Below, piece by piece: positions 1 through 64,000 of a DNA stretch of 64,000 nt; position 1 is the stretch's first letter, and the number at the start of each line of letters is the position of its first letter. The translations under genes were made by a program, and so were the position numbers. The notes under the pieces were generated by a model. That model did not search any database. It was not told the origin of the DNA and saw only the letters and a program-made list of their open reading frames with translations. This DNA comes from a bacterium (lineage in GTDB: Bacteria > Pseudomonadota > Gammaproteobacteria > Pseudomonadales > Moraxellaceae), in contig JAQSDB010000001.1 in NCBI GenBank assembly GCA_029945725.1, positions 62,001 to 126,000 on the forward strand, in the 5' to 3' direction.

Positions 1-981
1 GGTGAAATTGCCGGTGGCATTGTCAGGCGGCAGCAGCGTGAATTTCGAGCCGGTGGCGGGGGAGAGGGACTCCACCTTGCCTGACCATTCCACACCGGGA
101 TAGGAATCCAGTGTCACCTCTACGGCATTGCCGGCCTGAATGTCGCGCACCTGGGTTTCCTTGAGGTTGGCGACGACCCAGACATCATTTAACGGCACCA
201 GATTCATCATCGGCTGACCGACCTGCATGAGCTGGCCCACTTCCACGGTTTTCTGGCTCACCATGCCATCGGCGGCGGCAATGATCCGGGTGTCGGCCAG
301 TTGATGCGCGGCGATATCACGTGCTGCCCGCACCGACTCAAGACGTGCATCGGCACCGCGCAAGGCACCGGCGGCAGCGGAGACCTGTTGCGTTGCTGCA
401 CTGGCGGATTCGCGTGCCGCCTGCAGGCGGGCCCGGGCAGACAGCATCGCGGCATTGGCGGTTTCGTATTGCTGCGGGCTGATGATTTTTTTCTCGACCA
501 GTGTGCGCAGGCGGTCAGCATCCGCGCTGGCCCGGTTGTAGTCGGCTTCGGCCTGGGCAATATTCGAGCGCGCCGCTTCGGCCTGGGCCGAGGCGGCGCC
601 GAGCTGGGCCACGGCCTGGCCGGCCTGGGCGCCGCGGCCGGAATTGGAAACGGCCTGGGCCAGGTCGGCTTCCGCCTGGATCAGGCGCGCGCGATAGTCG
701 CGGTCATCCATGATGGCCAGTACGGAGCCGGCTTTTACCATCTGGTTTTCAGTGACGTTGATGGTGGTGATAAAGCCGCCGATTTTCGGTGACACCGGAA
801 TGATGTGGCCATCCACCTGGGCGTTGTCGGTCTCCACGTAATGCGCAGAAAACCACCAGGCGTGGCCCATGTAGGCGATGACGGCCACTGCGGCGACTGC
901 CATGACCAGATGTTTGCGTTTATTGCTGCCTGTGACGGGAAGGGCCGTGCTGGTATCGGATAACGGCGTCTGTGCGTTCAT
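1..981 (-). CDS. HlyD/EmrA-family efflux periplasmic adaptor subunit (3' end cut off by window edge)
   Basis: The first 327 codons are present and the frame is open to the window edge, so the C-terminus is missing. A short cytoplasmic N-terminus is followed by one membrane segment at about residues 25-42. The ETDNAQVDGHI stretch, a biotinyl-lipoyl-like half and a long Ala/Gln-rich coiled-coil hairpin come next, then the second lipoyl half and the start of the beta-barrel. This order is typical of EmrA-type membrane fusion proteins, which link an inner-membrane drug pump to an outer-membrane channel. The ATG overlaps the TGA of the upstream tetR-like gene by four bases (ATGA), so the two are co-transcribed and probably translationally coupled. 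The pump gene should lie outside the window. Confidence 0.9.
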   Translation of the reverse strand, partial: MNAQTPLSDTSTALPVTGSNKRKHLVMAVAAVAVIAYMGHAWWFSAHYVETDNAQVDGHIIPVSPKIGGFITTINVTENQMVKAGSVLAIMDDRDYRARLIQAEADLAQAVSNSGRGAQAGQAVAQLGAASAQAEAARSNIAQAEADYNRASADADRLRTLVEKKIISPQQYETANAAMLSARARLQAARESASAATQQVSAAAGALRGADARLESVRAARDIAAHQLADTRIIAAADGMVSQKTVEVGQLMQVGQPMMNLVPLNDVWVVANLKETQVRDIQAGNAVEVTLDSYPGVEWSGKVESLSPATGSKFTLLPPDNATGNFT

Positions 982-1676
982 GGTTGTTTACCTGCGATCG
1001 GCTGCAGTCCTTGCAGAAGAATATTGAAATGAAAATCAAGGTAGGCCGGGAAATCCAGGGGCGTGTCGTCCTGGCTGGCCAGTGAGTGCTGCCACATCAC
1101 GGCAAATAAAACCGGTGCCGTCATTTCCCTGACGACAAGATCAAGGGGGGCACGGCGCAATTCACCGGCTTCCATGCAGCGATGCAGCACCGTCGCGAAC
1201 ATGGCGCGCGTGCGCTTCACCACTTCTTCCATGTAAAAACGGGCAACCTCGGGAAAGTTGGCGGCTTCGGCCACCATCAGTTTGCACAGGCCACCGATGA
1301 GGGGGTCGGTCACCACTGCCGCCCAACCCTCATAGACTTCACGCAACAGGTCGATGGGGCGGCCCTGAAAATCGGCGATGCGCTGCTCTCCGCTTTGAAT
1401 GTGCGGCACCATGCTTTCCTGCACGGTGCTGCGGAAGAGGTCTTCCTTGTTGCTGAAGTAGAGATAGAGCGTGCCTTTGGAGACGCCAGCGCGCGCGCCG
1501 ACCTCTTCCAGCCGGGTGGCGGCAAAGCCGCGTTCGACAAAGGTCTGCATGGCGGCACGCAGGATTTCCTCGGGGCGAGCCTCCTTGCGGCGCTGCCAGC
1601 GCGGGGATGCCGGTTGCGGCAGGGCGGGTTTGCGGCGCAAGGCCGGGGCGCTCTTTGGCATGGTGTCTTTCATCAT
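978..1676 (-). CDS. TetR/AcrR-family transcriptional repressor
   Basis: This is a 232-residue protein with a basic N-terminal tail followed by a TetR helix-turn-helix at about residues 30-80. The recognition region reads AGVSKGTLYLYFSNKEDLF, a textbook TetR pattern. The rest is helical and variable, as expected for a ligand-binding domain. It heads an operon with the overlapping HlyD-type adaptor gene, so by family precedent it probably represses its own efflux operon and is released by a pump substrate. A palindrome just upstream of its start (1688-1707) is a good operator candidate. The ligand cannot be read from the sequence. Confidence 0.9.
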   Translation of the reverse strand: MMKDTMPKSAPALRRKPALPQPASPRWQRRKEARPEEILRAAMQTFVERGFAATRLEEVGARAGVSKGTLYLYFSNKEDLFRSTVQESMVPHIQSGEQRIADFQGRPIDLLREVYEGWAAVVTDPLIGGLCKLMVAEAANFPEVARFYMEEVVKRTRAMFATVLHRCMEAGELRRAPLDLVVREMTAPVLFAVMWQHSLASQDDTPLDFPAYLDFHFNILLQGLQPIAGKQP

Positions 1677-1687
1677 GTCCGTTTAAT

Positions 1688-1707
1688 AACTTACGAGTCA
1701 GTAAGTT
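1688..1707. promoter_or_regulatory. Candidate TetR operator palindrome
   Basis: A perfect 7-bp inverted repeat, AACTTAC and GTAAGTT with a 6-bp spacer, lies 12 bp upstream of the tetR-like start codon. The spacing and symmetry fit an AcrR-type operator that would autoregulate the tetR/efflux operon. Binding is inferred from position and symmetry only. Confidence 0.6.
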
Positions 1708-1792
1708 TTAAGGCCGGGAACGGCCCGGGTCAAGCCAGACGCTTGCTGGGTCGACGGGCGGGGATTCTGTCCGGTCAGCAGGGTGGCGGGGT

Positions 1793-2617
1793 TTACTGGC
1801 TTAGGCGGTCGAACTCGACGGGGTCATGGGCGCAGAACAGCGTGACTTCGCTGCTGTGCTCAAGGGCGAGCGTGCGCAGGCGATCCCGGTTACGCAGGCG
1901 GGCAGTCCTGTCGGTTTGTACCAGTTGTTCAAAGAGACGCATGCCGACGGGCATGTGCGGCTCTGCTTCCATCTGGCCGTGGAAGAAGTAGGCATCCCCG
2001 CAGTGCAGCTGCCAGCCGCTTTCTGCCCTTACGGCAATGCCGGTATGGCCGCGTGTGTGACCGATCAGCGGCACCATGACGATGTCTTCGCCGAGGCCGG
2101 CGATGGCCTGCATGCCTTCAAAACCGAACCAGCGATCACCGCCGGTTTCATGCTTCACCCAGCGCGGGCTGTGCGCCCATTGCGAAGGCAGATAGCGTGC
2201 CTTGCTGCGCCAGTCCGGCTTCATGGCGGAGTCGAACTCCGGTTTGAAGACATGAACATGGGCCAGGGGAAAGTCCGGCAGGCCGCTGGCGTGATCAAGG
2301 TCGAGATGTGTGACGATGATGTGGCGCACATCTTCTGCCGTGTAGCCGAGAGCAATGATCTGGGCGATGGCGGTCTCGTGATGGTCCAGTCGTGGTCGCG
2401 TGATGCCGAGAAAGGGCGTACCGAGACGTTTGGGAGTCTGCACATCCAGAGCGCCTATGCCGGTATCCACCAGCACGAGGCCATCCTTCGGGGTTTCAAT
2501 CAGCAGCACATGGCAGACCATGCGTGCGGCTTCGAGCATGCCGCCACGGCCATTGATAAGGCGGGCACAGGCGGGGCACATGGTGCCGCAATTGAGGTGG
2601 TGGACGCGCAGGCTCAT
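1793..2617 (-). CDS. Metallo-beta-lactamase-fold hydrolase (lactonase-like)
   Basis: This 274-residue protein shows the metal-binding HxDxDH variant of the MBL signature (HLDLDH at 104-109). Later motifs are GHTRGHTG and CGDAYF, followed by a final CAHDP. The overall pattern resembles the branch of the superfamily that includes N-acyl-homoserine lactonases, but family identity does not fix the substrate. The second position of the canonical HxHxDH is Asp here, which is seen in some members. The gene starts 5 bp after the stop of the ArsR-like gene and forms a two-gene operon with it, divergent from an old yellow enzyme gene. Confidence 0.82.
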   Translation of the reverse strand: MSLRVHHLNCGTMCPACARLINGRGGMLEAARMVCHVLLIETPKDGLVLVDTGIGALDVQTPKRLGTPFLGITRPRLDHHETAIAQIIALGYTAEDVRHIIVTHLDLDHASGLPDFPLAHVHVFKPEFDSAMKPDWRSKARYLPSQWAHSPRWVKHETGGDRWFGFEGMQAIAGLGEDIVMVPLIGHTRGHTGIAVRAESGWQLHCGDAYFFHGQMEAEPHMPVGMRLFEQLVQTDRTARLRNRDRLRTLALEHSSEVTLFCAHDPVEFDRLSQ

Positions 2618-2622
2618 GGGGA

Positions 2623-2940
2623 TTATTCCTTTTCGTTCGGAGCGCGCCCGAAAAAGGCGCTGAGATGGGCACGCATGGACTCACTCAGCGTGCAGCGGAT
2701 AAAGCGGCCATCACGCTGTACGCTGATCAGGCCGGCGTCCACCAGTTCCTTGGTGTGGTGCGAGATGGTGGGCGCACCAATGTCGAGGCTGTCGATCAGG
2801 TGAGCCAGGCCGCAGCTTTTCATCTCGGTGCGGTACTGGTGCAGTACCTCGAGATAAATGGCCAGCCGGTTGGGGTTGGACAGGGCCTTGAAGGCACGGG
2901 CCAGCTTTTCCAGATCTTTGGTCGCGCGATTGCGAATCAC
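2623..2940 (-). CDS. ArsR-type winged-helix transcriptional regulator
   Basis: The core is a single winged-helix domain with the ArsR-like start LARAFKALSNPNRLAIYLEVL, the recognition region GAPTISHHTKELVDAGLI and a wing around QRDGRFIRCTLS. I chose the GTG at 2940 because AGGAG sits 5 bases upstream of it. This gives 105 residues, the usual ArsR size; upstream in-frame starts would add a poorly conserved tail. An internal Cys near the middle could sense metal or redox state, but no clear CVC metal box is present. It lies upstream of the MBL-fold gene in the same operon and divergent from the OYE gene, so it may control both. Confidence 0.85.
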   Translation of the reverse strand: MIRNRATKDLEKLARAFKALSNPNRLAIYLEVLHQYRTEMKSCGLAHLIDSLDIGAPTISHHTKELVDAGLISVQRDGRFIRCTLSESMRAHLSAFFGRAPNEKE

Positions 2941-3078
2941 AGGGGCTCCTCGGTGCGGGTAGTCCACACCATCCATGGACGATATTCTGACACAGATTGA
3001 CAGTTTGACAAGTATCGAATTGTTGGGTAGCGTGCGATTCACTTGTTATTACCCGCTCTCGTGATCCGGAGTTCTGCC

Positions 3079-4338
3079 ATGACCCAACAACTTTCCCCGT
3101 CCCAGGTACTGGCACAGCCCTTTACCCTGCCCAATGGCAGTGTGGTCAGGAACCGCCTGGCCAAATCCGCCATGAGTGAGTCGCTCGGGACGCTGGATGG
3201 GCATGTGACGCTTGGTCTGGTGCGTTTGTACGAGCGCTGGGCGGAAGGCGGCACCGGGTTGCTGATTACCGGCAATGTGATGATTGATCACCGTGCGCTT
3301 GGCGAGCCCCATAACGTGATTGTGGAAGACGAACGCGATCTCGATCTGCTGAAAGCCTGGGCGAGCGCCGGCACCAGAAACGGGTCGCAGTTATGGATGC
3401 AGATCAATCATCCCGGCAAGCAATCCATGCGCGGCCTCAATGCAGAAACCGTAGCGCCTTCAGCGATTCCTTTTGGTCCCGAGCTCGCACGCTTTTTTCC
3501 GATACCGCGAGCCCTGCGTGAAGATGAAATAGAAGACCTTATCCAGCGCTATGGCCGCACGGCCGCCATTGCCAAAAAAGCCGGTTTTACGGGCGTGCAG
3601 ATTCATGGTGCCCACGGTTACCTTGTCAGCCAGTTTCTCTCCGGTCTGCACAACCAGCGCACTGACCGCTGGGGTGGCAGTCCGGAAAACCGTCGCCGTT
3701 TTGTTCTGGAAGTTTTTGGCGGGATTCGCGCACAGGTGGGAAAAGACTTTCCGGTTGGTATAAAACTCAATTCGGCAGATTTCCAGAAGGGCGGCTTTAC
3801 CGAAGAAGAGTCACTGGACGTGATTCGTGCCCTCAGTGAAGCCGGTGTCGACCATATTGAAATTTCCGGCGGCACCTACGAAGCCCCGGCCATGTCCGGC
3901 GCAAAGCAGAAAGCCGTGAAAGATTCCACGCGTCGTCGTGAAGCCTATTTTCTCGCGTTTGCAGAAAAAGCACGTGCAGCAGTAAAGACGCCGTTGATGG
4001 TCACCGGTGGCTTTCGCAGTGCCGCCGGCATGGCTGAGGCGATCTCGGCAGGTTCGGTTGATTTTGTCGGCATTGCCCGTGCGCTGGCGATTGAACCGGA
4101 TCTGTCCAGTCGCCTGCTGGCCGGCAAGGAGGCCTTGCATCAGGTCAAGCCGATCAGCACCGGTATTGCGGCAGTTGATCGCATGGCCCTGATGGAAGTG
4201 ATGTGGTACGCGCGACAACTGCATCGCATGGCGAAGGGGCAGGCACCACGTCCGGATGAGTCTGGGCTCTGGGCATTGATCGCCAGCATGGCTGGCAATG
4301 GCTGGAATACGTTTAAAACCAGAAGGCTGAGAGCCTGA
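3079..4338 (+). CDS. NADH:flavin oxidoreductase of the old yellow enzyme family
   Basis: This 419-residue protein is a TIM-barrel flavoenzyme. Hallmarks are MQINHPGKQ in the first third, the active-site HGAHGYL and the FMN/substrate segment NQRTDRWGGSPENRRRF. GGF and GIARAL near the C-terminus are typical phosphate-binding elements. The family reduces activated C=C bonds with NAD(P)H; the C-terminal 4Fe-4S and second flavin domains of 2,4-dienoyl-CoA reductase are absent. The ATG at 3079 is preceded by CGGAG; a longer reading frame starting at 3043 has no better site. It is divergent from the ArsR/MBL pair and probably shares a regulatory region at 2941-3078. Confidence 0.9.
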   Translation: MTQQLSPSQVLAQPFTLPNGSVVRNRLAKSAMSESLGTLDGHVTLGLVRLYERWAEGGTGLLITGNVMIDHRALGEPHNVIVEDERDLDLLKAWASAGTRNGSQLWMQINHPGKQSMRGLNAETVAPSAIPFGPELARFFPIPRALREDEIEDLIQRYGRTAAIAKKAGFTGVQIHGAHGYLVSQFLSGLHNQRTDRWGGSPENRRRFVLEVFGGIRAQVGKDFPVGIKLNSADFQKGGFTEEESLDVIRALSEAGVDHIEISGGTYEAPAMSGAKQKAVKDSTRRREAYFLAFAEKARAAVKTPLMVTGGFRSAAGMAEAISAGSVDFVGIARALAIEPDLSSRLLAGKEALHQVKPISTGIAAVDRMALMEVMWYARQLHRMAKGQAPRPDESGLWALIASMAGNGWNTFKTRRLRA

Positions 4339-4527
4339 CAGTCATTCAGCTTTTATGCCGGTTTTTCAGCTTCGTCGGCGAAGCGTAGGGTTTTGCCGAC
4401 GAGCGCCGTTTTGTTAACTGGGTCACATTCCTGCCAGCTGCTAGATTGATTTCACGGCAACAGTTTCCAGAGCAATCTGCACCTGTCTGGTTTCCGGGTT
4501 GTTGCGGCTGCACCGCGGAGATCGGTC

Positions 4528-5913
4528 ATGTTAGAGATAGAGCGGAAGGTGGCCGAAGCGGGAGTACTCCGGCCATGGCTGGTGGGCATGGCGGTAGCAC
4601 TGCTGTTGTTTGCTCTGGGGGAGTTGCTGATTCATCTTGAGCAGGCGCGCGCTTACGAAGCTGCACAGGCGCGTTTGCAATCCGCCGCCGGCGCTATGCG
4701 CGGGCGGCTTGAGTCCGAGCTTAACAGTACTTTTTCAGTGGCCCTCAGTGCGGCATCGCTGGTTTCTGCAAAACCTGATTTTTCTTCACGCGATTACGAA
4801 CGCCTGGCGCAAAGCCTTATGGCCTGGCATCCGGATCTGCGCAATATTGCCCTCGCTCCCGATAATGTGGTTCGGTATGTCTATCCTCTTGCCGGTAACG
4901 AGGCAGTACTGGGTGTCAATCTGGAAGAAGTGGCCGGCCAGCGTGATGCGGTGAAATGGCTGCGGCAGGAATGGAAGCCTGTTCTGACCGGCCCGCTGGA
5001 GCTGGTGCAGGGGGGCAAGGGTTTTGTGCACAGGGTTCCCGTGATTGTGCTTGATGCTGATGGTGCTGATCATTACTGGGGGCAGGTGTCGGTGGCGATC
5101 GACGCGACGACCATTTTTGAAAAAACCGGGATTTCACAGGGGAGCGATATTGTCTATGCCCTGCGTGCCCGGGATTTCAACGGCATCCTGGGCAAAGTGT
5201 TTGTCGGGCCTGAACGTATTTTTGCGGAAAAAGGCAGCGTGAGCATGAGCGTGGCCATGCCGGGCGGCAACTGGCAACTGGCGGCGCGATGGCGTGAACC
5301 GGTTGCCGGGTTTAGCTGGAAAACACTGGCCTGGCATGCACTGGCCTTTTTGCTGGCGGCCGGCGCTGGTTGTCTGGTGGTTTTTGCGGCGAATGGCCGG
5401 CAGCGTCTGCAAGTGCTTGCCAGTCATGACAGCCTGACCGGACTGGCCAATCGGCACCAGTTCCTGCTGCAGACGGAATCCTTTATTGCCCTGGCGACGC
5501 GTCAGAAATATCCCTTCACGCTGCTCAATCTCGATCTTGATAATTTCAAATGCATCAATGATGACTTCGGTCATGATGCCGGTGATGCCCTGCTGGTTCA
5601 TGTGGCGACACAGGCCCGCGAGTGTTTGCGTGCATCGGACCTGATTGCACGTTTTGGCGGCGATGAGTTCATGGTCTTGCTGCCGGATACGGAGCAGGGC
5701 CCGCAGCTGGATGTTCTGGTTGCACGCTTGCGTCAGGCCATTGAATGCGATCTGCCCATAAAGGGGCATACCCTGAACGTTGGCGTCAGTGTGGGAGTGG
5801 CGAGTTATCCGCGTGACGGATTCAGTCTTGAGGATCTGATGCGGGTGTCGGATTTCAATATGTACGCTGACAAACGCCAGCGTAAAAAAAGGCAGGATGA
5901 AGTCCGCGCCTGA
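4528..5913 (+). CDS. CHASE-like sensor diguanylate cyclase (GGDEF)
   Basis: This is a 461-residue membrane protein. A transmembrane helix at about 16-36 is followed by a periplasmic region of roughly 230 residues with CHASE-like features (YVYPLAGNEAVLGVNL), a second membrane helix near 265-290 and a C-terminal GGDEF domain. The active-site motif GGDEF is intact at 377-381. An RASD motif five residues before it matches the inhibitory I-site RxxD, so an active, product-inhibited c-di-GMP synthase is expected. The signal sensed by the CHASE part cannot be read. The gene stands alone between the OYE gene and a convergent ATPase gene. Confidence 0.92.
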   Translation: MLEIERKVAEAGVLRPWLVGMAVALLLFALGELLIHLEQARAYEAAQARLQSAAGAMRGRLESELNSTFSVALSAASLVSAKPDFSSRDYERLAQSLMAWHPDLRNIALAPDNVVRYVYPLAGNEAVLGVNLEEVAGQRDAVKWLRQEWKPVLTGPLELVQGGKGFVHRVPVIVLDADGADHYWGQVSVAIDATTIFEKTGISQGSDIVYALRARDFNGILGKVFVGPERIFAEKGSVSMSVAMPGGNWQLAARWREPVAGFSWKTLAWHALAFLLAAGAGCLVVFAANGRQRLQVLASHDSLTGLANRHQFLLQTESFIALATRQKYPFTLLNLDLDNFKCINDDFGHDAGDALLVHVATQARECLRASDLIARFGGDEFMVLLPDTEQGPQLDVLVARLRQAIECDLPIKGHTLNVGVSVGVASYPRDGFSLEDLMRVSDFNMYADKRQRKKRQDEVRA

Positions 5914-5925
5914 AGCCGGTTCATG

Positions 5926-6798
5926 TCACTCACCGGCTTGCAGGCTTTGGCGGCCGGCCCAGTCAAGGGCAAATTGCGACGCCGTGCGTCCGGAACGATT
6001 GCCGCGTGCCATGGCCCACTGCAGGGCCGCCGTACGGGCCATGTCGGTGAGCTCAAACCCGTTCTTGCCGAGCCAGACGGACACAGCGGCCAGATAGTCG
6101 TCCTGGCTGTTGGGATAAAACGTTAACCACATGCCAAAGCGGTCAGACAGCGAAACCTTGTCGTCCACGGCTTCGCCGGGATGCAGTTCGCCGCTGTCCG
6201 TGTAGTGTGCCTGCTGGTTATCCTGATGCGACTCCGGGGTCAGATGACGGCGGTTGCTGGTGGCATAAATGATTACGTTGTCGGCGCCGGCATGCAGGCT
6301 GCCATCCAGTATGGTTTTCAGTGCGCGATAACTGCTGTCGTCTGCGCTGAAAGCCAGATCGTCGCAGTACACGACAAAGCGCTCCGGCCGGGCGTGCAGC
6401 AGGGCGACGATATCCGGCAGCTCATGCAGCAAGTGCTTGTCGACCTCCACCATGCGCAGTCCCTGCGCCGAAAACTCGTTCAGCAGCGCCTTCACCAGCG
6501 ATGATTTGCCGCTGCCACGGCTGCCGGTCAGCAATACATTGTTTGCCGGCAGCCCTTTGACGAATTGTTCGGTATTGCGTCGTGCTTCGCTTTTCTGCCG
6601 TTCGATGTTTTGCAGGTCGGCAAGACGGATGGGGCTCAGGTCGCGCACGGTTTCCAGATAGCCGCCATGAGGATGGGCGCGCCAGCGAAAGGCGAGGCCC
6701 CGGGCAAAATCCGCGACAGGTGCCGGCACGGGCATGGCTGCTGCCAGTGTGCTGATCAGGCGCTTGAGTTCGTTAACGAGGGCCGGATTGTCGTTCAT
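5926..6798 (-). CDS. DUF815-family AAA-like ATPase
   Basis: This 290-residue P-loop protein has Walker A GSRGSGKSS at about 92-100 and a Walker B-like VVYCDDLAF near 145. DSSYRALKTILDGS and ATSNRRHL, which resembles AAA sensor 1, follow. This series is characteristic of DUF815 proteins, which are widespread in proteobacteria and have no settled function. The C-terminal part contains NRSGRTASQFALDW, conserved in the family as I remember it. It is convergent with the diguanylate cyclase gene, only 12 bp away, and divergent from the Sel1 gene, so it is likely monocistronic. Confidence 0.85.
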   Translation of the reverse strand: MNDNPALVNELKRLISTLAAAMPVPAPVADFARGLAFRWRAHPHGGYLETVRDLSPIRLADLQNIERQKSEARRNTEQFVKGLPANNVLLTGSRGSGKSSLVKALLNEFSAQGLRMVEVDKHLLHELPDIVALLHARPERFVVYCDDLAFSADDSSYRALKTILDGSLHAGADNVIIYATSNRRHLTPESHQDNQQAHYTDSGELHPGEAVDDKVSLSDRFGMWLTFYPNSQDDYLAAVSVWLGKNGFELTDMARTAALQWAMARGNRSGRTASQFALDWAGRQSLQAGE

Positions 6799-7154
6799 GG
6801 TGTATCCACCTTGTCTGGGCTGTGGTGCAGGATTCCCTGCGCTTTATCGATGCCGTGCTGCTTTCCTGCAGCCGCTCCCGCACATGAGCGGCCAGACTGC
6901 CGAGATGGTTGCTGCATTGCAATATCCGTGCGGATCTCCGTATTTTCCCCGTGCTGGCTCAGGCAGCGCTGCCAGGGCCGGCCGAGAGCCGCCGTTGTCG
7001 CCAGTCAGGACGGGAACGATCTTTTCATCCGGGGCCGGGCAACAGGAGGGTCATATGCTCGGGTTTTAACGCGAGATTGGCTGTAAATTCAGCTTACGCC
7101 GGCAGGCCATGCGTCTATAATCCGTGCCCGGTAGATCACACCGGAATTCTCGTC
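6799..7154. other. Intergenic region between divergent DUF815 and Sel1 genes
   Basis: No credible gene is visible in these roughly 356 bases. The right end holds a strong -10 element for the Sel1 gene; the rest shows no repeat or RNA structure that I can support. Confidence 0.5.
7094..7121 (+). promoter_or_regulatory. Probable sigma-70 promoter of the Sel1 gene
   Basis: A perfect TATAAT (7116-7121) lies 33 bp before the ATG at 7155. A weak -35-like TTACGC sits 16 bp upstream of it. The -10 is convincing; the -35 is poor. Confidence 0.5.
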
Positions 7155-7820
7155 ATGCGCGCCGTTTCTGCTCTTCTCTGCTGTCTTCTCTTGTGTTTAT
7201 CCGCTCCGGCACTGGCCTCGTTTGAAAAAGGCGTGCTGGCTTTCGAGAATGAGGATTTTCAATCCGCCCTCAAGGAGTTTCTGCCCCTGGCCAAAGCGGG
7301 CAATGCAGGCGCCATGGCCTATGTCGGCCGTATTTATGATGAGGGGCTGGAGCAGCCGGTGGATGCTGCCGCCTGGTTTCTGAAAGCGGCACAAAAAGGG
7401 GATGTTGAATCGCGTACGCGTCTGGCTCAGATGTATCAGACCGGGGAAGGCGTGGAGAAAAATGAAGGGCTGGCGCTGGAGTGGTATGCCAGGGCGGCGG
7501 CGCAAGGTGATGACGAGGCTCAGCTGGCTCTGGGTATCGATGCCGAGAGTGTGCTTGATGATATTGCGGCGGCCCAGGCCTGGTATGAAAAAGCGGCTGC
7601 CCAGAACAATGCCGAAGCCCAGTATCGTCTGGGGCTTATCCTGATTGGTGATGAGGTGGTGACGCGCGATGTCCCCCGTGCCTGGTTCCTGTTCAGTGTG
7701 GCGGCTGAGAACGATATTGATGAAGCGCAGCAGGCACGCGATGTGCTGGAGCTGGAAATGGAGCCGGTAGAAATCAGGCAGGGACAGGCGCTTTTGCAAA
7801 AGTGGAAAAAATCACACTGA
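7155..7820 (+). CDS. Exported Sel1-like (TPR-type) repeat protein
   Basis: The 221-residue product begins with a cleavable signal peptide (MRAVSALLCCLLLCLSAPALA). At least four Sel1-like units follow, recognisable by repeats such as AAAWFLKAAQKGD, ALEWYARAAAQGD and AQAWYEKAAAQNN. Sel1 repeats are short TPR-like helical pairs that scaffold protein contacts, often in envelope signalling. A much longer open frame extends upstream to 6909, but the ATG at 7155 fits the signal peptide and the promoter. It is followed by the DyP peroxidase gene 75 bp downstream. The partner is unknown. Confidence 0.85.
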   Translation: MRAVSALLCCLLLCLSAPALASFEKGVLAFENEDFQSALKEFLPLAKAGNAGAMAYVGRIYDEGLEQPVDAAAWFLKAAQKGDVESRTRLAQMYQTGEGVEKNEGLALEWYARAAAQGDDEAQLALGIDAESVLDDIAAAQAWYEKAAAQNNAEAQYRLGLILIGDEVVTRDVPRAWFLFSVAAENDIDEAQQARDVLELEMEPVEIRQGQALLQKWKKSH

Positions 7821-7895
7821 GTTCGATGGTTTTCATGTCTCCGGTCAAGTCAGGTATCGGGGCTGTGTTGTTTTTTGTCGGCCAGGGAGCCGTTT

Positions 7896-8828
7896 ATGCC
7901 CGTGCAATCAGGAATACTGCCCCAGCCTTCAGTACACGCCCGTTTTCTGGTGCTGCGCTGCAGGGCGGCTGATGAGGCGCCAGCCCGTGCCCGGCTGAAA
8001 AAGTGTCTGCAACATTTTGATGCTACCCGCCGTCGTTTGCAGATGCAGTATGCCGATGCCAGCCTGTTCTCGGTGGCGGGTTTCGGGCCAGCGTTATGGC
8101 AGCAGCTGGCAGGAACCATGCCGGGCGGGCTGCGCGAGCTGCAGCCGCTTGCTGGCACGTTTGCGATGCCGGCGTCGGGTGGTGATCTCCTTCTGCACAT
8201 TCACGGTGATCGTTACGATCTTTGTTTTGCACTGGCGCAATCCTTCATGGCGGAGAGCGGAGATCTTTTTGAGGTGCTGGAAGAGGTCGCCGGTTTTCGT
8301 TATCTCGACAGCCGCGATCTCACGGGTTTTATCGACGGCACGGAAAACCCGCAGGAGTCACAAGGGCGTGCAGAAGCGGCCTTGCTGGGTGAAGAGGCGG
8401 GTGTGTATGCGCATGGCAGTTTTGTGTTTGCCCAGCGCTATGTGCATCAACTGGACAAGTGGCAGCGCCTCAGTGTCGATACCCAGGAGCAGGTGATCGG
8501 CCGGACCAAACTGGAAAGTATTGAGCTGGACGATGCCGTCAAGCCTGCGAATGCACACATTGCCCGCACCGTGATTGAAGAAGATGGCGAAGAGCTTGAG
8601 ATCGTGCGCCACAGCATGCCTTACGGGGAAAGCGCGGGTGAGCAGGGTCTGTTTTTTATTGCCTATACCAAAGAGCTCTCGATTATTGATCGCATGCTGG
8701 CGCGCATGTTTGGTACGAGCGGGGATGGTAGCAGTGACCGCCTGCTCAATTTTGTGACCCCGGTGGGTGGCGCTTATTTCTTTGCGCCGCCGGTGGCCCT
8801 GTGGAATGCCATAGTGGCTGAGGATTGA
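7896..8828 (+). CDS. Dyp-type heme peroxidase
   Basis: This 310-residue protein carries the DyP signature GFIDGTENP at about 144-152, with the distal catalytic Asp at 147. A later RHSMPYG supplies the likely proximal heme His near residue 239, and the C-terminal part has FIAYTKELSIIDRMLARMFG. Length and lack of a signal peptide suggest a cytoplasmic YfeX-like enzyme. No encapsulin gene or C-terminal cargo peptide is evident nearby. GGGAG upstream of the ATG at 7896 supports this start over an in-frame TTG at 7875. It is convergent with the Nramp gene, 26 bp away. Confidence 0.9.
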   Translation: MPVQSGILPQPSVHARFLVLRCRAADEAPARARLKKCLQHFDATRRRLQMQYADASLFSVAGFGPALWQQLAGTMPGGLRELQPLAGTFAMPASGGDLLLHIHGDRYDLCFALAQSFMAESGDLFEVLEEVAGFRYLDSRDLTGFIDGTENPQESQGRAEAALLGEEAGVYAHGSFVFAQRYVHQLDKWQRLSVDTQEQVIGRTKLESIELDDAVKPANAHIARTVIEEDGEELEIVRHSMPYGESAGEQGLFFIAYTKELSIIDRMLARMFGTSGDGSSDRLLNFVTPVGGAYFFAPPVALWNAIVAED

Positions 8829-8854
8829 CGCGCTATCGCTTGTGTTGCCATGCC

Positions 8855-10132
8855 CTAGCGGATCAGGAACATGGCGAGAACGGCAGCAGCCATCATCAGT
8901 GTTGCCAGCCAGCCCAGAATCCTCAGTCTGGTTGAAACGACAAACTGCCCCATGATTTCCGGGCGAACTGCCATCAGCATCATCACGACCATGATGGGTA
9001 CCGAGATGACGCCGTTGATGACGGCGCTCCAGTAAAGCGCCTTGATGGCATCAATCGAGGTAAATCCGAGTGCAACCCCGATCAGCGTCGAGATGGCAAT
9101 GATGCCGTAGAACCGCTTCGCCTCCATGGGCGCGCGCTCCAGACTGCTTTTCCACTGGAAGGTGCCCGCCATGGCGTAGGCCGACGATGCGGCCAGTACC
9201 GGAATGGCCAGCAATCCGGTGCCAATGATGCCAACGCTGAACAATATAAACGCAAAGTCGCCGCCAATCGGACGCAACGCGGCGGCTGCTTGCGCGGATG
9301 TCTGGATGTCGGTGATTCCGTGCAGGTTGAGCGTGACGGCCGTGGTCAGAATAATGAAGAAGGCCACCAGATTGGAAAAGCCCATGCCGAGATAGGTATC
9401 AATCCGGATGCGATCCAGATTTGTTTTCGCCTGACCGGGGGCATTTATCAGGGGCCGTGATTGTGGGTCGGCGTGCAGCTCTTCAACTTCCTGCGAGGCC
9501 TGCCAGAAGAACAGGTAGGGGCTGATCGTGGTGCCGAACACCGCCACGACAGTGGTGATGTATTCAGGCTTCCAGGACAACTGCGGCGTCAGCGTTTTCA
9601 TCAGCACCTGTGACCAGGGAATATGCACGACAAACGCAGTGGCGACATAGGCCAGCAACGCCAGCGTGAGCCACTTCAGTATACGGACATAGCGCCGGTA
9701 AGGAATGAATACCTGCAGCAGCAGCGAAGCCAGACCGAACACAACGGCGTAGATCTGTGCCGGGCCGCCGACAATCAGTTTCAATGCCTCGCCCATGGCA
9801 GAAACATCGGCGGCGATATTGATGGTGTTGGCAATCAGCAACAGTCCAACCACGGCATACAGCAGCCATGCCGGGTAGTGCCTTCGAATATTGGTCGCCA
9901 GTCCGTGGCCGCTCACCCTGCCGATCCTGGCACTGACTACCTGGATGCCCACCATCAGCGGGTAAGTCAGCAGCACCGTCCACAACATGTTGAAACCGAA
10001 CTGTGCGCCGGCCTGCGAGTAGGTGGCAATCCCGCTGGGATCATCATCCGCAGCACCGGTAATGAGCCCCGGGCCGAGCTTTTTGAGCCACGATGTTTTC
10101 TGGTTTTCAGGAATGGGTTTCACGGTGGACAT
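8855..10132 (-). CDS. Nramp-family metal ion transporter with divergent binding motifs
   Basis: This 425-residue integral membrane protein has about eleven hydrophobic segments and starts with LKKLGPGLITGAADDDPSG, aligned with helix 1 of Nramp proteins. The canonical metal-binding DPGN is DPSG here. The helix-6 region reads TTISPYLFFWQASQEVEE, without the Met-Pro-His triad of MntH-type transporters. This points to one of the Nramp-related subgroups with altered metal selectivity rather than classical Mn/Fe uptake. The ATG at 10132 aligns with the family start but has no strong ribosome site; an upstream ATG at 10171 would add 13 residues. Confidence 0.83.
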   Translation of the reverse strand: MSTVKPIPENQKTSWLKKLGPGLITGAADDDPSGIATYSQAGAQFGFNMLWTVLLTYPLMVGIQVVSARIGRVSGHGLATNIRRHYPAWLLYAVVGLLLIANTINIAADVSAMGEALKLIVGGPAQIYAVVFGLASLLLQVFIPYRRYVRILKWLTLALLAYVATAFVVHIPWSQVLMKTLTPQLSWKPEYITTVVAVFGTTISPYLFFWQASQEVEELHADPQSRPLINAPGQAKTNLDRIRIDTYLGMGFSNLVAFFIILTTAVTLNLHGITDIQTSAQAAAALRPIGGDFAFILFSVGIIGTGLLAIPVLAASSAYAMAGTFQWKSSLERAPMEAKRFYGIIAISTLIGVALGFTSIDAIKALYWSAVINGVISVPIMVVMMLMAVRPEIMGQFVVSTRLRILGWLATLMMAAAVLAMFLIR

Positions 10133-10555
10133 AATTTTAGGTTTACTTGTGGCTGACCATAACATAGGCATCGTGGATCATGATGTAGTACGGGCCTGGT
10201 GATGGCAGAGGGGCGTAGAGCGGATTAGCGGCATGGCCTGCATCACGTCATGCTTTTTAAGGCTATGCGCCGGCCTTGTCGGTTCGTTAGCCCACATGGA
10301 AAACCGCAGGCGCCGGGCAGTGAAAAAATCCTGATTTTTTCCGCCAGTGATTCTGGATGGCGTGCGCGCCTGCAAAGACCCGCACGGAGCAGCGGCCGCA
10401 ATTTATATTGGAGCCGGGTGTAATGCCGGTTTTTTTCAATCGGGTGCCGGATTTATTTTCGCCAGTGCGCCAGTGCGCCAGTGCCGGCGAACATAAATCC
10501 AGTGATGCTGTGCACGGTTACCGGTGTGACGACATGCCTGCCGTTGCCGGCAGGA
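10133..10555. other. Long leader/intergenic region upstream of the Nramp-like gene, with an 8-bp tandem repeat
   Basis: No gene is supported here. An 8-bp unit GCCAGTGC is repeated three times without gaps at 10461-10484. On the minus strand an A/T-rich hairpin-like segment lies around 10320-10341. I looked for a Mn-type (yybP-ykoY) or Mg-type riboswitch core for the Nramp gene and could not recognise one. Confidence 0.4.
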
Positions 10556-11215
10556 TCAGCCTCTTATGCCAGTGCCGGCGTTGCGGCTTTTGGCCGGCTT
10601 GCAGTCCTTGTCCCCCGGCGTGCAGTCAAGCGTCTTGCGCAGGGCTTTTTTGGCCATATTGACCGGGTTGGTCGCAGCAGCCGGTTCTACCGAGTCCACC
10701 TTGCACTGGGTGATTTTACCGGCGGCCGTGCACAGGCATTTGCCTGGGCGATTGCCGTTTTGCCCCGCCATGGCGGTGGCGCGCTGGCAGGCCTCCCTGG
10801 CAGTGGGTGCGGTGGCGCTGCTGGTCATCACCACGGTGTTGCCCGGTGCGGATTTCGATGGCATGCAGGCATAGCCGCCCTTGTCGTTGGTGAACCTGTA
10901 GGAGGCGTAATTGCCGTAGCAGGCGCCCAGGGTGATATTCGCACCGGGTGGCAGCGCCGCCGGATTGTTTTCCACGGCATCGGGTTGCAACAGCGTATCC
11001 CTGCGGTAAAACGGCTGCGAACCGCATTTGCCGTCCTGCAGGTCAGGATCGCTGGAGTCATGGCACCAGAACACGGCAATCGGCCGGTCGCAGGTATTCG
11101 TCAGCGTCGTTGCGCCCTCCACGGTATTGCGCTGAACGCAATCGGTGGCATCTTCCGCGAGTGCCGGGCGTGAGCAGCAAAGCAGCAGGAGCAGGGAGGT
11201 CAGCAGATGGCGCAT
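10556..11215 (-). CDS. Exported cysteine-rich protein of unknown function
   Basis: The 219-residue product has a signal peptide ending at ALA-ED and at least ten cysteines in the mature part. They include DCVQ, NTCDRP, FWCHDS, GKCGS, GACYGN, GYACMP, CLCTAA, QCKVD and DCTPGDKDCKP. The spacing suggests a disulphide-rented, periplasmic or surface domain, with a basic tail after residue 190. I do not recognise the family. It is the last gene of the minus-strand run of exported proteins from 16.0 kb, 76 bp after the coiled-coil gene, and may therefore act with them. The ATG at 11215 fits the signal peptide; longer frames upstream are not signal-like. Confidence 0.65.
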   Translation of the reverse strand: MRHLLTSLLLLLCCSRPALAEDATDCVQRNTVEGATTLTNTCDRPIAVFWCHDSSDPDLQDGKCGSQPFYRRDTLLQPDAVENNPAALPPGANITLGACYGNYASYRFTNDKGGYACMPSKSAPGNTVVMTSSATAPTAREACQRATAMAGQNGNRPGKCLCTAAGKITQCKVDSVEPAAATNPVNMAKKALRKTLDCTPGDKDCKPAKSRNAGTGIRG

Positions 11216-11291
11216 GATTATTCTCGGCAGTGATGAGTCAGAGAGCTTGTTCATTCTGTAAGAGCTGAGCGGACGGCACCCGCCGCTTTTT

Positions 11292-12254
11292 TCAATACGG
11301 ATACGGGCAATAGCGGCACTGGCTTTTCCCGCCCACGGCATCGAGGAGACTGCGCAGGGTACGGCAATTGGCGCGCCCTTCCTGATCGTGATCCGTGCTT
11401 CCTGTTGCGCGATGCAGGCAGGCATCAAAGGCCGCTATCTTGCAGTACTGGTCTGTCTGCGGGTCATCGTCGGGGCCGTCGTAGCTGCTGCCACAGGCCA
11501 TGGTCGCTGCCAGCTGGCTATCAAGCACCTTGTCACCGGTGGCGGGCAGCGCTTCGTTGCGAAGAGATGGCGTGCTCTGGCCTGCAAGTGTGGTGGAGGG
11601 GAATTGGCTGGTGGCTGCAGGCGTCGCAGGCATTGACGGCGCCGTATAGGCCGAACGCGGTGGCGGATTTCTTGAGGCCGCAGCGGCGGACAGCAGTCGC
11701 TGGTTTTCCTGCTCCTGGCGCTGGCCGGCCGCCTGCAGGTTTTGCCAGTTGCGTTGTGCGGCGGCGTCACTTGCCATCTTCATGGCCTGTTGTTCCTGCA
11801 TCTTCCCGGCGAGGATTGAACCAAACATGACAAGCTGGCTCGCTGTACTTGGCTGGGCATCTGCCTCTGCCTGGCGTTGTGCCGCCTCCGCACGTGCCTG
11901 CTCTTCCGCTATCCGGCGCTGCTCTGCGATACGGCGGTGTTCGTCTTCTGCCACACGCTGGCGCTCTGCCAGCAGGGACTGCCGGATTGAGCCCAGGGCT
12001 CTCTTGTCCTGCGAGCTGCCGGCCGATCTGGCGGCGTCGGCAATCTTTTTTTCGGCGCAGTCAAAGGCATGTGCACGAATGCAGGCATTTGCCTTGTCGG
12101 CCAGATCCATGAAATCAAGGTGATCCAGCTGGTCCAGTTGATCCAGCTGGTCCAGCATCTTTTTCTGTTGCTCGGCTCCTGCCTGGACGGCGAGCGGCAT
12201 CAATGCCAGCAAGCCGGCTAAAACAGTGAGCCATAACCATTTATGGATATTCAT
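11292..12254 (-). CDS. Exported coiled-coil protein with LDQ repeats, unknown function
   Basis: This 320-residue protein has a signal peptide (about residues 1-25), then a tandem LDQ tract encoded by a 9-bp DNA repeat. A helical DUF-like stretch with two Cys (ACIRAHAFDC) follows, then an Ala/Arg/Glu/Gln-rich coiled coil at about 95-135, a Pro/Ser/Thr-rich linker, and a C-terminal Cys-containing domain with YCKIAAFDACLHRATG and a final CRYCPYPY. The layout of coiled coil plus flexible linker plus small disulphide domain suggests a periplasmic spacer or adaptor. It lies between the DUF4105 gene (36 bp) and the Cys-rich gene. The family is not recognised. Confidence 0.65.
   Translation of the reverse strand: MNIHKWLWLTVLAGLLALMPLAVQAGAEQQKKMLDQLDQLDQLDHLDFMDLADKANACIRAHAFDCAEKKIADAARSAGSSQDKRALGSIRQSLLAERQRVAEDEHRRIAEQRRIAEEQARAEAAQRQAEADAQPSTASQLVMFGSILAGKMQEQQAMKMASDAAAQRNWQNLQAAGQRQEQENQRLLSAAAASRNPPPRSAYTAPSMPATPAATSQFPSTTLAGQSTPSLRNEALPATGDKVLDSQLAATMACGSSYDGPDDDPQTDQYCKIAAFDACLHRATGSTDHDQEGRANCRTLRSLLDAVGGKSQCRYCPYPY
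12122..12157 (-). repeat. 9-bp tandem repeat encoding the LDQ tract
   Basis: Four consecutive 9-bp units alternate GATCCAGCT and GGTCCAGTT-like copies, encoding Leu-Asp-Gln triplets just after the signal peptide of the coiled-coil protein. The 16-base core of the double unit recurs exactly at 12122-12137 and 12140-12155. Its multiple-of-three length means copy-number change would lengthen or shorten the protein without a frameshift. Confidence 0.8.
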
Positions 12255-12290
12255 CGCGGTCCTCTTTTATGCACGCGGAAAATTAACGGA

Positions 12291-13979
12291 TCACATTTTT
12301 TTCAACAAGTTAATGTTTTCGATGGTTTCCGAAAAATACGCTGACTCAGCGTTCAGGTGCTGCCACGGCAAGGATGCCGTATCACTTATGCCGGCGATGG
12401 CTTCAGTCAGCAATTTTTTACTTTGTGCGGACTGACAGTGTGATGCTTGCGCGGAGGTTTCGGGAATGCCGGTTTTTTCCGGAATGCCATCCAGTCTTTG
12501 CAGGGGGCTGGTGAATTGCCTGATCGGAGCCAGCAGGCAGTCATCGAATACCCGGGCATGTTCGGCATCCAGCCGGGCGTGAATGCGGTCTGCCCTTGCC
12601 AGGAAGTCCTGTTGTTCAAGGTATTTCGCCCCTTCCTGCATCAGGATTCGCTCGCTGCGCAAAAGCGCATATTCTTCGAGCATTAATTGCGCCTCGCGCA
12701 AATGCCGGTCCTCCGCAAGGCGCGTGACAAAGCGTGTGTCTTCATGGCGATTCTGCCGCCTTGCTGCAGGGGTGATGTGCAAATAGGTATCCAGGTCGAC
12801 GAACGCCGGTTGCTGCATGGCGGCCCGGACCTCGATCAAGGCCTTGTCGTAGAATTCCCGGGTGCTGGAAAAAAAATAGCCATCATGTTCGGCGGCATCC
12901 TGCGGAGACAGCTTGCTGCCGTCGGCCAGCGGGCCGGCCTTTATCGCGTCGAAGAGGCTGTCAGGGCGCAGGTAGCGCCCCTTTCCCTGTGTGCTCATGG
13001 CATATTCAGGCCATGTCGCCTGCAGGGCCTGCTGCATCATTGTTGCGCAGTTGTGGGTAAAGAAGCGGTAGTCGCCGGTGTAGCGCCAGTGTATGTCTGA
13101 AAGCTCGCGCACCATCTGCTGCCGTTGCGCATCGTCGAGCTGCAAGGGCAGTGAGTAGACCTCGCGAAATTCGCCAATGGCATATTGCTCATAGACATCC
13201 ATGAAGCGGTTGGCAAACAGATAGGCCCTGTAATCGCCCTTGAGAGCCTTCAGAGTATCCAGCGAGAACTCGTCAATCTGTGCCTGGAATCCCAGCACAA
13301 TATGCTCGAACAGATTGGCATTGCAGGCTTCTTCGGAGGTCTTTCCTTCCGGGCACACCACCAGCCGCAGGGCGACATGACCAAAGCGTGATGCCATGCT
13401 GCCGCTCTTGCTCGCAAACAGCAGATGAATGGATTTGACCCGTGCCGGATCAAGCCAGACGACATTCGGATTTTCATAGCGGGTAAGAAGTGAAAAAGGC
13501 ACGGGTGCCTGACATGGCGTGGGCGCAAGGTCTGCGCCGTAGCGCTGCCGGAAATAGCGGGCATAAACGGGCTGGCGACAAGTGAAGCCGGATTGCGTCA
13601 GATAGTCTGCCAGGGTTTGGGCATAGGGCTGCTGCCGTTTCCGGCTTGTGCCGATGACGACATCATGCAGGCGTTCAAATTCGGCGTCGGGCAACAGGGT
13701 TTTGTTTTGCGTGTGCGTCAATACATCGATCAGGGTCGCGCGGACATCAGGAGCTTCGGCCTCCTGTGGTGCCTCAGCCGGGGCAGCGTCCTGCAGGCGC
13801 ACCGTCCCAGCCTGCAGGATGTTCTGGCGCAGCGCGGCCGGCGCCTCCTGAAGCACGGCCTGCACCCGCTGCCAGTGGCGCACAGGAATCGGCGCTGCCC
13901 CTCCTGATGTGACCGGACGGGGCGTTGTTGCGCAGCCGGCCAGAAATGCTGCGATCAGGAGGGCGGCAAAACGGATCAT
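12291..13979 (-). CDS. DUF4105-domain lipoprotein
   Basis: The 562-residue product begins with a lipoprotein signal peptide and lipobox LAGC (Cys15). After a variable N-terminal part it contains the DUF4105 core: LLFASKSGSMASRFGHVALRL near the middle and FFTHNCATMM further on, with conserved His and Cys that suggest a papain-like or NlpC-like fold. DUF4105 proteins are mostly predicted envelope proteins of unknown activity. A long helical C-terminal region with RLAEDRHLREAQLMLEEY follows. Its ATG overlaps the stop of the upstream PEGA gene by four bases (ATGA), so the two are coupled. Membrane sorting to the inner or outer leaflet is not decided. Confidence 0.82.
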   Translation of the reverse strand: MIRFAALLIAAFLAGCATTPRPVTSGGAAPIPVRHWQRVQAVLQEAPAALRQNILQAGTVRLQDAAPAEAPQEAEAPDVRATLIDVLTHTQNKTLLPDAEFERLHDVVIGTSRKRQQPYAQTLADYLTQSGFTCRQPVYARYFRQRYGADLAPTPCQAPVPFSLLTRYENPNVVWLDPARVKSIHLLFASKSGSMASRFGHVALRLVVCPEGKTSEEACNANLFEHIVLGFQAQIDEFSLDTLKALKGDYRAYLFANRFMDVYEQYAIGEFREVYSLPLQLDDAQRQQMVRELSDIHWRYTGDYRFFTHNCATMMQQALQATWPEYAMSTQGKGRYLRPDSLFDAIKAGPLADGSKLSPQDAAEHDGYFFSSTREFYDKALIEVRAAMQQPAFVDLDTYLHITPAARRQNRHEDTRFVTRLAEDRHLREAQLMLEEYALLRSERILMQEGAKYLEQQDFLARADRIHARLDAEHARVFDDCLLAPIRQFTSPLQRLDGIPEKTGIPETSAQASHCQSAQSKKLLTEAIAGISDTASLPWQHLNAESAYFSETIENINLLKKM

Positions 13980-14944
13980 TTACCGGCGGCAAATGCAGCG
14001 GCGTCAGTTGCCTGGGCGGCGGTCTTCTGCGGTGCCGAGACCCGTGCAATCAGGGATTCCGGTTTGCCCCAGGCGGACGGGCGAATCGCGGCCTCGTTCT
14101 TTATGGTGGCAACCTGCGTGGATTTCACGGGCAGGGAGATCAGGTCGGTCACCATGCCTGAAATCGACGAGGGAACGCCGGTAGAGAGGATGCAGATGAC
14201 GTTGTTAGCGCCGCAGCCAGCGCCATTGGCCATTTTGCTGGTGTACTCGTCATACCGGATGCTGTCGATTCTGCTGTTTTTTGCCTGGACTTTTTCTTGT
14301 GCCAGCTTTTCTTGCCGGGCAACGATGATTTTATCGCGCCATGCTTTTGCTTGCGCGGCATCCTTGTCTACGCCGGTTCCGGTTTCAAAGCGCGTTGCCA
14401 TGGATTCCATTGCACTGATGTCGCCAGCACTTGCCTTGATGTTTTCTGCGTAGGCATCAAGCACTTGCTGTTTTTCAGCGGCAGCGGCTAGCTTGCCGCG
14501 CCAGAGCCGGGCTTTTGCCGGGTCTTTTTTCAGGCCGGTTCCGGTGTCGTAGTAGGTTACTACCTTCTTCATGGCTTCCACGTCGCCGGCCTCGGCGGCG
14601 AGCAATTGCTTGCTGGCCTCGGCTGCTTTCAGTTTGAGCCCGCCTTCGGCCGTTAATTGCGGCGCAGACAGGATGACCTCCACGCGCTGGGGAACGCCCT
14701 CAATCACGGTCAGCTGTTTTTCGAAGAGCTGTTCGTAATCGCCGGCTGTTTTTCGCGCCAGCAAGCGTACGGTCCCCGCTTCCACGGGGGCATCCACGGG
14801 GCAGCTTCCGACCGACCGGCCGTTGATATAGACCTCGGCGCCAGTATTCTGGTCATCACATTTGACGCGGACGAAGCTGCCGGCAGCAGCTGAAAAAGAC
14901 ACGACCATTGCGGCCAGTCCGCAGACGTAAGCGGTTTTTTTCAT
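13976..14944 (-). CDS. Exported PEGA-domain protein with Sel1-like repeats (second tandem copy)
   Basis: The 322-residue product has a signal peptide ending at SAAAG, then a PEGA domain (about 22-90) beginning SFVRVKCDDQNTGAEVYING with the small carbohydrate/peptidoglycan-associated beta fold. Two Sel1-like units follow, recognisable by YYDTGTGLKKDPAKARLWR and RFETGTGVDKDAAQAKAWR. The C-terminal part has a hydrophobic GMVTDLISLPV segment and SAWGKPESLIARV. It is clearly homologous to the upstream neighbour at 15075-16010 and differs mainly in the last third. GGAGG precedes the ATG at 14944. Its stop overlaps the DUF4105 start. Function is unknown; envelope scaffold is an inference. Confidence 0.8.
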   Translation of the reverse strand: MKKTAYVCGLAAMVVSFSAAAGSFVRVKCDDQNTGAEVYINGRSVGSCPVDAPVEAGTVRLLARKTAGDYEQLFEKQLTVIEGVPQRVEVILSAPQLTAEGGLKLKAAEASKQLLAAEAGDVEAMKKVVTYYDTGTGLKKDPAKARLWRGKLAAAAEKQQVLDAYAENIKASAGDISAMESMATRFETGTGVDKDAAQAKAWRDKIIVARQEKLAQEKVQAKNSRIDSIRYDEYTSKMANGAGCGANNVICILSTGVPSSISGMVTDLISLPVKSTQVATIKNEAAIRPSAWGKPESLIARVSAPQKTAAQATDAAAFAAGK

Positions 14945-14994
14945 TGCATCCCTCCAGGAAGTTAAACAGGAATCCGAAACGGAAAACAAACATC

Positions 14995-15032
14995 CGGCCG
15001 GAATGGTCCTTTGCGCACGGCCATTCCGGCCG
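14995..15032. other. Perfect 12-bp stem-loop between the tandem PEGA genes
   Basis: CGGCCGGAATGG (14995-15006) and its exact complement (15021-15032) can form a 12-bp stem with a 14-base loop in the 130-bp gap between the two paralogues. It lacks a clean T-run on the minus strand, so a processing or mRNA-stability element is as likely as an attenuator. CATCCGGC at 14991 can alternatively pair with GCCGGATG at 15046-15053. Confidence 0.55.
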
Positions 15033-15074
15033 AAGAAAAAGGCTTGCCGGATGTCACCGGCAGGCCAGAAGTCT

Positions 15075-16010
15075 TTAATTATTGCGTTGCCCTGCCTCAC
15101 CTTGCCCTGCTGCCCGGGCGATCATGGATTCAGGGTTTCCCCATCGGGATGGCCGGGTCGCCGCCTGCGCGTTTATCTTTTGCATTTCTGTCAGGTCGGA
15201 CGGCAATTCGGTTATGCCCTTGATGGTGGAAAAGGGCAGGGCGAGCCAGCTTATGCTGGAGAATCCCACCAGGTTTTTTGCGCTTTTATCGCTTGCAGGT
15301 ATCTGCATGAAATCCCGCAAATCCCTGAAGGGGGCTGCCGCTGCCAGTCGGGCCTTTTTGTCGGCTACTTTCTTTTCGCGCGTTGCCACTTCGGCTTTTT
15401 CGCGCCATGCAAGGGCTTGCGCGGAATCTTTGGCGACCCCCATGCCAGAGTCATAGCGCGCCGCCATTTCCTGCATTGCCGCAATGTCTCCAGCCATGGC
15501 CCTGGCCTTGCTGGCCTCCGCGCTGCGCACCTGTTCCTGTGCGGCAGTGGCCTCGATTTTCTCGCGCCAGATCCGGGCCTTTGCGGCATCCTGCTTCACG
15601 CCCAGTCCTGTTTCGTAATAGCCGGCAATTTTCTTCATGGCGGCGGTATCGCCGGCCTCTGCCGCCTGCAGCTGCTTGCCGGCTTCGACCGCTTCCTGCC
15701 GGAGCCTGCCGGCGCTGGTTAATTGTGGTGCGGACAGGATGACTTCCACGCGCTGGGGAACGCCCTCTGTCACGGTCAGCTGTTTTTCGAAAAGCTGTTC
15801 ATAGTCGCCGGCTGTTTTTCGTGCCTGCAAGCGGACGGTTCCTGCTTCCACGGCGGCATCCACGGGGCAGGCTCCGACGGACCGGCCGTTGATGGAGATT
15901 TCAGCGCCCGTATTCTGGTCATCACACTTGATGCGCACGAAGCTGCCGGCAGTGGCCGAAAAAGACAGGGCCATTGCCACCAGTCCTGCGCTGTAAATGA
16001 CTTTTTTCAT
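15075..16010 (-). CDS. Exported PEGA-domain protein with Sel1-like repeats (first tandem copy)
   Basis: This 311-residue protein has the same layout as its downstream paralogue: signal peptide, PEGA domain starting SFVRIKCDDQNTGAEISING, and two Sel1-like units (YYETGLGVKQDAAKARIWR and RYDSGMGVAKDSAQALAWR). The C-terminal part contains SRWGNPESMIARA, matching the paralogue's motif. GGGGGAG upstream supports the ATG at 16010. It heads the run of five exported-protein genes reading down to 10556. The tandem arrangement indicates local duplication followed by divergence; a role in envelope assembly is inferred only from domains and company. Confidence 0.8.
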   Translation of the reverse strand: MKKVIYSAGLVAMALSFSATAGSFVRIKCDDQNTGAEISINGRSVGACPVDAAVEAGTVRLQARKTAGDYEQLFEKQLTVTEGVPQRVEVILSAPQLTSAGRLRQEAVEAGKQLQAAEAGDTAAMKKIAGYYETGLGVKQDAAKARIWREKIEATAAQEQVRSAEASKARAMAGDIAAMQEMAARYDSGMGVAKDSAQALAWREKAEVATREKKVADKKARLAAAAPFRDLRDFMQIPASDKSAKNLVGFSSISWLALPFSTIKGITELPSDLTEMQKINAQAATRPSRWGNPESMIARAAGQGEAGQRNN

Positions 16011-16200
16011 TGCTCCCCCTGCGATGTCGTTGCGCCGGCTCTCATCGCCCCTGAGGACGGCAGCCGGAAAGTTTCCATCATTGTTTTTTATGAAAGTTTT
16101 ATATCCGTGTGGCAACGGCCTCTAGCGGCGTGCCATCAAGAAATCCTGTTGGTGTTTTACCCCAGGACGGCGGCGTCTGGCTATCGTGCGATCGCCAGAA

Positions 16201-17400
16201 TCAGGATTTTATAAACACCTTCCCCGCCAGCCACATGGCTACGATGGTCATGGTCATGGCGCCGTAACCGACGATGTCATAATTCAGCAAATGTCCTTCG
16301 GCATCCTGAGTAAGGATCAGCGTGGGCAGAAAGGCAGCCGCGCTGGCAGCCAGCTGTTGCAGGGCGGCATTCATGCTGAGAAAGCGCCCGCGCAGCCCGG
16401 TCGTGCTGGCGGCGGTAATCAGGGCGAGGGCGGGAATCAGTCGTCCGGAAATAAACACCATGAAAAAAGTGGTGGTGAGCAGAACCCATGGCAGGGGCAG
16501 CGCAGGCAGATGCGTTATGGCAAACAGGGGCAGCAGGGAAATGGCGGCGAGAATGTGCAGGGTGCGTGCCTTGCCGAAGCGGTCGGAAAGGCGGCCAATC
16601 AGCGGCGCGGTAAACAGCGTGGCAAGGCCGCCGCAGAAATAAATCAGGGCCAGTTGTGATTCGGTCAGGCCGACGTTGTGCACCATATACGGGCTGATAA
16701 ACGGGATTACGCTGAATCCCGCCAGCATGAGTGCCGCAATCAGGGCAAAGGCACGCCAGTGATTGCCGACCCGGAACACGGCCTGCAAGGTGTCTTTCAT
16801 GGCGACGCGGCTTTTGTCCTGCGCGGGAATGGACGGCAGCGTGCGCAGGGCCAGCAGGCCCAGCACCAGCCCTGCCGCTGCCACGAAAATAAAAGGGGTG
16901 CGCCAGCTGAAATGTGTGGCGAGGAAAACCCCGAGGGGAACACCGGCCACCGCCGCAAGGGAAAAGGCAGTCATGACACGTCCGGTGGCGGCACCGCGGC
17001 GTTCTTCGGGAATACAGTCACCAAGAAAGGCCAGTATGTTGGCTCCCACTACGCCCCCGAACATGCCGGCCAGCAATCGCGCGACCAGCAGGCTGTGAAA
17101 GTCCCAGGCGAAGCCGCAGGCCAGTGTAGCAAGCACGAAACCGGAGAAAACACCGAGCAGCATGCGGCGCCGGTCAAAGCGGTCAATGATGAAGGCGCAG
17201 GCAAAGCCGGCGAGACCCGCACTCAGCGTATAGGCCGCGACCAGCAGGCCGAACTGTCCCGGCGTGATGTGCAGCAGGCGCATGAGCTGCGGCCCCAGTG
17301 GCATCAGGATCATGAAATCGACGATGTGACAGAACTGGATGCCGGCAAGCAGGCGTACCAGGTTTTTTTCGGCAGCAGGTGTGAGTATCAGTGCAGACAT
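16201..17400 (-). CDS. MFS transporter (drug/sugar efflux type)
   Basis: This 399-residue protein has twelve predicted membrane helices. The loop-2/3 motif reads FIIDRFDRRRMLLG, close to the MFS A-motif, and the second-half equivalent reads LIGRLSDRFGKARTL. Helix 5 contains the antiporter-like PLGVFLATHFSWRTPF segment found in AraJ/YdhP-type exporters. The substrate cannot be inferred. The gene is divergent from nasT, 120 bp away, and convergent or unlinked with the envelope operon to its left, so it may be a stand-alone unit. Confidence 0.85.
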   Translation of the reverse strand: MSALILTPAAEKNLVRLLAGIQFCHIVDFMILMPLGPQLMRLLHITPGQFGLLVAAYTLSAGLAGFACAFIIDRFDRRRMLLGVFSGFVLATLACGFAWDFHSLLVARLLAGMFGGVVGANILAFLGDCIPEERRGAATGRVMTAFSLAAVAGVPLGVFLATHFSWRTPFIFVAAAGLVLGLLALRTLPSIPAQDKSRVAMKDTLQAVFRVGNHWRAFALIAALMLAGFSVIPFISPYMVHNVGLTESQLALIYFCGGLATLFTAPLIGRLSDRFGKARTLHILAAISLLPLFAITHLPALPLPWVLLTTTFFMVFISGRLIPALALITAASTTGLRGRFLSMNAALQQLAASAAAFLPTLILTQDAEGHLLNYDIVGYGAMTMTIVAMWLAGKVFIKS

Positions 17401-17520
17401 GGTGTATCCATTGCGTGAGGAGCGACGCTAGCAGCCGGCACGATTGAATAACAGGGCGGCATCATGAATGTGGCACAGGGATTGCTGTGTCCGTGTCATG
17501 CAGTTCATGGTGTACAGGTA

Positions 17521-18096
17521 ATGCTCAAGATTTTGCTGGTCAACGATACCAATAAACAGGTCGGCCGCCTGAGGGCCTCCCTGATTCAGGCCGGCTTTGA
17601 TGTGGTCGAAGAAGTGTCCTCCGCTTTCATGATTCCGCGCCGGGTGGCCAGCTTGCAGCCGGATCTGGTGATCATTGATACCGAGTCGCCCAGCCGTGAT
17701 GTGCTGGAACAGATCGTCATGGTGAGCCAGGACGAACCGCGCCCGATTGTCATGGTCAGTGCTGACGGCGCACCCACCGCCATTCGTGCCGCCATCAAGG
17801 CCGGGGTGTCGGCCTATGTGGTGGAAGACATTGATGTGGCCAAGCTGGAGTCCGTACTGGCCGTGGCCCAGGCCCGGTTCGAGGCGGATCAGGCACTCAA
17901 GCTGCAGGTCAGGGTGGCAGAAGGCAAGCTGAGTGAACGCAAGACGGTGGAGCGGGCCAAGGGCTTGCTGATGCAGTTGCGCCAGTTGAACGAGGCGGAG
18001 GCCTATAACGCCATGCGCAAAATGGCCATGGACCGGAATATCCGTATTGCCGAAGTGGCCGACAAACTGCTCTCGATGAATGATTTGCTGACCTGA
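17521..18096 (+). CDS. nasT: NasT-like ANTAR-domain response regulator (nitrate transcription antiterminator)
   Basis: This 191-residue protein has an N-terminal receiver-like domain (LKILLVNDT, LVIIDTESPSRD) and a C-terminal ANTAR RNA-binding domain with KTVERAKGLLMQLRQLNEAEAYNAM. NasT binds twin hexaloop hairpins in nitrate-assimilation leaders and prevents termination; in known systems the nitrate sensor NasS holds it inactive. The ATG at 17521, after ACAGGTA, gives the family start; an upstream ATG at 17464 adds 19 unlikely residues. No nasS is adjacent here. The leader it should act on lies directly downstream (18353-18521), in front of nrtA. Confidence 0.9.
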   Translation: MLKILLVNDTNKQVGRLRASLIQAGFDVVEEVSSAFMIPRRVASLQPDLVIIDTESPSRDVLEQIVMVSQDEPRPIVMVSADGAPTAIRAAIKAGVSAYVVEDIDVAKLESVLAVAQARFEADQALKLQVRVAEGKLSERKTVERAKGLLMQLRQLNEAEAYNAMRKMAMDRNIRIAEVADKLLSMNDLLT

Positions 18097-18123
18097 TCTT
18101 TTTTTGCGTATCACTCTCATGCA

Positions 18124-18149
18124 CGGCGCCTCCTGGCGCCGTTTTTTTT
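18124..18149 (+). terminator. Intrinsic terminator of nasT
   Basis: A 7-bp GC-only stem, CGGCGCC/GGCGCCG with a TCCT loop, is followed by eight T. It lies 28 bp after the nasT stop and separates nasT from the nrt transcription unit. Confidence 0.9.
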
Positions 18150-18201
18150 GCGCCATTACGGAGGGGCTGAGGGCATGACGGCGTCCGTCCCGGTGCAGGA
18201 G

Positions 18202-18261
18202 TGCACCATGGCACCGGGCAGGCAGCCCGTTTTTTTGTGCACCATTCCCTGCTTTGGCGCA
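18202..18261 (+). promoter_or_regulatory. NtrC-like enhancer half-sites upstream of the nrt promoter
   Basis: TGCACCA occurs at 18202-18208 and again at 18238-18244, and a near-complementary TGGCGCA lies at 18255-18261. The NtrC consensus half-site is TGCACC. The cluster sits about 90-150 bp before the predicted start of transcription, the usual place for NtrC enhancers. Spacing between half-sites is not canonical, so binding is an inference. Confidence 0.5.
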
Positions 18262-18324
18262 AAAAGCGCACCGTAATAGTGAATGTCTGTTGTTTGGCCC
18301 TGAATTTGCGGGCTTCGCAAAAGC

Positions 18325-18340
18325 TGGCACAGGGGTTGCT
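18325..18340 (+). promoter_or_regulatory. Sigma-54 promoter of the nitrate-uptake operon
   Basis: TGGCAC-AGGGG-TTGCT matches the sigma-54 consensus TGGCAC-N5-TTGCW, with the invariant GG and GC separated by exactly 10 bases. The predicted transcript would start near 18351, just at the foot of the first ANTAR hairpin. This ties the operon to nitrogen limitation through NtrC-type activation. Confidence 0.88.
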
Positions 18341-18352
18341 ATATCACTGCTG

Positions 18353-18385
18353 TGAACTCATGACTCCAATGCTGGAGTGAGTTCA
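18353..18385 (+). promoter_or_regulatory. ANTAR-type RNA hairpin P1 in the nrt leader
   Basis: TGAACTC (18353-18359) pairs with GAGTTCA (18379-18385). An ATG bulge follows on the 5' side, and an inner ACTCC/GGAGT stem closes a six-base loop AATGCT. The loop has A at position 1 and G at position 4, the recognition rule of ANTAR proteins. It begins at the predicted first bases of the transcript. Confidence 0.8.
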
Positions 18386-18475
18386 AGCTTCTCCTGTGTC
18401 GTGCATGGATACCTTCGGGTCGGGAGACCTGTTTGGGTGTCGGTCCTGGTGGCAACACCGGTAAAAGTTGTAGTT

Positions 18476-18491
18476 AGGACAATGGCGTCCT
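18476..18491 (+). promoter_or_regulatory. ANTAR-type RNA hairpin P2 (antiterminator)
   Basis: AGGAC/GTCCT closes the hexaloop AATGGC, again with A at position 1 and G at position 4. Its loop and 3' arm are the 5' arm of the terminator at 18481-18521, so the two structures cannot coexist. This is the known ANTAR mechanism: NasT binding to P1/P2 would block termination. Confidence 0.82.
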
Positions 18492-18521
18492 GCGGGTAAA
18501 ACCGCAGACGCCATTTTTTTT
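18481..18521 (+). terminator. Regulated terminator in the nrt leader
   Basis: AATGGCGTC (18481-18489) pairs with GACGCCATT (18507-18515), and TGCGG with CCGCA, around a GTAAAA loop. The run of eight T ends at 18521. It lies 62 bp before the nrtA start and overlaps hairpin P2, so it is a conditional terminator relieved by NasT. Confidence 0.92.
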
Positions 18522-18583
18522 GGCCTGGATTCTGCACAAGCACGGTAAATGCCGTGTACAGATTTCCTGCAAAGAGGTGCGTT

Positions 18584-19882
18584 ATGGCGGATCGTGATGA
18601 GCTGAGCAGCATTGCCCCCTCTGTGGATGACAGCAGTGTTGTCGATACCGGGCGTCGTCAGTTTTTGAAAGGTTCCATGCTGGCTGCCGGCATGGCGGGT
18701 GTGATGGGAGGGTTGTCGATGCAAATGTCCGCGTCCGCTTGGGCGGCTGGTTCTGATAAACCCGAGAAGCCGGAGGTGAATGTCGGTTTCATTCCCCTGA
18801 CGGATTGTGCCCCGGTGGTGATTGCCTCGGTGCTGGGTTTTGACAAGAAATACGGCATCAAGATCAATGTCAGCAAGGAGGCCTCATGGGCGGGCGTGCG
18901 CGACAAGCTCATCAATGGCGAACTGGATGCGGCGCATGTGCTTTATGGTCTGGTGTATGGCGTGCACCTCGGTATTGGTGGCCCCAGGAAAGACATGTCG
19001 GTGCTGATGTCGCTGAACCAGAACGGTCAGGCCATCACGCTCTCCAACCAGCTCAAGGAAAAAGGCGTGACGGATGGCAAGTCGCTGAAGCGCCTGATTG
19101 ATACCGACAAGCGCGAATACACCTTTGCCCAGACCTTTCCTACCGGTACCCACGCCATGTGGCTGTATTACTGGCTGGCCGCCAATGGCATTGACCCCAT
19201 GAAGGATGTGAAAACCATTGTGGTGCCGCCACCCCAGATGGTCGCCAACATGCGTGTCGGCAACATGGATGGTTATTGCGTGGGCGAACCCTGGGGCGCG
19301 CGCGCCATTTTCGACAATATCGGTTTCACGGCCACCACCACCCAGGCGATCTGGGCGGATCATCCGGAAAAGGTACTGGGTTGTACGGCCGAGTTTGTGA
19401 AGCAGAATCCGAACACCACACGTGCCCTCATCATGGCGGTGCTGGATGCCGCACGCTATATCGATGACGTGAAAAACCGGCCGCAGGTAGCCAAGCTGAT
19501 TTCCGGAAAATCCTACGTCAATGCGCCGGAAGAAGTGATCGAACAACGCTTCCTCGGCAACTACGACAACGGTATCGGCAAGCGCTGGAAGGACGAGCAT
19601 CCGATGCAGTTCTTTGATGGCGGCAAGGTCAACTTTCCCTACTACTCCGACGGCATGTGGTTCCTTACCCAGCACAAACGCTGGGGCATGCTGAAAACCG
19701 ATCCGGATTATCTGGCGGTGGCGAAATCCATCAACCAGGTGGATCTCTACAAGCAGGCTGCCACACAACTCAAGGTGCCGTTGCCGGCTTCGCCGATGCG
19801 CTCCAGCACCTTGATGGATGGCAAGGTCTGGAATGGCTCCGACCCCAAGGCCTACGCGGCGAGTTTTGCCATCCGGTCCTGA
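18584..19882 (+). CDS. nrtA: Nitrate ABC transporter substrate-binding protein (NrtA-like)
   Basis: The 432-residue product has a twin-arginine signal (RRQFLKG at 24-30, then a hydrophobic AAGMAGVMGG segment). The mature part starts with VNVGFIPLTDCAPVVIA, the usual opening of NrtA/CmpA-type binding proteins. VPPPQMVANMRVGNMDGYCVGEPWGARA is the familiar central signature region of nitrate binders. The Tat signal argues for a secreted binding protein rather than the cytoplasmic sensor NasS. GAGGT precedes the ATG at 18584. It is the first gene of the sigma-54/NasT-controlled operon nrtA-nrtB-nrtD. Bicarbonate or cyanate binding is possible but less likely given nasT. Confidence 0.9.
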   Translation: MADRDELSSIAPSVDDSSVVDTGRRQFLKGSMLAAGMAGVMGGLSMQMSASAWAAGSDKPEKPEVNVGFIPLTDCAPVVIASVLGFDKKYGIKINVSKEASWAGVRDKLINGELDAAHVLYGLVYGVHLGIGGPRKDMSVLMSLNQNGQAITLSNQLKEKGVTDGKSLKRLIDTDKREYTFAQTFPTGTHAMWLYYWLAANGIDPMKDVKTIVVPPPQMVANMRVGNMDGYCVGEPWGARAIFDNIGFTATTTQAIWADHPEKVLGCTAEFVKQNPNTTRALIMAVLDAARYIDDVKNRPQVAKLISGKSYVNAPEEVIEQRFLGNYDNGIGKRWKDEHPMQFFDGGKVNFPYYSDGMWFLTQHKRWGMLKTDPDYLAVAKSINQVDLYKQAATQLKVPLPASPMRSSTLMDGKVWNGSDPKAYAASFAIRS

Positions 19883-19892
19883 CCGGCGCGCC

Positions 19893-19970
19893 TGCTGGCG
19901 TGATTTTCCGCCAGCACAGGGCTGACCTCAAACAGTAATGCATAACACCCGCTGCTCCACCCGGAGCAGC
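19893..19970 (+). other. Two intercistronic hairpins between nrtA and nrtB
   Basis: TGCTGGCG/CGCCAGCA (19893-19900 with 19909-19916) and GCTGCTCC/GGAGCAGC (19951-19958 with 19963-19970) each form 8-bp stems. No T-run follows. Such elements after a binding-protein gene usually stabilise its mRNA and let it be made in excess over the membrane components. Confidence 0.6.
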
Positions 19971-20018
19971 GCGGTTCCTTGCTGCCTGAAAACAGCAGAA
20001 CAATGTCGGGAGAAGGTC

Positions 20019-20879
20019 ATGACGGCACTGATGACAAATCCGGAAACAATAGTGGCAAGCCCGCCACCATCGCGGCGCATTAAATTCGACACCTGGCTGA
20101 AAGGCATTTCGTGGGGGCCCTTGCTGGCACGTGCGATTGCGCCGCTGCTGGGGCTTGGGGCATTTGTTTTTCTCTGGGCGGCGATCAGTCATTACCGCAC
20201 GGATCTGCCGGGGCCGCTGGTAACCTGGGCCGCCGCGCAGCAATTGTTTGCCCATCCTTTTTACAATAACGGCCCCAATGACCAGGGCATAGGCTGGAAT
20301 ATCCTGCGCTCGCTCGGGCGTGTCGGCATGGGCTTCGGCATGGCGGCGGCCATCGGCATTCCGCTGGGTTTCATGCTCGGGCGTTTCCGCTTTCTCAATG
20401 ACATGGCGGCACCAGTGATTTCCCTGCTGCGTCCGGTATCGCCACTGGCCTGGCTGCCGATCGGCCTGCTCGTGTTCAAGGCCGCAGAACCGGCTTCCAT
20501 CTGGGTGATTTTCATCTCCAGTATCTGGCCCATCATCATCAATACCGCGATGGGAGTGTCGCAGGTGCCGCAGGATTACCTGAATGTGGCGCGCGTGCTC
20601 AATCTTTCCGAGTGGAAAATATTCACCAAAATCCTGTTTCCTTCCTCGCTGCCTTACCTGCTGACCGGTATCCGTCTGTCCATCGGCGTGGCCTGGCTGG
20701 TGATTGTGGCGGCGGAAATGCTGACGGGCGGAGTGGGGCTTGGTTTCTGGGTCTGGGATGAGTGGAACAACCTGAATGTGGCCAACATCATTATCGCCAT
20801 CTTTGTGGTGGGTATTGTCGGTCTGTTGCTCGAGCAGATGCTGATCATGATTGCCAAGCGCTTCACCTACGAAAGCTGA
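20019..20879 (+). CDS. nrtB: Nitrate ABC transporter permease (NrtB-like)
   Basis: This 286-residue protein has about six membrane segments and a central EAA-type loop, SQVPQDYLNVARVLNLSEWKI, which contacts the ATPase. The family motif LRPVSPLAWLPIGLLVF is present, as is the C-terminal AAEMLTGGVGLGFWVWDEWN typical of nitrate/taurine-type permeases. The ATG at 20019 follows GGGAGAAGG; an upstream open frame from 19938 crosses the intercistronic hairpins and is unlikely to be used. It is followed 14 bp later by the ATPase gene. Confidence 0.9.
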   Translation: MTALMTNPETIVASPPPSRRIKFDTWLKGISWGPLLARAIAPLLGLGAFVFLWAAISHYRTDLPGPLVTWAAAQQLFAHPFYNNGPNDQGIGWNILRSLGRVGMGFGMAAAIGIPLGFMLGRFRFLNDMAAPVISLLRPVSPLAWLPIGLLVFKAAEPASIWVIFISSIWPIIINTAMGVSQVPQDYLNVARVLNLSEWKIFTKILFPSSLPYLLTGIRLSIGVAWLVIVAAEMLTGGVGLGFWVWDEWNNLNVANIIIAIFVVGIVGLLLEQMLIMIAKRFTYES

Positions 20880-20893
20880 GAGAGGACGTCATC

Positions 20894-21688
20894 ATGAAAA
20901 AGATTGTCTCCATCGAAAATGCCGGCATGAGCTTCAAGACGAAAAAAGGCACGTTCACGGCGCTGCGCGATATCAATCTCGCCATTACGGAAGGCGAATT
21001 TGTCTCGCTGATCGGTCACTCCGGCTGTGGAAAATCGACCTTGCTGAACCTGATTGCCGGCCTCACCTTGCCCACCAGCGGCGGTCTTATCTGCAATGGC
21101 CGCGAGATTGCCGGGCCGGGGCCCGAGCGCGGTGTGGTTTTCCAGCAGCATTCCCTGCTGCCCTGGCTGAGCTGCTTCGATAATGTGCATCTCGCGGTTG
21201 AGCGTGTTTTTGGTGCAAAGGAAAACAAGGCGCAGCTGAAAGAGCGCACGGAAGCAGCGATCAAACTGGTGGGGCTGTCACATGCCATCAGGAAAATGCC
21301 GGGCGAAATTTCCGGCGGCATGAAGCAGCGCGTGGGAATTGCCCGTGCGCTGGCCATGGAGCCGCGCATTCTCCTGCTGGATGAACCGTTTGGTGCCCTT
21401 GACGCCCTGACGCGGGCGCATTTGCAGGATGAGCTGATGAAAATTGTTGCCGCTACGGGCTCCACCGTGGTGATGGTGACGCATGATGTGGATGAGGCGG
21501 TGTTGTTGTCGGATCGCATTGTCATGATGACCAATGGCCCGGCGGCAACGATTGGTGAAATTGTCGAGGTGGGTCTGGCGCGTCCGCGTGAGCGCATGGC
21601 GCTGGCCGAGAACAGCGAGTATCACCATTACCGCACAGAAGTGTTGCGCTTTCTTTATCAGGGACAGAAACGGCCTGACGCCGCCTGA
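20894..21688 (+). CDS. nrtD: Nitrate ABC transporter ATP-binding protein (NrtD-like)
   Basis: The 264-residue ATPase has Walker A GHSGCGKST, a Q-loop at FQQHSLLPWL, the signature ISGGMKQR and Walker B ILLLDEPFGALD. The switch His lies in VTHDVDEA. It has no C-terminal substrate-binding-like extension, so it corresponds to NrtD and not to the NrtC fusion. AGAGGACG lies before the ATG at 20894. It completes a minimal NrtABD importer; no nitrate or nitrite reductase gene is in the window. Confidence 0.9.
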   Translation: MKKIVSIENAGMSFKTKKGTFTALRDINLAITEGEFVSLIGHSGCGKSTLLNLIAGLTLPTSGGLICNGREIAGPGPERGVVFQQHSLLPWLSCFDNVHLAVERVFGAKENKAQLKERTEAAIKLVGLSHAIRKMPGEISGGMKQRVGIARALAMEPRILLLDEPFGALDALTRAHLQDELMKIVAATGSTVVMVTHDVDEAVLLSDRIVMMTNGPAATIGEIVEVGLARPRERMALAENSEYHHYRTEVLRFLYQGQKRPDAA

Positions 21689-21698
21689 GAAGGAATAA

Positions 21699-21726
21699 CC
21701 CTTCCCGGTTCAGGGAAGGGTGTTTT
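21699..21726 (+). terminator. Probable terminator after nrtD
   Basis: CCCTTCCC/GGGAAGGG with a 6-base loop is followed by TGTTTT. The T-run is short, so some read-through into the porin gene is plausible. Confidence 0.65.
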
Positions 21727-21865
21727 ACCCCGATTCCGTTTTTTTGATGATGCCTTGCATCGTCACGGGAGAGTCATGCCTGGATTCCGGTTTTTTCAAC
21801 GGCAGCCGGGCAGGGGCTGGGTTACACACAGGTTGTTTCACACAGGTCAATAAAGGGGTCATGTT

Positions 21866-23053
21866 ATGAAGCGTTCAATACTGCTTTCTTCGCTGGTGCT
21901 GGCAACGGCGGCTGTTTCCGGCGTTGCCCGGGCGGAATCCATGGAGGTGGCCTTGCTGCAGGAGGCCATTTTCAGCGGCAAGACGTCACTGGATTTACGT
22001 TTGCGTACGGAATATGTCGATTATGAAACCACCCCGGAAGCCGTTGCGGAAACCCTGCGCACGGTGCTGGGTTACAAAACCGGGGATTATCACGGCCTGA
22101 AAGCCTTTATCGAGTTTGAAGATGTCAGCTCGCTGGGGGATGAGGACTACAACAGCGGCACTACCGGCTATGGCAATAAAAAGACCCAGTATGGTGTGAT
22201 TGCCGATCCTGAATTAACGCAAGTCAACCAGGGGTATCTTGAGGGTTATGGCTTCAAGGCCGGTCGCCAGAAAGTTGTTTTTGACAACGCGCGTTTTGTC
22301 GGCGATGTCGGCTGGCGCCAGAATGACCAGACCTTTGATGGCGTCAGTTACAGCAATTCCACACTGCTTAAAGATCTCACGCTGAGCGCGGATTACCTCA
22401 CTCGCGTCAATAATATTTACGGGGTTACGCGCAAGGTCGCAGCGCCGATGGTGAATGTGCGTTATGCCGGCTTTGCGCCCGCCAAAGTGTCGGTTTTTTA
22501 TTATGCGCTTGAAGAGAAAGCGGCGGCGACTACCTCGGTGCAGCACGCGGGTATCAAGGTCGATGGTGTGATCAGTAATTTCCTCTACGAAGCGTCGTAT
22601 GCCGATCAGCAGGCTTATGCCGATGGCACGGCTGCCGGCACGCCGGATGCGCATTACACGGATCTGCAGCTGGGTTACAGGTTCGGTCCGGTAACGGTCA
22701 AGGTGGAGCAGGAAGTGCTGGAAAAAGGCTTCAAGACCCCGCTGGCGACCCTGCATGCCTTTAATGGCTGGGCCGACCGTTTTCTCACGACACCGGCCAA
22801 CGGTCTTGAAGATGTCAACGTGAAGGTTCTGGCCAAGCTGGCGGATTACAACCTTGTGCTGGCCGCACATGACTTCAAGGCAGAAGCCAGCAGTGACAAG
22901 TTTGGGCAGGAAGTGGATTTTTCCGTTGCCAAACCCCTGACGGCCAAACTCAACGCCTTGTTCAAGGTAGCGGCTTTCAATGCCGATGGCTCGGTGACGG
23001 GATTCAAGAACGACACCACCAAGGTCTGGCTGCAGTTTGCCTACAAGATGTAA
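21866..23053 (+). CDS. Outer-membrane porin-like beta-barrel linked to nitrate uptake
   Basis: The 395-residue product has a signal peptide ending at ARA-ES. A barrel-like alternation of aromatic-rich strands follows, and the protein ends in the aromatic FAYKM. Segments such as LDLRLRTEYVDYE and FKAGRQKVVFDNARFVGDVGWRQNDQTFDG match alginate-export/OprD-like porins of Pseudomonadales-type bacteria. It lies 177 bp downstream of nrtD behind a weak terminator, so it may be part of the same nitrogen-responsive unit and provide the outer-membrane route for nitrate. That substrate is an inference from position. Confidence 0.75.
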   Translation: MKRSILLSSLVLATAAVSGVARAESMEVALLQEAIFSGKTSLDLRLRTEYVDYETTPEAVAETLRTVLGYKTGDYHGLKAFIEFEDVSSLGDEDYNSGTTGYGNKKTQYGVIADPELTQVNQGYLEGYGFKAGRQKVVFDNARFVGDVGWRQNDQTFDGVSYSNSTLLKDLTLSADYLTRVNNIYGVTRKVAAPMVNVRYAGFAPAKVSVFYYALEEKAAATTSVQHAGIKVDGVISNFLYEASYADQQAYADGTAAGTPDAHYTDLQLGYRFGPVTVKVEQEVLEKGFKTPLATLHAFNGWADRFLTTPANGLEDVNVKVLAKLADYNLVLAAHDFKAEASSDKFGQEVDFSVAKPLTAKLNALFKVAAFNADGSVTGFKNDTTKVWLQFAYKM

Positions 23054-23107
23054 GCCGGGCTGCTGCTTTCGCCGAAAGCCCTGTGTGGTTTTCTCTTGTC
23101 AGAAAAA

Positions 23108-23141
23108 TAAAAAAACCCGGAGTATTTTTCCGGGTTTTTTT
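23108..23141. terminator. Bidirectional terminator between the porin and DUF4136 genes
   Basis: CCCGGA/TCCGGG with a 7-base loop is flanked by an A-run on the left and seven T on the right. It can therefore end transcription of both convergent genes. Confidence 0.9.
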
Positions 23142-23162
23142 ATGGGAGCAGCGGCGGCTGTT

Positions 23163-23756
23163 TCAGTGCGTCGCTTCAGGCAGTTTCTCCAGCAGCTTGT
23201 CGATGGCTTTTTGCAGGGCGGACTGGCTCAGGGGCTTGTTGACATTAACCTCGTCGGACAGGGTGCCACGCCAGACCAGCTTGCCGGTTCTGGCATCATG
23301 GATATCCAGCAGCAGGGTGCCTTCATGAAAGGTGACGGTGCGGGTGACGGCTTCGGGAGGGCCGTAAAATCCCCAGTCGTAAACGGTGGTGCAACGATAG
23401 GCTCCGCACACGACCCGCGGTGCCAGCGGAGGCGTGGCTTCGGTAATGGTTTGTGTCTGCGTTTCCAGTCCGGCGTGATAGTGCACCAGCCAGGCAGCGT
23501 CGGATTTGCCGACCTGCTGGTAGCCGCGCCGGCCCAGCCCCGTGACGATGGCATGCTGAACCTTGTCGGCGATGATGTCGTTGTTGACGCGGGGATTCTG
23601 TTCGCCGGCAATATGATCCGTGGCGGTTCCCCAGGCATAGGTGCCTGCGCCCGGCAGTTGCGAGCCAGTGGCCTGTTCCACCATCACACGCGGACCGCAG
23701 CCAGCGAGCAGTACGGCAGCGAGCAGGGCAGCCAGTCCTTTTAGCGGCAGCGGCAT
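23163..23756 (-). CDS. DUF4136-domain lipoprotein
   Basis: The roughly 197-residue product starts with a lipoprotein signal peptide (MPLPLKGLAALLAAVLLAGC). The DUF4136 domain follows, recognisable by TYAWG near the N-terminus, VQHAIVTGLGRRGYQQVGKSDAAWLVHYH in the middle and GTLLLDIHDARTGKLVWRGTLSDEV towards the end. DUF4136 proteins are envelope lipoproteins of unknown role. The ATG at 23756 is preceded by GGAAAAG; another in-frame ATG at 23768 would add four residues. It is convergent with the porin gene. Confidence 0.85.
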   Translation of the reverse strand: MPLPLKGLAALLAAVLLAGCGPRVMVEQATGSQLPGAGTYAWGTATDHIAGEQNPRVNNDIIADKVQHAIVTGLGRRGYQQVGKSDAAWLVHYHAGLETQTQTITEATPPLAPRVVCGAYRCTTVYDWGFYGPPEAVTRTVTFHEGTLLLDIHDARTGKLVWRGTLSDEVNVNKPLSQSALQKAIDKLLEKLPEATH

Positions 23757-24164
23757 GATCTTTTCCATCCAGTCGGTCAGTGGATATTGCTGCGAGCTCC
23801 GGCGGCGCCGGCAGTTTGCAGCCACAGTGTCAGGGAATAATGCAGTATTCACCGGATGACCTGCCATCCCTCTTGCTGTCTGCTTTCTGCCCTCCGCCGT
23901 TTTTCTGGCGGAGGGCGGTACAAAGGTACAACGTACACCTGATCGTCTGGCGGGGTTTGCTCGCTCCATAACACCAAACTGAATACTATCGGCACTTGCC
24001 CGTATCCGGTGCCTGCATAGCCGGCACCACGGCAACGATAAGGATGCAAACTTGCCGGCTTTTCCTGACACTTGTTGCGGCCTTGCCGCCCCGATAAAAC
24101 CTGCCGCCATCAGCTGCTGCAATGTACTGCTGGCTTCTTCTTCGCGTGCCCTTGAACAACCCTG
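23757..24164. other. Intergenic region with one unassigned hairpin
   Basis: No gene is supported. CCCTCCGCC (23890-23898) pairs with GGCGGAGGG (23907-23915) around an 8-base loop, but no T-run follows on either strand. The rest would hold the divergent promoters of the DUF4136 and rhomboid genes, which I cannot place. Confidence 0.4.
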
Positions 24165-25016
24165 ATGAATATTCTGACCTTTGCGGAAAAACGGCCGGCT
24201 CTCGCTTTCAGCGATTATCTGCGCAGCCTTGATATTGCCAACCACATCGAACCCGCCGCTGAAGGCTTTCTGGTGGTACTGGATCAGCCGGAACAGGGCG
24301 AGCGTGCGCTGGCCGAGGCGCAGGCGTTTGTTGCACATCCGGATGATCCCAAATACTGGCAGGCGTCCTGGAAAACCGGAAACGTGCAGGCTCAGCCGGT
24401 TTATGCAAGGCCTTCCGGTTCATCTTTCGCGCTCTGGTGGTCACGTTCGGGCTGGTGCACGCGCAGTGTCGTTATTTTGTGTGCGCTGATCTATGCCGGA
24501 CTCCTGATCAATGGCGATGCCGTTTTTTCGGCCCTGCATTACCCGGACGGCATTTCGGTGGCGGCCATCAATGGCCAGTGGTGGCGTTTGCTGACGCCCG
24601 CGCTTTTGCATTTCAGTGTGTTGCATATCGTGTTCAACCTGCTCTGGTGGTGGGAGCTGGGCGGGCTGGTTGAGCGCATGCAGTCGGGCGCGCGTTTGCT
24701 GGGGGTGAGCCTGGTGATCGCCCTTGTCAGCAATGCGGCGCAGTTTCTCAGTTATGGCTCGGGTTTTGGCGGGTTGTCGGCGGTGGTTTACGGCCTGCTC
24801 GGTTATCTCTGGATGTATCCGCTCACCGATCCGCAGGCGCCGTTTCGTTTGCGTCCGGCGATTCTCGTTTTCATGGTGGGCTGGCTGGCGCTGGGATATA
24901 CCGGCATCTTCGACAAGATTTTCGGTACGATTTCCAATGACGGTCATCTCGCCGGTTTGCTGGCGGGCTGCGGACTGGGACTGTTGCTGGGGCTGGTGAA
25001 TCACCGGCGCGAATAA
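24165..25016 (+). CDS. Rhomboid-family intramembrane serine protease (GlpG-like)
   Basis: The 283-residue protein has a cytoplasmic N-terminal domain of about 95 residues, like that of GlpG, followed by six or so membrane helices. The catalytic Ser sits in GFGGLSAVVYGLLGY (Ser205) and the catalytic His in DGHLAGLLAGCGLGLL (His261), both in the expected helices. An HIVFNLLWWWELGGLVE segment matches the conserved HxxxN element. This is a complete active-site set. A strong terminator follows, and the left end of the tRNA-Leu element begins about 150 bp downstream. Confidence 0.92.
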   Translation: MNILTFAEKRPALAFSDYLRSLDIANHIEPAAEGFLVVLDQPEQGERALAEAQAFVAHPDDPKYWQASWKTGNVQAQPVYARPSGSSFALWWSRSGWCTRSVVILCALIYAGLLINGDAVFSALHYPDGISVAAINGQWWRLLTPALLHFSVLHIVFNLLWWWELGGLVERMQSGARLLGVSLVIALVSNAAQFLSYGSGFGGLSAVVYGLLGYLWMYPLTDPQAPFRLRPAILVFMVGWLALGYTGIFDKIFGTISNDGHLAGLLAGCGLGLLLGLVNHRRE

Positions 25017-25030
25017 AACCGCCGATTTGC

Positions 25031-25077
25031 GGCCCCATAAAAAACGCCGGCTGTGTGCCGGCGTTTTTTATGGGGCC
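25031..25077. terminator. Bidirectional terminator after the rhomboid gene
   Basis: A perfect 21-bp inverted repeat runs from 25031 to 25077 with a TGTGT loop. Its core is ACGCCGGC/GCCGGCG, flanked by six A on the left and six T on the right, so it works on both strands. Confidence 0.93.
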
Positions 25078-25163
25078 GTACCGTCAGGATTGACGCAGCG
25101 CTTGCCGGGTGTCCTGTGCTTGTTGCCGTTACTGGTAGCGACAAAAAGCCTTGAAGATGGTGC

Positions 25164-25179
25164 CCAGAAAGGACTTGAA
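25164..25179. repeat. Distal attachment-site copy (att)
   Basis: The 16-bp sequence CCAGAAAGGACTTGAA is identical to the 3' end of the tRNA-Leu gene at 31136-31151. GTGC precedes both copies, with a one-base length difference. It marks the left end of the element. Confidence 0.9.
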
Positions 25180-25583
25180 TGATTGCCTACAGGCCCCGTC
25201 ATTGCTGGATTTTGCTTTGAATAGGTCTTTGTTATATACCTAAACGTATACCTAAAGTGGAAAGTACCCACTTTGGGGCTGGGGCATCGGTAATAAAAGG
25301 CCCGCACTAGGCAAGCTTTTGCGCCCCCATTCTTTTGGATGCCTGCGGTTACTACGCATTGGCCTCCAAAGACTGCGTGGGGGGTAACCGGGCAGAACTC
25401 GGGGAGGCCAGCCAAGTATGCTAGGGGCGTCGGTGATAAGGGCAAGGCTGGCGGGTTTTGTCAGGGCTGGTGCGGGTTATAGGGCGCCTTTACCAAGCAA
25501 GAACACATGGTATTTAACTGGTAATGCTATATGGCCTATAGTGCAGGTGCGCGGTACACTTCGCGCGCTTCTGGGAGGCGGCA
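25180..25583. other. Left-end noncoding region of the element
   Basis: It holds the left arm-type repeat (25234-25256) and, near its right end, a TATAGT at 25538-25543 that could be the -10 for the membrane-protein module. A 125-codon open frame on the minus strand (25068-25445) crosses the att copy and lacks any protein-like features, so I do not call it. Confidence 0.5.
25234..25256. repeat. Left arm-type integrase-binding repeat
   Basis: A 23-bp sequence contains two direct copies of ATACCTAAA separated by CGT. It recurs exactly at 30985-31007 near the other end. Direct pairs of short sites near both attachment ends are what tyrosine integrases bind with their N-terminal domain. Confidence 0.8.
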
Positions 25584-25838
25584 ATGTCTAGCCAGAAAGA
25601 TGCATATGGGGATATTCCCCGGGAACACAAAATGAACCGCATAATCTCGAATCTTCTTAGTGGGGCCTCTGGGCTGCTCGTGCTGATTCCTGCGCAGTCC
25701 ATTCCTCAGTTGCGCCCTGTCACGACAGAACGGAGTGACGTTGAAGCTCTCCGTGGGGATGCCGAAAAAATCGGCATGGATTTCAATGCTGCAATATCAA
25801 AAATAATCAATGGCAAACCACCCAAGAAAGCCGCCTAA
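25584..25838 (+). CDS. 84-aa protein upstream of and overlapping the DUF2335 gene
   Basis: The short product has a hydrophilic start, a central hydrophobic stretch (LLSGASGLLVLIPAQ) and a C-terminal helical segment with SDVEALRGDAEKIGMDFNAAI. A good ribosome site, GGGAGG, precedes the ATG at 25584. Its last 29 bases overlap the start of the DUF2335 gene in another frame, so the two are very likely translated together. I recall similar short proteins in front of DUF2335 genes but know no function. It sits at the integrase-distal end of the island, the usual cargo position. Confidence 0.7.
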   Translation: MSSQKDAYGDIPREHKMNRIISNLLSGASGLLVLIPAQSIPQLRPVTTERSDVEALRGDAEKIGMDFNAAISKIINGKPPKKAA

Positions 25839-26319
25839 AGCAAAAGCTCGTCCCCAAGAAGTGGTAACGCAAAGCACTACCCGCCTTGGGGGCCCTTTGG
25901 ATCACATGCAAAGCCCTCAAGGCCGGCCCCAAATAGTCTCTGCTCAATATCAAGGGCCGATCCCCCCTTCTAGTGAGATGGCGAATTACAACCTTGTCTT
26001 GCCGGGTGCGGCAGAAAGAATCCTTCTAATGGCCGAGCTTGAGCAGGGGCACCGCCATGCTATTGAAAGAGAAACTAACCAAGCAAACATAGACCTGACT
26101 AAAGAGGCCCAAGCCCAACAAGGATTTGGCCAGAAATGCGCCATGATATTGGGGGTTGGCTTGACTATGTCCAGCGTAGCCCTTGCCCTGATGGGGCATA
26201 ACGAGGTTGCCGCAATATTGGGTGGAACAACTCTCCTTGGGGCGCTTGGATTGTTTTTGAAAGGGCGGGGCTTGCCCGAGGCACCATCTGACACCGCAGA
26301 GCCCAAAGCAAAAAAATAA
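25810..26319 (+). CDS. DUF2335-family predicted membrane protein
   Basis: The 169-residue product has a basic, Pro-rich N-terminus, then the family core QYQGPIPPSSEMANYNLVLPGAAERILLMAELEQGHRH. A helical stretch follows, and then two adjacent membrane segments (about 108-150: MILGVGLTMSSVALALMG and VAAILGGTTLLGALGLF). The tail is short and charged. DUF2335 proteins occur mainly in mobile elements and have no established function. No strong ribosome site is seen before the ATG, in keeping with coupling to the overlapping 84-aa gene. A two-helix membrane protein as island cargo could be a toxin, effector or helper-phage modulator; this is inference. Confidence 0.8.
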   Translation: MANHPRKPPKAKARPQEVVTQSTTRLGGPLDHMQSPQGRPQIVSAQYQGPIPPSSEMANYNLVLPGAAERILLMAELEQGHRHAIERETNQANIDLTKEAQAQQGFGQKCAMILGVGLTMSSVALALMGHNEVAAILGGTTLLGALGLFLKGRGLPEAPSDTAEPKAKK

Positions 26320-26337
26320 TTGTACTTAAGCATAAGT

Positions 26338-26359
26338 GCCCGCTAAGTGCGGGCTTTTT
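26338..26359 (+). terminator. Terminator after the DUF2335 gene
   Basis: GCCCGC/GCGGGC with a TAAGT loop is followed by TTTTTC. It lies 19 bp after the DUF2335 stop and closes the two-gene module. Confidence 0.88.
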
Positions 26360-26661
26360 CTTGTGTGTCTTTTCTCTTGCTTAACCTTCTTTCTTGGGCG
26401 TGGCTTGTTAGGTTGTGTCTCAGTTTATCTAAGGATATTCAGGAGGAGGTCAGAAAAACGGTTTTCCTAAACTGGCAACGTGAAAAGATGACTGTGGACA
26501 TGGTCTATGGCCGAATAACCTCTAACTTTCATCATGCCCCCATCCCCCTCTAGCTCTTGGGTCTTGCGCGCACGCGACGGCTTTTTGCAGTTAGCGATTC
26601 AGCAAAGGATTGTGGGCGGTCTTGGCTGGCAATGCCCTGACTTTTCTCTGCCCCCCTCCAT
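26360..26661. other. Intergenic segment between convergent element genes
   Basis: Nothing convincing is coded here. A 68-codon plus-strand frame (26347-26553) begins with a hydrophobic stretch but starts inside the terminator and has no ribosome site. Confidence 0.4.
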
Positions 26662-27252
26662 TTATGGCAGGCGAGCTAGCATAGCCCCCGCTCTTGAAGT
26701 CACTGCAGCAAACGATGCCTCGGCTTGAGCGTCATACCGTGCCAGCCGCGCTATGTCGCGTGCATGGGCTGTCTGGTGCCGGCCCTTGGGGCGGGGTACA
26801 TACTCTGCCGGCATGTCCAGCCATCCCCAATCACAGCCTAGCTTTCTACGCAGTCGCCAAGAGTTGTTAATGCCTCGGTCACGCTGGCTACATTGCTGGC
26901 TGGCGTAGTTGAGTTGGTGACAATGCCGGCAAGCAAAGATCGTCCCGCCATAGAGCTTGGCCACACGACGATGGCAGCCAACAGCCGGGCAGATAAACCA
27001 GACACGGTTGCCGCCGTAATGGCAGGGCGTGCGCTCCAGCCGGACGCTGTAAGCCTGTGGCGTGCCGTTTGCGCTGTAAGTCAGGCGGATGGCGTGGGCC
27101 TCTGCCTTGACGTTGATACTGGCCACCTTCTCGCCATCGCGCCACCATGTCCACAGACAGTAATGTCCCGGCTGCAATACATTGCTACGCGCCAACCTGC
27201 GAACGTCCAAGGCCCGATAATCTTCAACTGCTGATTTTGAATAATGGCGCAT
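26662..27252 (-). CDS. Zinc-ribbon protein of mobile elements, unknown function
   Basis: The 196-residue protein contains TPCHYGGNRVWFICPAVGC, then YGGTIFACRHCHQLNYASQQ. The paired CPxxxC and CRxC motifs form a likely zinc ribbon in the middle of the protein. The N-terminus is basic and contains a Trp-rich stretch (LWTWWRDGEKVASI); the C-terminus is helical and Ala/Arg-rich. I recognise this pattern from proteins common in prophages and integrative elements, but none has a role known to me. It is the last gene of the minus-strand operon of the island, 153 bp after the 255-aa gene. Confidence 0.75.
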   Translation of the reverse strand: MRHYSKSAVEDYRALDVRRLARSNVLQPGHYCLWTWWRDGEKVASINVKAEAHAIRLTYSANGTPQAYSVRLERTPCHYGGNRVWFICPAVGCHRRVAKLYGGTIFACRHCHQLNYASQQCSQRDRGINNSWRLRRKLGCDWGWLDMPAEYVPRPKGRHQTAHARDIARLARYDAQAEASFAAVTSRAGAMLARLP

Positions 27253-27405
27253 TTTTCCAACCTAAATCATTAGGAAACTTTCGGGCTTGTCATTCTCGGT
27301 TTTGTATAAGTCACCACTATTTTAATCTTTGCCAAGAATGGGTTGGCGTGCGAAACAATTGCTTAAGGCTACTGGTGAAACCTCAAGGTGCGATCACAAC
27401 AACAA

Positions 27406-28173
27406 TTAAAACTGGCTGGCAGAATAATCCGCTAACCATTCATCTGTAGTCTGTGATTCTGGGGAAGTAATGCTTCCCGTGTACCCGCGCTCCCTTGTTA
27501 CCGTATTACCGTGGTTTGCCCGTCCCGTAGTTTGTTTTGGCTGTAGGTCGCGTGGTGGCTGCTTTTGCAGGGTTTGCTTGTCGGGAAACCTTGTCGGGGT
27601 GTTGTCGGGTGCTTGTCGGGATGTTGTCGGAACCTTGTCGGGAAGGATCAGGGTCAACGGTTGCAGTGTTGCTTTGTCTAGCTGCTCCCCCTCGGTGATT
27701 CTTGCGGTGTAAATGAGTCCGCGAAGCTTGCCCATGTAGTCGTGAAAGCCGCTCAGGCGATGCACGGGCAGGTCAGTACTTTGCCAGAAACGATAGAATT
27801 TACTGCGCGGGCCTACCCTGAATTGGCCGGCTGGTAATGGTTCGCCTGCTTTGCCGTGGCGAGTGTTGCGGTTGCGCTGTGTTTCAGCATTGAAGATTGC
27901 GTACAGCGGTTGCCCTGTGGTCAGGCAGCAGAATTGCAGGGTGACGCCGCCGGCACGGTGTGGGCCGTAATTGCCGGTGGTGTATCCCAGATAGGCGAGG
28001 GCAAGCGTGTTGCTCGCGTGGGCAACCTCGGCAAGAAGCGGTTGACGGTGGTCTTCCAGCCATTCGGGCGGTACGGGGCGGCCACTGGCGGCGGTGATGG
28101 TTAAGCGGCCATTCGTGATCGCCACTTTGTCACCACGCGCCAGCAGTTGCCCCAGCAGGGGCGCACTAGCCAT
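27406..28173 (-). CDS. 255-aa element protein of unknown function
   Basis: The N-terminal part (about 1-60) resembles a small folded module beginning LLGQLLARGDKVAITNGRLTI. A central domain follows with YGPHRAGGVTLQFCCLTTGQPLYAIFNAETQRNR and PAGQFRVGPRSKFYRFWQ. The C-terminal 80 residues are polar and rich in Gln, Thr and Pro, so probably disordered. I recall the SKFYRFW-type segment from hypothetical proteins of small proteobacterial islands; no catalytic motif is evident. It follows the 42-aa frame by one base and belongs to the alpA-headed operon. A role in replication or excision is possible by position only. Confidence 0.65.
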   Translation of the reverse strand: MASAPLLGQLLARGDKVAITNGRLTITAASGRPVPPEWLEDHRQPLLAEVAHASNTLALAYLGYTTGNYGPHRAGGVTLQFCCLTTGQPLYAIFNAETQRNRNTRHGKAGEPLPAGQFRVGPRSKFYRFWQSTDLPVHRLSGFHDYMGKLRGLIYTARITEGEQLDKATLQPLTLILPDKVPTTSRQAPDNTPTRFPDKQTLQKQPPRDLQPKQTTGRANHGNTVTRERGYTGSITSPESQTTDEWLADYSASQF

Positions 28174-28174
28174 G

Positions 28175-28303
28175 TCAGCACCCAGAAAGCCGCGAGAGAA
28201 ACAGGCACAACCCGAACAACTCTGCCTCTGTCAGATAGGGCAGGTCGGCCAGTATCTCGGCACCAGCGCCAGCCATAAGCTCGTGAAGGCGTTCCAGGGT
28301 CAT
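28175..28303 (-). CDS. 42-aa leader-like peptide in the element operon
   Basis: This short frame starts MTLERLHELMAGAGAEIL and ends LCLFLSRLSGC. Its ATG overlaps the TGA of the winged-helix gene by four bases (ATGA), and its own stop lies one base before the ATG of the 255-aa gene. Removing it would leave a 126-base hole in an otherwise gapless operon, which is the main reason to believe it. The peptide is predicted helical and amphipathic. Function is unknown. Confidence 0.55.
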   Translation of the reverse strand: MTLERLHELMAGAGAEILADLPYLTEAELFGLCLFLSRLSGC

Positions 28304-28572
28304 GACTGGCCCTCAGCATCATCATTGGCAGCAGGCGGCAAACTAACGAGCACCCAGCAGCCAACACGGTGTTTATTGCCTGCTGTGTCCGTGACGGTTT
28401 CCCATTCGGTCTTGATGCCATAGCCGTCCTCACGCAATGAAAATATTCGCGGGTTGGGGTGGTAGCAGTTCAAGGTGTCCCGGGCATACAGTGAAGTAAG
28501 GCGGCCATGCGTAATCAGGTGGGCCAAGATGCGCTTGCGCTGGGCCTGTGCGCTGGAGTTGGTGTCGGTCAT
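28300..28572 (-). CDS. Small winged-helix (HTH_39-like) DNA-binding protein
   Basis: The 90-residue product reads QRKRILAHLITHGRLTSLYARDTLNCYHPNPRIFSLREDGYGI in its first 55 residues, in overlapping parts matching the HTH_39-type winged helix found in phages and islands. A beta-rich wing follows (TEWETVTDTAGNKHRVG), then a short acidic tail. The ATG directly abuts the TAA of the alpA-like gene (TAAATG). It is likely a regulator or excision accessory protein of the element. Confidence 0.72.
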   Translation of the reverse strand: MTDTNSSAQAQRKRILAHLITHGRLTSLYARDTLNCYHPNPRIFSLREDGYGIKTEWETVTDTAGNKHRVGCWVLVSLPPAANDDAEGQS

Positions 28573-28800
28573 TTAAGCGGCCTCCCCATTGCGGGCGGCC
28601 ATCTTGGCGTTAATCCATGCCTCGACTTCTGCAAGGACGTAATACACGGCAGCTTGCCGGGAATCGCCGTCCTTGATTCGCGGCGGAAAAGAAGGGTCAC
28701 GCTTCCTGAGTTTGTCCAAGCCGGAACGGCTCAGGGAAAGCATGGCGCAGACGGCGGGCTGCTTAATCAGTGCTGCCGGGGTGGTGTTGTAGAGGTGCAT
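28573..28800 (-). CDS. AlpA-like MerR-type regulator/excisionase
   Basis: The 75-residue protein has the AlpA pattern: a helix-turn-helix start (AVCAMLSLSRSGLDKLRKRDPSFPP), a RIKDG turn and a final VYYVLAEVEAWINAKMA helix, where the family usually reads WxxxEVxxWI. AlpA proteins activate or direct excision of P4-type islands and prophages. AGGA precedes the ATG at 28800. It heads the minus-strand operon alpA - winged helix - 42 aa - 255 aa, and the iteron-like repeat lies directly upstream, a natural binding site. Confidence 0.85.
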   Translation of the reverse strand: MHLYNTTPAALIKQPAVCAMLSLSRSGLDKLRKRDPSFPPRIKDGDSRQAAVYYVLAEVEAWINAKMAARNGEAA

Positions 28801-28860
28801 GTGGGCGATTCCTAGTGGAGACGCTTACACAATATATGCGGACTGTTTGTCAGATAACGC

Positions 28861-28920
28861 TTGAGCTAGCTCGGTGGTGATTCAGCTAGCACGATAGTGA
28901 CTCAGCTAGCTCAGTGCCTG
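28861..28920. repeat. Three 20-bp iteron-like direct repeats
   Basis: Three head-to-tail units of 20 bp share the core AGCTAGC followed by a degenerate tail; units one and two agree at 16 of 20 positions. The array lies 60 bp upstream of the alpA-like gene and overlaps the last bases of the 204-aa gene. Iterons of this kind act as replication origins or as multi-site operators. Confidence 0.75.
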
Positions 28921-29520
28921 CTTCTTGGACTCCTTGCGCCATTCTCTTTCCCATCGTTTTACGGTTTCTTCGGACTCGATAACTGGGAGGGCGCTAGTGA
29001 CGGCCTTGGCGAAGGCGGTGCAGTTTTTATGGATGGTTTTCCCATCACGCCAGTCTTGCCAAAGCTTTTTAGCCTCTGCCTTTGCCCCATGTGCAGGGTC
29101 GTTGTCTAGCTTGGCCCTAGCTGCTTTCTTGGCGTTCTCGGTTCTTCCATGCTGGGCTCCCTTAGAAAAGGCTCGAGCCGCTTTAATTATTCCATTTATT
29201 TCAATAATTCGTTCATTCAAAGCGTCGGCACTGGCATTTAGATCGACAATTTCTTTGCTTGAGTGGATGCCAGAGCTAATGAGGGCTTTGATTTGGTCTC
29301 TATGACGCATAATGTGAAACAATTCCTCGTAATGAAGTCTTTCGTCGCCAATCTCTTCATTTTTTTTAATTATTCTCCGTAGGTAGGCGATTGTTTCATT
29401 GGCTTTCTTATTTTCTATGATGGTAGATGCTGTGAGCGCAAGCAGCTGCTCATGCGTGAGGCTCTGCCCCTTTAGATTCGCAATTTCCCGATCAACTTCT
29501 TGAGTGTCTTTGATGCCCAT
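28906..29520 (-). CDS. 204-aa coiled-coil element protein, unknown function
   Basis: The first 120 residues are strongly helical, with heptad-like runs such as LLALTASTIIENKKANETIAYLRRIIKKNEE and a later ALNERIIEINGIIKAARA. The C-terminal part has AARAKLDNDPAHGAKAEAKKLWQDWRDG, then a region ending in KRWEREWRKE. Codon use is A/T-rich compared with the host genes. I chose the ATG at 29520 because GGGAG lies 8 bases upstream; a GTG at 29529 would add three residues. It stands between the integrase gene and the iteron array. The final part recalls proteins of mobile elements, but I cannot name the family. Confidence 0.65.
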   Translation of the reverse strand: MGIKDTQEVDREIANLKGQSLTHEQLLALTASTIIENKKANETIAYLRRIIKKNEEIGDERLHYEELFHIMRHRDQIKALISSGIHSSKEIVDLNASADALNERIIEINGIIKAARAFSKGAQHGRTENAKKAARAKLDNDPAHGAKAEAKKLWQDWRDGKTIHKNCTAFAKAVTSALPVIESEETVKRWEREWRKESKKQALS

Positions 29521-29625
29521 TCCATGCACTCCCTCAGTGCTGCCCTGATTAAGTCGCCCGGCCAGCCTGTCAGGGAAACAGGTTTTCGGATGGCCGTCCT
29601 AGGCCGGGCAATTCGTGATTTTGTG

Positions 29626-30939
29626 TTACGCCTTCTTTGCCAGCTTCACCACGTTGGCGACTTCTTCCGGGTGGGCAAAGTCATACGGGCTGACATGCTC
29701 TTGCCGGTTGGCGTCCAGATAATCCGCCCACCATTGCATCATCAGCCGGCGCTCTTTCATGAACTCTGCTTGATGGGTGTAGGCCAGTCTTACGTCGTTG
29801 CGCTCTTGGTGGCTCATTTGCCGCTCTACTGCATCTTTCTGCCATAGCGTGGATTGCACCAGCGAGCCGCAGGCCATGGTGCGGAAGCCATGCCCGCAAA
29901 CGTCGGTTTTGGTGTCATAGCCCATGCGCTGCAAGGCTTGGTTGATCGTGCGCTCTGATAGTGGTGCACCGCTTGAGCTGTCGCCGGGAAAAATCAATTC
30001 GGAATTGCCCGATATGGCTTTGATTTTTTCCAGTACGGCAAGCGCCTGCCGTGACAGCGGTACAAGGTGGGGCGTTTTCATTTTGGCCCCGCGCTCGGAG
30101 TACTTCACGCCTTCAATGGCTTCGCGTTTGCCGGGAATAGTCCACAGGGCTTTTTTGTGGTCGATTTCATTCCAGCGCGCAAAGCGCAACTCACTGGAGC
30201 GAACGAAGCTCAGCAAGGACAGCTCCACGGCAAGGCGTGTCAGGGCTCGCCCGGAGTAGTTGTCCACGCGCTGCAAAAGCTCTGGCAGGCGCTCCAGCGG
30301 CAGGGCGGGCCGGTGCTTCACGGCTTGGGGCGTAACGATGCCTTTCAGGTCGTGGGCGGGATTGTGGTCTATCAGTCCATGTTGCACGGCATAACGCATG
30401 ACGCTGGAGATTGCCTGTTTCATGCGTTCGGCAATGACGGGGGCTTCCTGTTTTTCCAGACTCTTGAGCGGCAGCATCAGATCGCGGGTTTTCAGGGAGG
30501 AAACCGGGCGCGGGCCAATGACAGGGAAAAGATGATTTTCCATGCGCCGGAGAAAAACGGCGGCATAGTCTGGCGACCATCGTTTGGTCATGCTGGCGTG
30601 CCAATCGAGCGCAACTGCCTCAAAAGATGATTGCTCCGATTGCTTGCGCTGGATGGCGGCTTCGCGCTTCTGGTCGTTAGGGTCTAGTTCCTGCGCCAAC
30701 AGGGTCTTGGCGTCTTCCCGCTTTTGGCGGGCCTGTTTCAGGGAAACTGCCGGATAGTCCCCGAAGGTTGCCAGTCCCGGCTTGCCAGACGGGCGGATAT
30801 ATTTCATGCGCCACTTCTTGGAGCCGCTGGGCATGACTTCCAGATACAGGCCGCCGCCATCAAACAGGGTGTAGCTTTTGGCTTTTGGCTTGGCGGCGTC
30901 GCACTTTGAATCGCTCAGGGGAACAACGGTGCGGGCCAT
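29626..30939 (-). CDS. int: P4-type tyrosine integrase of the element
   Basis: The 437-residue enzyme has the N-terminal DUF4102 arm-binding domain (LPLSD-like start, GGLYLEVMPSGSKKWRMKY, GDYPAVSLKQAR), a SAM-like core-binding domain, and a C-terminal catalytic domain. The catalytic domain contains SFVRSSELRFARW (first Arg), HGFRTMA (His-x-x-Arg) and the nucleophile region VRLAYTHQAEF with the Tyr. All the residues of the R-H-R-Y set appear present, so the enzyme should be active. It reads away from the adjacent tRNA-Leu, as is usual for P4-type islands. AGAGG precedes the ATG at 30939. Confidence 0.93.
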   Translation of the reverse strand: MARTVVPLSDSKCDAAKPKAKSYTLFDGGGLYLEVMPSGSKKWRMKYIRPSGKPGLATFGDYPAVSLKQARQKREDAKTLLAQELDPNDQKREAAIQRKQSEQSSFEAVALDWHASMTKRWSPDYAAVFLRRMENHLFPVIGPRPVSSLKTRDLMLPLKSLEKQEAPVIAERMKQAISSVMRYAVQHGLIDHNPAHDLKGIVTPQAVKHRPALPLERLPELLQRVDNYSGRALTRLAVELSLLSFVRSSELRFARWNEIDHKKALWTIPGKREAIEGVKYSERGAKMKTPHLVPLSRQALAVLEKIKAISGNSELIFPGDSSSGAPLSERTINQALQRMGYDTKTDVCGHGFRTMACGSLVQSTLWQKDAVERQMSHQERNDVRLAYTHQAEFMKERRLMMQWWADYLDANRQEHVSPYDFAHPEEVANVVKLAKKA

Positions 30940-30954
30940 GGCGGCGTGCCTCTT

Positions 30955-31007
30955 TTTAGGTATATGGCGTTAATTGAACTTTCCATATACCTAAACGTAT
31001 ACCTAAA
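30955..31007. repeat. Right arm-type integrase-binding repeats
   Basis: An inverted single copy of the ATATACCTAAA site lies at 30955-30965. The 23-bp double site at 30985-31007 is identical to the left-end copy at 25234-25256. Together they bracket the int promoter, so integrase may also autoregulate. Confidence 0.8.
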
Positions 31008-31052
31008 ACCGGGGGCTGTATAGCATCATGCGGGCGCATGTGTGGGCAGGCA

Positions 31053-31081
31053 GAAAGCAAAAAGCCCTGCATTTGCAGGGC
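31053..31081 (-). terminator. Terminator downstream of tRNA-Leu, supplied by the element
   Basis: On the minus strand GCCCTGC/GCAGGGC with an AAAT loop is followed by TTTTTGC. It lies about 50 bp beyond the tRNA 3' end and inside the element, so the island brings its own tRNA terminator and shields int from tRNA transcription. Confidence 0.82.
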
Positions 31082-31131
31082 CTTGAGGGGGTTTTGTCTT
31101 CATGCGTGAGCATGTGAAAACATGTCAATTG

Positions 31132-31213
31132 TGCGCCAGAAAGGACTTGAACCTTCACGCCTTGCGGCACTGGAACCTAAATCCAGCGTGTCTACCAATT
31201 CCACCACTAGCGC
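31132..31213 (-). tRNA. tRNA-Leu(UAG)
   Basis: The minus strand folds as a class II tRNA. The acceptor GCGCTAG pairs with CTGGCGC, the D-arm contains GGAATTGGTAGAC, the anticodon stem-loop is CTGGA-TTTAGGT-TCCAG with anticodon TAG, the long variable arm is TGCCGCAAGGCGT, and the T-arm reads GGTTCAAGTCC. CCA is not encoded. The 3' 16 bases are the attachment core of the element. Confidence 0.95.
31136..31151. repeat. Attachment-site copy in tRNA-Leu (att)
   Basis: CCAGAAAGGACTTGAA spans the T-arm and acceptor 3' side of tRNA-Leu and is repeated exactly at 25164-25179. Confidence 0.9.
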
Positions 31214-31257
31214 AGTGGCGGCGACTATAGCAAAGCCTTTATGTCGCTTGCAGCAGA

Positions 31258-31746
31258 TTATTGCTGGTCGCCGCCGGCGTGACCACCAAGGGCAGCATGA
31301 CGTGCCGCCCGTAAAAAATCCTTCTCGTAATAGGCCGAGGCCAGTTCATAGAGGTCAGTCAGCAGCTTTTCGCGCAGCCGGGCCAGGCTCAAGGCGCTGT
31401 GATCGAGCCGGGTGATGCCGAACTCGTCAAGGTCGGGGACCTGTCTGGCCGTGGACTTGAGCAGGGCGTGCAATTTTGCCCAGGAGGAGCTGTCTTCACG
31501 ATGCGGGATGCGGTAATGGATCAGTCTCTCCGACAGGCGCGAACCATCATCAATGCGGAAACTGCCGGGCAATACCTGTTCGAGCAGTCCGTCCAGGCGC
31601 TGCCAGATCAGGCGCTTTTCGGCATCCGAATAACGGTTCCAGTTGATGACTTCATGCAGGTAGCGCCGGCAGCCGCGACAAACCTCGTCACCATAGGTGG
31701 TGGAGCAGATGCCGACGCAGGGCGTGGGGACTTTTTCAAACAACAT
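31258..31746 (-). CDS. DUF1289 domain protein with C-terminal extension
   Basis: The first 50 residues carry the DUF1289 cysteine pattern, TPCVGICSTTYGDEVCRGCRRYLHEVINWN, probably a small metal site. The 162-residue length is longer than the usual 60-90, owing to a helical C-terminal half ending in ARHAALGGHAGG. Function of the family is unknown. The gene is immediately upstream (host side) of tRNA-Leu on the same strand, so the two may share transcription. A shorter relative is encoded at 41986-42189. Confidence 0.85.
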   Translation of the reverse strand: MLFEKVPTPCVGICSTTYGDEVCRGCRRYLHEVINWNRYSDAEKRLIWQRLDGLLEQVLPGSFRIDDGSRLSERLIHYRIPHREDSSSWAKLHALLKSTARQVPDLDEFGITRLDHSALSLARLREKLLTDLYELASAYYEKDFLRAARHAALGGHAGGDQQ

Positions 31747-31911
31747 GGCAGACCTGGGGATGGGGCAGGAGGCTACTTTAGCATGCTGGCTGCGTTAACA
31801 ACGTTTGACCCGGCGCCCCGATTCTGCGAAAAAGGCGCGGCTTTCTCCCCGCCTCCCGGGGGTGCCCGTGATGTGCCCGGGGTCTCCCAACGCCTTTACC
31901 GGAATCCTGCC

Positions 31912-32301
31912 ATGCAAGACTTCTATCCGCTGGTCAAACATATCCATGTCGGTGCCGTGCTCGCCAGTGGCGGCTTCTTTTTGCTGCGCGGCCTCTGGAT
32001 GATGCAGGAGTCCAGCCTGCTCAACAGCAAGTTCGTGCGTGTGATCCCGCATGTGATTGATACCGTGCTGCTGCTGTCGGCCATTACCCTGGTGGTGTAT
32101 CTGGGCGGTGTGCCGGGCTGGGTTCAGGTCAAGATCGTGGCGCTCTTTGTCTACATTTTCCTCGGCATGCTCGCTTTCAAGCTGGCCAGGGGCTATGGCG
32201 CCAGGGTGGTCAGTTTTTTTCTCGCCCTGGCGGTCTTTGCCTTCATCATGAGCGTGGCGATTACCAAAAACCCGCAGGGCTTCCTGCACTTCCTGTTTTG
32301 A
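31912..32301 (+). CDS. SirB2-family membrane protein
   Basis: The 129-residue protein has four membrane helices and starts MQDFYPLVKHIHVGAVLASG, with the paired His of the family. A conserved PHVIDTVLLLSAI segment follows in the second quarter. SirB2 proteins are small inner-membrane proteins of unknown biochemical role. The ATG at 31912 has only a weak GGA upstream, but longer in-frame starts do not look protein-like. Confidence 0.88.
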   Translation: MQDFYPLVKHIHVGAVLASGGFFLLRGLWMMQESSLLNSKFVRVIPHVIDTVLLLSAITLVVYLGGVPGWVQVKIVALFVYIFLGMLAFKLARGYGARVVSFFLALAVFAFIMSVAITKNPQGFLHFLF

Positions 32302-32433
32302 TGCCGTCATTTTGTTGTTGAGGCGTAATCGGGGGCTTCCTTGCCCTCGGTGCTTTTGTTACAAAGCGCGCAGCGGGCCAGCCCCTTGTTTTGCTGCGGG
32401 CCCATGCCCTGTTTTATTGAAAGGAGATTCACC

Positions 32434-33102
32434 ATGCGTAGCCTGCTCATTCCTGCCCTGATGGGCGTTGTTGCCCTTGCCGGCTGTACCACCAATCCCT
32501 ATACCGGCGAACAGGAAGTCAGCAAAACCGGCTGGGGCGCAGGTATCGGTGCTGTCGCCGGTGCGGCCATTGGTGCCGGTACGGGTGACAATGCCAAGGA
32601 ACGCCGTGAGCGCGCCCTCAAGGGCGCTGCTATCGGTGGCGTTACCGGCGGTGGCGTTGGCGCTTACATGGACTACCAGGAAAAGAAGCTGCGTGAACGC
32701 CTGCAGGGTGTTGGCGTTGGCGTGCACAAGGACAAGGCCACCGGTGCAATCACGCTGGTGATGCCGGGCAATATCACCTTCCCGACCGGCCAGAGCAGCG
32801 TCAAGGCGGATTTCTACCCGGTGCTGGATGCGGTGGCGGATGTGCTGAAAGAGTACAACAAGACCTCCATCGCCATTTCCGGTCATACCGACAATGTCGG
32901 TCGTGATGACGCCAACATCAAGCTGTCGCAGGATCGTGCCAATTCCGTTGGCCAGTACCTGATCAGCCGTGGCGTGTCGGGTGGCCGTATCAATACCGTG
33001 GGTTACGGCAAGTCGCAGCCTGTTGCCGACAACTCCACGGAAAACGGCCGTGCGCAGAACCGTCGTGTGGAGATCAAGATCAACCCGCCTGCTTCCGTAT
33101 AA
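32434..33102 (+). CDS. OmpA-family lipoprotein with glycine-zipper domain
   Basis: The 222-residue product has a lipoprotein signal and lipobox LAGC (Cys18). A glycine-zipper-like region follows (GAGIGAVAGAAIGAGTGD and GAAIGGVTGGGVGAY), then a C-terminal OmpA domain with the peptidoglycan-binding pattern ISGHTDNVGRDDANIKLSQDRANSV and NRRVEIKI. It should anchor the outer membrane to peptidoglycan, as in YiaD-type proteins. AAGGAGA lies before the ATG at 32434. A strong terminator follows. Confidence 0.92.
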   Translation: MRSLLIPALMGVVALAGCTTNPYTGEQEVSKTGWGAGIGAVAGAAIGAGTGDNAKERRERALKGAAIGGVTGGGVGAYMDYQEKKLRERLQGVGVGVHKDKATGAITLVMPGNITFPTGQSSVKADFYPVLDAVADVLKEYNKTSIAISGHTDNVGRDDANIKLSQDRANSVGQYLISRGVSGGRINTVGYGKSQPVADNSTENGRAQNRRVEIKINPPASV

Positions 33103-33112
33103 GCATCGCAGC

Positions 33113-33152
33113 GGCCATGAAAAAACGGACTTCGGTCCGTTTTTTCATGGCC
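33113..33152. terminator. Bidirectional terminator after the OmpA lipoprotein gene
   Basis: A perfect 18-bp stem has core ACGGAC/GTCCGT, a TTCG loop and A6/T6 flanks. It can serve the OmpA gene and the convergent arginase-family gene. Confidence 0.93.
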
Positions 33153-33237
33153 GGCTTTCCGGGGAAACATCAGCGCCGGCATGCATGCCGGGGTATGTCC
33201 TGTTGTGGTCAGGGTGTTGTTCGGTGTGCCTGGCCGG

Positions 33238-34116
33238 CTAGCGCCGGCTCAGCAGGGAGGTCAGCAGGGCCGGCATGAGCCGGCGGGTCTGTCCCCGGGG
33301 ATCACGCTGCGGATTCAGCTCGACGATCTCCAGTCCGCGTAAATGCTGTTTGCCGGGCTGTTGGCGCAGCAGCCGCGCCAGCCTTCGCGGATCAAGGCCG
33401 CCGGGCTCCGGCACACTGACACCGGGGGCCAGCAGTGGTTCCAGAACATCCATGTCAAGACTCACGCCAAAGCCGCCTGGTGCTGCCGCCACGCGGCGCC
33501 AGGCCTCCGCAAGCACGACGGCCAGGCTGCGCCTGTGTATTTCCTCCATGGTGTAGAAGCGCACGCCGAGACGCTGCAGGCGTCGTGGTTCTGCCGCCTC
33601 GAAGCTGCGTACGCCAATGACGGCGCAGTAGCGCGCCTGGATCACGGGGCAGATGCCGGTCAGCCGGGTCAGCCGCTGGTCACCTTCGCCCAGCAGCACG
33701 GCCAGTGGCATGCCATGCACGTGATGACTGGCTGAGGTTTCCGGCGTATGGGCGTCGAGATGGGCATCAATCCAGAGCAGGCCGAGGGCCTGCTTTTGTG
33801 CGGCCGCAATGCCCGACCAGGTGCCGATGGCGCAGGAATGATCGCCGCCGATCACCAGCGGCAAGGTGCCCGCCAGACGCAAGCAGCGGGTACGGCGCAT
33901 GAGCCGGCGGCTGTTGCGTCGCATGACCGCCATGCCCTGCGGCGGCCCCAGGGGCTGCGCCGTTTCTTCGCGCACGATGCCAGCCCAGCGCACCGGCATG
34001 CTCATGCGGCTTTGCCAGCGCCGGAACTCGTGCCGCCGGAACATCTGCGGACCCTGCCGGCAACCCGGGTCAGCGCCACCGGCAGAAAACGCGGCACCCA
34101 GTACGGCAACATGCAT
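33238..34116 (-). CDS. Arginase/ureohydrolase-family protein
   Basis: The 292-residue protein has the metal-binding series GGDHSCAIG, WIDAHLDAH and SLDMDVLEP, corresponding to the ureohydrolase Mn sites. The last motif reads DMDVLEP where DxDxxDP is usual, but the metal ligands are kept. Overall layout and PPQGMAV resemble arginase RocF more than agmatinase. GAGGAGA precedes the ATG at 34116. It may hydrolyse arginine to ornithine and urea; other guanidino substrates cannot be excluded. It is in tandem with the carbonic anhydrase gene, 117 bp upstream of it on the same strand, which could supply CO2/bicarbonate balance. Confidence 0.82.
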   Translation of the reverse strand: MHVAVLGAAFSAGGADPGCRQGPQMFRRHEFRRWQSRMSMPVRWAGIVREETAQPLGPPQGMAVMRRNSRRLMRRTRCLRLAGTLPLVIGGDHSCAIGTWSGIAAAQKQALGLLWIDAHLDAHTPETSASHHVHGMPLAVLLGEGDQRLTRLTGICPVIQARYCAVIGVRSFEAAEPRRLQRLGVRFYTMEEIHRRSLAVVLAEAWRRVAAAPGGFGVSLDMDVLEPLLAPGVSVPEPGGLDPRRLARLLRQQPGKQHLRGLEIVELNPQRDPRGQTRRLMPALLTSLLSRR

Positions 34117-34233
34117 AGGCTTCTCCTCTTCGCCTGAGACTAGCGCACGGGCATGCGGTTGTGCCGGCCGCCAGGGGGCGGCGCATGAAAAAGCCGGCAT
34201 CAGCCGGCTTTTTGGCCTGCAGGCGCAAGGCGC

Positions 34234-34878
34234 CTAGCGGCGCAGCAGATCCGACTTTCGCTGCATGCGGTAAATCGGTGCGAGTTCTTCCAGCGTACTG
34301 ATGTTGACGCCCATGTCACGCAGGATGCCGTCGCGGATGCTGAAGATGAAGCCGTGCACCGACACGGCCTGACCGCGTTTCCAGGCGCTCTGCACGATGG
34401 TGGTGTGGCAGACGTTGGTCACCTGTTCCACTACATTGAGCTCGCAGAGCAGGTTGAGTTTTTGTTCCTCGTCCAGCCCTTCGAACTCTTTTTCATAAAG
34501 ACGGTAGATGTCCTTGATGTGGCGCAGCCAGTTGTCGATGAGGCCGAGCTCGCGGTTGTCCAGTGCCGACTGGATGCCGCCACAGCCATAGTGGCCGGTG
34601 ACCAGGATATGCTTCACCTTGAGCACTTCCACGGCGTACTGCAGCACCGAGAGGCAGTTCATGTCGGTGTGGATGACGAGGTTGGCGACGTTGCGGTGCA
34701 CAAAGACCTCGCCCGGCAGCAGACCCATGATCTCGTTGGCCGGCACGCGCGAATCGGCGCAGCCTATCCACAGGAATTCCGGGCTTTGCTGCTGCGCCAG
34801 TTTCTCGAAAAAGTCGGGCTCCTTGGCAGTGATGCGTTCAACCCAGGAGAGGTTGTTGCGAAACAGTTCATCAAGCAT
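34234..34878 (-). CDS. can: Beta-class carbonic anhydrase
   Basis: The 214-residue enzyme has the zinc ligands of the beta class: Cys40 in GCADSRVP with the Asp42-Arg44 pair, and His96 and Cys99 in GHYGCGG. Length and the FVHRNVANLV segment match E. coli Can. It interconverts CO2 and bicarbonate in the cytoplasm. The ATG at 34878 is the only good start. Confidence 0.95.
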   Translation of the reverse strand: MLDELFRNNLSWVERITAKEPDFFEKLAQQQSPEFLWIGCADSRVPANEIMGLLPGEVFVHRNVANLVIHTDMNCLSVLQYAVEVLKVKHILVTGHYGCGGIQSALDNRELGLIDNWLRHIKDIYRLYEKEFEGLDEEQKLNLLCELNVVEQVTNVCHTTIVQSAWKRGQAVSVHGFIFSIRDGILRDMGVNISTLEELAPIYRMQRKSDLLRR

Positions 34879-35146
34879 GACGGCATCCTTGGATTAAGAC
34901 GGGCGAAGTATCACATACCGTCGGGACTTAACATATTTCAGGCTTTTCCTCGGGGGCGTCAGCCACTACCATGCCCCGGTCGCTTTTGATGGGCGGGGCT
35001 GTGGCAGCTGCCGTCTTTCAGGGTATCCTTCGCCATCGACCGATGTGTTTCCGGTGCGTGCCGGGCGAGACAGTCGCGAGCCGGATCGAGCCGCCAGGAC
35101 GGCGGACGTTCCCAAGAAAAAAACAAGAAAAATGGAGTGTGAGAAC

Positions 35147-35959
35147 ATGCGGCATCCAAAAGCCCTGTTCGGTATGGCCCTGGTACTGGCTCTTGCAGCC
35201 TGCTCCAATCCTGAATACCTGATCCATCCGGGTAGTAACCCTGCCGCCACGGGCGCTCGTCAGACCATCGACAGCGTGATTGAAAGCAGCACGTTCAAGC
35301 CGCTGGCATGGGGCAGCTTCCTGTTTCCGGCCAAGGGCAGCTTCTTCAAGCCGGTAGTGCCGACAGACTCCCGTAATGCCATCGTTTACGTGTACCGCCC
35401 GCAATCAGACTGGTCTGATGCGGAGGTGCAGGCCCCCGGATTTTTTGTGAATGGGCAATTCATTTCCGGTCTCAAGAGCGGTAGCTACTTCTGGTTCGAA
35501 GTGCCGGCCAGTACCTATTACTTCAATGCCAAGCGTCCTCTGGCCGTGGTTTACCTGACCACGATTTTTGAAGCGAATGTGAGTCTTGAAGGCGGTCAGC
35601 GCTATTTTTTCCGTTATGACGAGGAAGTGCGCGGCCCCAAAAAGCCGGTCAAGGGTTCGTCCCTGCTGGTCGTCGGCCCCATCAACCAGGTTCCCGAAGC
35701 GCAGGCCTTGCCGGAGATTGCGCAGACCCGCTCCATGGGGGCAGGTCGTGTGCTGCTGGCCGATCCGCAGCCGCAATGGGCACCTTTTGACTTCTATCCG
35801 GATGCCCGGCCTGTAGAGGCCGGCAGCTATGACGCCACCACGCCATTGCCGACGCAGGTGCGCAGCAACGAGGAAGTCCAGTCCGAGGAAGATCCGGATG
35901 GCATCATGATGCAGAGGCAGTCGAAAAGCCGCTGGTGGAATCCTGCAACATGGTGGTGA
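35147..35959 (+). CDS. DUF2846-like lipoprotein
   Basis: The 270-residue product has a lipoprotein signal peptide ending in LAAC. A beta-rich domain follows with AIVYVYRPQSDW, VNGQFISGLKSGSYFWFEVPASTYYF and GGQRYFFRYDEE, the pattern of DUF2846 proteins. A C-terminal tail rich in Pro, Asp and Glu ends in WWNPATWW. Family function is unknown. GGAG lies 9 bases before the ATG at 35147; an upstream in-frame ATG at 35045 would disrupt the lipoprotein signal. Confidence 0.8.
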   Translation: MRHPKALFGMALVLALAACSNPEYLIHPGSNPAATGARQTIDSVIESSTFKPLAWGSFLFPAKGSFFKPVVPTDSRNAIVYVYRPQSDWSDAEVQAPGFFVNGQFISGLKSGSYFWFEVPASTYYFNAKRPLAVVYLTTIFEANVSLEGGQRYFFRYDEEVRGPKKPVKGSSLLVVGPINQVPEAQALPEIAQTRSMGAGRVLLADPQPQWAPFDFYPDARPVEAGSYDATTPLPTQVRSNEEVQSEEDPDGIMMQRQSKSRWWNPATWW

Positions 35960-35989
35960 CCGTTTTCTGAACGCACGGTTGTGAATAGG

Positions 35990-36013
35990 AAGGGCTCATC
36001 GCGAGCCCTTTTT
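35990..36013 (+). terminator. Terminator after the DUF2846-like gene
   Basis: AGGGCTC/GAGCCCT with an ATCGC loop is followed by TTTT, 31 bp after the stop. Confidence 0.85.
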
Positions 36014-36147
36014 ATTGGCCGATGATTTCACGCTGTTGATGGTCTGTTCACGATGTGGCAGCAGCTTTGCCGGTGGTCTTTTGCACTGCCTTGTTCACGT
36101 GCAGGGCATCGGCTACTGTCCCTGCCATTATCGTACCGGGATGCACC

Positions 36148-37548
36148 ATGAGCACGACACGCATGAACTGGCAGCAGTTGCTGTCCACGCAACGCTTCAA
36201 GCGCAAGGACGCGCTGATCGTGCCCGGCAAGGCCACGGCCAGCAGCGACATTGAGTCCGGCTTGCGCACGGATTTTCATATTGACCATGATCGCGTGGTG
36301 TTTTCTTCGGCGTTCCGCCGTCTTGGCCGCAAGACGCAGGTGCATCCCATGGCCATCAATGACCATACGCATAATCGCCTGACGCATTCGGTGGAAGTGG
36401 CCAGTGTCGGGCGCAGTCTCGGCAATCGTGTCGGCATGATGTTGCAGGAAGGCGGCTACTTGCCGGAAGGCATGACGCCGTTTGATATCGGCAGCGTGGT
36501 GCAGGTGGCCTGTCTTGCTCACGATATCGGTAACCCTCCGTTCGGGCATACCGGTGAGGATGCCTTGCGCGCATGGTTCCGCGATCCGGCGCATGAAAAA
36601 TTCCTGGCGGGACTGAGTGCCGCTGAAACCTGTGATGTGCAGACCTACGAAGGCAATGCCCACGGGCTGCGCATGGTGGCCACGCTGGAGATGTACCAGA
36701 ACGAGGGTGGCATGCGTCTGACGGCGGCCAGCCTTGGCGCACTGGTGAAGTATCCCTGGACGGCGGAAGCCGAGCCGGTAAAGGCGGGCCGGGAGCGCCG
36801 CGGGAAATTCAATATTTATCAGGCCGAGCTGTCCTATTTTCAGGCGGTGGCAAAAGAGCTGGGCCTGATCGAAAAGGGGCCGCAACAATGGGCACGGCAT
36901 CCATTGTCCTATCTCATGGAGGCGGCGGACGATATTTGTTACGCCATTCTTGACCTGGAAGATGCTGTCGAGATCGGCATCCTGCATGTGCATGAGTTCG
37001 AGGCGCTGCTTGGGCCGCTGGTGGAACTCGACAAGCTGCGGCCGCTGTCCGAGAGGGATAAACAGAATATGGCTGAAATTCGCCGGCGCTGTGCCGCTCT
37101 GCGCGGCATGGTGATCGGCAAGTGCGTGAGTGAAGTGGCGGAGAAATTCTGGCGTTACCGCGACGAGATCCTGCGCGGTGAGCTGCCCGCCAAGGATCTG
37201 GTTTCCCTGCTGGATTCCGATATCAGCAATTTGCTGCTCAATGCCAAACAGCTGGCCAGTGACCGTGTTTATCGACACCGCAGCAAGGTGGTGAAGGAAG
37301 TGGCGGCCTATCCCTGCCTGCAGTTGCTGCTGGATATCCTGATTCCGGATGCCCATGCGTTCTGCACCCGTGGCGAGGCTGCGCTCAATACGCGCCAGCG
37401 CACGCAGCTTGCCCTCCTGGAACGGCCGCTGGAGGAAGGAGAAAGCCTGTATTCCGCTTATATGAAGGTGCTCGATTACATTGGCGGGATGACCGACAAC
37501 TACGCAGCGACCCTCACGCGCGAGGTTTCCGGGGTCGGCATTGTCTAG
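36148..37548 (+). CDS. dgt: Deoxyguanosinetriphosphate triphosphohydrolase-like protein
   Basis: The 466-residue enzyme carries the HD-domain ligands HTHNRLTHSVEVA, with the metal-binding His, and CLAHDIGNPPFGHTGE, the HD pair. The dGTPase-specific FSSAFRRLGRKTQVHP precedes them. It splits dNTPs to nucleoside and triphosphate and helps control dNTP pools; close relatives also contribute to phage resistance. The ATG at 36148 gives a family-like N-terminus (WQQLLSTQR); an open frame from 36055 contains upstream sequence without homology. No downstream gene is coupled. Confidence 0.92.
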   Translation: MSTTRMNWQQLLSTQRFKRKDALIVPGKATASSDIESGLRTDFHIDHDRVVFSSAFRRLGRKTQVHPMAINDHTHNRLTHSVEVASVGRSLGNRVGMMLQEGGYLPEGMTPFDIGSVVQVACLAHDIGNPPFGHTGEDALRAWFRDPAHEKFLAGLSAAETCDVQTYEGNAHGLRMVATLEMYQNEGGMRLTAASLGALVKYPWTAEAEPVKAGRERRGKFNIYQAELSYFQAVAKELGLIEKGPQQWARHPLSYLMEAADDICYAILDLEDAVEIGILHVHEFEALLGPLVELDKLRPLSERDKQNMAEIRRRCAALRGMVIGKCVSEVAEKFWRYRDEILRGELPAKDLVSLLDSDISNLLLNAKQLASDRVYRHRSKVVKEVAAYPCLQLLLDILIPDAHAFCTRGEAALNTRQRTQLALLERPLEEGESLYSAYMKVLDYIGGMTDNYAATLTREVSGVGIV

Positions 37549-37709
37549 TCCCGGCGCCGCCAGGAACGGTCTGAAGCCTTTTTGCGGCAGTTGCGGATGA
37601 TGGCCTGAGTGGCTCCTGACAAGGCGGTTTTACGGTGCTATCCTCGCGCCCCGACCAAGCAGTCGCGTTAATTTCCCACTCCCTATTTTCTGATCTGAAG
37701 GGTAAAAAC

Positions 37710-38477
37710 ATGGATCTTTCCAACAAAGTCGCCATCGTCACGGGCGGCGCATCCGGTCTCGGTCTTGCCACGGTTGAGGCTTATCTGGCCAAGGGCGCCA
37801 AGGTCGTTATTTTTGATCTCAATGTCGAGCAGGGTGAGGCGGTTGCCGCTCGTCTGGGTGCCGATGTGCTGTTTGCCCAGGTGAATGTCTCGGATGAAGC
37901 GTCCGTGCAGGCCGGTATCGCCAAAACCGTGGAAAAATTCGGTGCGGTGCATATTGCCGTGAACTGTGCCGGCATCGGCTCGGCTTCGCGTACGGTCGGC
38001 AAGAACGGACCGATGCCGCTGGAGCAGTTCAGCAAGGTCATCACCGTCAATCTCATCGGTACCTTCAACGTGACGCGTCTGGCGGCAGCAGAAATGCAGA
38101 AAAACACCGGCGGCGCTGACGGTGACAAGGGCGTGATCATCAACACCGCCTCCGTGGCGGCTTTTGATGGCCAGATTGGCCAGGTGGCATATTCCGCCTC
38201 CAAGGGTGGCGTGGTCGGCATGACCCTGCCGCTGGCGCGTGATCTCGCCTCCATCGGCGTGCGCGTGAACACGATTGCTCCCGGCATTTTCAATACGCCG
38301 CTGATGAATGCCGCCCCCGATGCCGTGAAACTGCCTTTGATTGAAATGACGCAGTTCCCCAAGCGTCTGGGTCACCCCGGTGAATACGCGCAGCTTGCCG
38401 TGCACATGGTGGAAAACAGCTTCCTCAATGGCGAGACGATCCGTCTGGACGGCGCCATCCGCATGGCGCCGCGCTGA
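37710..38477 (+). CDS. Short-chain dehydrogenase, 3-hydroxyacyl-CoA dehydrogenase type
   Basis: The 255-residue SDR has the NAD-binding TGGASGLG near residue 12, Asp after the second strand (VVIFDLN) preferring NAD, NCAGIG, and the catalytic Ser-Tyr-Lys set (INTASVAAF, then YSASKGG). The overall pattern, including [20 protein letters not shown] and [14 protein letters not shown], matches the HSD17B10-like 3-hydroxyacyl-CoA dehydrogenases of fatty-acid or branched-chain catabolism. AAGGGT precedes the ATG at 37710. The substrate is inferred from family only. Confidence 0.88.
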
Positions 38478-38493
38478 GTCAGGCGTTTAATGT

Positions 38494-38522
38494 AAAAAAG
38501 CCCGGTATTGCCGGGCTTTTTT
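38494..38522. terminator. Bidirectional terminator between the SDR and Nudix genes
   Basis: GCCCGG/CCGGGC with a TATTG loop is flanked by six A and six T. Confidence 0.92.
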
Positions 38523-38546
38523 ATGCCTGCTCAATCGATAAGCGGT

Positions 38547-39113
38547 TTATTCCTTGCCGACCACTTCCTTGTTGCGGCGGAAATCCAGCTCGATATCGCG
38601 CATGCGGAAAGGGAAGGTGTTTTTTTTACGGTCTTCAAAAAAGTAGCGCAGGGTGCGGGCAATGGTCGGAAACGCAATCTCGTCCCAGGGAATCTCGGCT
38701 TCGCTGAAAAGGCGGCACTCCAGGCTTTCAGTGCCCACCCCGAAGACCCCGTCTTTCAGGTCGGCGCGGAACATCAGGTAGACCTGATTGATGTGGCGGA
38801 TATTGAAAAGCGCGTAGAGCTCGCCAATGTGCACATCGGCCATGGCTTCTTCAATGGTTTCACGGGCCGCCGCTTCCGGGGTGGTTTCGCCGTTTTCCAT
38901 GAAGCCGGCGGGCAGGGTCCAGAAGCCGTGGCGCGGCTCAATGGCGCGACGGCACATCAGGACCTTGTCTTCCCAGACCGGCAGGCAGCCACAGACCACC
39001 TTGGGGTTCTGGTAGTGCACGGTCTGGCAATGCTCGCAGACATGGCGCAGTCGGGAGTCGCCATCGGGGATCTTGTGTGCAAGCGGCTTGCCGCACTGGC
39101 TGCAAAAATTCAT
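38547..39113 (-). CDS. Nudix hydrolase with N-terminal zinc ribbon
   Basis: The 188-residue protein starts with a zinc ribbon (CSQC at about 4-7 and CEHC at about 26-29) and then carries a Nudix box, GFMENGETTPEAAARETIEEA. This layout resembles the C-terminal half of NudC NADH pyrophosphatase, but the NudC N-terminal domain and its SQPWPFPxS motif are missing. It is likely a small ADP-ribose or dinucleotide hydrolase. It is divergent from the CoA-type Nudix gene at 39266. Confidence 0.87.
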   Translation of the reverse strand: MNFCSQCGKPLAHKIPDGDSRLRHVCEHCQTVHYQNPKVVCGCLPVWEDKVLMCRRAIEPRHGFWTLPAGFMENGETTPEAAARETIEEAMADVHIGELYALFNIRHINQVYLMFRADLKDGVFGVGTESLECRLFSEAEIPWDEIAFPTIARTLRYFFEDRKKNTFPFRMRDIELDFRRNKEVVGKE

Positions 39114-39265
39114 GGCATCAGGCCCTTGTCCGGGCGGTGTGTGGCGAGAGGCCGCAGTATAGGCTGCGCCTGCTAGAGGCTGGAAGTAACGAGCCGGCCG
39201 AATAAACCCGGATATCGTGATGCAGGTCGCTTGGGCTGCCCATGGGGAGCCGGTACACTCGCGCC

Positions 39266-39883
39266 ATGCCTGAAAACAACCATAACAATATCCTGATCCT
39301 GCCCCAGCTCAGGAACCGGCTGCGCGACTATCGGCCCGCCCCCGGGCGCGTGGATGCGGCGGTGCTGATTGCAGTCACGGATGCGCATACGCCGGAAATC
39401 ATTCTGACACGCCGTGCCAGCCACATGACCTCGCATGCCGGTGAAGTGGCTTTTCCGGGCGGGCGCTGTGACTCCTCGGATGCTTCCATTATCGCCACGG
39501 CCCTGCGTGAAAGCCGTGAGGAAATCGGTCTGGCGGAAGACAGCGTGGAAGTCATCGGCGAGCTTGACAGTTTCATCTCGCGTGTCGGCCTGCGGGTGCA
39601 GCCGATTGTGGGCCTGGTGCCGCACGATGCTCCGTTGATCGCCAGTCCTGATGAGATCGAAAGCATCTTTCGTGTGCCGGTAGAATATTTTCTCAATGAA
39701 AAGCCGGTGTATACGCACAAGTTCCATTTCATGGGGCAGGATGTGACGGTGCCCAGTTTCAACTACGACAATTATGTGATCTGGGGGCTTACGGCCTTCA
39801 TGATTGTTGACCTGATGAAGCGGGCCTACGATCACGATATTGAATTCAACTGGCCATCTTCCATCATCCTTCCTCCACGCTGA
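39266..39883 (+). CDS. CoA pyrophosphatase-type Nudix hydrolase
   Basis: The 205-residue protein has the Nudix box GRCDSSDASIIATALRESREEIGL. It is preceded by the CoA-specific UPF0035-like element ILTRRASHMTSHAGEVAFPGG, marking a CoA/NUDT7-type pyrophosphatase that splits CoA or acyl-CoA into 4'-phosphopantetheine and 3',5'-ADP. The ATG at 39266 has no strong ribosome site, but it aligns with related N-termini. The gamma-carbonic anhydrase gene starts 24 bp after its stop, so they are probably co-transcribed. Confidence 0.88.
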   Translation: MPENNHNNILILPQLRNRLRDYRPAPGRVDAAVLIAVTDAHTPEIILTRRASHMTSHAGEVAFPGGRCDSSDASIIATALRESREEIGLAEDSVEVIGELDSFISRVGLRVQPIVGLVPHDAPLIASPDEIESIFRVPVEYFLNEKPVYTHKFHFMGQDVTVPSFNYDNYVIWGLTAFMIVDLMKRAYDHDIEFNWPSSIILPPR

Positions 39884-39907
39884 AGCGTTGAGGCACACGA
39901 GGTCTGC

Positions 39908-40429
39908 ATGCGTTATTCCCTGGGTGAGCGCCGTATTGAAACCCGTGGCGATTTTTATATTGCCGACAATGCCACTGTGATTGGTTCCGTGATTCTGGAA
40001 AACAACGCCAGCATCTGGTTTAACGCCGTGCTGCGTGGCGACTGTGATGTCATCACCATTGGTGAAAACTCCAATGTGCAGGATGGCAGTGTCCTGCATG
40101 CCGATACCGGCATACCGTTGAGCATCGGCCGCAATGTCACCGTCGGGCACAAGGTCATGCTGCATGGCTGCACGATAGGCGATAACTGCCTGATCGGTAT
40201 CAATGCGGTGATCCTGAACGGGGCAAAAATCGGCAAATACTGCCTGATTGGCGCCAATGCCCTCATTCCGGAAGGGAAGGAGATTCCGGATTTTTCGGTG
40301 GTGATGGGCAGCCCCGGCAAGGTCGTGAAGGAAGTCAGTGCGGCGCAACGCGTCATGCTGGAATACAGCGCCCTGCATTACGTTGAAAACTTCAAGCGCT
40401 TCCAGCGCGAACTCAAGCGCGAAGACTGA
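39908..40429 (+). CDS. Gamma-carbonic-anhydrase-family left-handed beta-helix protein
   Basis: The 173-residue protein is built of hexapeptide repeats ([46 protein letters not shown]). The His residues of GHKVMLHGC and the upstream GDCDVITIG supply the expected metal ligands of the YrdA/PaaY group. It forms a trimer in related proteins. Activity may be carbonic anhydrase or cryptic. It lies between the CoA-type Nudix gene and an exported SRPBCC-like gene. Confidence 0.9.
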
Positions 40430-40487
40430 GCTTTTCCTGGCGGCTCATGATGTGGTTGCCGGCAAGCAGGCAGGGGCATTGACGCGC

Positions 40488-41894
40488 ATGCGGAAAATAC
40501 GGGCAGCATTTCTATTTGTCGTGGCGCTGTTGCCGGGGATTCCGGCGCAGGCGTCAGACAGGATCCAGCCATGGATGATGGCGGACTGGAACAGTCCTGC
40601 CCCGCATCTGGCCGATCTGGATATGGCGCCGCGCGAGCTGGCGGCTGCCATCGGCAAGCGTCTTGTGCTGTTTTCCCATCCGGCCCGTGACATCTCCATC
40701 CCGTCCGCCAGCGGACCACGCCGCTTTTCCGGCGCACGTTTTGTGACAGCCGTTGCCCGTGTTGATCTGCCCGCACAGACCATGCGCCGTCGCCTGCAGG
40801 ATTTTTCCGGCTACAAGCACCTGTTTCCCATGCTGACGGCATCGGATGTGCTGACGCTGGACGGTAAAAACGTGGTGGCGCGCTATCGTGTGGAAATTCC
40901 CCTGCCGGCACTGGCGACGTTCAGCATCGGCTTTCGCATCAAGCATGCGCTGGAAACCGATGGCAGCATTTCCTCTCTGCTGATTGATGGCAAGGCGGAA
41001 TCCCTGATTGCCATGGTGGGCGGGATTTCGGATGAGCTGGCAGACCAGCCGGTATTGTCGCGCTGGGAGTTTGTGCCACTGAATCAAAAGCAAAGCCTGC
41101 TGGTTTTTACCTACTGGGACCGGGTGGAACTGAAAAGTTATTTCGCGCGCAAATTCATGGAGGCGTATCCCGAGCTCAGGGTAGTCGGCCCTTATATGGT
41201 GGCCGCCGGCGCCGCTGAATCGATTCATCGCAATTTCGTTCTGGCCGTACCCGTCAATGAAGAAGTGGCGCCGCTGGGACTTGAGCCACTGGGAAAAATG
41301 CAGGCCCTGATGGAACGCCTCAGTGCCTATGGTCATGTGGTGGTGATGGAGCCGGAGCAGGCGGTCGCACCCGGCTTGAAAGTGGCGCCGTTGCGTTATG
41401 TGTCGATGGCGACGCGGCTGCAGGCACCCGTGGCAGAAAGCCGCCGCCTTGCCACGAGCTATGAGCGCTTGCCGGAGGTGCTGAAGGAGCTCAGCCGCAT
41501 CAGCGCCAATGACCGCGGGCGTCAGGTGGATCTGGATCTTACGGCCAGGTTCGCGTTCATGGTGATCCGTTTTACCCTGGATCTGGATGTGCTCAATACC
41601 TGGGTCACGCCGGATCGGCTGGAGTTCCGGCGCACCGCCGGTGACCTTGCGCAACTGCGTGGTGCCAGTGAGTGGCATGCGGTGGCGGGCAGCAGGGATG
41701 CCCTGATGCTGATTTCAGTCGCCCACGAAGTGGGTGAAGAAGCACCGTTTATTGTGCGCATGGCGCACAAGATTGCCGACCGCATTCCCTTTATTGATCC
41801 GCTCACCAGCATGGCCGTGCAAATGGTGGTCATGGAGCGCATGAAGCCCTGGATAGAAAAAAATGCCGTGGCGGAAAAACCGCTGCACCCCTGA
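40488..41894 (+). CDS. Exported protein with SRPBCC/START-like domains, unknown function
   Basis: The 468-residue product has a signal peptide (about 1-24, ending in AQA) and then a region with PAQTMRRRLQDFSGYKHLFPMLTASDVL, the typical start of polyketide-cyclase/START-like folds. LSRWEFVPLNQKQSLLVFTYWDRV follows, and a related second half appears to occur after residue 230, so it may be a tandem domain. It is probably periplasmic and may bind a hydrophobic ligand. The ATG at 40488 opens the signal peptide, though its ribosome site is weak; a longer frame reaches back to 40338 and overlaps the previous gene. Function is not known. Confidence 0.65.
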   Translation: MRKIRAAFLFVVALLPGIPAQASDRIQPWMMADWNSPAPHLADLDMAPRELAAAIGKRLVLFSHPARDISIPSASGPRRFSGARFVTAVARVDLPAQTMRRRLQDFSGYKHLFPMLTASDVLTLDGKNVVARYRVEIPLPALATFSIGFRIKHALETDGSISSLLIDGKAESLIAMVGGISDELADQPVLSRWEFVPLNQKQSLLVFTYWDRVELKSYFARKFMEAYPELRVVGPYMVAAGAAESIHRNFVLAVPVNEEVAPLGLEPLGKMQALMERLSAYGHVVVMEPEQAVAPGLKVAPLRYVSMATRLQAPVAESRRLATSYERLPEVLKELSRISANDRGRQVDLDLTARFAFMVIRFTLDLDVLNTWVTPDRLEFRRTAGDLAQLRGASEWHAVAGSRDALMLISVAHEVGEEAPFIVRMAHKIADRIPFIDPLTSMAVQMVVMERMKPWIEKNAVAEKPLHP

Positions 41895-41985
41895 GCTTGT
41901 GACGGGGCAATAAGGCCTTTTGTCCAGTTGCCGGCACCGGGTTCCGCCGGGAGCATCGCGGCATCTGTCATCGCTGGCGACTGCC

Positions 41986-42189
41986 ATGTCTTCCGAAGCC
42001 TTCAATCTCTCTCCCTGCATCGGACGGTGCCGCCTTGATGCGGACGATATCTGCCACGGCTGCTACCGCCATGTCAGCGAGATTCGCTATTGGGGCTTGC
42101 TAGCGCCGGAGGAGCAACGGAAAATCCTGACTCGCGTGGCGGAGCGCCGCCACCTCATTTCCCCTGATCCGGATATTTCCCATGACTGA
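41986..42189 (+). CDS. Small DUF1289 protein
   Basis: The 67-residue protein carries the complete DUF1289 pattern, [28 protein letters not shown], with four Cys that may bind a metal. Its end overlaps the purT start by 8 bp, so translation is likely coupled to purT. A longer relative sits at 31258-31746. Function is unknown. Confidence 0.88.
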
Positions 42190-43366
42190 TGTGCTGGGCA
42201 CCCCTTTTTCTGCGACGGCCACCCGTGTGCTGTTTTGTGGCGCTGGCGAGCTGGGGCGTGAAGTGGTGATCGAGCTCAAGCGTTTCGGTTGCGAGGTGAT
42301 CGCTGTTGATCGCTATGCCCATGCCCCCGCCATGCAGCTGGCTGATCGTTGCCATGTCATCGACATGCTTGATGCGGTCGAGTTACGCCGTGTTATCGAG
42401 CTGGAAAAGCCGCATTTCATCGTGCCGGAAATCGAGGCGATTGCCACCGATGCGCTCGTCAGGCTCGAAAGCGAAGGTTTTCATGTGGTGCCGACAGCGC
42501 GTGCCGCCCAGCTGACCATGCATCGCGAAGGTATTCGTCGGCTCGCGGCCGAAGAGCTGGGACTTGCCACTTCACCCTATTTTTTTGCCGATGATTATGC
42601 GGCGTTTGCCGCATCGGTTGAAAAGCTGGGTTTTCCCTGCGTGGTAAAGCCGGTGATGTCCTCCTCCGGCAAAGGCCAGAGTGTGCTGAAAAGCGCGGCT
42701 GACCTGCAGAAAGCCTGGGATTATGCGCAGGCCGGCGGACGTGCCGGTGCCGGACGAGTCATCGTCGAGGGCTTTATTGATTTCGATTATGAAATAACCC
42801 TGCTTACCGTGCGCCATGCCGGCGGCACCAGCTTCTGCGCGCCGATTGGTCATTTGCAGGTTGACGGTGATTATCGCGAGTCCTGGCAGCCCCAGCCCAT
42901 GTCGGCTACCGCATTGGCGGAGTCACGGCATATTGCCGAAAAAGTGACGGCAGCGCTGGGCGGGTGGGGAATCTTTGGTGTCGAACTGTTTGTGAAAGGC
43001 GATCAGGTCTGGTTCAGCGAGGTATCGCCACGGCCGCATGACACCGGTCTCGTTACGCTGATTTCACAAAACCTTTCCGAGTTTGCCCTGCATGCCCGAG
43101 CCATTCTGGGTTTGCCCGTTCCCGTCATTCGCCAGCACGGCGCTGCGGCTTCCTGCGCCTTGCTGGTCACGGGCGATTCGGGCGCCATGACGTTTGGCAA
43201 TCTGGCCGCTGCCCTGGCGGAGCCGGATACCGGTCTCACGCTGTTTGGCAAACCGGAAGTGCGTGGTTCACGTCGCCTGGGGGTGGGGCTGGCGCTGGCA
43301 GAGAGCCTTGATGCGGCACGTGCCCGCGCGCGTGCCGTGGTGGCGGCAATTAAAGTGGGTCTGTAA
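42182..43366 (+). CDS. purT: Formate-dependent phosphoribosylglycinamide formyltransferase 2
   Basis: The 394-residue ATP-grasp enzyme begins with the nucleotide-binding [19 protein letters not shown]. It contains [16 protein letters not shown], the ATP-binding loop, and VSPRPHDTG near residue 285, the metal-binding segment, and it ends with a C-terminal domain including [14 protein letters not shown]. It makes formyl-GAR from GAR, formate and ATP in purine synthesis. Length matches E. coli PurT (392). The start overlaps the small DUF1289 gene. Confidence 0.95.
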
Positions 43367-43377
43367 GCGCAGGTCTG

Positions 43378-43413
43378 CATGAAAAAACGCCGGCATACCG
43401 GCGTTTTTTCATG
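43378..43413. terminator. Bidirectional terminator between purT and the CorC/HlyC gene
   Basis: A perfect 16-bp stem has core ACGCCGG/CCGGCGT, a CATA loop and A6/T6 flanks. Confidence 0.93.
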
Positions 43414-43424
43414 CTCCGGAAAAG

Positions 43425-44675
43425 CTAGACGGGTTTTAGCGGTGGCAAAACCCGTGCGGATTTCACCGTATTGTCCCTGATCTGCAGGACCTCGATTTGA
43501 TAGTCGCCGATGCGCAGTGACAGTACAGATTCCGGAATGGTTTCCAGAGCCTCGATGATGAGGCCGTTAAGGGTTTTCGGGCCGTTGACCGGCAATTGCC
43601 ATTGCAGCAGGCGATTGATGTCGCGCAGGCTTGCACTGCCTTCAATCAGCCAGGAACCGTCAGCCTGGCGCAGCATGTCTTTATGGTTGTCGCTGATGCT
43701 GGTGGTGAACTCTCCGACAATCTCTTCCAGTATTGCTTCCAGTGTGACAATGCCCTGCACGTCACCGTACTCATCCACGACCAGACCAAAGCGCCGTTTC
43801 AGTTTCTGGAAATTCACCAGTTGTGTCGGCAGCGGTGTGCCTTCGGGAACGTAGTAGGGCTCGCGCACATATTGCAGGATTTCTGCCTTGGTGAGGTCGG
43901 GTTTGCCGAGGAAGCGTGTGCTGTTGCGGATATGCAGGATGCCGACGCAATCATTGAGTTCGCCACGAAATACCGGCAGGCGGGTGTGCTGGGTGCGGCG
44001 CAGCTGTTTTTGGATGGTATCGAGATCGTCTTCAATGTCGATGCCCTGGACTTCACCGCGCGGCACCATGATGTCGTCCACGGTGATGCTGTCGAGCTCA
44101 AGCACGCCCAGCAGCATGCTGCGATGCTGTTTCGGCAGGAACACGTCCTGCACCAGCGTCCGCAGCTCCTCCGTGTTCAGTTTGTGTTCGCCGTGGGCCA
44201 GTACCTTGAAGCGGAAAAAAATATTGGTGGTGACATTGACCAGCCAGACCAGGGGATAAAAAACCTTCAGCAGGCCCACAAGAATGAAGGCAGCAAAATT
44301 GGCCACGCGCTCCGGATGACTGGCCGCAAAGGTTTTCGGGCCGACCTCGCCAAAAATAAGCAGGATGAAGGTGAGCATGCCGGCTGCAATGGCAATGCCG
44401 GAATCGCCCCCGAGGCGCAGGCCGAGAAGCGTGGCAACCGAGGAGGCCAGAATGTTGACGGTGGTGTTGCCGATGAGGATGACGCCGATCAGGCGATCCG
44501 GTTGTGCCAGCAGGGCGAGAATGCGTTGCGCACTTTTGCTGCCGGTCTTGGCCCGGTGCCGCAGCTTGTAGCGGTTGGCTGTCATGATGCCGGTTTCGGC
44601 GCTGGAGAAAAACGCCGAGAGCACGATGAAAAGCACCAGCAGTCCGAACAGGAATCCTTGAGACGCGTCGTCCAC
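43425..44675 (-). CDS. CNNM/HlyC-CorC-family transporter (DUF21-CBS-CorC)
   Basis: The 416-residue protein has a DUF21 membrane domain of four helices (about 1-180), two CBS domains (DIMVPRGEVQGIDIEDD, then YYVPEGTPLPTQLVNFQ), and a C-terminal CorC/HlyC domain with GLVVDEYGDVQGIVTLEAILEEIVGE. Such proteins are linked to Mg2+ export in the CNNM/CorC family. The start is a GTG at 44675 with GGAAA upstream; no in-frame ATG precedes the first helix. It lies 81 bp downstream of ypjD on the same strand and is probably co-transcribed. Confidence 0.9.
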   Translation of the reverse strand: MDDASQGFLFGLLVLFIVLSAFFSSAETGIMTANRYKLRHRAKTGSKSAQRILALLAQPDRLIGVILIGNTTVNILASSVATLLGLRLGGDSGIAIAAGMLTFILLIFGEVGPKTFAASHPERVANFAAFILVGLLKVFYPLVWLVNVTTNIFFRFKVLAHGEHKLNTEELRTLVQDVFLPKQHRSMLLGVLELDSITVDDIMVPRGEVQGIDIEDDLDTIQKQLRRTQHTRLPVFRGELNDCVGILHIRNSTRFLGKPDLTKAEILQYVREPYYVPEGTPLPTQLVNFQKLKRRFGLVVDEYGDVQGIVTLEAILEEIVGEFTTSISDNHKDMLRQADGSWLIEGSASLRDINRLLQWQLPVNGPKTLNGLIIEALETIPESVLSLRIGDYQIEVLQIRDNTVKSARVLPPLKPV

Positions 44676-44756
44676 GATATTTCCGGGTAGTGGATGATGT
44701 TTTCTGGCTGGCGGTGGACTGGCGCCTGGATATCCGGCGACCTGATCCGTATGCCG

Positions 44757-45551
44757 TTACCGGTTCAGTATCAGCTCCAGCACCACTTTGCTGCCATAAA
44801 AACCCAGCAGCAACAGACCGAAGCCCCACAGAGTGAAACGTATGGCGGTTGTGCCGCGCCAGCCCCGCCAGTGCCGCCCTCCCAGCAAGACCGCAAACAC
44901 CAGCCAGGCAGCCAGGGTCAGCACGGTGATGTGTACCAGATGCTGGGCAAAAAAATCATTCACGGTCAGGAGGCCGGTGATGATGGCGAGCGAGAGCAGT
45001 ACAAAACCCACCGCAATCAGGTCAAACAGCATGTGCTCCATGGTTTGCAGCGGGGGCAGGATATTCAGCAGGCCGCGTTTGTGCTGACGCAGTTGCCGGT
45101 CCTGTATGGCGAGCAGGATGGCTTGTGCGGCGGCAATCATGAGTACGCTGTAGGCCAGAATCGACAGCAGGATGTGTGATTCCGCCCCCCGGCTCAGTGT
45201 TGTCAGTGGCGCATAGGGCGCCGGCACAAACAAGGACAGTAATATGCCCAGCGCCGCGAGCGGGAAAGCGCCCAGGGTAATGCTGACCACGGGCTGGTAC
45301 AGGCTCATGCCGATGGCCAGTGTGCCGAGCAGCCAGCCCACCAGAGAAATCACGTTAAAAATGCCGAGGTTCAAGCCGTCCGGCTGGTAGATGGCGGCGT
45401 GTACGCAGAACAGGTGCAGGGGCAGGGCAAGGGCGCCCAGGCCCAGGACAAGGGCCGTGCGGGGTGGTTCGCGACGGGCAAGCTGACGTGCCAGCAGCAG
45501 GCTGGCAAGGCTGTACAACAGGGCGGCGGCAAGGCCGGCCAGCGTATTCAT
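44757..45551 (-). CDS. ypjD: Cytochrome c assembly-like membrane protein YpjD
   Basis: The 264-residue protein has about eight membrane helices and a partial CcsA/ResC-like core, with HILLSILAYSVLMIAAAQA and GFVLLSLAIITGL. The conserved Trp-rich haem-handling WWD motif of true CcmC/CcsA is lacking, which is typical of YpjD. It is divergent from ffh, the usual genomic place of ypjD in gammaproteobacteria. Its exact role is unsettled. Confidence 0.87.
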   Translation of the reverse strand: MNTLAGLAAALLYSLASLLLARQLARREPPRTALVLGLGALALPLHLFCVHAAIYQPDGLNLGIFNVISLVGWLLGTLAIGMSLYQPVVSITLGAFPLAALGILLSLFVPAPYAPLTTLSRGAESHILLSILAYSVLMIAAAQAILLAIQDRQLRQHKRGLLNILPPLQTMEHMLFDLIAVGFVLLSLAIITGLLTVNDFFAQHLVHITVLTLAAWLVFAVLLGGRHWRGWRGTTAIRFTLWGFGLLLLGFYGSKVVLELILNR

Positions 45552-45718
45552 GGTGCGGGAATTCCTTTTTTCGGTGGCGGATTGCCGGTGGCAGCAGCTT
45601 CCGAAGTGAGGGCGCAGTGTCGCACAAGGATTTTCTCTTTTGAAGGCGACGGCACGGCACGGCGCCCCTGTAGCCGCCGTTCGCGCGCCGTGCCCATGGA
45701 CAGGGGGGCTCAGCCTCC

Positions 45719-45724
45719 TATAAT
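45719..45724 (+). promoter_or_regulatory. Probable -10 element of ffh
   Basis: TATAAT lies 38 bp before the ffh start. No good -35 is seen at 16-18 bp upstream, so this is a partial call. Confidence 0.45.
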
Positions 45725-45761
45725 CGCCGGCCTGTTCCCTCTCGTTTCTGTCGGTGTCTTC

Positions 45762-47198
45762 ATGTTCGATAACCTTAGCGATCGCCTTGGCCACAGCCTG
45801 CGCAACATCACGGGCTCAGGCCGCCTCACCGAGGACAATATCAAGGACACCCTGCGCGAAGTGCGCATGGCCTTGCTGGAAGCCGATGTGGCGCTGCCGG
45901 TGGTAAAGGACTTTATCGAGCGCATCCGCGAGCAGGCGCTGGGTCAGGAAGTGATGAAGGCGCTGGCGCCGGGTCAGGCTTTTGTGAAGATCGTGCACGA
46001 TGAACTCGTGCGCACCATGGGCGATGCCAATGAGTCCCTCAACCTGGCGGCGCTGCCACCCGCCGTTATCCTCATGGCGGGCCTGCAGGGCGCCGGCAAG
46101 ACCACGACGGTGGCCAAGCTGGCGCGCTTTCTGAAAGAGCGCGAAAAGAAAAAGGTGCTGGTAGTCTCCGTCGACGTCTATCGTCCGGCCGCCATCAAGC
46201 AGCTGGAAACCGTGGCGGCCGAAGTCGGTGCCATTTTCTTTCCCTCCTCGATTGATCAAAAGCCCATCGACATTGCCCGGGCCGCCATCGCCGAAGGCAA
46301 GCTGAAATTTGTCGATGTGGTGATTATTGATACCGCCGGCCGTCTCCATGTTGATGACGAGATGATGGGCGAAATCAAGCAGCTGCATGCGGCCATCAAT
46401 CCGGTGGAAACCCTGTTTGTGGTTGATGCCATGACCGGTCAGGATGCGGCCAATACCGCTAAGGCCTTTAACGAAGCCCTGCCGCTGACCGGCGTGATTC
46501 TCACCAAGACCGACGGTGATGCGCGTGGTGGTGCGGCGCTCTCGGTACGCATGATTACCGGCAAGCCGGTGAAGTTTCTCGGCATCGGTGAAAAGACCGA
46601 TGCACTGGAGCCGTTTTATCCGGAGCGCGTGGCTTCCCGCATTCTCGGCATGGGCGATGTGCTCTCGCTGGTGGAAGAAGTCGAGCGCAAGATCGACAAG
46701 GAAAAAGCGGAAAAACTCGCCAGCAAGCTCAAGAAAGGCAAGGGTTTTGATTTGCAGGACATGCTCGACCAGTTCCAGCAAATGCGTAATCTTGGCGGTA
46801 TGGGCAGTCTGCTCGACAAGCTTCCCGGCGTGAATACGGCGCAGTTGCAGCAGGCGATGGCCGGTGGTGCGCCGGAAAAGGAAATGAAAAAAACCGAGGC
46901 CATTATTCTGTCGATGACCATGAAAGAACGGCGTAAACCGGATCTTATCAATGGCTCGCGCAAGCGTCGTATTGCGGCCGGTTCCGGTACCCAGATCCAG
47001 GATGTGAATCGCGTGCTCAAGCAGCACCTGCAGATGGAAAAAATGATGAAAAAAATGTCGTCTCCGGGCGGCATGATGAAAATGATGCGCGGCATGCAGG
47101 GCATGATGGGGGGCGGTGGTGGCATGCCTCCCGGCATGGGCGGCGGTATGCCGGGTGCCGGTGGCATGAGCTTGCCGCCAGGCTTTAAAAAGAAATAA
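45762..47198 (+). CDS. ffh: Signal recognition particle GTPase Ffh
   Basis: The 478-residue protein has the N domain, the G domain with GLQGAGKTTT (G1 at about 107-116), DTAGR and TKTDGDARGG, and the M domain rich in Met with the SRP-RNA-binding SGSRKRR-like segment. The tail is unusually Met/Gly-rich, ending in GMGGGMPGAGGMSLPPGFKKK. It binds 4.5S RNA and targets nascent membrane proteins to FtsY. A longer reading frame begins at 45399 but crosses ypjD on the other strand; the ATG at 45762 is the family start. A terminator follows, so rpsP has its own promoter. Confidence 0.97.
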   Translation: MFDNLSDRLGHSLRNITGSGRLTEDNIKDTLREVRMALLEADVALPVVKDFIERIREQALGQEVMKALAPGQAFVKIVHDELVRTMGDANESLNLAALPPAVILMAGLQGAGKTTTVAKLARFLKEREKKKVLVVSVDVYRPAAIKQLETVAAEVGAIFFPSSIDQKPIDIARAAIAEGKLKFVDVVIIDTAGRLHVDDEMMGEIKQLHAAINPVETLFVVDAMTGQDAANTAKAFNEALPLTGVILTKTDGDARGGAALSVRMITGKPVKFLGIGEKTDALEPFYPERVASRILGMGDVLSLVEEVERKIDKEKAEKLASKLKKGKGFDLQDMLDQFQQMRNLGGMGSLLDKLPGVNTAQLQQAMAGGAPEKEMKKTEAIILSMTMKERRKPDLINGSRKRRIAAGSGTQIQDVNRVLKQHLQMEKMMKKMSSPGGMMKMMRGMQGMMGGGGGMPPGMGGGMPGAGGMSLPPGFKKK

Positions 47199-47201
47199 GC
47201 T

Positions 47202-47239
47202 GCAAAAAAAGCCCGCCATGTTTGCGGGCTTTTTTTTGC
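47202..47239. terminator. Bidirectional terminator after ffh
   Basis: GCCCGC/GCGGGC with a CATGTTT loop is flanked by seven A and eight T. Confidence 0.93.
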
Positions 47240-47277
47240 GCGCCGTGTTTGTGGAAGACTTGCGGCGGCATCTGCCT

Positions 47278-48123
47278 CTAGCTTTTCCTCAGGTTCATCA
47301 GTGATGCCATGAGAATCAGCCCGGCTCCGGCCAGGGCATAGCCGTCCGGCGTCTCGCCCCAGAGCCACCAGGCGTAAATTCCGGCAATGACAATCGCCAG
47401 GTAAGTCACCGGCCCTATACGGTTGGCGGGTGCCAGCGCATAGGCGCGGGTCAGGCAGAGCTGGCTCAGGGTGGCGCAGAGGCCGACAGCGGCCAGCAAG
47501 CCCAGTTCGTGTGTCGTGATGGTCCGGCCGGCCCAGAGCAGCGGCACTGCCGAGACCAGGGTGGAAATGAGGGCGAAGTAAAACACGACGCGTGTGGCCG
47601 GTTCGGTCGCCCCCAGTGCGCGCACCGTGACAAAGGCAGTGGCGGCCAGAATGCTGGAACCGAGGCCGATCAGGGCAAAGTGGTTGAGCACGCCAGTGCC
47701 GGGCTTGCAGACCAGCAATACGCCGACAAAGCCCACCAGGGCGGCCACCATGGCGCGAGGCGTCAGCGGTTCCTTGAGAAACCCCCAGGCGACCAGCGGG
47801 ATAAAAACCGGGGAGGAATAGGTAAACACCATGGCACTGGAGAGCGGTAAATGGGCGATGGCGTAGAAAAATCCGTACATGGCGGTGAGGCCGGTGAGGG
47901 CGCGCCAGAGGTGGCGGGGGAATACCGTGGTGCGAAAACGGCTGTCGCGGTGCAGCAGCATGAAGGGCAGGAGCAGGGTCAGTCCGCCCAGATTACGGGC
48001 GAAGACCAGGATTTCATTGCCCACCGTGTGGGAGGCCAGGCGGATGAAGACTCCCATGGTGGCAAACAACAGTGCCGATAATGCCAGCAGTCCGGCGCCT
48101 TGCAGGGTAGTATGGCGGGCCAT
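47278..48123 (-). CDS. EamA/DMT-family permease
   Basis: The roughly 281-residue protein has ten membrane helices in two repeated EamA halves; the first starts [20 protein letters not shown] and the second [23 protein letters not shown]. It is a drug/metabolite transporter of unknown substrate. I chose the ATG at 48123, which has AAGGA upstream; the ATG at 48168 would add a 15-residue tail. It is convergent with ffh and divergent from rpsP. Confidence 0.88.
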
Positions 48124-48316
48124 GAAACCGGGGTCCTTGCACTGCGCGGGGAAGAGGCGGCGAAGCATAACGGAATGCCGTTTTGTCTGCCGGAAATCCG
48201 GCTTTCATCACCCGCTTAATTCGCGTAGACTACGCGCCCTTTACGGGGTGGCTCGGGTTTCGGGCTGCCTGCAAGGCCAGATTTTTCAGTTTGCTACACA
48301 GTCAAGGTGCAACACT

Positions 48317-48562
48317 ATGGTAACCATTCGTTTAGCTCGTGGCGGTGCCAAAAAGCGCCCCTTCTACCAGTTGGTAGTGACGGACAGCCGCAATGCCCGC
48401 GACGGCCGCTTCATTGAGCGTGTCGGCTTTTTCAACCCGGTGGCAGTGGGCAAGGAAGAGCGTCTGCGCATCAACACCGAACGTTTCCAGCATTGGGTTG
48501 CTCTTGGCGCCCAGCCCTCCGAGCGCGTTGCTGCGCTGGTGAAGGAAGCTGGCAAGGCCTGA
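48317..48562 (+). CDS. rpsP: 30S ribosomal protein S16
   Basis: The 81-residue protein starts [20 protein letters not shown] and has [11 protein letters not shown], the standard S16 signature. It heads the rpsP-rimM-trmD-rplS operon. RimM begins one base after its stop. Confidence 0.97.
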
Positions 48563-48563
48563 T

Positions 48564-49181
48564 ATGAGCACCAGGGCGTCGCCGGTCGTGCCGGCCGCCT
48601 CCCCGGTGGGGGGCTCTTCATCCGGAGTTTCCCCGTCAGGTGTTCCCGCGTCCTGTCCTTCCGCCGCGAATCTGATTGCCACAGGCCACGTCAGTACGGC
48701 CTATGGCCTCAAGGGCTGGGTCTGGGTGCATGCGCTTACGGATCCCGTCAGCAATATCTTTGGCTATCAGCCCTGGTACCTGAAAACGCGCGAAGGCTTT
48801 CGCCCGGTCAAGGTGCTGGAGTGGCGTACCCAGGGTAAAGGTGTGGTGGCCAGACTTGATCTCGCTCCCGACCGCACGGCGGCCGAGGCGCTGAAGAATC
48901 TCGAGATATGGGTGCCGAAAGATGCCTTGCCGGAGCTGGAAGAAGGCGATTACTACTGGTCTGACCTTATTGATCTTGAGGTCAGGACAGAGAGTGGCCA
49001 GATACTGGGCGTGGTTGATGGCTTGATGGAGACAGGCTCCAATGATGTCGTGGTGGTGAAAGCCGCCAAGGGCAGCATGGATGACAGGGAACGCGTCATT
49101 CCCTGGTTGCCGGGGTCGGTTGTGAAAAATGTGGATCTGGTTGGCCGTGTCATTACGGTCGACTGGGATCCGGAATTTTGA
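48564..49181 (+). CDS. rimM: Ribosome maturation factor RimM with N-terminal Ser/Pro extension
   Basis: The core starts at about residue 36 with [22 protein letters not shown], the RimM N-domain, and ends in the PRC-barrel domain with [12 protein letters not shown] and [10 protein letters not shown]. It assists 30S maturation and binds S19. The first 35 residues are a low-complexity Ser/Pro/Gly/Val tract not usual in RimM; no better internal start is visible. It overlaps trmD by four bases if TrmD starts at the TTG. Confidence 0.95.
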
Positions 49182-49990
49182 GCGCAAAAGCACCGGGCAT
49201 GTGGGTAGGGCTGGTCAGCCTTTTCCCTGACATGTTCAAGGCGGTCAGCGAGAGCGGCATTACCGGTCGTGCCGTGAAAAACGGCTTGCTGGAGCTGGCT
49301 TGCTGGAATCCCCGTGATTTTACCGAGGATGCCTATCACCGTGTTGACGATCGCCCCTATGGTGGCGGCCCTGGCATGGTGATGCTGATAGAGCCCTTGC
49401 GTCGAGCACTGTCGGCGGCGAAAGCTGCGGCGAGTGCCAGGGGCCTTTCACCGCAGGTGATTTATCTCTCGCCGCAAGGCCGGGTCCTGACCCAGGACGG
49501 TGTGCGCGAGCTGGCTGCTTTTGCCGCAGACAAGGCTGGGCCGGTTACAGGGGCTTTTGTTTTTCTCTGTGGCCGCTATGAAGGTATTGATGAGCGTGTG
49601 ATCCAGCGTGAAGTCGATGCCGAGTGGTCGATTGGTGATTATGTGCTGTCGGGTGGTGAACTGCCGGCGATGGTCATGATTGATGCGTTGACGCGCTTGC
49701 TGCCCGGTGCGCTGGGTAGTGAGGCTTCCGCAGAAGAAGATTCTTTTTCGGACGGCCTGCTGGACTGCCCGCATTACACCCGTCCCGAGGTGTATGACGG
49801 TGACGAAGTTCCGCCGGTGTTGCTCTCCGGTGATCATGCGGCCATACGTCGCTGGCGCCGCAAAGAGAGCATGAAACGAACCTTGCAGCGTCGGCCTGAT
49901 TTGTTTCAGAAGGTCACGCTGGACAAGGAGCAGCAAAAGCTGCTCACCGAAATCCGTCGCGAAAGCGGCGAGGGTGAAAAAGGCTGTTGA
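49178..49990 (+). CDS. trmD: tRNA (guanine-37-N1) methyltransferase
   Basis: The 270-residue SPOUT enzyme has [13 protein letters not shown] near its start, the deep trefoil-knot region with [12 protein letters not shown], and [20 protein letters not shown] with [10 protein letters not shown], the standard TrmD signatures. The start is either the TTG at 49178 (TTGA overlap with rimM) or the ATG at 49199; the TTG is favoured by the GGA upstream and the overlap. It makes m1G37, which prevents frameshifting. Confidence 0.95.
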
Positions 49991-50125
49991 GGCTTTTTTT
50001 ATCTCCATGGGTCTGGCGCTTTTTTAAAAGCAATGGGCCCGATGTGTAACGGTCAGAATGCGCCGGCCTGCTTTCACAAAAAAAGCAGGCCACAGCCTCT
50101 GTGACCATTTAATTGAGGAAATGCC

Positions 50126-50494
50126 ATGAGCGGCAAGCACCCCCTGGTTCAAGCAGTTGAACAGTCCCAGTTGAAGCAGAACGTCCCCTCTTTCGCGCCT
50201 GGTGACACTGTCATCGTTCAGGTGAAAGTGAAGGAAGGCGATCGCGAGCGTCTGCAGGCCTATGAAGGCGTCGTTATTGCCATCAAGAACCGTGGCCTTA
50301 ACTCCGCGTTCACTGTGCGCAAGATTTCCAATGGTGTGGGCGTGGAACGTGTGTTCCAGACTCATTCCCCGGTAGTCGCAGGCATTGAAGTGAAGCGTCG
50401 TGGTGACGTGCGTCGTGCCAAGCTGTACTACCTCCGTGATCGTTCGGGCAAGTCCGCACGTATCAGGGAAAAGCTGCCCAACCGCAAGGCTTAA
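50126..50494 (+). CDS. rplS: 50S ribosomal protein L19
   Basis: The 122-residue protein carries [20 protein letters not shown] and [10 protein letters not shown], with the basic end [18 protein letters not shown] that is conserved in L19. GAGGAA precedes the ATG. It ends the ribosomal/tRNA-modification operon with a terminator behind it. Confidence 0.97.
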
Positions 50495-50519
50495 GCTGCC
50501 CGGTAGTTGTACAGCACAC

Positions 50520-50548
50520 AAAAAAGCGGCCTTTATGGCCGCTTTTTT
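50520..50548 (+). terminator. Terminator after rplS
   Basis: GCGGCC/GGCCGC with a TTTAT loop is followed by six T and preceded by an A-run. Confidence 0.92.
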
Positions 50549-50638
50549 GTTGCCGGTTTTGGCCTGACGGTGAGCCATTCACTCTGTCCGCCGCCAATGT
50601 CCCTCCTGCAGCGCGTTGCTATTCGGTATGCTCGGCCA

Positions 50639-51580
50639 ATGAATGCTCCAGACAGTCAGCGCCGGCCGCGTGGCCGGCCCAAACAAAGCGAGTCGGCTTT
50701 GCCCGAAGTGGCGGAACTGCGCCAGTTCCGCAGTAAGCTCGTGGTTGAGGGGCTGAGTCGTCATTCGATTGCGGGCTACCTCTCGGACCTGCACAAGCTG
50801 GCCGCGTGGGCCGCTACGCGTTCCCTGCTCGATATGAGCCATGATGATCTGGTGCAATACATCGAGCAGTTGAAACAGGAAGAAAGTCATCCGCGTTCGC
50901 GTGCGCGCTTTCTTTCTGCGGCACGCCGCTTTTACCGCTTTCATCTTGCGCAAAACCGTATCGTCGCTGACCCCAGTTTGAATCTGGATTCGCCAAAGCT
51001 CGGCCGGCCGCTGCCCAGGGATTTGTCGGAAGAAGAAGTCGAGGCGCTGCTGGCGGTACCGGAAACCGGTACGCCGCTCGGCCTGCGTGATCGCGCCATG
51101 CTGGAGCTGCTGTATGCCTGTGGCTTGCGCGTATCAGAACTGGTCGGCTTGCGTATTGATCAGCCGAATTTGCGCGGTGGTTTTGTCCGGGTGACCGGGA
51201 AGGGCTCGAAAGAGCGACTGGTGCCCATGAATGACACGGCCATGGACTGGCTGGTGCGGTATGTGGATGAGGCGCGTCCGGTGCTGATTGCCGGCAGCCC
51301 GACCGATGCCCTGTTCCCGAGCCGCGAGGGTGATTTCATGACGAGGCAGACGTTCTGGTATCGCATCAAGCATCTGGCGAAAGCGGCCAGTATCACCAGG
51401 CCATTGTCACCGCACACCTTGCGCCATGCCTTTGCGACCCACCTGCTCAATCATGGTGCTGATTTGCGTGTTGTGCAGATGCTGCTCGGTCACAGTGATC
51501 TCTCCACGACCCAGATCTATACCCACATTGCCAACCAGCGCTTGCAGGAGCTGCACACCAGACACCATCCGCGCGGGTGA
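50639..51580 (+). CDS. xerD: Site-specific tyrosine recombinase XerD
   Basis: The 313-residue protein has the SAM-like core-binding domain and the catalytic set in ACGLRVSELVGL (Arg), TGKGSKERLVP (Lys), HTLRHAFATHLLNHG (His-x-x-Arg), LGHSDLSTTQIYTH (His/Tyr). Genomic position before dsbC/hom marks it as XerD, which resolves chromosome dimers at dif with XerC and FtsK. The N-terminus has a basic, Pro/Arg tail, RRPRGRPKQ, like an AT-hook and absent from E. coli XerD (298 aa). The ATG at 50639 is chosen; a longer frame runs upstream through the terminator. Confidence 0.94.
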   Translation: MNAPDSQRRPRGRPKQSESALPEVAELRQFRSKLVVEGLSRHSIAGYLSDLHKLAAWAATRSLLDMSHDDLVQYIEQLKQEESHPRSRARFLSAARRFYRFHLAQNRIVADPSLNLDSPKLGRPLPRDLSEEEVEALLAVPETGTPLGLRDRAMLELLYACGLRVSELVGLRIDQPNLRGGFVRVTGKGSKERLVPMNDTAMDWLVRYVDEARPVLIAGSPTDALFPSREGDFMTRQTFWYRIKHLAKAASITRPLSPHTLRHAFATHLLNHGADLRVVQMLLGHSDLSTTQIYTHIANQRLQELHTRHHPRG

Positions 51581-51676
51581 CCGGTCAGCGCCAGCCGCCG
51601 TTTACGCTTGTACTATCTGACTTGCCCGCAGAAAGCCTTATTCTTTGCCCATTAGCGATTCCCCTGGAGAGATGTC

Positions 51677-52408
51677 ATGAAGTCCTCATTCCTGCCTGGC
51701 CTGTTACTGCCTTTCGCCTTGCTGGCCGCCGTTGCCCATGCCGGCCCGGAAGAGGTGATCCGGGCAAAGCTCAAGGCAGCCATCCCCGAGGCCGAAGTGA
51801 TCAGCGTGAAACAGACCGATGTTGCCGGTCTTTATCAGGTCAGCTCAAAGAATTATGAGTCGGTTCTGGTTTCTGGCGATGGCCGCTACCTGATCCAGGG
51901 TGACCTTCTGGAAATTCGCGGCAACAAGATTGTCAGTGTCACGGATGTGCAACTGGCCGATGAGCGCCGGCAGTCACTGGCGGCCATCAAGCCTGCCGAC
52001 ATGGTGATTTTTCCGGCCGTGGGTAAAACCAGGGCGGCGGTTTATGTCTTTACCGATGTGGATTGTGGCTATTGCCGCAAGCTGCATCAGGAAATGCCTG
52101 CCATCAACAAGCTGGGCATCGAGGTGCGCTACCTGGCCTTTCCACGCAGCGGGCCGCATTCGCCGGCGTCTGACAAGATGGACGGAGTCTGGTGTGCCAA
52201 GGATCCACGTCAGGCCATCACCCAGGCCAAGAGTGGCATCCAGCTGGCGAAGGCGCCTGCCGGCTGCAAGTCTCCGGTGGCGGATGAGTTTGCTCTGGGG
52301 GTGCGTCTGGGGGTGCGTGGAACGCCGGCGATCATGGCGGTTGATGGCCGTGACCTGGGCGGTTATCTGCCTGCTGCGGAGCTGGCAAAAGCCCTGGATG
52401 TGCGCTGA
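51677..52408 (+). CDS. dsbC: Thiol:disulfide interchange protein DsbC
   Basis: The 243-residue product has a signal peptide ending in AHA-GP, an N-terminal dimerisation domain (about 25-85) and a thioredoxin-fold domain with the active site CGYC at 130-133. The cis-proline is in GTPAIMA. A second Cys pair (WCAKDP and AGCKSP) matches the structural disulphide of DsbC. It isomerises disulphides in the periplasm. GGAGAGATG-like sequence precedes the ATG at 51677. Confidence 0.95.
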   Translation: MKSSFLPGLLLPFALLAAVAHAGPEEVIRAKLKAAIPEAEVISVKQTDVAGLYQVSSKNYESVLVSGDGRYLIQGDLLEIRGNKIVSVTDVQLADERRQSLAAIKPADMVIFPAVGKTRAAVYVFTDVDCGYCRKLHQEMPAINKLGIEVRYLAFPRSGPHSPASDKMDGVWCAKDPRQAITQAKSGIQLAKAPAGCKSPVADEFALGVRLGVRGTPAIMAVDGRDLGGYLPAAELAKALDVR

Positions 52409-52441
52409 ATTTCTTCTGATGTTTCCCAATCCCTTCCGGGT

Positions 52442-52470
52442 TTGACAAAGCCCGGGAGCGGCCATAATGT
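52442..52470 (+). promoter_or_regulatory. Sigma-70 promoter of hom
   Basis: TTGACA (52442-52447) and TAATGT (52465-52470) are spaced by exactly 17 bp, 75 bp upstream of the hom start. This is the best sigma-70-type promoter I see in the window. Confidence 0.8.
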
Positions 52471-52545
52471 TGCGCCCTCAAAACAGGGCCACAAGCCTTG
52501 TTCCTTGCGTTCTGGACGCCTATTTCAAGTATTTCGGGTGATGAT

Positions 52546-53850
52546 GTGAAACCGGTTTCTGTGGGTATCGTGGGTCTGGGCACGGTAGGCGGTGGTGCTC
52601 TCAACCTGCTCCGCGACAATGCGGCTGAAATCTCCCGTCGCACCGGTCGTGATATTCGTATTACGCATGTTGGTGCCCGTCGCGAAAACCCCCGCTATGA
52701 TCTCTCCGGCATCAAGGTCAGCCGTGACATCATGGCCGTAGTGAATGATGCCGAGATCGATATTGTGGTTGAGGTTATCGGCGGCACGACGACGGCCCGC
52801 GATGTCGTGATGCAGGCGATTGCCAATGGCAAACATGTGGTCACGGCCAACAAGGCACTGCTGGCCGAGTTTGGCAACGAGATTTTTGCCGCAGCGGAAG
52901 AGAAGGGTGTTTACGTTGCCTTTGAAGCGGCCGTTGCCGGTGGCGTTCCCATCATCAAGGTTCTGCGTGAAGGTCTTGCCGCCAATCATGTCGAGTGGCT
53001 GGCGGGCATCATCAATGGCACGGGCAATTTCATTCTGACGGAAATGCGCGAGAAGGGCCGTGACTTCTACGATGTGCTGAAAGAAGCGCAGGAGCTCGGC
53101 TACGCCGAAGCTGATCCCACGTTCGATGTCGAAGGCATTGATGCGGCGCACAAGCTGACCATTCTGGCATCACTGGCGTTCGGTATTCCGCTGCAATTCA
53201 AGAAGGCCTACACCGAAGGCATTACCAAGCTCACCCGTGAAGATGTTTCCTATGCGGAAGAGCTGGGTTTTCGCATCAAGCATCTCGGCATTGCCCGTCG
53301 TGCCGAAAACGGTATCGAGTTGCGCGTGCATCCCACGCTGATTCCGGCGGAGCGTTTGATCGCCAATGTGAATGGTGTGAAAAATGCCGTGCTGGTGCAG
53401 TCAGCACCGGTCGGGGCGACACTCTATTACGGTTCCGGTGCCGGTGCCGGCCCGACAGCCTCTGCCGTTGTGGCGGATATTGTTGATGTGGTGCGTGCGC
53501 TTAACACGCAAGGTTCCGGGTTCGTGCCGCATCTGGCTTTCCAGCCGGGCGCACTCGCCGACACGCCCATCCTGCCCATGGATGAAGTGCTGACCTCGTA
53601 TTATTTGCGTCTCACCGCAAATGACCGGCCCGGTGTGCTGGCTGACGTGACACGCATCCTGTCCGAGCATGGCATCAGCATCGAAGCCATTCTGCAAAAG
53701 CCTGCTCATGAAGCCGGTTCCGTGCCGGTCATTTTGCTGACCAAGCGGGTGCAGGAAAAGAAAATGAATCAGGCCATCCTGAAAATGGAAGCGCTGGACG
53801 ACATTATCGGCAAGGTCGTGCGCATCCGCATGGAAAACCTGGACGCCTGA
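52546..53850 (+). CDS. hom: Homoserine dehydrogenase
   Basis: The 434-residue enzyme has the NAD-binding GIVGLGTVGGG at its N-terminus, the active-site region AGIINGTGNFILTEM and a C-terminal ACT domain (RLTANDRPGVLADVTRILSEHGISIEAI) for threonine feedback. It reduces aspartate semialdehyde to homoserine. The start is a GTG at 52546 after GGGTGAT, giving the family N-terminus VKPVSVGIVG; upstream in-frame codons are not conserved. It forms an operon with thrC 99 bp downstream. Confidence 0.95.
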   Translation: MKPVSVGIVGLGTVGGGALNLLRDNAAEISRRTGRDIRITHVGARRENPRYDLSGIKVSRDIMAVVNDAEIDIVVEVIGGTTTARDVVMQAIANGKHVVTANKALLAEFGNEIFAAAEEKGVYVAFEAAVAGGVPIIKVLREGLAANHVEWLAGIINGTGNFILTEMREKGRDFYDVLKEAQELGYAEADPTFDVEGIDAAHKLTILASLAFGIPLQFKKAYTEGITKLTREDVSYAEELGFRIKHLGIARRAENGIELRVHPTLIPAERLIANVNGVKNAVLVQSAPVGATLYYGSGAGAGPTASAVVADIVDVVRALNTQGSGFVPHLAFQPGALADTPILPMDEVLTSYYLRLTANDRPGVLADVTRILSEHGISIEAILQKPAHEAGSVPVILLTKRVQEKKMNQAILKMEALDDIIGKVVRIRMENLDA

Positions 53851-53949
53851 CCGGCATTGTTGAAAAACAGTGTTGAACCTGATGTCGATCCGTATTTTGA
53901 ACAATGAAAAAGCGCCGCCTGATCGCGGTGCCAGCATGAGAGAGAAACC

Positions 53950-55032
53950 ATGAGCTTCGGCAACCGCTACACCGGCCTGATCAATAAATACCGCGACCAT
54001 CTGCCGGTTTCTGACGACACCCGCCTGATTTCCCTGGGCGAGGGCAATACCCCGCTGATCAAGCTGAAAAACATTCCGCAGCTGCTGGGCAAGAATGTCG
54101 ACATCTATGTGAAATACGAAGGCCTGAACCCGACAGGGTCTTTCAAGGATCGCGGCATGACCATGGCGGTGACCAAGGCTGTGGAAGAAGGCAGCAAGGC
54201 CATCATCTGTGCCTCTACCGGTAATACCTCGGCGGCGGCGGCGGCTTATGCCGCACGTGCCGGCATTACCGCTTTTGTGCTGATTCCCGAAGGCAAGATT
54301 GCCCTCGGCAAGCTGGCCCAGGCCATGATGTACGGCGCCATCACCCTGCAGATTCGTGGCAACTTCGATGAGGGCATGGAGCTGGTGAAGCAGGTGGCGG
54401 AACACGCGCCGGTCACCATCGTTAACTCGATCAATCCCTACCGTTTGCAGGGCCAGAAAACCGCTGCGTTTGAAATCGTGGAAGAGCTGGGCTTTGCGCC
54501 TGACTTCCATTGCCTGCCGGTCGGCAATGCCGGCAACATCACGGCGCACTGGATGGGTTACAGCGAGTATCACGAGCGCGGCTTCGTCAAGAGCCGTCCG
54601 AAAATGGTGGGTTATCAGGCGGCAGGTTCCGCGCCGTTCATGCGCGGCGGCCCGGTCGCCAATCCGGAAACCATTGCAACGGCCATCCGTATCGGCAATC
54701 CGCAGTCCTGGGACAAGGCCTGGGCACTGCAGAAGGATTCCGGTGGCTGGTTTGACGAGTTGAGCGATCAGGAAATTCTTGATGCGCAGCGCCTGCTGGC
54801 CATGCGCGAAGGCATTTTCTGCGAACCGGCTTCGGCCGCCTCGCTCGGTGGCGCCATGCGCGACATCAAGTCCGGCAAGATTCCCGAGGGCTCCAAGGTC
54901 GTGTGCACACTGACCGGCAACGGCCTCAAGGATCCGGATACCGCCATCAAGCAGTGTGGCAATGCCGTGCTCAAGACCATCGATGCCACCTTGTCTGAAG
55001 TGAAGAGCTCGATTCTCGAGTTCATGGAATAA
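53950..55032 (+). CDS. thrC: Threonine synthase
   Basis: The 360-residue PLP enzyme has the lysine motif GSFKDRGM (Lys66), [18 protein letters not shown] for the cofactor, and [13 protein letters not shown] around residue 195. It belongs to the short, class-I-like threonine synthases of Pseudomonas-type bacteria. It converts O-phosphohomoserine to threonine. GAGAGAAACC precedes the ATG. With hom it forms the threonine branch operon. Confidence 0.95.
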
Positions 55033-55047
55033 GGGCCGGTTTTTTTG

Positions 55048-55076
55048 AAAAAGCCCGTGCTGTCACGGGCTTTTTT
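55048..55076 (+). terminator. Terminator after thrC
   Basis: AGCCCGTG/CACGGGCT with a CTGT loop is flanked by an A-run and six T. Confidence 0.92.
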
Positions 55077-55136
55077 ATGGGTGCTTGCTGATGTGTCTGG
55101 CCAAAACGGCTGCTGCGTACTTTTCCGGTCCTGTTG

Positions 55137-56882
55137 ATGAAAAAAACCATCCGTCCACGCGTTCTCGCGCCTGATATTGATTTGCTGCCGGATATGCACC
55201 CGGTACTGGCGCGTTTGTATGCCTTGCGTGGCGTGCGTGGCCCGGCGGATCTGGAGCGTGCCCTCAAGGCCCTGCTGCCGGCGCAGATCCTGAAAGGTCT
55301 TGAGACGGCGCTGGAGCTTCTGGAACAGGGCATTCGTCAGCAGCAGCGCCTTCTGGTGGTGGGTGATTTTGATGCGGACGGTGCCACCAGCACCGCGCTT
55401 GCCGTGCTGGCGCTGCGTGCGATGGGGGCACAGCACGTGGATTATCTGGTGCCCAACCGGTTTGAGTACGGTTACGGCCTGACTCCGGAGATCGTGCAGC
55501 TGGCTCGTGAAACAAAAATGCCGGATATCATCATGACGGTGGATAACGGCATTTCCAGCATCGAAGGCGTACTCGCCGCAAGGCAGGCCGGCATTCGCGT
55601 ACTCATTACCGATCACCATTTGCCGGGCGCCGAACTGCCGCAGGCCGATGCCATCGTCAATCCCAATCAGCCGGCCTGTGAATTTCCGAGCAAGCATCTT
55701 GCCGGTGTCGGCGTGGTTTTTTATCTGCTCTCCAGTCTGCGCACCCGTCTGAAAAACAGCGGCTGGTTTGCCGGTGAAAATATCGCCGAGCCGGCATTAA
55801 CGGATTATCTCGATCTGGTGGCGCTTGGCACCGTGGCTGACGTCGTCACTCTTGATGCCAATAACCGCGTGCTGGTGCATCAGGGGCTGGCCAGGATCCG
55901 CGCCGGACGTTGTCGTCCCGGCATAAGCGCGCTGCTGGCGATTGCCGGCAAACGCCAGGACCAGATTGTCGCGACGGATCTCGGCTTTCAGGTGGCGCCA
56001 CGCCTGAATGCAGCGGGGCGTCTGGATGACATGTCGCATGGCATTGAATGCCTGCTGACGGCATCGCCGGATCTTGCCGCGCAATATGCTGCCGAGCTCG
56101 ATGGTCTTAACCAGACACGGCGCGAGATCGAATCCGGCATGCAGAACGAGGCCATGAATGTGCTCAAGCACTTCAAGCTCGACCGCTCGGCGCTGCCTTA
56201 TGGTCTCGTGCTGTTCGACAAGCGCTGGCATCAGGGCGTCATCGGTATTCTCGCCGGTCGCATCAAGGAAAAATTCCATCGCCCGGTGATTGCCTTCGCC
56301 CCGGCGGATGACACCGGTATCGAGCCCATCCAGCTGAAAGGATCGGCACGTTCGATTCCCGGCGTGCACATCCGCGATGTGCTGGATACGGTGGCAGCGA
56401 AAAATCCGGGGCTGATCACGCGCTTTGGTGGTCATGCCATGGCAGCGGGCTTGTCCCTGCCGCTCAGGAATATGGAGAAATTCCGCATCGCCTTTGATGC
56501 GGCGGTACAGGCAGTGGCTGATCGTGCCGATCTGGAGCCGGTGCTGCATTCCGATGGCGAGTTGCCGGCGGAATGTTTCAGTGAAAGCTTTGCCGGGTTG
56601 CTGCGTGCCGGCGGGCCGTGGGGGCAGGGCTTCCCCGAGCCGCTGTTCCATGGCGAGTTTCTCTGTCTGGACCAGCGCGTGCTCAAGGAAAAGCATCTCA
56701 AGCTCAGCCTTTCCCATCCCGATTCGAACCGTGTCTTCGATGCCATTGCCTTCAATGTGGATCGTGAGATCTGGCCGACCCAGGCCAAACGGGTGCGTCT
56801 GGCCTATCGCCTGGACATCAATGAATTCCGCGGTGCGCGCACCCTGCAGCTGATGGTGGAGTATCTGGAGCCGCTGGCTTGA
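55137..56882 (+). CDS. recJ: Single-stranded-DNA-specific exonuclease RecJ
   Basis: The 581-residue protein contains the DHH-family motifs DFDADGATST, the VDNGISS region, the DHH at TDHHLPG, and the DHHA1-type end with GGHAMAAG. Length matches E. coli RecJ (577). It is a 5'-3' ssDNA exonuclease in recombination and mismatch repair. The ATG at 55137 directly follows an in-frame TTG at 55134. The thrC terminator lies 60 bp upstream, so a promoter should sit between. Confidence 0.95.
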   Translation: MKKTIRPRVLAPDIDLLPDMHPVLARLYALRGVRGPADLERALKALLPAQILKGLETALELLEQGIRQQQRLLVVGDFDADGATSTALAVLALRAMGAQHVDYLVPNRFEYGYGLTPEIVQLARETKMPDIIMTVDNGISSIEGVLAARQAGIRVLITDHHLPGAELPQADAIVNPNQPACEFPSKHLAGVGVVFYLLSSLRTRLKNSGWFAGENIAEPALTDYLDLVALGTVADVVTLDANNRVLVHQGLARIRAGRCRPGISALLAIAGKRQDQIVATDLGFQVAPRLNAAGRLDDMSHGIECLLTASPDLAAQYAAELDGLNQTRREIESGMQNEAMNVLKHFKLDRSALPYGLVLFDKRWHQGVIGILAGRIKEKFHRPVIAFAPADDTGIEPIQLKGSARSIPGVHIRDVLDTVAAKNPGLITRFGGHAMAAGLSLPLRNMEKFRIAFDAAVQAVADRADLEPVLHSDGELPAECFSESFAGLLRAGGPWGQGFPEPLFHGEFLCLDQRVLKEKHLKLSLSHPDSNRVFDAIAFNVDREIWPTQAKRVRLAYRLDINEFRGARTLQLMVEYLEPLA

Positions 56883-57048
56883 GTGCCGGGCGGCTTGCGG
56901 CGCCCGTCGTATCGGCAGCAGGGCGGTAGCCTGAACGCCCGGGCCTTGGCGGGACGGCTGCCCGTGATAACGGCCATGCCGGGGCGGTACCGAGGCCGAA
57001 TGCTTTCCGGTACAATCCGCGCCTTCTCTTTTCAAGCTGCTTTTTCCC

Positions 57049-58144
57049 ATGGAAATCAATCCCTACCTCATTCGCATCAAGGACCTTACCGAGCGCGGCA
57101 ACTCGCTCAGGGGGTATCTTTGACTACGACCTGAAGCAAGAGCGCCTCGAAGAAGTGATGCGCGAGCTTGAGGACCCGACCCTCTGGAATGATCCGGAAA
57201 AAGCCCAGGCCATCGGCCGTGAGCGCGCCGAACTTGAAGGCGTGGTGGTGACGCTGGACAACCTGTCGCGCGGCGTTGTCGATGCCAGGGAATTGCTGGA
57301 TCTGGCCGTCGAGGAAGATGATGAGGCCACGCTGGCCGATGTCACGGCGGAACTCGATGCCCAGGAAAAAGCCGTGGCGGCACTGGAGTTCCGCCGCATG
57401 TTTTCCGGTGCCATGGACCCTGCCAACTGCTTTGTCGATATCCAGGCCGGCGCCGGCGGTACCGAAGCCCAGGACTGGGCCAGCATGCTGTTCCGCATGT
57501 ACCTGCGCTGGGCCGACCGCCACGGTTTCAAAACCGAAATTCTTGAAGAGTCCGATGGCGATGTCGCCGGCCTCAAGTCGGCGACCATCCGCATTGAAGG
57601 CGCCTACGCGTTTGGTTGGCTGCGTACGGAAACCGGTGTGCACCGGCTGGTGCGCAAATCACCGTTCGATTCCGGTAATCGCCGCCATACCTCGTTCACT
57701 TCCGTGTTCGTCTCGCCGGAAGTGGATGACAATATCGAAATCGACATCAATCCGGCCGATATTCGCACCGACACCTATCGCTCGTCCGGTGCCGGTGGCC
57801 AGCATGTGAACAAGACCGACTCGGCAGTGCGTCTGACGCATATTCCCACCAATACGGTGGTGGCCGTGCAGAACGAACGCTCCCAGCACGCCAACCGTGA
57901 TCGTGCCTGGAAGCTGATGCGTGCCAAGCTCTACGAGCTGGAAATTCAGAAGCGCAATGCGGCGGCCCAGGCCGTCGAAGACACCAAGTCGGATGTGGGC
58001 TGGGGCAGCCAGATCCGCTCCTATGTGCTGGACCAGTCACGCGTAAAGGATTTGCGCAGCAATATTGAAAGCTCCAATCCCGGTGCCATTCTCGACGGCG
58101 ATATCGATGCGTTCATCGAAGCCTCGCTGAAGATGGGTTTGTAA
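57049..58144 (+). CDS. prfB: Peptide chain release factor 2 with programmed +1 frameshift
   Basis: The first 24 codons run from the ATG at 57049 to an in-frame TGA at 57121-57123. The remaining 340 codons continue in the +1 frame from 57122, giving 364 residues like E. coli RF2 (365). The protein has the stop-codon-reading SPF motif ([15 protein letters not shown]) and the catalytic GGQ in [18 protein letters not shown]2 releases peptides at UGA and UAA. The frameshift lets RF2 level control its own synthesis, so the gene must not be scored as broken. lysS follows 80 bp downstream. Confidence 0.97.
57109..57124 (+). promoter_or_regulatory. prfB programmed +1 frameshift site
   Basis: AGGGGGTATCTTTGAC holds the internal Shine-Dalgarno-like AGGGGG three bases before the slippery CTT codon, then TGA followed by C, a weak stop context. 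It is identical in all functional parts to the E. coli site. Confidence 0.97.
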
Positions 58145-58160
58145 ACACAGCACCGATATT

Positions 58161-58193
58161 CTGTGTCATCGCTGTACGAGCCGGATGACACAG
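58161..58193 (+). other. Hairpin between prfB and lysS
   Basis: CTGTGTCATC (58161-58170) and GATGACACAG (58184-58193) form a perfect 10-bp stem with a 13-base loop. No T-run follows, so processing or mRNA stability is more likely than termination. Confidence 0.6.
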
Positions 58194-58224
58194 CAGAAAA
58201 ATGGCCTTGCCAAGGTAAAAAGAC

Positions 58225-59745
58225 ATGAGTGAACAGCCACAACATCCCGAAGTAGCCGTCGACGTCAACAAGCTGATTGCCGAGCGCAAAAGCAAACTGG
58301 CTGAACTGCGTGCTGCGCAGGCCATTCCTTTTCCCAACGATTTCCGCCGTGATGCGCTGGCGCTGGATCTGGTGGCACGTTTTGGAGAAATGGATAACGA
58401 AGCCCTGGAAGCGGACAAGCAGTATTTCTCGCTCGCCGGCCGCATCATGCTCAAGCGCATCATGGGCAAGGCCAGCTTCACCACGATCCAGGACATGTCC
58501 GGTCGTATCCAGCTCTATATTTCCAAAGAGGCGATTGGTGAAGACACCTACAATGCTTTCAAGAAATGGGATATGGGCGACATCGTCGGTACCCGTGGTT
58601 ATGTCTTCAAGACCAAGACCGGCGAGCTGTCCATTCATGTCGAAGAGCTGCGCCTGCTGACCAAGGCCTTGCGGCCGTTGCCGGACAAATTCCACGGCAT
58701 GGCCGATCAGGAAATGAAGTATCGCCAGCGCTATGTCGACCTCATCGTCAATGAAGATACGCGCAAGACGTTTCGTATCCGCTCGCAGGTGATTGAAGGT
58801 ATCCGCCGCTTCATGGCCGGGCGTGATTTCATGGAAGTGGAAACCCCCATGATGCACGTGATTCCCGGCGGAGCGGCGGCCAAGCCCTTCAATACGCATC
58901 ACAATGCGCTGGATATGCCGCTGTTCCTGCGTATTGCCCCCGAGCTTTACCTCAAGCGTCTGGTGGTGGGGGGCTTCGAGCGCGTGTTCGAGATCAACCG
59001 CAATTTCCGCAACGAAGGGGTGTCGGCACGCCACAATCCCGAATTCACCATGATCGAGTTCTATCAGGCCTATGCGGATTATCGCGACCTGATGGACCTG
59101 ACCGAGGACATGCTGCGCACACTGGCCGAGGACATTCTCGGCAAAACCGAAGTGGAGTATCAGGGTGAGTTCTACGAGTTCGGCCAGCCTTTCGCGCGCC
59201 TGTCGATGGTGGATTCGATTCTCAAATACAACCCCGAGCTGACGCGTGAGCAGCTCTGGGATCGTGAGCAGGCAGAAGCGATCATTCGCAGAAAACTGAA
59301 GATGGACGTGAAATCCATCTGGGGTGTGGGCAAGCTGCACACCATTATTTTTGAAGAAACCGTGGAAACACAGCTGCGCCAGCCCACCTTCATTACCGAG
59401 TACCCGGCCGAAGTCTCGCCACTGGCACGGCGCAATGATGACAACGAGTTCATCACTGACCGCTTCGAGTTCTTTATCGGCGGGCGTGAAATTGCCAACG
59501 GCTTCTCCGAGCTGAACGACCCGGAGGACCAGGCCGAGCGTTTCCACCAGCAGGTTCGGGAAAAGGATGCCGGCGACGACGAAGCCATGCACTATGACGC
59601 GGACTATATCCGTGCGCTGGAATACGGCCTGCCGCCGACAGCGGGTGAGGGCATCGGCATTGACCGTCTGGTGATGCTGTTTGCCAATGCCCCCAGCATT
59701 CGTGATGTCATCCTCTTCCCGCATATGCGGCCCGAAGTCCTGTAA
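58225..59745 (+). CDS. lysS: Lysyl-tRNA synthetase (class II)
   Basis: The 506-residue enzyme has the N-terminal OB-fold anticodon domain and the class II motifs: motif 1 around [19 protein letters not shown], motif 2 [18 protein letters not shown] and motif 3 [13 protein letters not shown]. Length matches E. coli LysRS (505). It is the usual neighbour of prfB. A terminator follows. Confidence 0.97.
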
Positions 59746-59758
59746 GCAGCGGGGCTTG

Positions 59759-59793
59759 CGTAAAAAAGGCGACCTTGGGTCGCCTTTTTTACG
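59759..59793. terminator. Terminator after lysS
   Basis: GGCGACC/GGTCGCC with a TTG loop is flanked by six A and six T within a longer CGTA/TACG stem. Confidence 0.92.
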
Positions 59794-59957
59794 GGCGGGA
59801 TCTGGTATCGCGGGCAGGGCGGGCGCATTCTCCGGGACTTTGCCGGCCCGCCCGCGGCATCAGGCAGCCCGGTCAAGCGATGCTGCCCATAGTTGCCTAC
59901 CATCGCTGCATCCTGTGCTCTGCTGACGCAGGGTGTTCCGACTTTGAGGGAATAATA

Positions 59958-61091
59958 ATGAAAACAACAAAACCGCTTTTTCACCACATGGGCAGGATCG
60001 CTGCATCCGGTGTCCTGATGCTGGCCGCTGCTGTTGCCGGTGCAGCCAGTACCGCCACAGTTAATGGCGTCAGCATTGTTATTCCGACGGCCGCTGAATT
60101 TGAAAAAGCCACCGGTATCAAGCCGCTGGACAAGCCGCTTAATATCCGTGTCTGTATTTTTGACCCGGTCGGCAACAGCGGCCCCGCCATGCAGTATGCC
60201 AAGGACATGGTGCTGCAGGCCAAGCGCTGGAATGTCTTTCTTGATATCAGGGCCTATACCGACGAGCGTATTGCTGCCGAGGATTTCAAGGCAGGACAGT
60301 GTGATGCGGCGGCGATTTCCACGTTCCGCGCCAAGCAGTTCAATAAATTCATCGGCAGTCTGGATTCGGTCGGCGGCTTGCAGGATTACGCGCAGGTACG
60401 CACCGCCATGAATGTGTTGTATACCAACCCCAAAGTGGCTCCGCTGATGATTGAAGGGCCATACCAGATTGGTGGCGTGGTGCCGCTGGGTGCGGTCTAC
60501 GTGATGGTGAATGACCGCAGCATCAATTCGATTGAAAAGGCGGCCGGAAAAAAAGTCGCGGTGCTGGACTTTGACAAGTCCCAGGCCAAGATGGTGCAGC
60601 AGCTTGGTGCGCAACCGGTGGCATCGGACATGACCAATTTTTCCGGCAAGTTCAATAATGGCCAGGTGGATATCATTGCAGCGCCTGCCATTGTCTTTCG
60701 TCCACTGGAGCTTTATCGCGGACTGGGCGACAAGGGCGGCATATTCCGGATTCCGCTGGCCATGATGTCGGGTTCGGTGGTGTTTCGCCGCGAGAAGTTT
60801 CTCAAGGAAGTCCCCGATCTGGATGACAAGCTGCAGAAAATCCGCAACTTCGTCATCACTTATCTGGATCAGGCCTACGCCCTGATTGATTCGGTGGAGA
60901 AAGACATTCCGGAGCGCTACTGGATGGATCTCAGCAAGGAAGACAAGGACAAGTATTTCCGCATGATGCGTGAGGCCCGTCTGCAGCTGACCCAGGATGG
61001 TACCTATGATCCGCGCATGATGGCCCTGCTCAAGAAGGTGCGTTGCAAGCACGATCCTTCAAATTACGAGTGCTCGTTGAAGGACGAGTAA
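59958..61091 (+). CDS. Putative periplasmic solute-binding protein (DUF6091-like)
   Basis: The 377-residue product has a signal peptide (about 1-29) and then a type-2 periplasmic-binding-like fold, with LNIRVCIFDPVGNSGPAMQYAKDMVLQAKRW, KAGQCDAAAISTFRAKQFN and KVAVLDFDKSQAKMVQQLG. Overall it resembles PhnD/TAXI-type binding proteins and the putative solute-binding proteins annotated as DUF6091. Two Cys near the C-terminus (RCKHDPSNYEC) may form a disulphide. No permease or ATPase gene is adjacent. The next gene encodes a TlpA-type thioredoxin 66 bp downstream. The ligand is unknown. Confidence 0.7.
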   Translation: MKTTKPLFHHMGRIAASGVLMLAAAVAGAASTATVNGVSIVIPTAAEFEKATGIKPLDKPLNIRVCIFDPVGNSGPAMQYAKDMVLQAKRWNVFLDIRAYTDERIAAEDFKAGQCDAAAISTFRAKQFNKFIGSLDSVGGLQDYAQVRTAMNVLYTNPKVAPLMIEGPYQIGGVVPLGAVYVMVNDRSINSIEKAAGKKVAVLDFDKSQAKMVQQLGAQPVASDMTNFSGKFNNGQVDIIAAPAIVFRPLELYRGLGDKGGIFRIPLAMMSGSVVFRREKFLKEVPDLDDKLQKIRNFVITYLDQAYALIDSVEKDIPERYWMDLSKEDKDKYFRMMREARLQLTQDGTYDPRMMALLKKVRCKHDPSNYECSLKDE

Positions 61092-61157
61092 TCCGGTTGG
61101 GGCCCGGGCTCCCGGTACCTGCATTAAAAAATTCGCGGTCGGCAGACGGAGTCCTTC

Positions 61158-61655
61158 ATGCAGCGTTTTGTTTTTCTTCTGCTGGCCACGCTGCTGGCAG
61201 TCAATGCAGCCGCTGCTCCACGGACGGGAGCGCCGGCGCCGGTGCTTGCCGCTACCTTGCTCAATGGCGATCACTACACGCTCACGCAGAGTCAGGGGCG
61301 CGTGGTGCTGGTGACGTTCTGGGCAACATGGTGCTCACCTTGCGTGCAGGAAATGCCCGAGCTGGACCGGCTTTACCGGACCTATCATGCGCAGGGGCTG
61401 GATATTCTCGGCGTCAGTGTCGATGATCCTGCCGATCTCGCCAAAGTGCGTGATTTCACCCGCAGCCTGCATTACCCGATTGCCGCGCAGGCCGACGTGG
61501 ACGCCAAAGGCTATGGCCGCATCTGGGCCGTGCCCCTGCTGTTCGTGATTGACCGCCATGGCGTGTTGCGTGAAGACGGCTGGCCCGGTCTCAGGGAAAA
61601 GGATTATCCGAAACTCGAACAGATGGTGAAAACCCTGCTGGCAGAAAAGCCGTAG
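61158..61655 (+). CDS. TlpA-type periplasmic thioredoxin
   Basis: The 165-residue product has a signal peptide ending around residue 20 and a thioredoxin fold with active site CSPC (Cys59 and Cys62, in FWATWCSPC) and a later GIWAVPLLFVI carrying the cis-Pro. TlpA/ResA-like proteins reduce disulphides outside the cytoplasm, for instance in haem or copper protein assembly. It is convergent with a gene whose product starts with a CSSCGC cluster, a possible substrate. It may be co-transcribed with the solute-binding gene upstream. Confidence 0.9.
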   Translation: MQRFVFLLLATLLAVNAAAAPRTGAPAPVLAATLLNGDHYTLTQSQGRVVLVTFWATWCSPCVQEMPELDRLYRTYHAQGLDILGVSVDDPADLAKVRDFTRSLHYPIAAQADVDAKGYGRIWAVPLLFVIDRHGVLREDGWPGLREKDYPKLEQMVKTLLAEKP

Positions 61656-61665
61656 AAAATCCTGA

Positions 61666-61710
61666 CCCTCATGAAAAAGGCCGTCGCAATGACGGCCTTT
61701 TTCATGAGGG
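61666..61710. terminator. Bidirectional terminator between the TlpA and beta-barrel genes
   Basis: A perfect 20-bp stem has core GGCCGTC/GACGGCC, a GCAAT loop and A5/T5 flanks, so it serves both convergent genes. Confidence 0.93.
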
Positions 61711-61717
61711 TGGAATC

Positions 61718-62668
61718 TCAGCGCAGGCTGAAGCTCAAGCCCACAGACGCATTCCAGCGCGGAGCCAGTTGCAGGCCGTTCACCTGCTGGTACAAGGGCG
61801 CTTGCACAAAACTGTACACGTTCAGGTTTTTGCCAAGGTTCACGCTGATGCCGGGGCTGACATAAAGCGAGCGACCGCCGCTGTTGACGGCATCGGCGTT
61901 GGCACCGCCGTCGGCGCGGCGCTCGAGCGCATTCAGCTGCAACAGCGGCGTCACGCGATCAAGCGACATGTAGCGCAGGCCACCGTTCGCGGTATAGACA
62001 TTGCCGGGGCGGAAATCATCGTGCGTACGCACGGCGGCCTGGGCCAGGGCCTGGGCATACCAGTCCCAGTCGCGGTTGAGGCTGCCAAAACGGAAACCGC
62101 CGAGGAGCAGATCGGTGCTGCCGCTGCCGGGCTGCAGGCTGCGATCGAGCAGTTCGCCCTGCTGCGGGCCGCCGTTGAAAAGGAAGTCATCGCGACCGGT
62201 AGGCAGCTTCACGCCAAACAGCAGGCCGGTGTCGCCGTCGTCGCTGAATCCCTGATAGCGGCCTACCAGCTTGATGTCACCGGGACTGCGCGTGTGCGAG
62301 GTGGAGATGTCACTGTCGCCGGGGGCAATGGTGCTGTGTGAACGATCAAGATAGGGCAGGAGCAGACTGACACCCCATGCCTTGTTGATGTTGTAGCCGA
62401 GCGTGAGCGTGGTGTAGCGGTTGGTGCTGCGCTGTTCGACTTCATCCGCGCCCGGCACGACGGGTGCCATAGCGGAGCGGGTGCCACTGCGCAGGGCTGT
62501 CTGGTCAATGAAATCGTAACGCAGGTCCACGCTCATGCCGGGCTTCGAGCTCATGCCCTGGCTGACCCAGTCGGAGCTCAGGGTGCAGCCGCAGCTTGAG
62601 CAGGCCATTGCAGTAACGGGAAGCGCAGAGAGGGAAAGCAGACTGAGGGCAACAGCAGTAAGACGCAT
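61718..62668 (-). CDS. Beta-barrel-like exported protein with N-terminal CSSCGC cluster
   Basis: The 316-residue product has a signal peptide ending in AMA, and the mature protein starts CSSCGCTLSSDWVSQG. A long series of amphipathic strands follows with barrel-like spacing (VDLRYDFIDQTAL, TTLTLGYNINKAWGVSLLLPYL, DIKLVGRYQGF), ending in the terminal aromatic pattern GLSFSLR. It is probably an outer-membrane barrel. I recall similar proteins with an N-terminal Cys cluster encoded beside TlpA-type thioredoxins, as here, but know no function; metal handling is a guess. The ATG at 62668 is chosen to give the signal peptide. Confidence 0.75.
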   Translation of the reverse strand: MRLTAVALSLLSLSALPVTAMACSSCGCTLSSDWVSQGMSSKPGMSVDLRYDFIDQTALRSGTRSAMAPVVPGADEVEQRSTNRYTTLTLGYNINKAWGVSLLLPYLDRSHSTIAPGDSDISTSHTRSPGDIKLVGRYQGFSDDGDTGLLFGVKLPTGRDDFLFNGGPQQGELLDRSLQPGSGSTDLLLGGFRFGSLNRDWDWYAQALAQAAVRTHDDFRPGNVYTANGGLRYMSLDRVTPLLQLNALERRADGGANADAVNSGGRSLYVSPGISVNLGKNLNVYSFVQAPLYQQVNGLQLAPRWNASVGLSFSLR

Positions 62669-62766
62669 GAATGATTTCCGGTGTTTTAAAGCCGGCATTC
62701 TACGCAACCATGCTTTAGTCGCACTGTGACAAAGTGTCGCAGTACGGGGATGACTGTTTTCATTTT

Positions 62767-63189
62767 TCAGGTTTTGATGCCGAGGCGCAGATACACAAAG
62801 TTCAGCAGCCAGATGGGACCGACCAGAAGGAATAACAGATCCTTGAAAAAAGAAGGCTTCTTGCCCTCGACGTTGTGCCCGTAGAACTGGCCAATCCATG
62901 CCAGCACAAACAGTGTTGCCGAGATGAGCAGGATGTGCGGAATCACACTGATCAGCCCCAGCATGGCGGCGGTCAGTGCCAGCATGCCGGTCGCCAGCGA
63001 TATCGAGAGTGGAATATAAAAAGCCATGGCGACAGCCAGGCCAGCCACGGCTGCCCAGGGCTGCAGCGCAAACAGCGCACCGAAGACGCAAAAATAAATG
63101 ACGGGTACGCAAATCCAGTGGATGGTTTTGTTCACCGGGTTGCGGTGCGACTCGCTGTATTCATCCAGCCAGGCATTCAGGTTTTTCAT
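62767..63189 (-). CDS. Mpo1-like (DUF962) membrane protein
   Basis: The 140-residue protein has four membrane segments and the family start NAWLDEYSESHRNPVNKTIHWICVP, with the conserved His residues. The yeast relative Mpo1 is an Fe2+-dependent dioxygenase of fatty-acid alpha-oxidation; the bacterial function is not established. FYGHNVEGKKPSFFKDLLFLLVGPIW near the C-terminus is also conserved in the family. It may be transcribed from a promoter near 63200. Confidence 0.88.
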   Translation of the reverse strand: MKNLNAWLDEYSESHRNPVNKTIHWICVPVIYFCVFGALFALQPWAAVAGLAVAMAFYIPLSISLATGMLALTAAMLGLISVIPHILLISATLFVLAWIGQFYGHNVEGKKPSFFKDLLFLLVGPIWLLNFVYLRLGIKT

Positions 63190-63382
63190 CCGTTATCTCC
63201 GCATGCTTTTTCTTGTCGGTGTTGCGCAGGGCCAACCATGCCCGGGCAAAACCGCAAAATCAAGCACGAACGTCCCATATTGAGTGCGGTGACGATGACC
63301 GGCCGTGGGCGGGCGTGCCTGGCGGGCGAGCTGATGCTTCCGGCAGGAAGTGCCGGGACAGAAAGGCTTTGTTTAACGCGTT

Positions 63383-64000
63383 TTATTTCTTCAGCGTAAT
63401 CAGCAGGACCCCGGTCAGTACCAGCACCGTTCCTGCTCCCTGCAGCCAGCCCAGGGTTTCTCCCAGTACGGCATAGCCAAGATAGAGTGTGGCTACGGGG
63501 CCGACAGCGCCAATCAGGGCGGCACGGCTGGCACCGATGCGGCGTATGCCGTTGGTCAGCATGGTCGCCGGCAGCACCGTGCAGACAATGGCCAGCGTCA
63601 CACCGAGACCCAGCACGCGGGGACTGACCTGCAGCGCGGAAAACGGATTCACCAGCAGAAAGTGCAGCATGCAGCAAAAGCAGGAAATGCTGAGGGCGAT
63701 GCCGGTGAAGCGGTTGGCACCGATGCGATTGATCATCTCGCCTGATCCCACGAGATAGATGGCGTAGGAAAGGGCGCTGCCAAAGACCAGTGCCATGCCG
63801 AGGCCGAGGTGCGCGGAGGGATGATGCACGTCCTGCCAGACCACGAGCGCCATGCCGATATAGCTCAGCAGGATGGCCAGCCACGTCGTGCGGCCCGGCG
63901 GCCGTTTCAGCACAAAGGCAGTGATGAGGACGGTTAATGTCGGATAGAGAAACAGCACGAGGCGTTCAAGGCCGGCGCTGATGTATTGCAGGCCGAGAAA
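63383..64000 (-). CDS. EamA/DMT-family permease (N-terminus beyond window)
   Basis: The frame is open to the window edge, so the start lies outside. About 206 codons are present, covering most of the second EamA half and part of the first, with LFLYPTLTVLITAFVLKRPP, VFGSALSYAIYLVGSGEMI and GPVATLYLGYAVLGE. These are standard DMT segments. The substrate is unknown. It is separate from the other EamA gene at 47.3 kb. Confidence 0.88.
   Translation of the reverse strand, partial: FLGLQYISAGLERLVLFLYPTLTVLITAFVLKRPPGRTTWLAILLSYIGMALVVWQDVHHPSAHLGLGMALVFGSALSYAIYLVGSGEMINRIGANRFTGIALSISCFCCMLHFLLVNPFSALQVSPRVLGLGVTLAIVCTVLPATMLTNGIRRIGASRAALIGAVGPVATLYLGYAVLGETLGWLQGAGTVLVLTGVLLITLKK

Follow-up and report, generated by a model that had tools for sequence, protein, structure and literature searches.

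According to the excerpted text of PMC12994826, DUF4105 corresponds to Lnb, the Bacteroides lipoprotein N-acyltransferase, and has as its sister clade Tox-Act1, a Salmonella T6SS effector with phospholipase activity; the activity of DUF4105/Lnb_N enzymes was assigned recently, in 2024 work cited by that source. Tox-Act1 and TseH are permuted NlpC/P60 clades, a likeness to the enzyme analyzed here, but they are delivered by the T6SS, and the excerpts describe no cassette like the one reported below. As excerpted, PMC13015511 reports CLN5 to be BMP synthase, and PMC3482391 presents polymorphic toxin systems as having a constant N-terminal part and interchangeable C-terminal modules. The open-licence literature searched contained nothing linking CLN5 with NlpC and transacylase, no report of the PEGA domain combined with Sel1 and the periplasm, and no description of the cassette itself.

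Here we analyzed a window of 64,000 nucleotides (the whole stretch of DNA under study), which carries at positions 10556-16010 the five minus-strand open reading frames, g1 to g5, that the initial annotation had listed as one operon. Our principal result is that g1 to g4 form part of a rare conserved cassette that has moved between unrelated bacteria, its genes travelling together; the co-conservation expected of all five genes was found for these four and failed for g5. The features are as follows.

15075 to 16010, minus strand: g1, exported protein with a PEGA domain and two Sel1-like repeats, copy 1 (ORF, hydropathy, Pfam)
13976 to 14944, minus strand: g2, exported protein with a PEGA domain and two Sel1-like repeats, copy 2 (ORF, hydropathy, Pfam, model)
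13976 to 13979, minus strand: ATGA, 4-bp overlap of the g2 stop and the g3 start
12291 to 13979, minus strand: g3, Lnb_N (DUF4105) lipoprotein of 562 amino acids (Pfam, hydropathy)
13002 to 13451, minus strand: Lnb_N domain match, g3 residues 177-326 (Pfam)
13377 to 13379, minus strand: codon of invariant His201, putative catalytic histidine (alignment)
13047 to 13049, minus strand: codon of invariant Cys311, putative nucleophile (alignment, model)
11292 to 12254, minus strand: g4, exported coiled-coil stalk protein (ORF, hydropathy, locus comparison)
11910 to 12254, minus strand: constant stem of g4, with signal peptide, LDQLDQLDQLDxxDF and a C..F.CA segment
11295 to 11564, minus strand: exchangeable Cys-rich tip of g4, last 90 residues, type C
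10556 to 11215, minus strand: g5, exported Cys-rich protein with 14 Cys (ORF, hydropathy)

The ORF coordinates confirm the overlap of g2 and g3 and the 36-bp gap between g3 and g4, both of which had been noted. The export signals claimed for the five products are also borne out: each is hydrophobic at its N-terminus (2.1 to 2.5 as the best mean hydropathy over 12 residues, compared with 0.1 to 1.6 in four neighbouring genes). The statement that all five lack a known function has been overtaken: PF13387 (DUF4105) now bears the name 'Lnb N-terminal periplasmic domain', which places one product in a family that includes a known enzyme.

PEGA/Sel1, Lnb_N and coiled-coil genes recur together, mostly arranged in this sequence, in genomes that include those of Pseudomonas and Marinobacter; locus L052 is the cassette of Pseudomonas reidholzensis CCOS 865. 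Within the cassette-type Lnb_N clade, 19 of 20 loci adjoin a PEGA/Sel1- or caspase/Sel1-type gene, the 20th being truncated where its contig ends, and in 17 of 20 the enzyme gene lies next to a coiled-coil gene; this gene is missing from the two caspase forms (L056 and G982), L051 lies too near a contig end for it to be judged, and in L058 it stands ahead of PEGA. The 70 other-type Lnb_N loci differ from the cassette in that none has a PEGA/Sel1-type or coiled-coil neighbour, also when wider models are used. This separation was seen at loci fetched via Lnb_N alone and scored with neighbour models built solely from the window's genus: L052-L059 have a PEGA/Sel1-type neighbour in 8/8 cases and a coiled-coil gene in 7/8, against 0/70 for L060-L129. 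Four loci found later gave a PEGA/Sel1 or caspase/Sel1 partner in all four and a coiled coil in three. The 4-bp overlap of the PEGA and enzyme genes occurs in 9 of the 17 cassettes with a readable junction, the window's included (those of L031, L058 and L177 are unreadable).

The cassette is found in 3 of 348 Pseudomonas-genus genomes (the three known before), in 5 of 277 genomes from the G803 class (four new ones besides the bait) and in 1 of 257 from the G804 class (only the bait itself), these sets being drawn, incomplete samples for which match thresholds varied. Within the window's genus, g3 has a strong match in four of nine genomes, its own included, several of the others being incomplete. 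One genome scan kept 80 of 575 matches, and a first scan with a single protein yielded 14 pattern matches, none of them confirmed. A plasmid- or virus-borne cassette was considered and is not supported: tblastn of g3 on plasmids gave no match, and the 11 pattern matches for the enzyme on viral contigs were all unrelated.

The enzyme, g3, matches PF13387 at 3.8e-19 (69.3 bits for a curated cut-off of 22.2). His201 and Cys311 are invariant in all 22 aligned proteins and, in another comparison, in 13/13, they are kept in the second Lnb_N protein of the same genome, and they stand in permuted order, the histidine ahead of the cysteine. The AlphaFold2 model of g3 (mean pLDDT 87.7, pTM 0.85) places Cys311 at the N-terminus of a helix. 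In a VIA search, its top match was Escherichia coli YiiX (2if6; rmsd 3.6, 138 residues, model residues 180-375) with a Z of 8.5, which is only just above the 7 to 8 that models without a clear match usually reach, and human CLN5 (6r99) ranked eighth (Z 5.2, over model residues 111-349). These are the two best matches covering the catalytic region, at 13 and 5% identity, and what they may have in common with g3 is the fold alone, weakly so for CLN5. Foldseek found no significant match of the model in the PDB (best CLN5, E 0.32) and none among viral models at 0.001, and a PDB sequence search with the 22-row profile returned only two chance matches. As modelled, g3 resembles YiiX and its permuted NlpC/P60 fold. 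The nearest outside relatives seen are DUF7844-Lnb_N proteins of Pseudomonas, Xanthomonadaceae and others (11 rows, 21-26% identity), which have the same catalytic residues but, unlike g3, carry an N-terminal DUF7844 (3/3 tested). The lipobox of g3 is LAGC; the strict pattern is present in 11 of 19 cassette enzymes and a lipobox-like start can be seen by eye in four more (L056, G1022, G409 and G859), whereas the enzymes of G007, G006, L058 and G1076 have none by pattern or eye, so that a lipid anchor is not universal in the cassette.

For the twin genes g1 and g2, the domain assignments lie close to the Pfam limits: PEGA scores 21.5 bits in g2 and 20.4 in g1 for a cut-off of 20.8, and Sel1 stays under its cut-off of 30.7 bits in both (22.3 and 23.1). 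The predicted structure of g2 combines a beta domain with Sel1-like helices and retrieves Sel1 structures in Foldseek (best E 9.3e-5), and its C-terminal segment around 'PESLIAR' is conserved. Twin PEGA genes are also present in G1022; g1 shares most identity with copy 1 there and g2 with copy 2 (46% each), on a tree that does not resolve the branches. In L056 and G982, a caspase domain replaces PEGA, and the caspase-headed protein of L056 matches the PADLOC 'caspase' model (6.5e-11). In PADLOC, g1 and g2 matched PtuA weakly and only in part (E 4e-4 and 2e-3), and g3 to g5 had no match.

The coiled-coil proteins are built of two parts, a stem that stays constant and a Cys-rich tip that varies. 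In a set of 17, the stems are mutually related and the tips fall into six groups, on E-values computed from these 17 sequences without composition correction and with stems that include low-complexity sequence; G409 is placed in tip group B weakly (E 1e-7 and 1e-3; score 56 for a best shuffle of 60). Comparison of loci shows that tips have been exchanged between cassettes: the window and G1022 agree in the stem (z 33.4) and not in the tip (z 0.8), the window and its congener G001 agree better in the tip, which is of type C in both (z 17.7), than in the stem (z 7.4), and an AU test rejects the window and G001 as a single Lnb_N clade (p 1.8e-26). In both enzyme and stem, the cassette of the window has its closest relative in the class of a Geobacteraceae genome, but its tip matches that of the congener. 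Tip types are largely inherited too, since they cluster on the enzyme tree with 7 label changes for a minimum of 6 and a shuffled mean of 10.9, 'caspase' being counted as a seventh label and the tree including eight rows of odd letter make-up and one very long outgroup row. Pfam has no match for g4, and the type A tip had no match in plasmids or phages, nor the type C tip in plasmids. The type B tip matches one plasmid protein (E 2e-5), from Shewanella and with a lipobox-like start, for which no stem, PEGA or Lnb_N match occurs in the 12 kb of sequence covered; as this tip type ends an unrelated protein, tips need not be tied to the cassette enzyme.

Taken together, g1 to g4 very probably constitute a functional unit. 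The reading that we prefer, at about even chances, is that they are a horizontally inherited envelope cassette around a cysteine enzyme that transfers or hydrolyses acyl groups and is joined by a scaffold and an exchangeable arm. Acyl chemistry by g3 is somewhat favoured, from its family membership. Ala after the lipobox Cys is taken as a sign of outer-membrane sorting, and g3, which has this residue, would be lipid-anchored in the envelope, at a guess in the outer membrane. Like its lipid-acting relatives Lnb and Tox-Act1, it may use Cys311 and His201 to draw an acyl chain off a phospholipid, and would then either hand this chain to a single dedicated partner or set it free. The PEGA-Sel1 proteins would hold the enzyme in a complex, and the stalk of g4 would reach outward, its tip picking the target; that the tip sets specificity is a balanced proposition, and g4 itself is rather unlikely to be the acyl acceptor. 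As a fixed set of partners for one Lnb_N branch, the cassette offers a route to finding the substrate, and, should the tip set the target, it would be a natural, modular aiming of acyl chemistry in the bacterial envelope.

An alternative that we hold to be doubtful places the cassette in conflict with rival bacteria or phages, g3 being a lipid-damaging enzyme checked or aimed by the PEGA/caspase-Sel1 proteins and the tips diversifying after their target. It would be, with the same low likelihood, an undescribed, horizontally spreading envelope effector system in which a Sel1 regulator headed by PEGA or caspase accompanies a lipid-anchored acyl-chain enzyme, and disulphide-rich tips on the stalk retarget that enzyme against phages or neighbouring cells. 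The rare and scattered occurrence of the cassette, an enzyme gene tree at odds with taxonomy and the replacement of PEGA by caspase are all consistent with it, as is the kinship with Tox-Act1, described in the excerpts of PMC12994826 as a T6SS lipase toxin in the sister clade of DUF4105. The constant stem and variable C-terminal tip of the g4-type proteins recall polymorphic toxins, but here the tips are small and Cys-rich, and Pfam finds no toxin domain, nor any other match worth noting, in eight distinct coiled-coil proteins that between them represent each of the six tip groups. Moreover, no candidate immunity gene recurs 3' of the coiled-coil gene, the downstream genes, read by eye, differing between loci; PADLOC offers the window genes only the partial PtuA matches; type A, the tip tried, matched no phage record; and no relative of the enzyme turned up on viral contigs. 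Such a conflict system would be unusual in working outside the cytoplasm and in being able to swap PEGA for caspase.

It is also improbable that g3 acts as a peptidase or amidase, the classical NlpC/P60 role, or as a binding protein, on peptidoglycan or partner proteins. The superfamily includes peptidoglycan peptidases, and the excerpts of PMC12994826 that say so also put DUF4105 in the permuted group, with His ahead of Cys as in g3, and tie that group to lipid substrates. The caspase domains of two cassettes suggest proteolytic chemistry nearby, but the top structural match of g3, YiiX, is itself a member of the permuted group.

Less credible still is the reading of g3 as a second, ordinary lipoprotein N-acyltransferase (Lnb in the strict sense) with loosely associated neighbours. 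The Bacteroides enzyme and g3 share the domain family, the His and Cys pair and an exported location, but Lnb would be expected to stand in for a missing Lnt, and the host of g3 encodes Lnt (TIGR00546, E 2.6e-94, over the curated cut-off), which makes g3 unlikely to be a general lipoprotein N-acyltransferase. The Pfam name implies that Lnb should have a membrane part after its periplasmic domain, whereas g3 has no second hydrophobic segment after its signal (maximum 19-residue hydropathy of 0.74 after residue 35) and its Lnb_N match spans just about 150 of 562 residues. Furthermore, lipoproteins are general but the cassette is rare, and g3-type enzymes differ from Lnb in their PEGA- or caspase-Sel1-type and coiled-coil neighbours.

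That the five genes are chance neighbours with only g2 and g3 coupled, as the gaps of 130 bp (g1-g2) and 76 bp (g4-g5) might suggest, is scarcely tenable given that g1/g2-, g3- and g4-type genes recur across unrelated genomes in differing surroundings (judged mostly by eye, with a Pfam search of 14 flanking genes overall); a chance neighbourhood is disfavoured for g1 to g4, but may hold for g5.

As a conserved member of the cassette, g5 was rejected, having no hit in the 57 other genomes searched; no relatives were found outside its own genome in the loci scanned, nor in plasmids, and it has no Pfam match. A promoter consensus scan of positions 8000-20000 gave 3 promoter-like sites, fewer than in shuffled sequence (mean 4.6). 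GC3 is 0.66 in g1 to g4, 0.76 in g5, 0.72-0.73 in five of six neighbours and 0.62 in DyP, a difference too small for use. Though it lies outside the cassette, g5 may be co-transcribed with it.

All five open reading frames proposed in the initial annotation were confirmed on the minus strand, with a 4 bp overlap between g2 and g3 and a gap of 36 bp between g3 and g4:

Upstream of the locus: MFS transporter
15075-16010, minus strand: g1, first twin PEGA-Sel1 protein
13976-14944, minus strand: g2, second twin PEGA-Sel1 protein
12291-13979, minus strand: g3, Lnb_N (DUF4105) enzyme
11292-12254, minus strand: g4, coiled-coil stalk protein
10556-11215, minus strand: g5, Cys-rich protein
Downstream of the locus: Nramp transporter and DyP peroxidase

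The export signals that had also been claimed are borne out for all five products (by eye and hydropathy), and g3 carries a lipobox. Flanking genes vary, by eye, among the other sets of g1-g4-type genes (hereafter cassettes); again by eye, the cassette of the congener G001 is also adjoined by an MFS-like gene. Lipid-transport genes were seen directly downstream of the Marinobacter cassette (YdbH-like protein, L059:9580-11097) and about 2 kb upstream of that of P. reidholzensis (MlaD-domain protein, L052:2399-4048). Two genomes that belong to one class have DUF2786/DUF7168 proteins near their cassettes (L172:5208-5900 and L175:4170-4856).

Lnb_N loci are of two kinds, cassette-type and other-type, and the association of genes characterizes the first. 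With Lnb_N alone as bait, 80 named loci were taken out of 575 matches, and neighbors were searched with PEGA and coiled-coil protein models built only from the window's genus. Among the matches listed, L052-L055, L057, L058 and L059 proved to have a PEGA and a coiled-coil gene beside Lnb_N, and L056 had only the PEGA/Sel1-type gene; in 70 of the 70 listed loci L060-L129, neither these models nor wider ones detected a partner. Searches of short flanks likewise detected neither partner at 17 more loci from the same order (L131-L147), at six from the phylum sample (L152-L157) or beside the second Lnb_N copies of genomes G799 and G802 (L166, L167). In the class of G803, four cassettes were found later; the Sel1-type partner is present in every one of them, the coiled coil in three. 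The enzyme tree splits 20 cassette-type rows from seven other-type rows (branch support 100/99). A PEGA- or caspase-Sel1-type gene adjoins the enzyme in 19 of these 20 loci, the exception being G001, where the contig stops inside the enzyme gene and a PEGA gene sits at one end of a different contig. Next to 17 of the 20 enzyme genes there is a coiled-coil gene; L056 and genome G982 are without it, and the L051 contig ends too early to tell. The identical 4 bp overlap of PEGA and enzyme genes recurs in 9 of 17 readable junctions, the window's included, and genome G1022 has twin PEGA genes and junctions of -4 and 36 bp, as in the window.

Cassettes are rare. The cassette-type enzyme occurs, baits counted, in 5 of the 390 genomes from the order (where 17 further matches are of the other type), in 3 of 348 genomes of the genus Pseudomonas, and in 5/277 and 1/257 genomes of two other classes; in the phylum sample it was present in 1 of 398 genomes, the window's own, and 22 other matches were of the other type. 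Moreover, the gene tree conflicts with taxonomy. The closest relative of the window's enzyme is that of G1022 (59% over 549 columns), followed by G982 and L056, rather than those of three congeners, and the AU test rejects a clade that would unite it with the enzymes of these congeners (p 2e-45), which points to horizontal transfer.

The coiled-coil protein exchanges its tip. Across the 17 proteins, all of the N-terminal 115-residue segments are related, and the C-terminal 115 residues sort into six groups (E 0.01): A with seven members, B with five (G409 weakly), C with two, and three singletons. The window's stem is closest to that of G1022 (54%, z 33.4), with unrelated tips (z 0.8); G001 has a tip related to the window's (z 17.7; five Cys common in the aligned part), despite the distance of the G001 stem and enzyme from the window's. 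Tips also differ between the sister enzymes Delta/G859 and Marinobacter/G409 (z -1.0 and 0.0). Apart from such cases, tip types follow the enzyme tree fairly well, with seven label changes (minimum six, shuffled mean 10.9). A relative of the type B tip ends a stem-less Shewanella protein (E 2e-5). Because stem and tip kinships disagree and a type B relative can end such a protein, the tip is a movable module. The Shewanella protein (L179:4249-6321, 690 aa, plasmid-borne) has a lipobox-like start and a low-complexity linker before this tip. In L055 (JAIRVG010000056.1), a MAG titled Paucimonas, stem and tip share about 70-75% identity with those of two Pseudomonas, and a second, 668-aa Lnb_N frame resembles the one that these two have; the title may be wrong.

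The PEGA/Sel1 protein exchanges its head. A caspase domain replaces PEGA, followed by the same Sel1 part and C-terminal segment, in L056 (E 8e-39 and 3e-38 for two proteins) and G982 (9e-37 for one, which the second resembles by eye); each of these cassettes, from which the coiled-coil gene is absent, has two caspase-headed proteins. By eye, these proteins carry the His and Cys motifs of caspases. Sel1 repeats are absent from the PEGA proteins of P. reidholzensis and the three congeners. In the C-terminal 70 residues of PEGA proteins (alignment A5), a conserved run of hydrophobic residues containing Pro and Asp precedes 'NPDSMIAR' or similar, a segment of low model confidence that is possibly a docking segment. 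After the L056 cassette, in the place held elsewhere by the coiled-coil gene, lies a protein of at least 1805 aa (L056:8909-14323, continuing to the locus end) with an ESPR signal, DUF4347, and Ig-like and cadherin-like domains.

Rare, transferred and with exchangeable tips and heads, the cassettes resemble conflict systems; against this likeness, the coiled-coil proteins scanned had no match to a toxin family, and defence families gave only weak partial matches to window genes.

As for the enzyme, g3 matches PF13387 (DUF4105, now named Lnb_N) with 69.3 bits (cut-off 22.2). According to PMC12994826, DUF4105 has been identified as the Bacteroides lipoprotein N-acyltransferase Lnb and is a permuted NlpC/P60 enzyme, sister of the T6SS toxin Tox-Act1, whose toxicity requires conserved His and Cys and for which the paper reports phospholipase activity. 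In g3 this pair corresponds to His201 and Cys311; all 22 of the 22 aligned relatives keep both residues, as does the second Lnb_N protein of the window's genome. In the g3 model (pLDDT 87.7), Cys311 is predicted at a helix start and His201 at a strand start. The best VIA structure match is YiiX (2if6; Z 8.5, 138 residues); the matches at ranks 2 to 7 cover mostly the helical C-terminal region, followed by CLN5 (6r99) at rank 8 (Z 5.2). A role as a general N-acyltransferase is unlikely, because the genome encodes a full Lnt. Acyl chemistry follows by analogy with the family: the cassette enzyme would move or remove acyl chains in the envelope, with a scaffold that would hold it and a stalk that would aim it, a reading that fits the cassette parts.

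The second Lnb_N protein of the window's genome (632 aa; L001, G000:C1:206015-206527 and flanks) adjoins a small exported protein that resembles DUF3015. Finally, a contig titled Bacillus subtilis SK7B5 (L070, JAHREJ010000006.1) carries an Lnb_N gene of a type that is mostly Gammaproteobacterial among the matches listed; the assembly is possibly contaminated or mislabelled.
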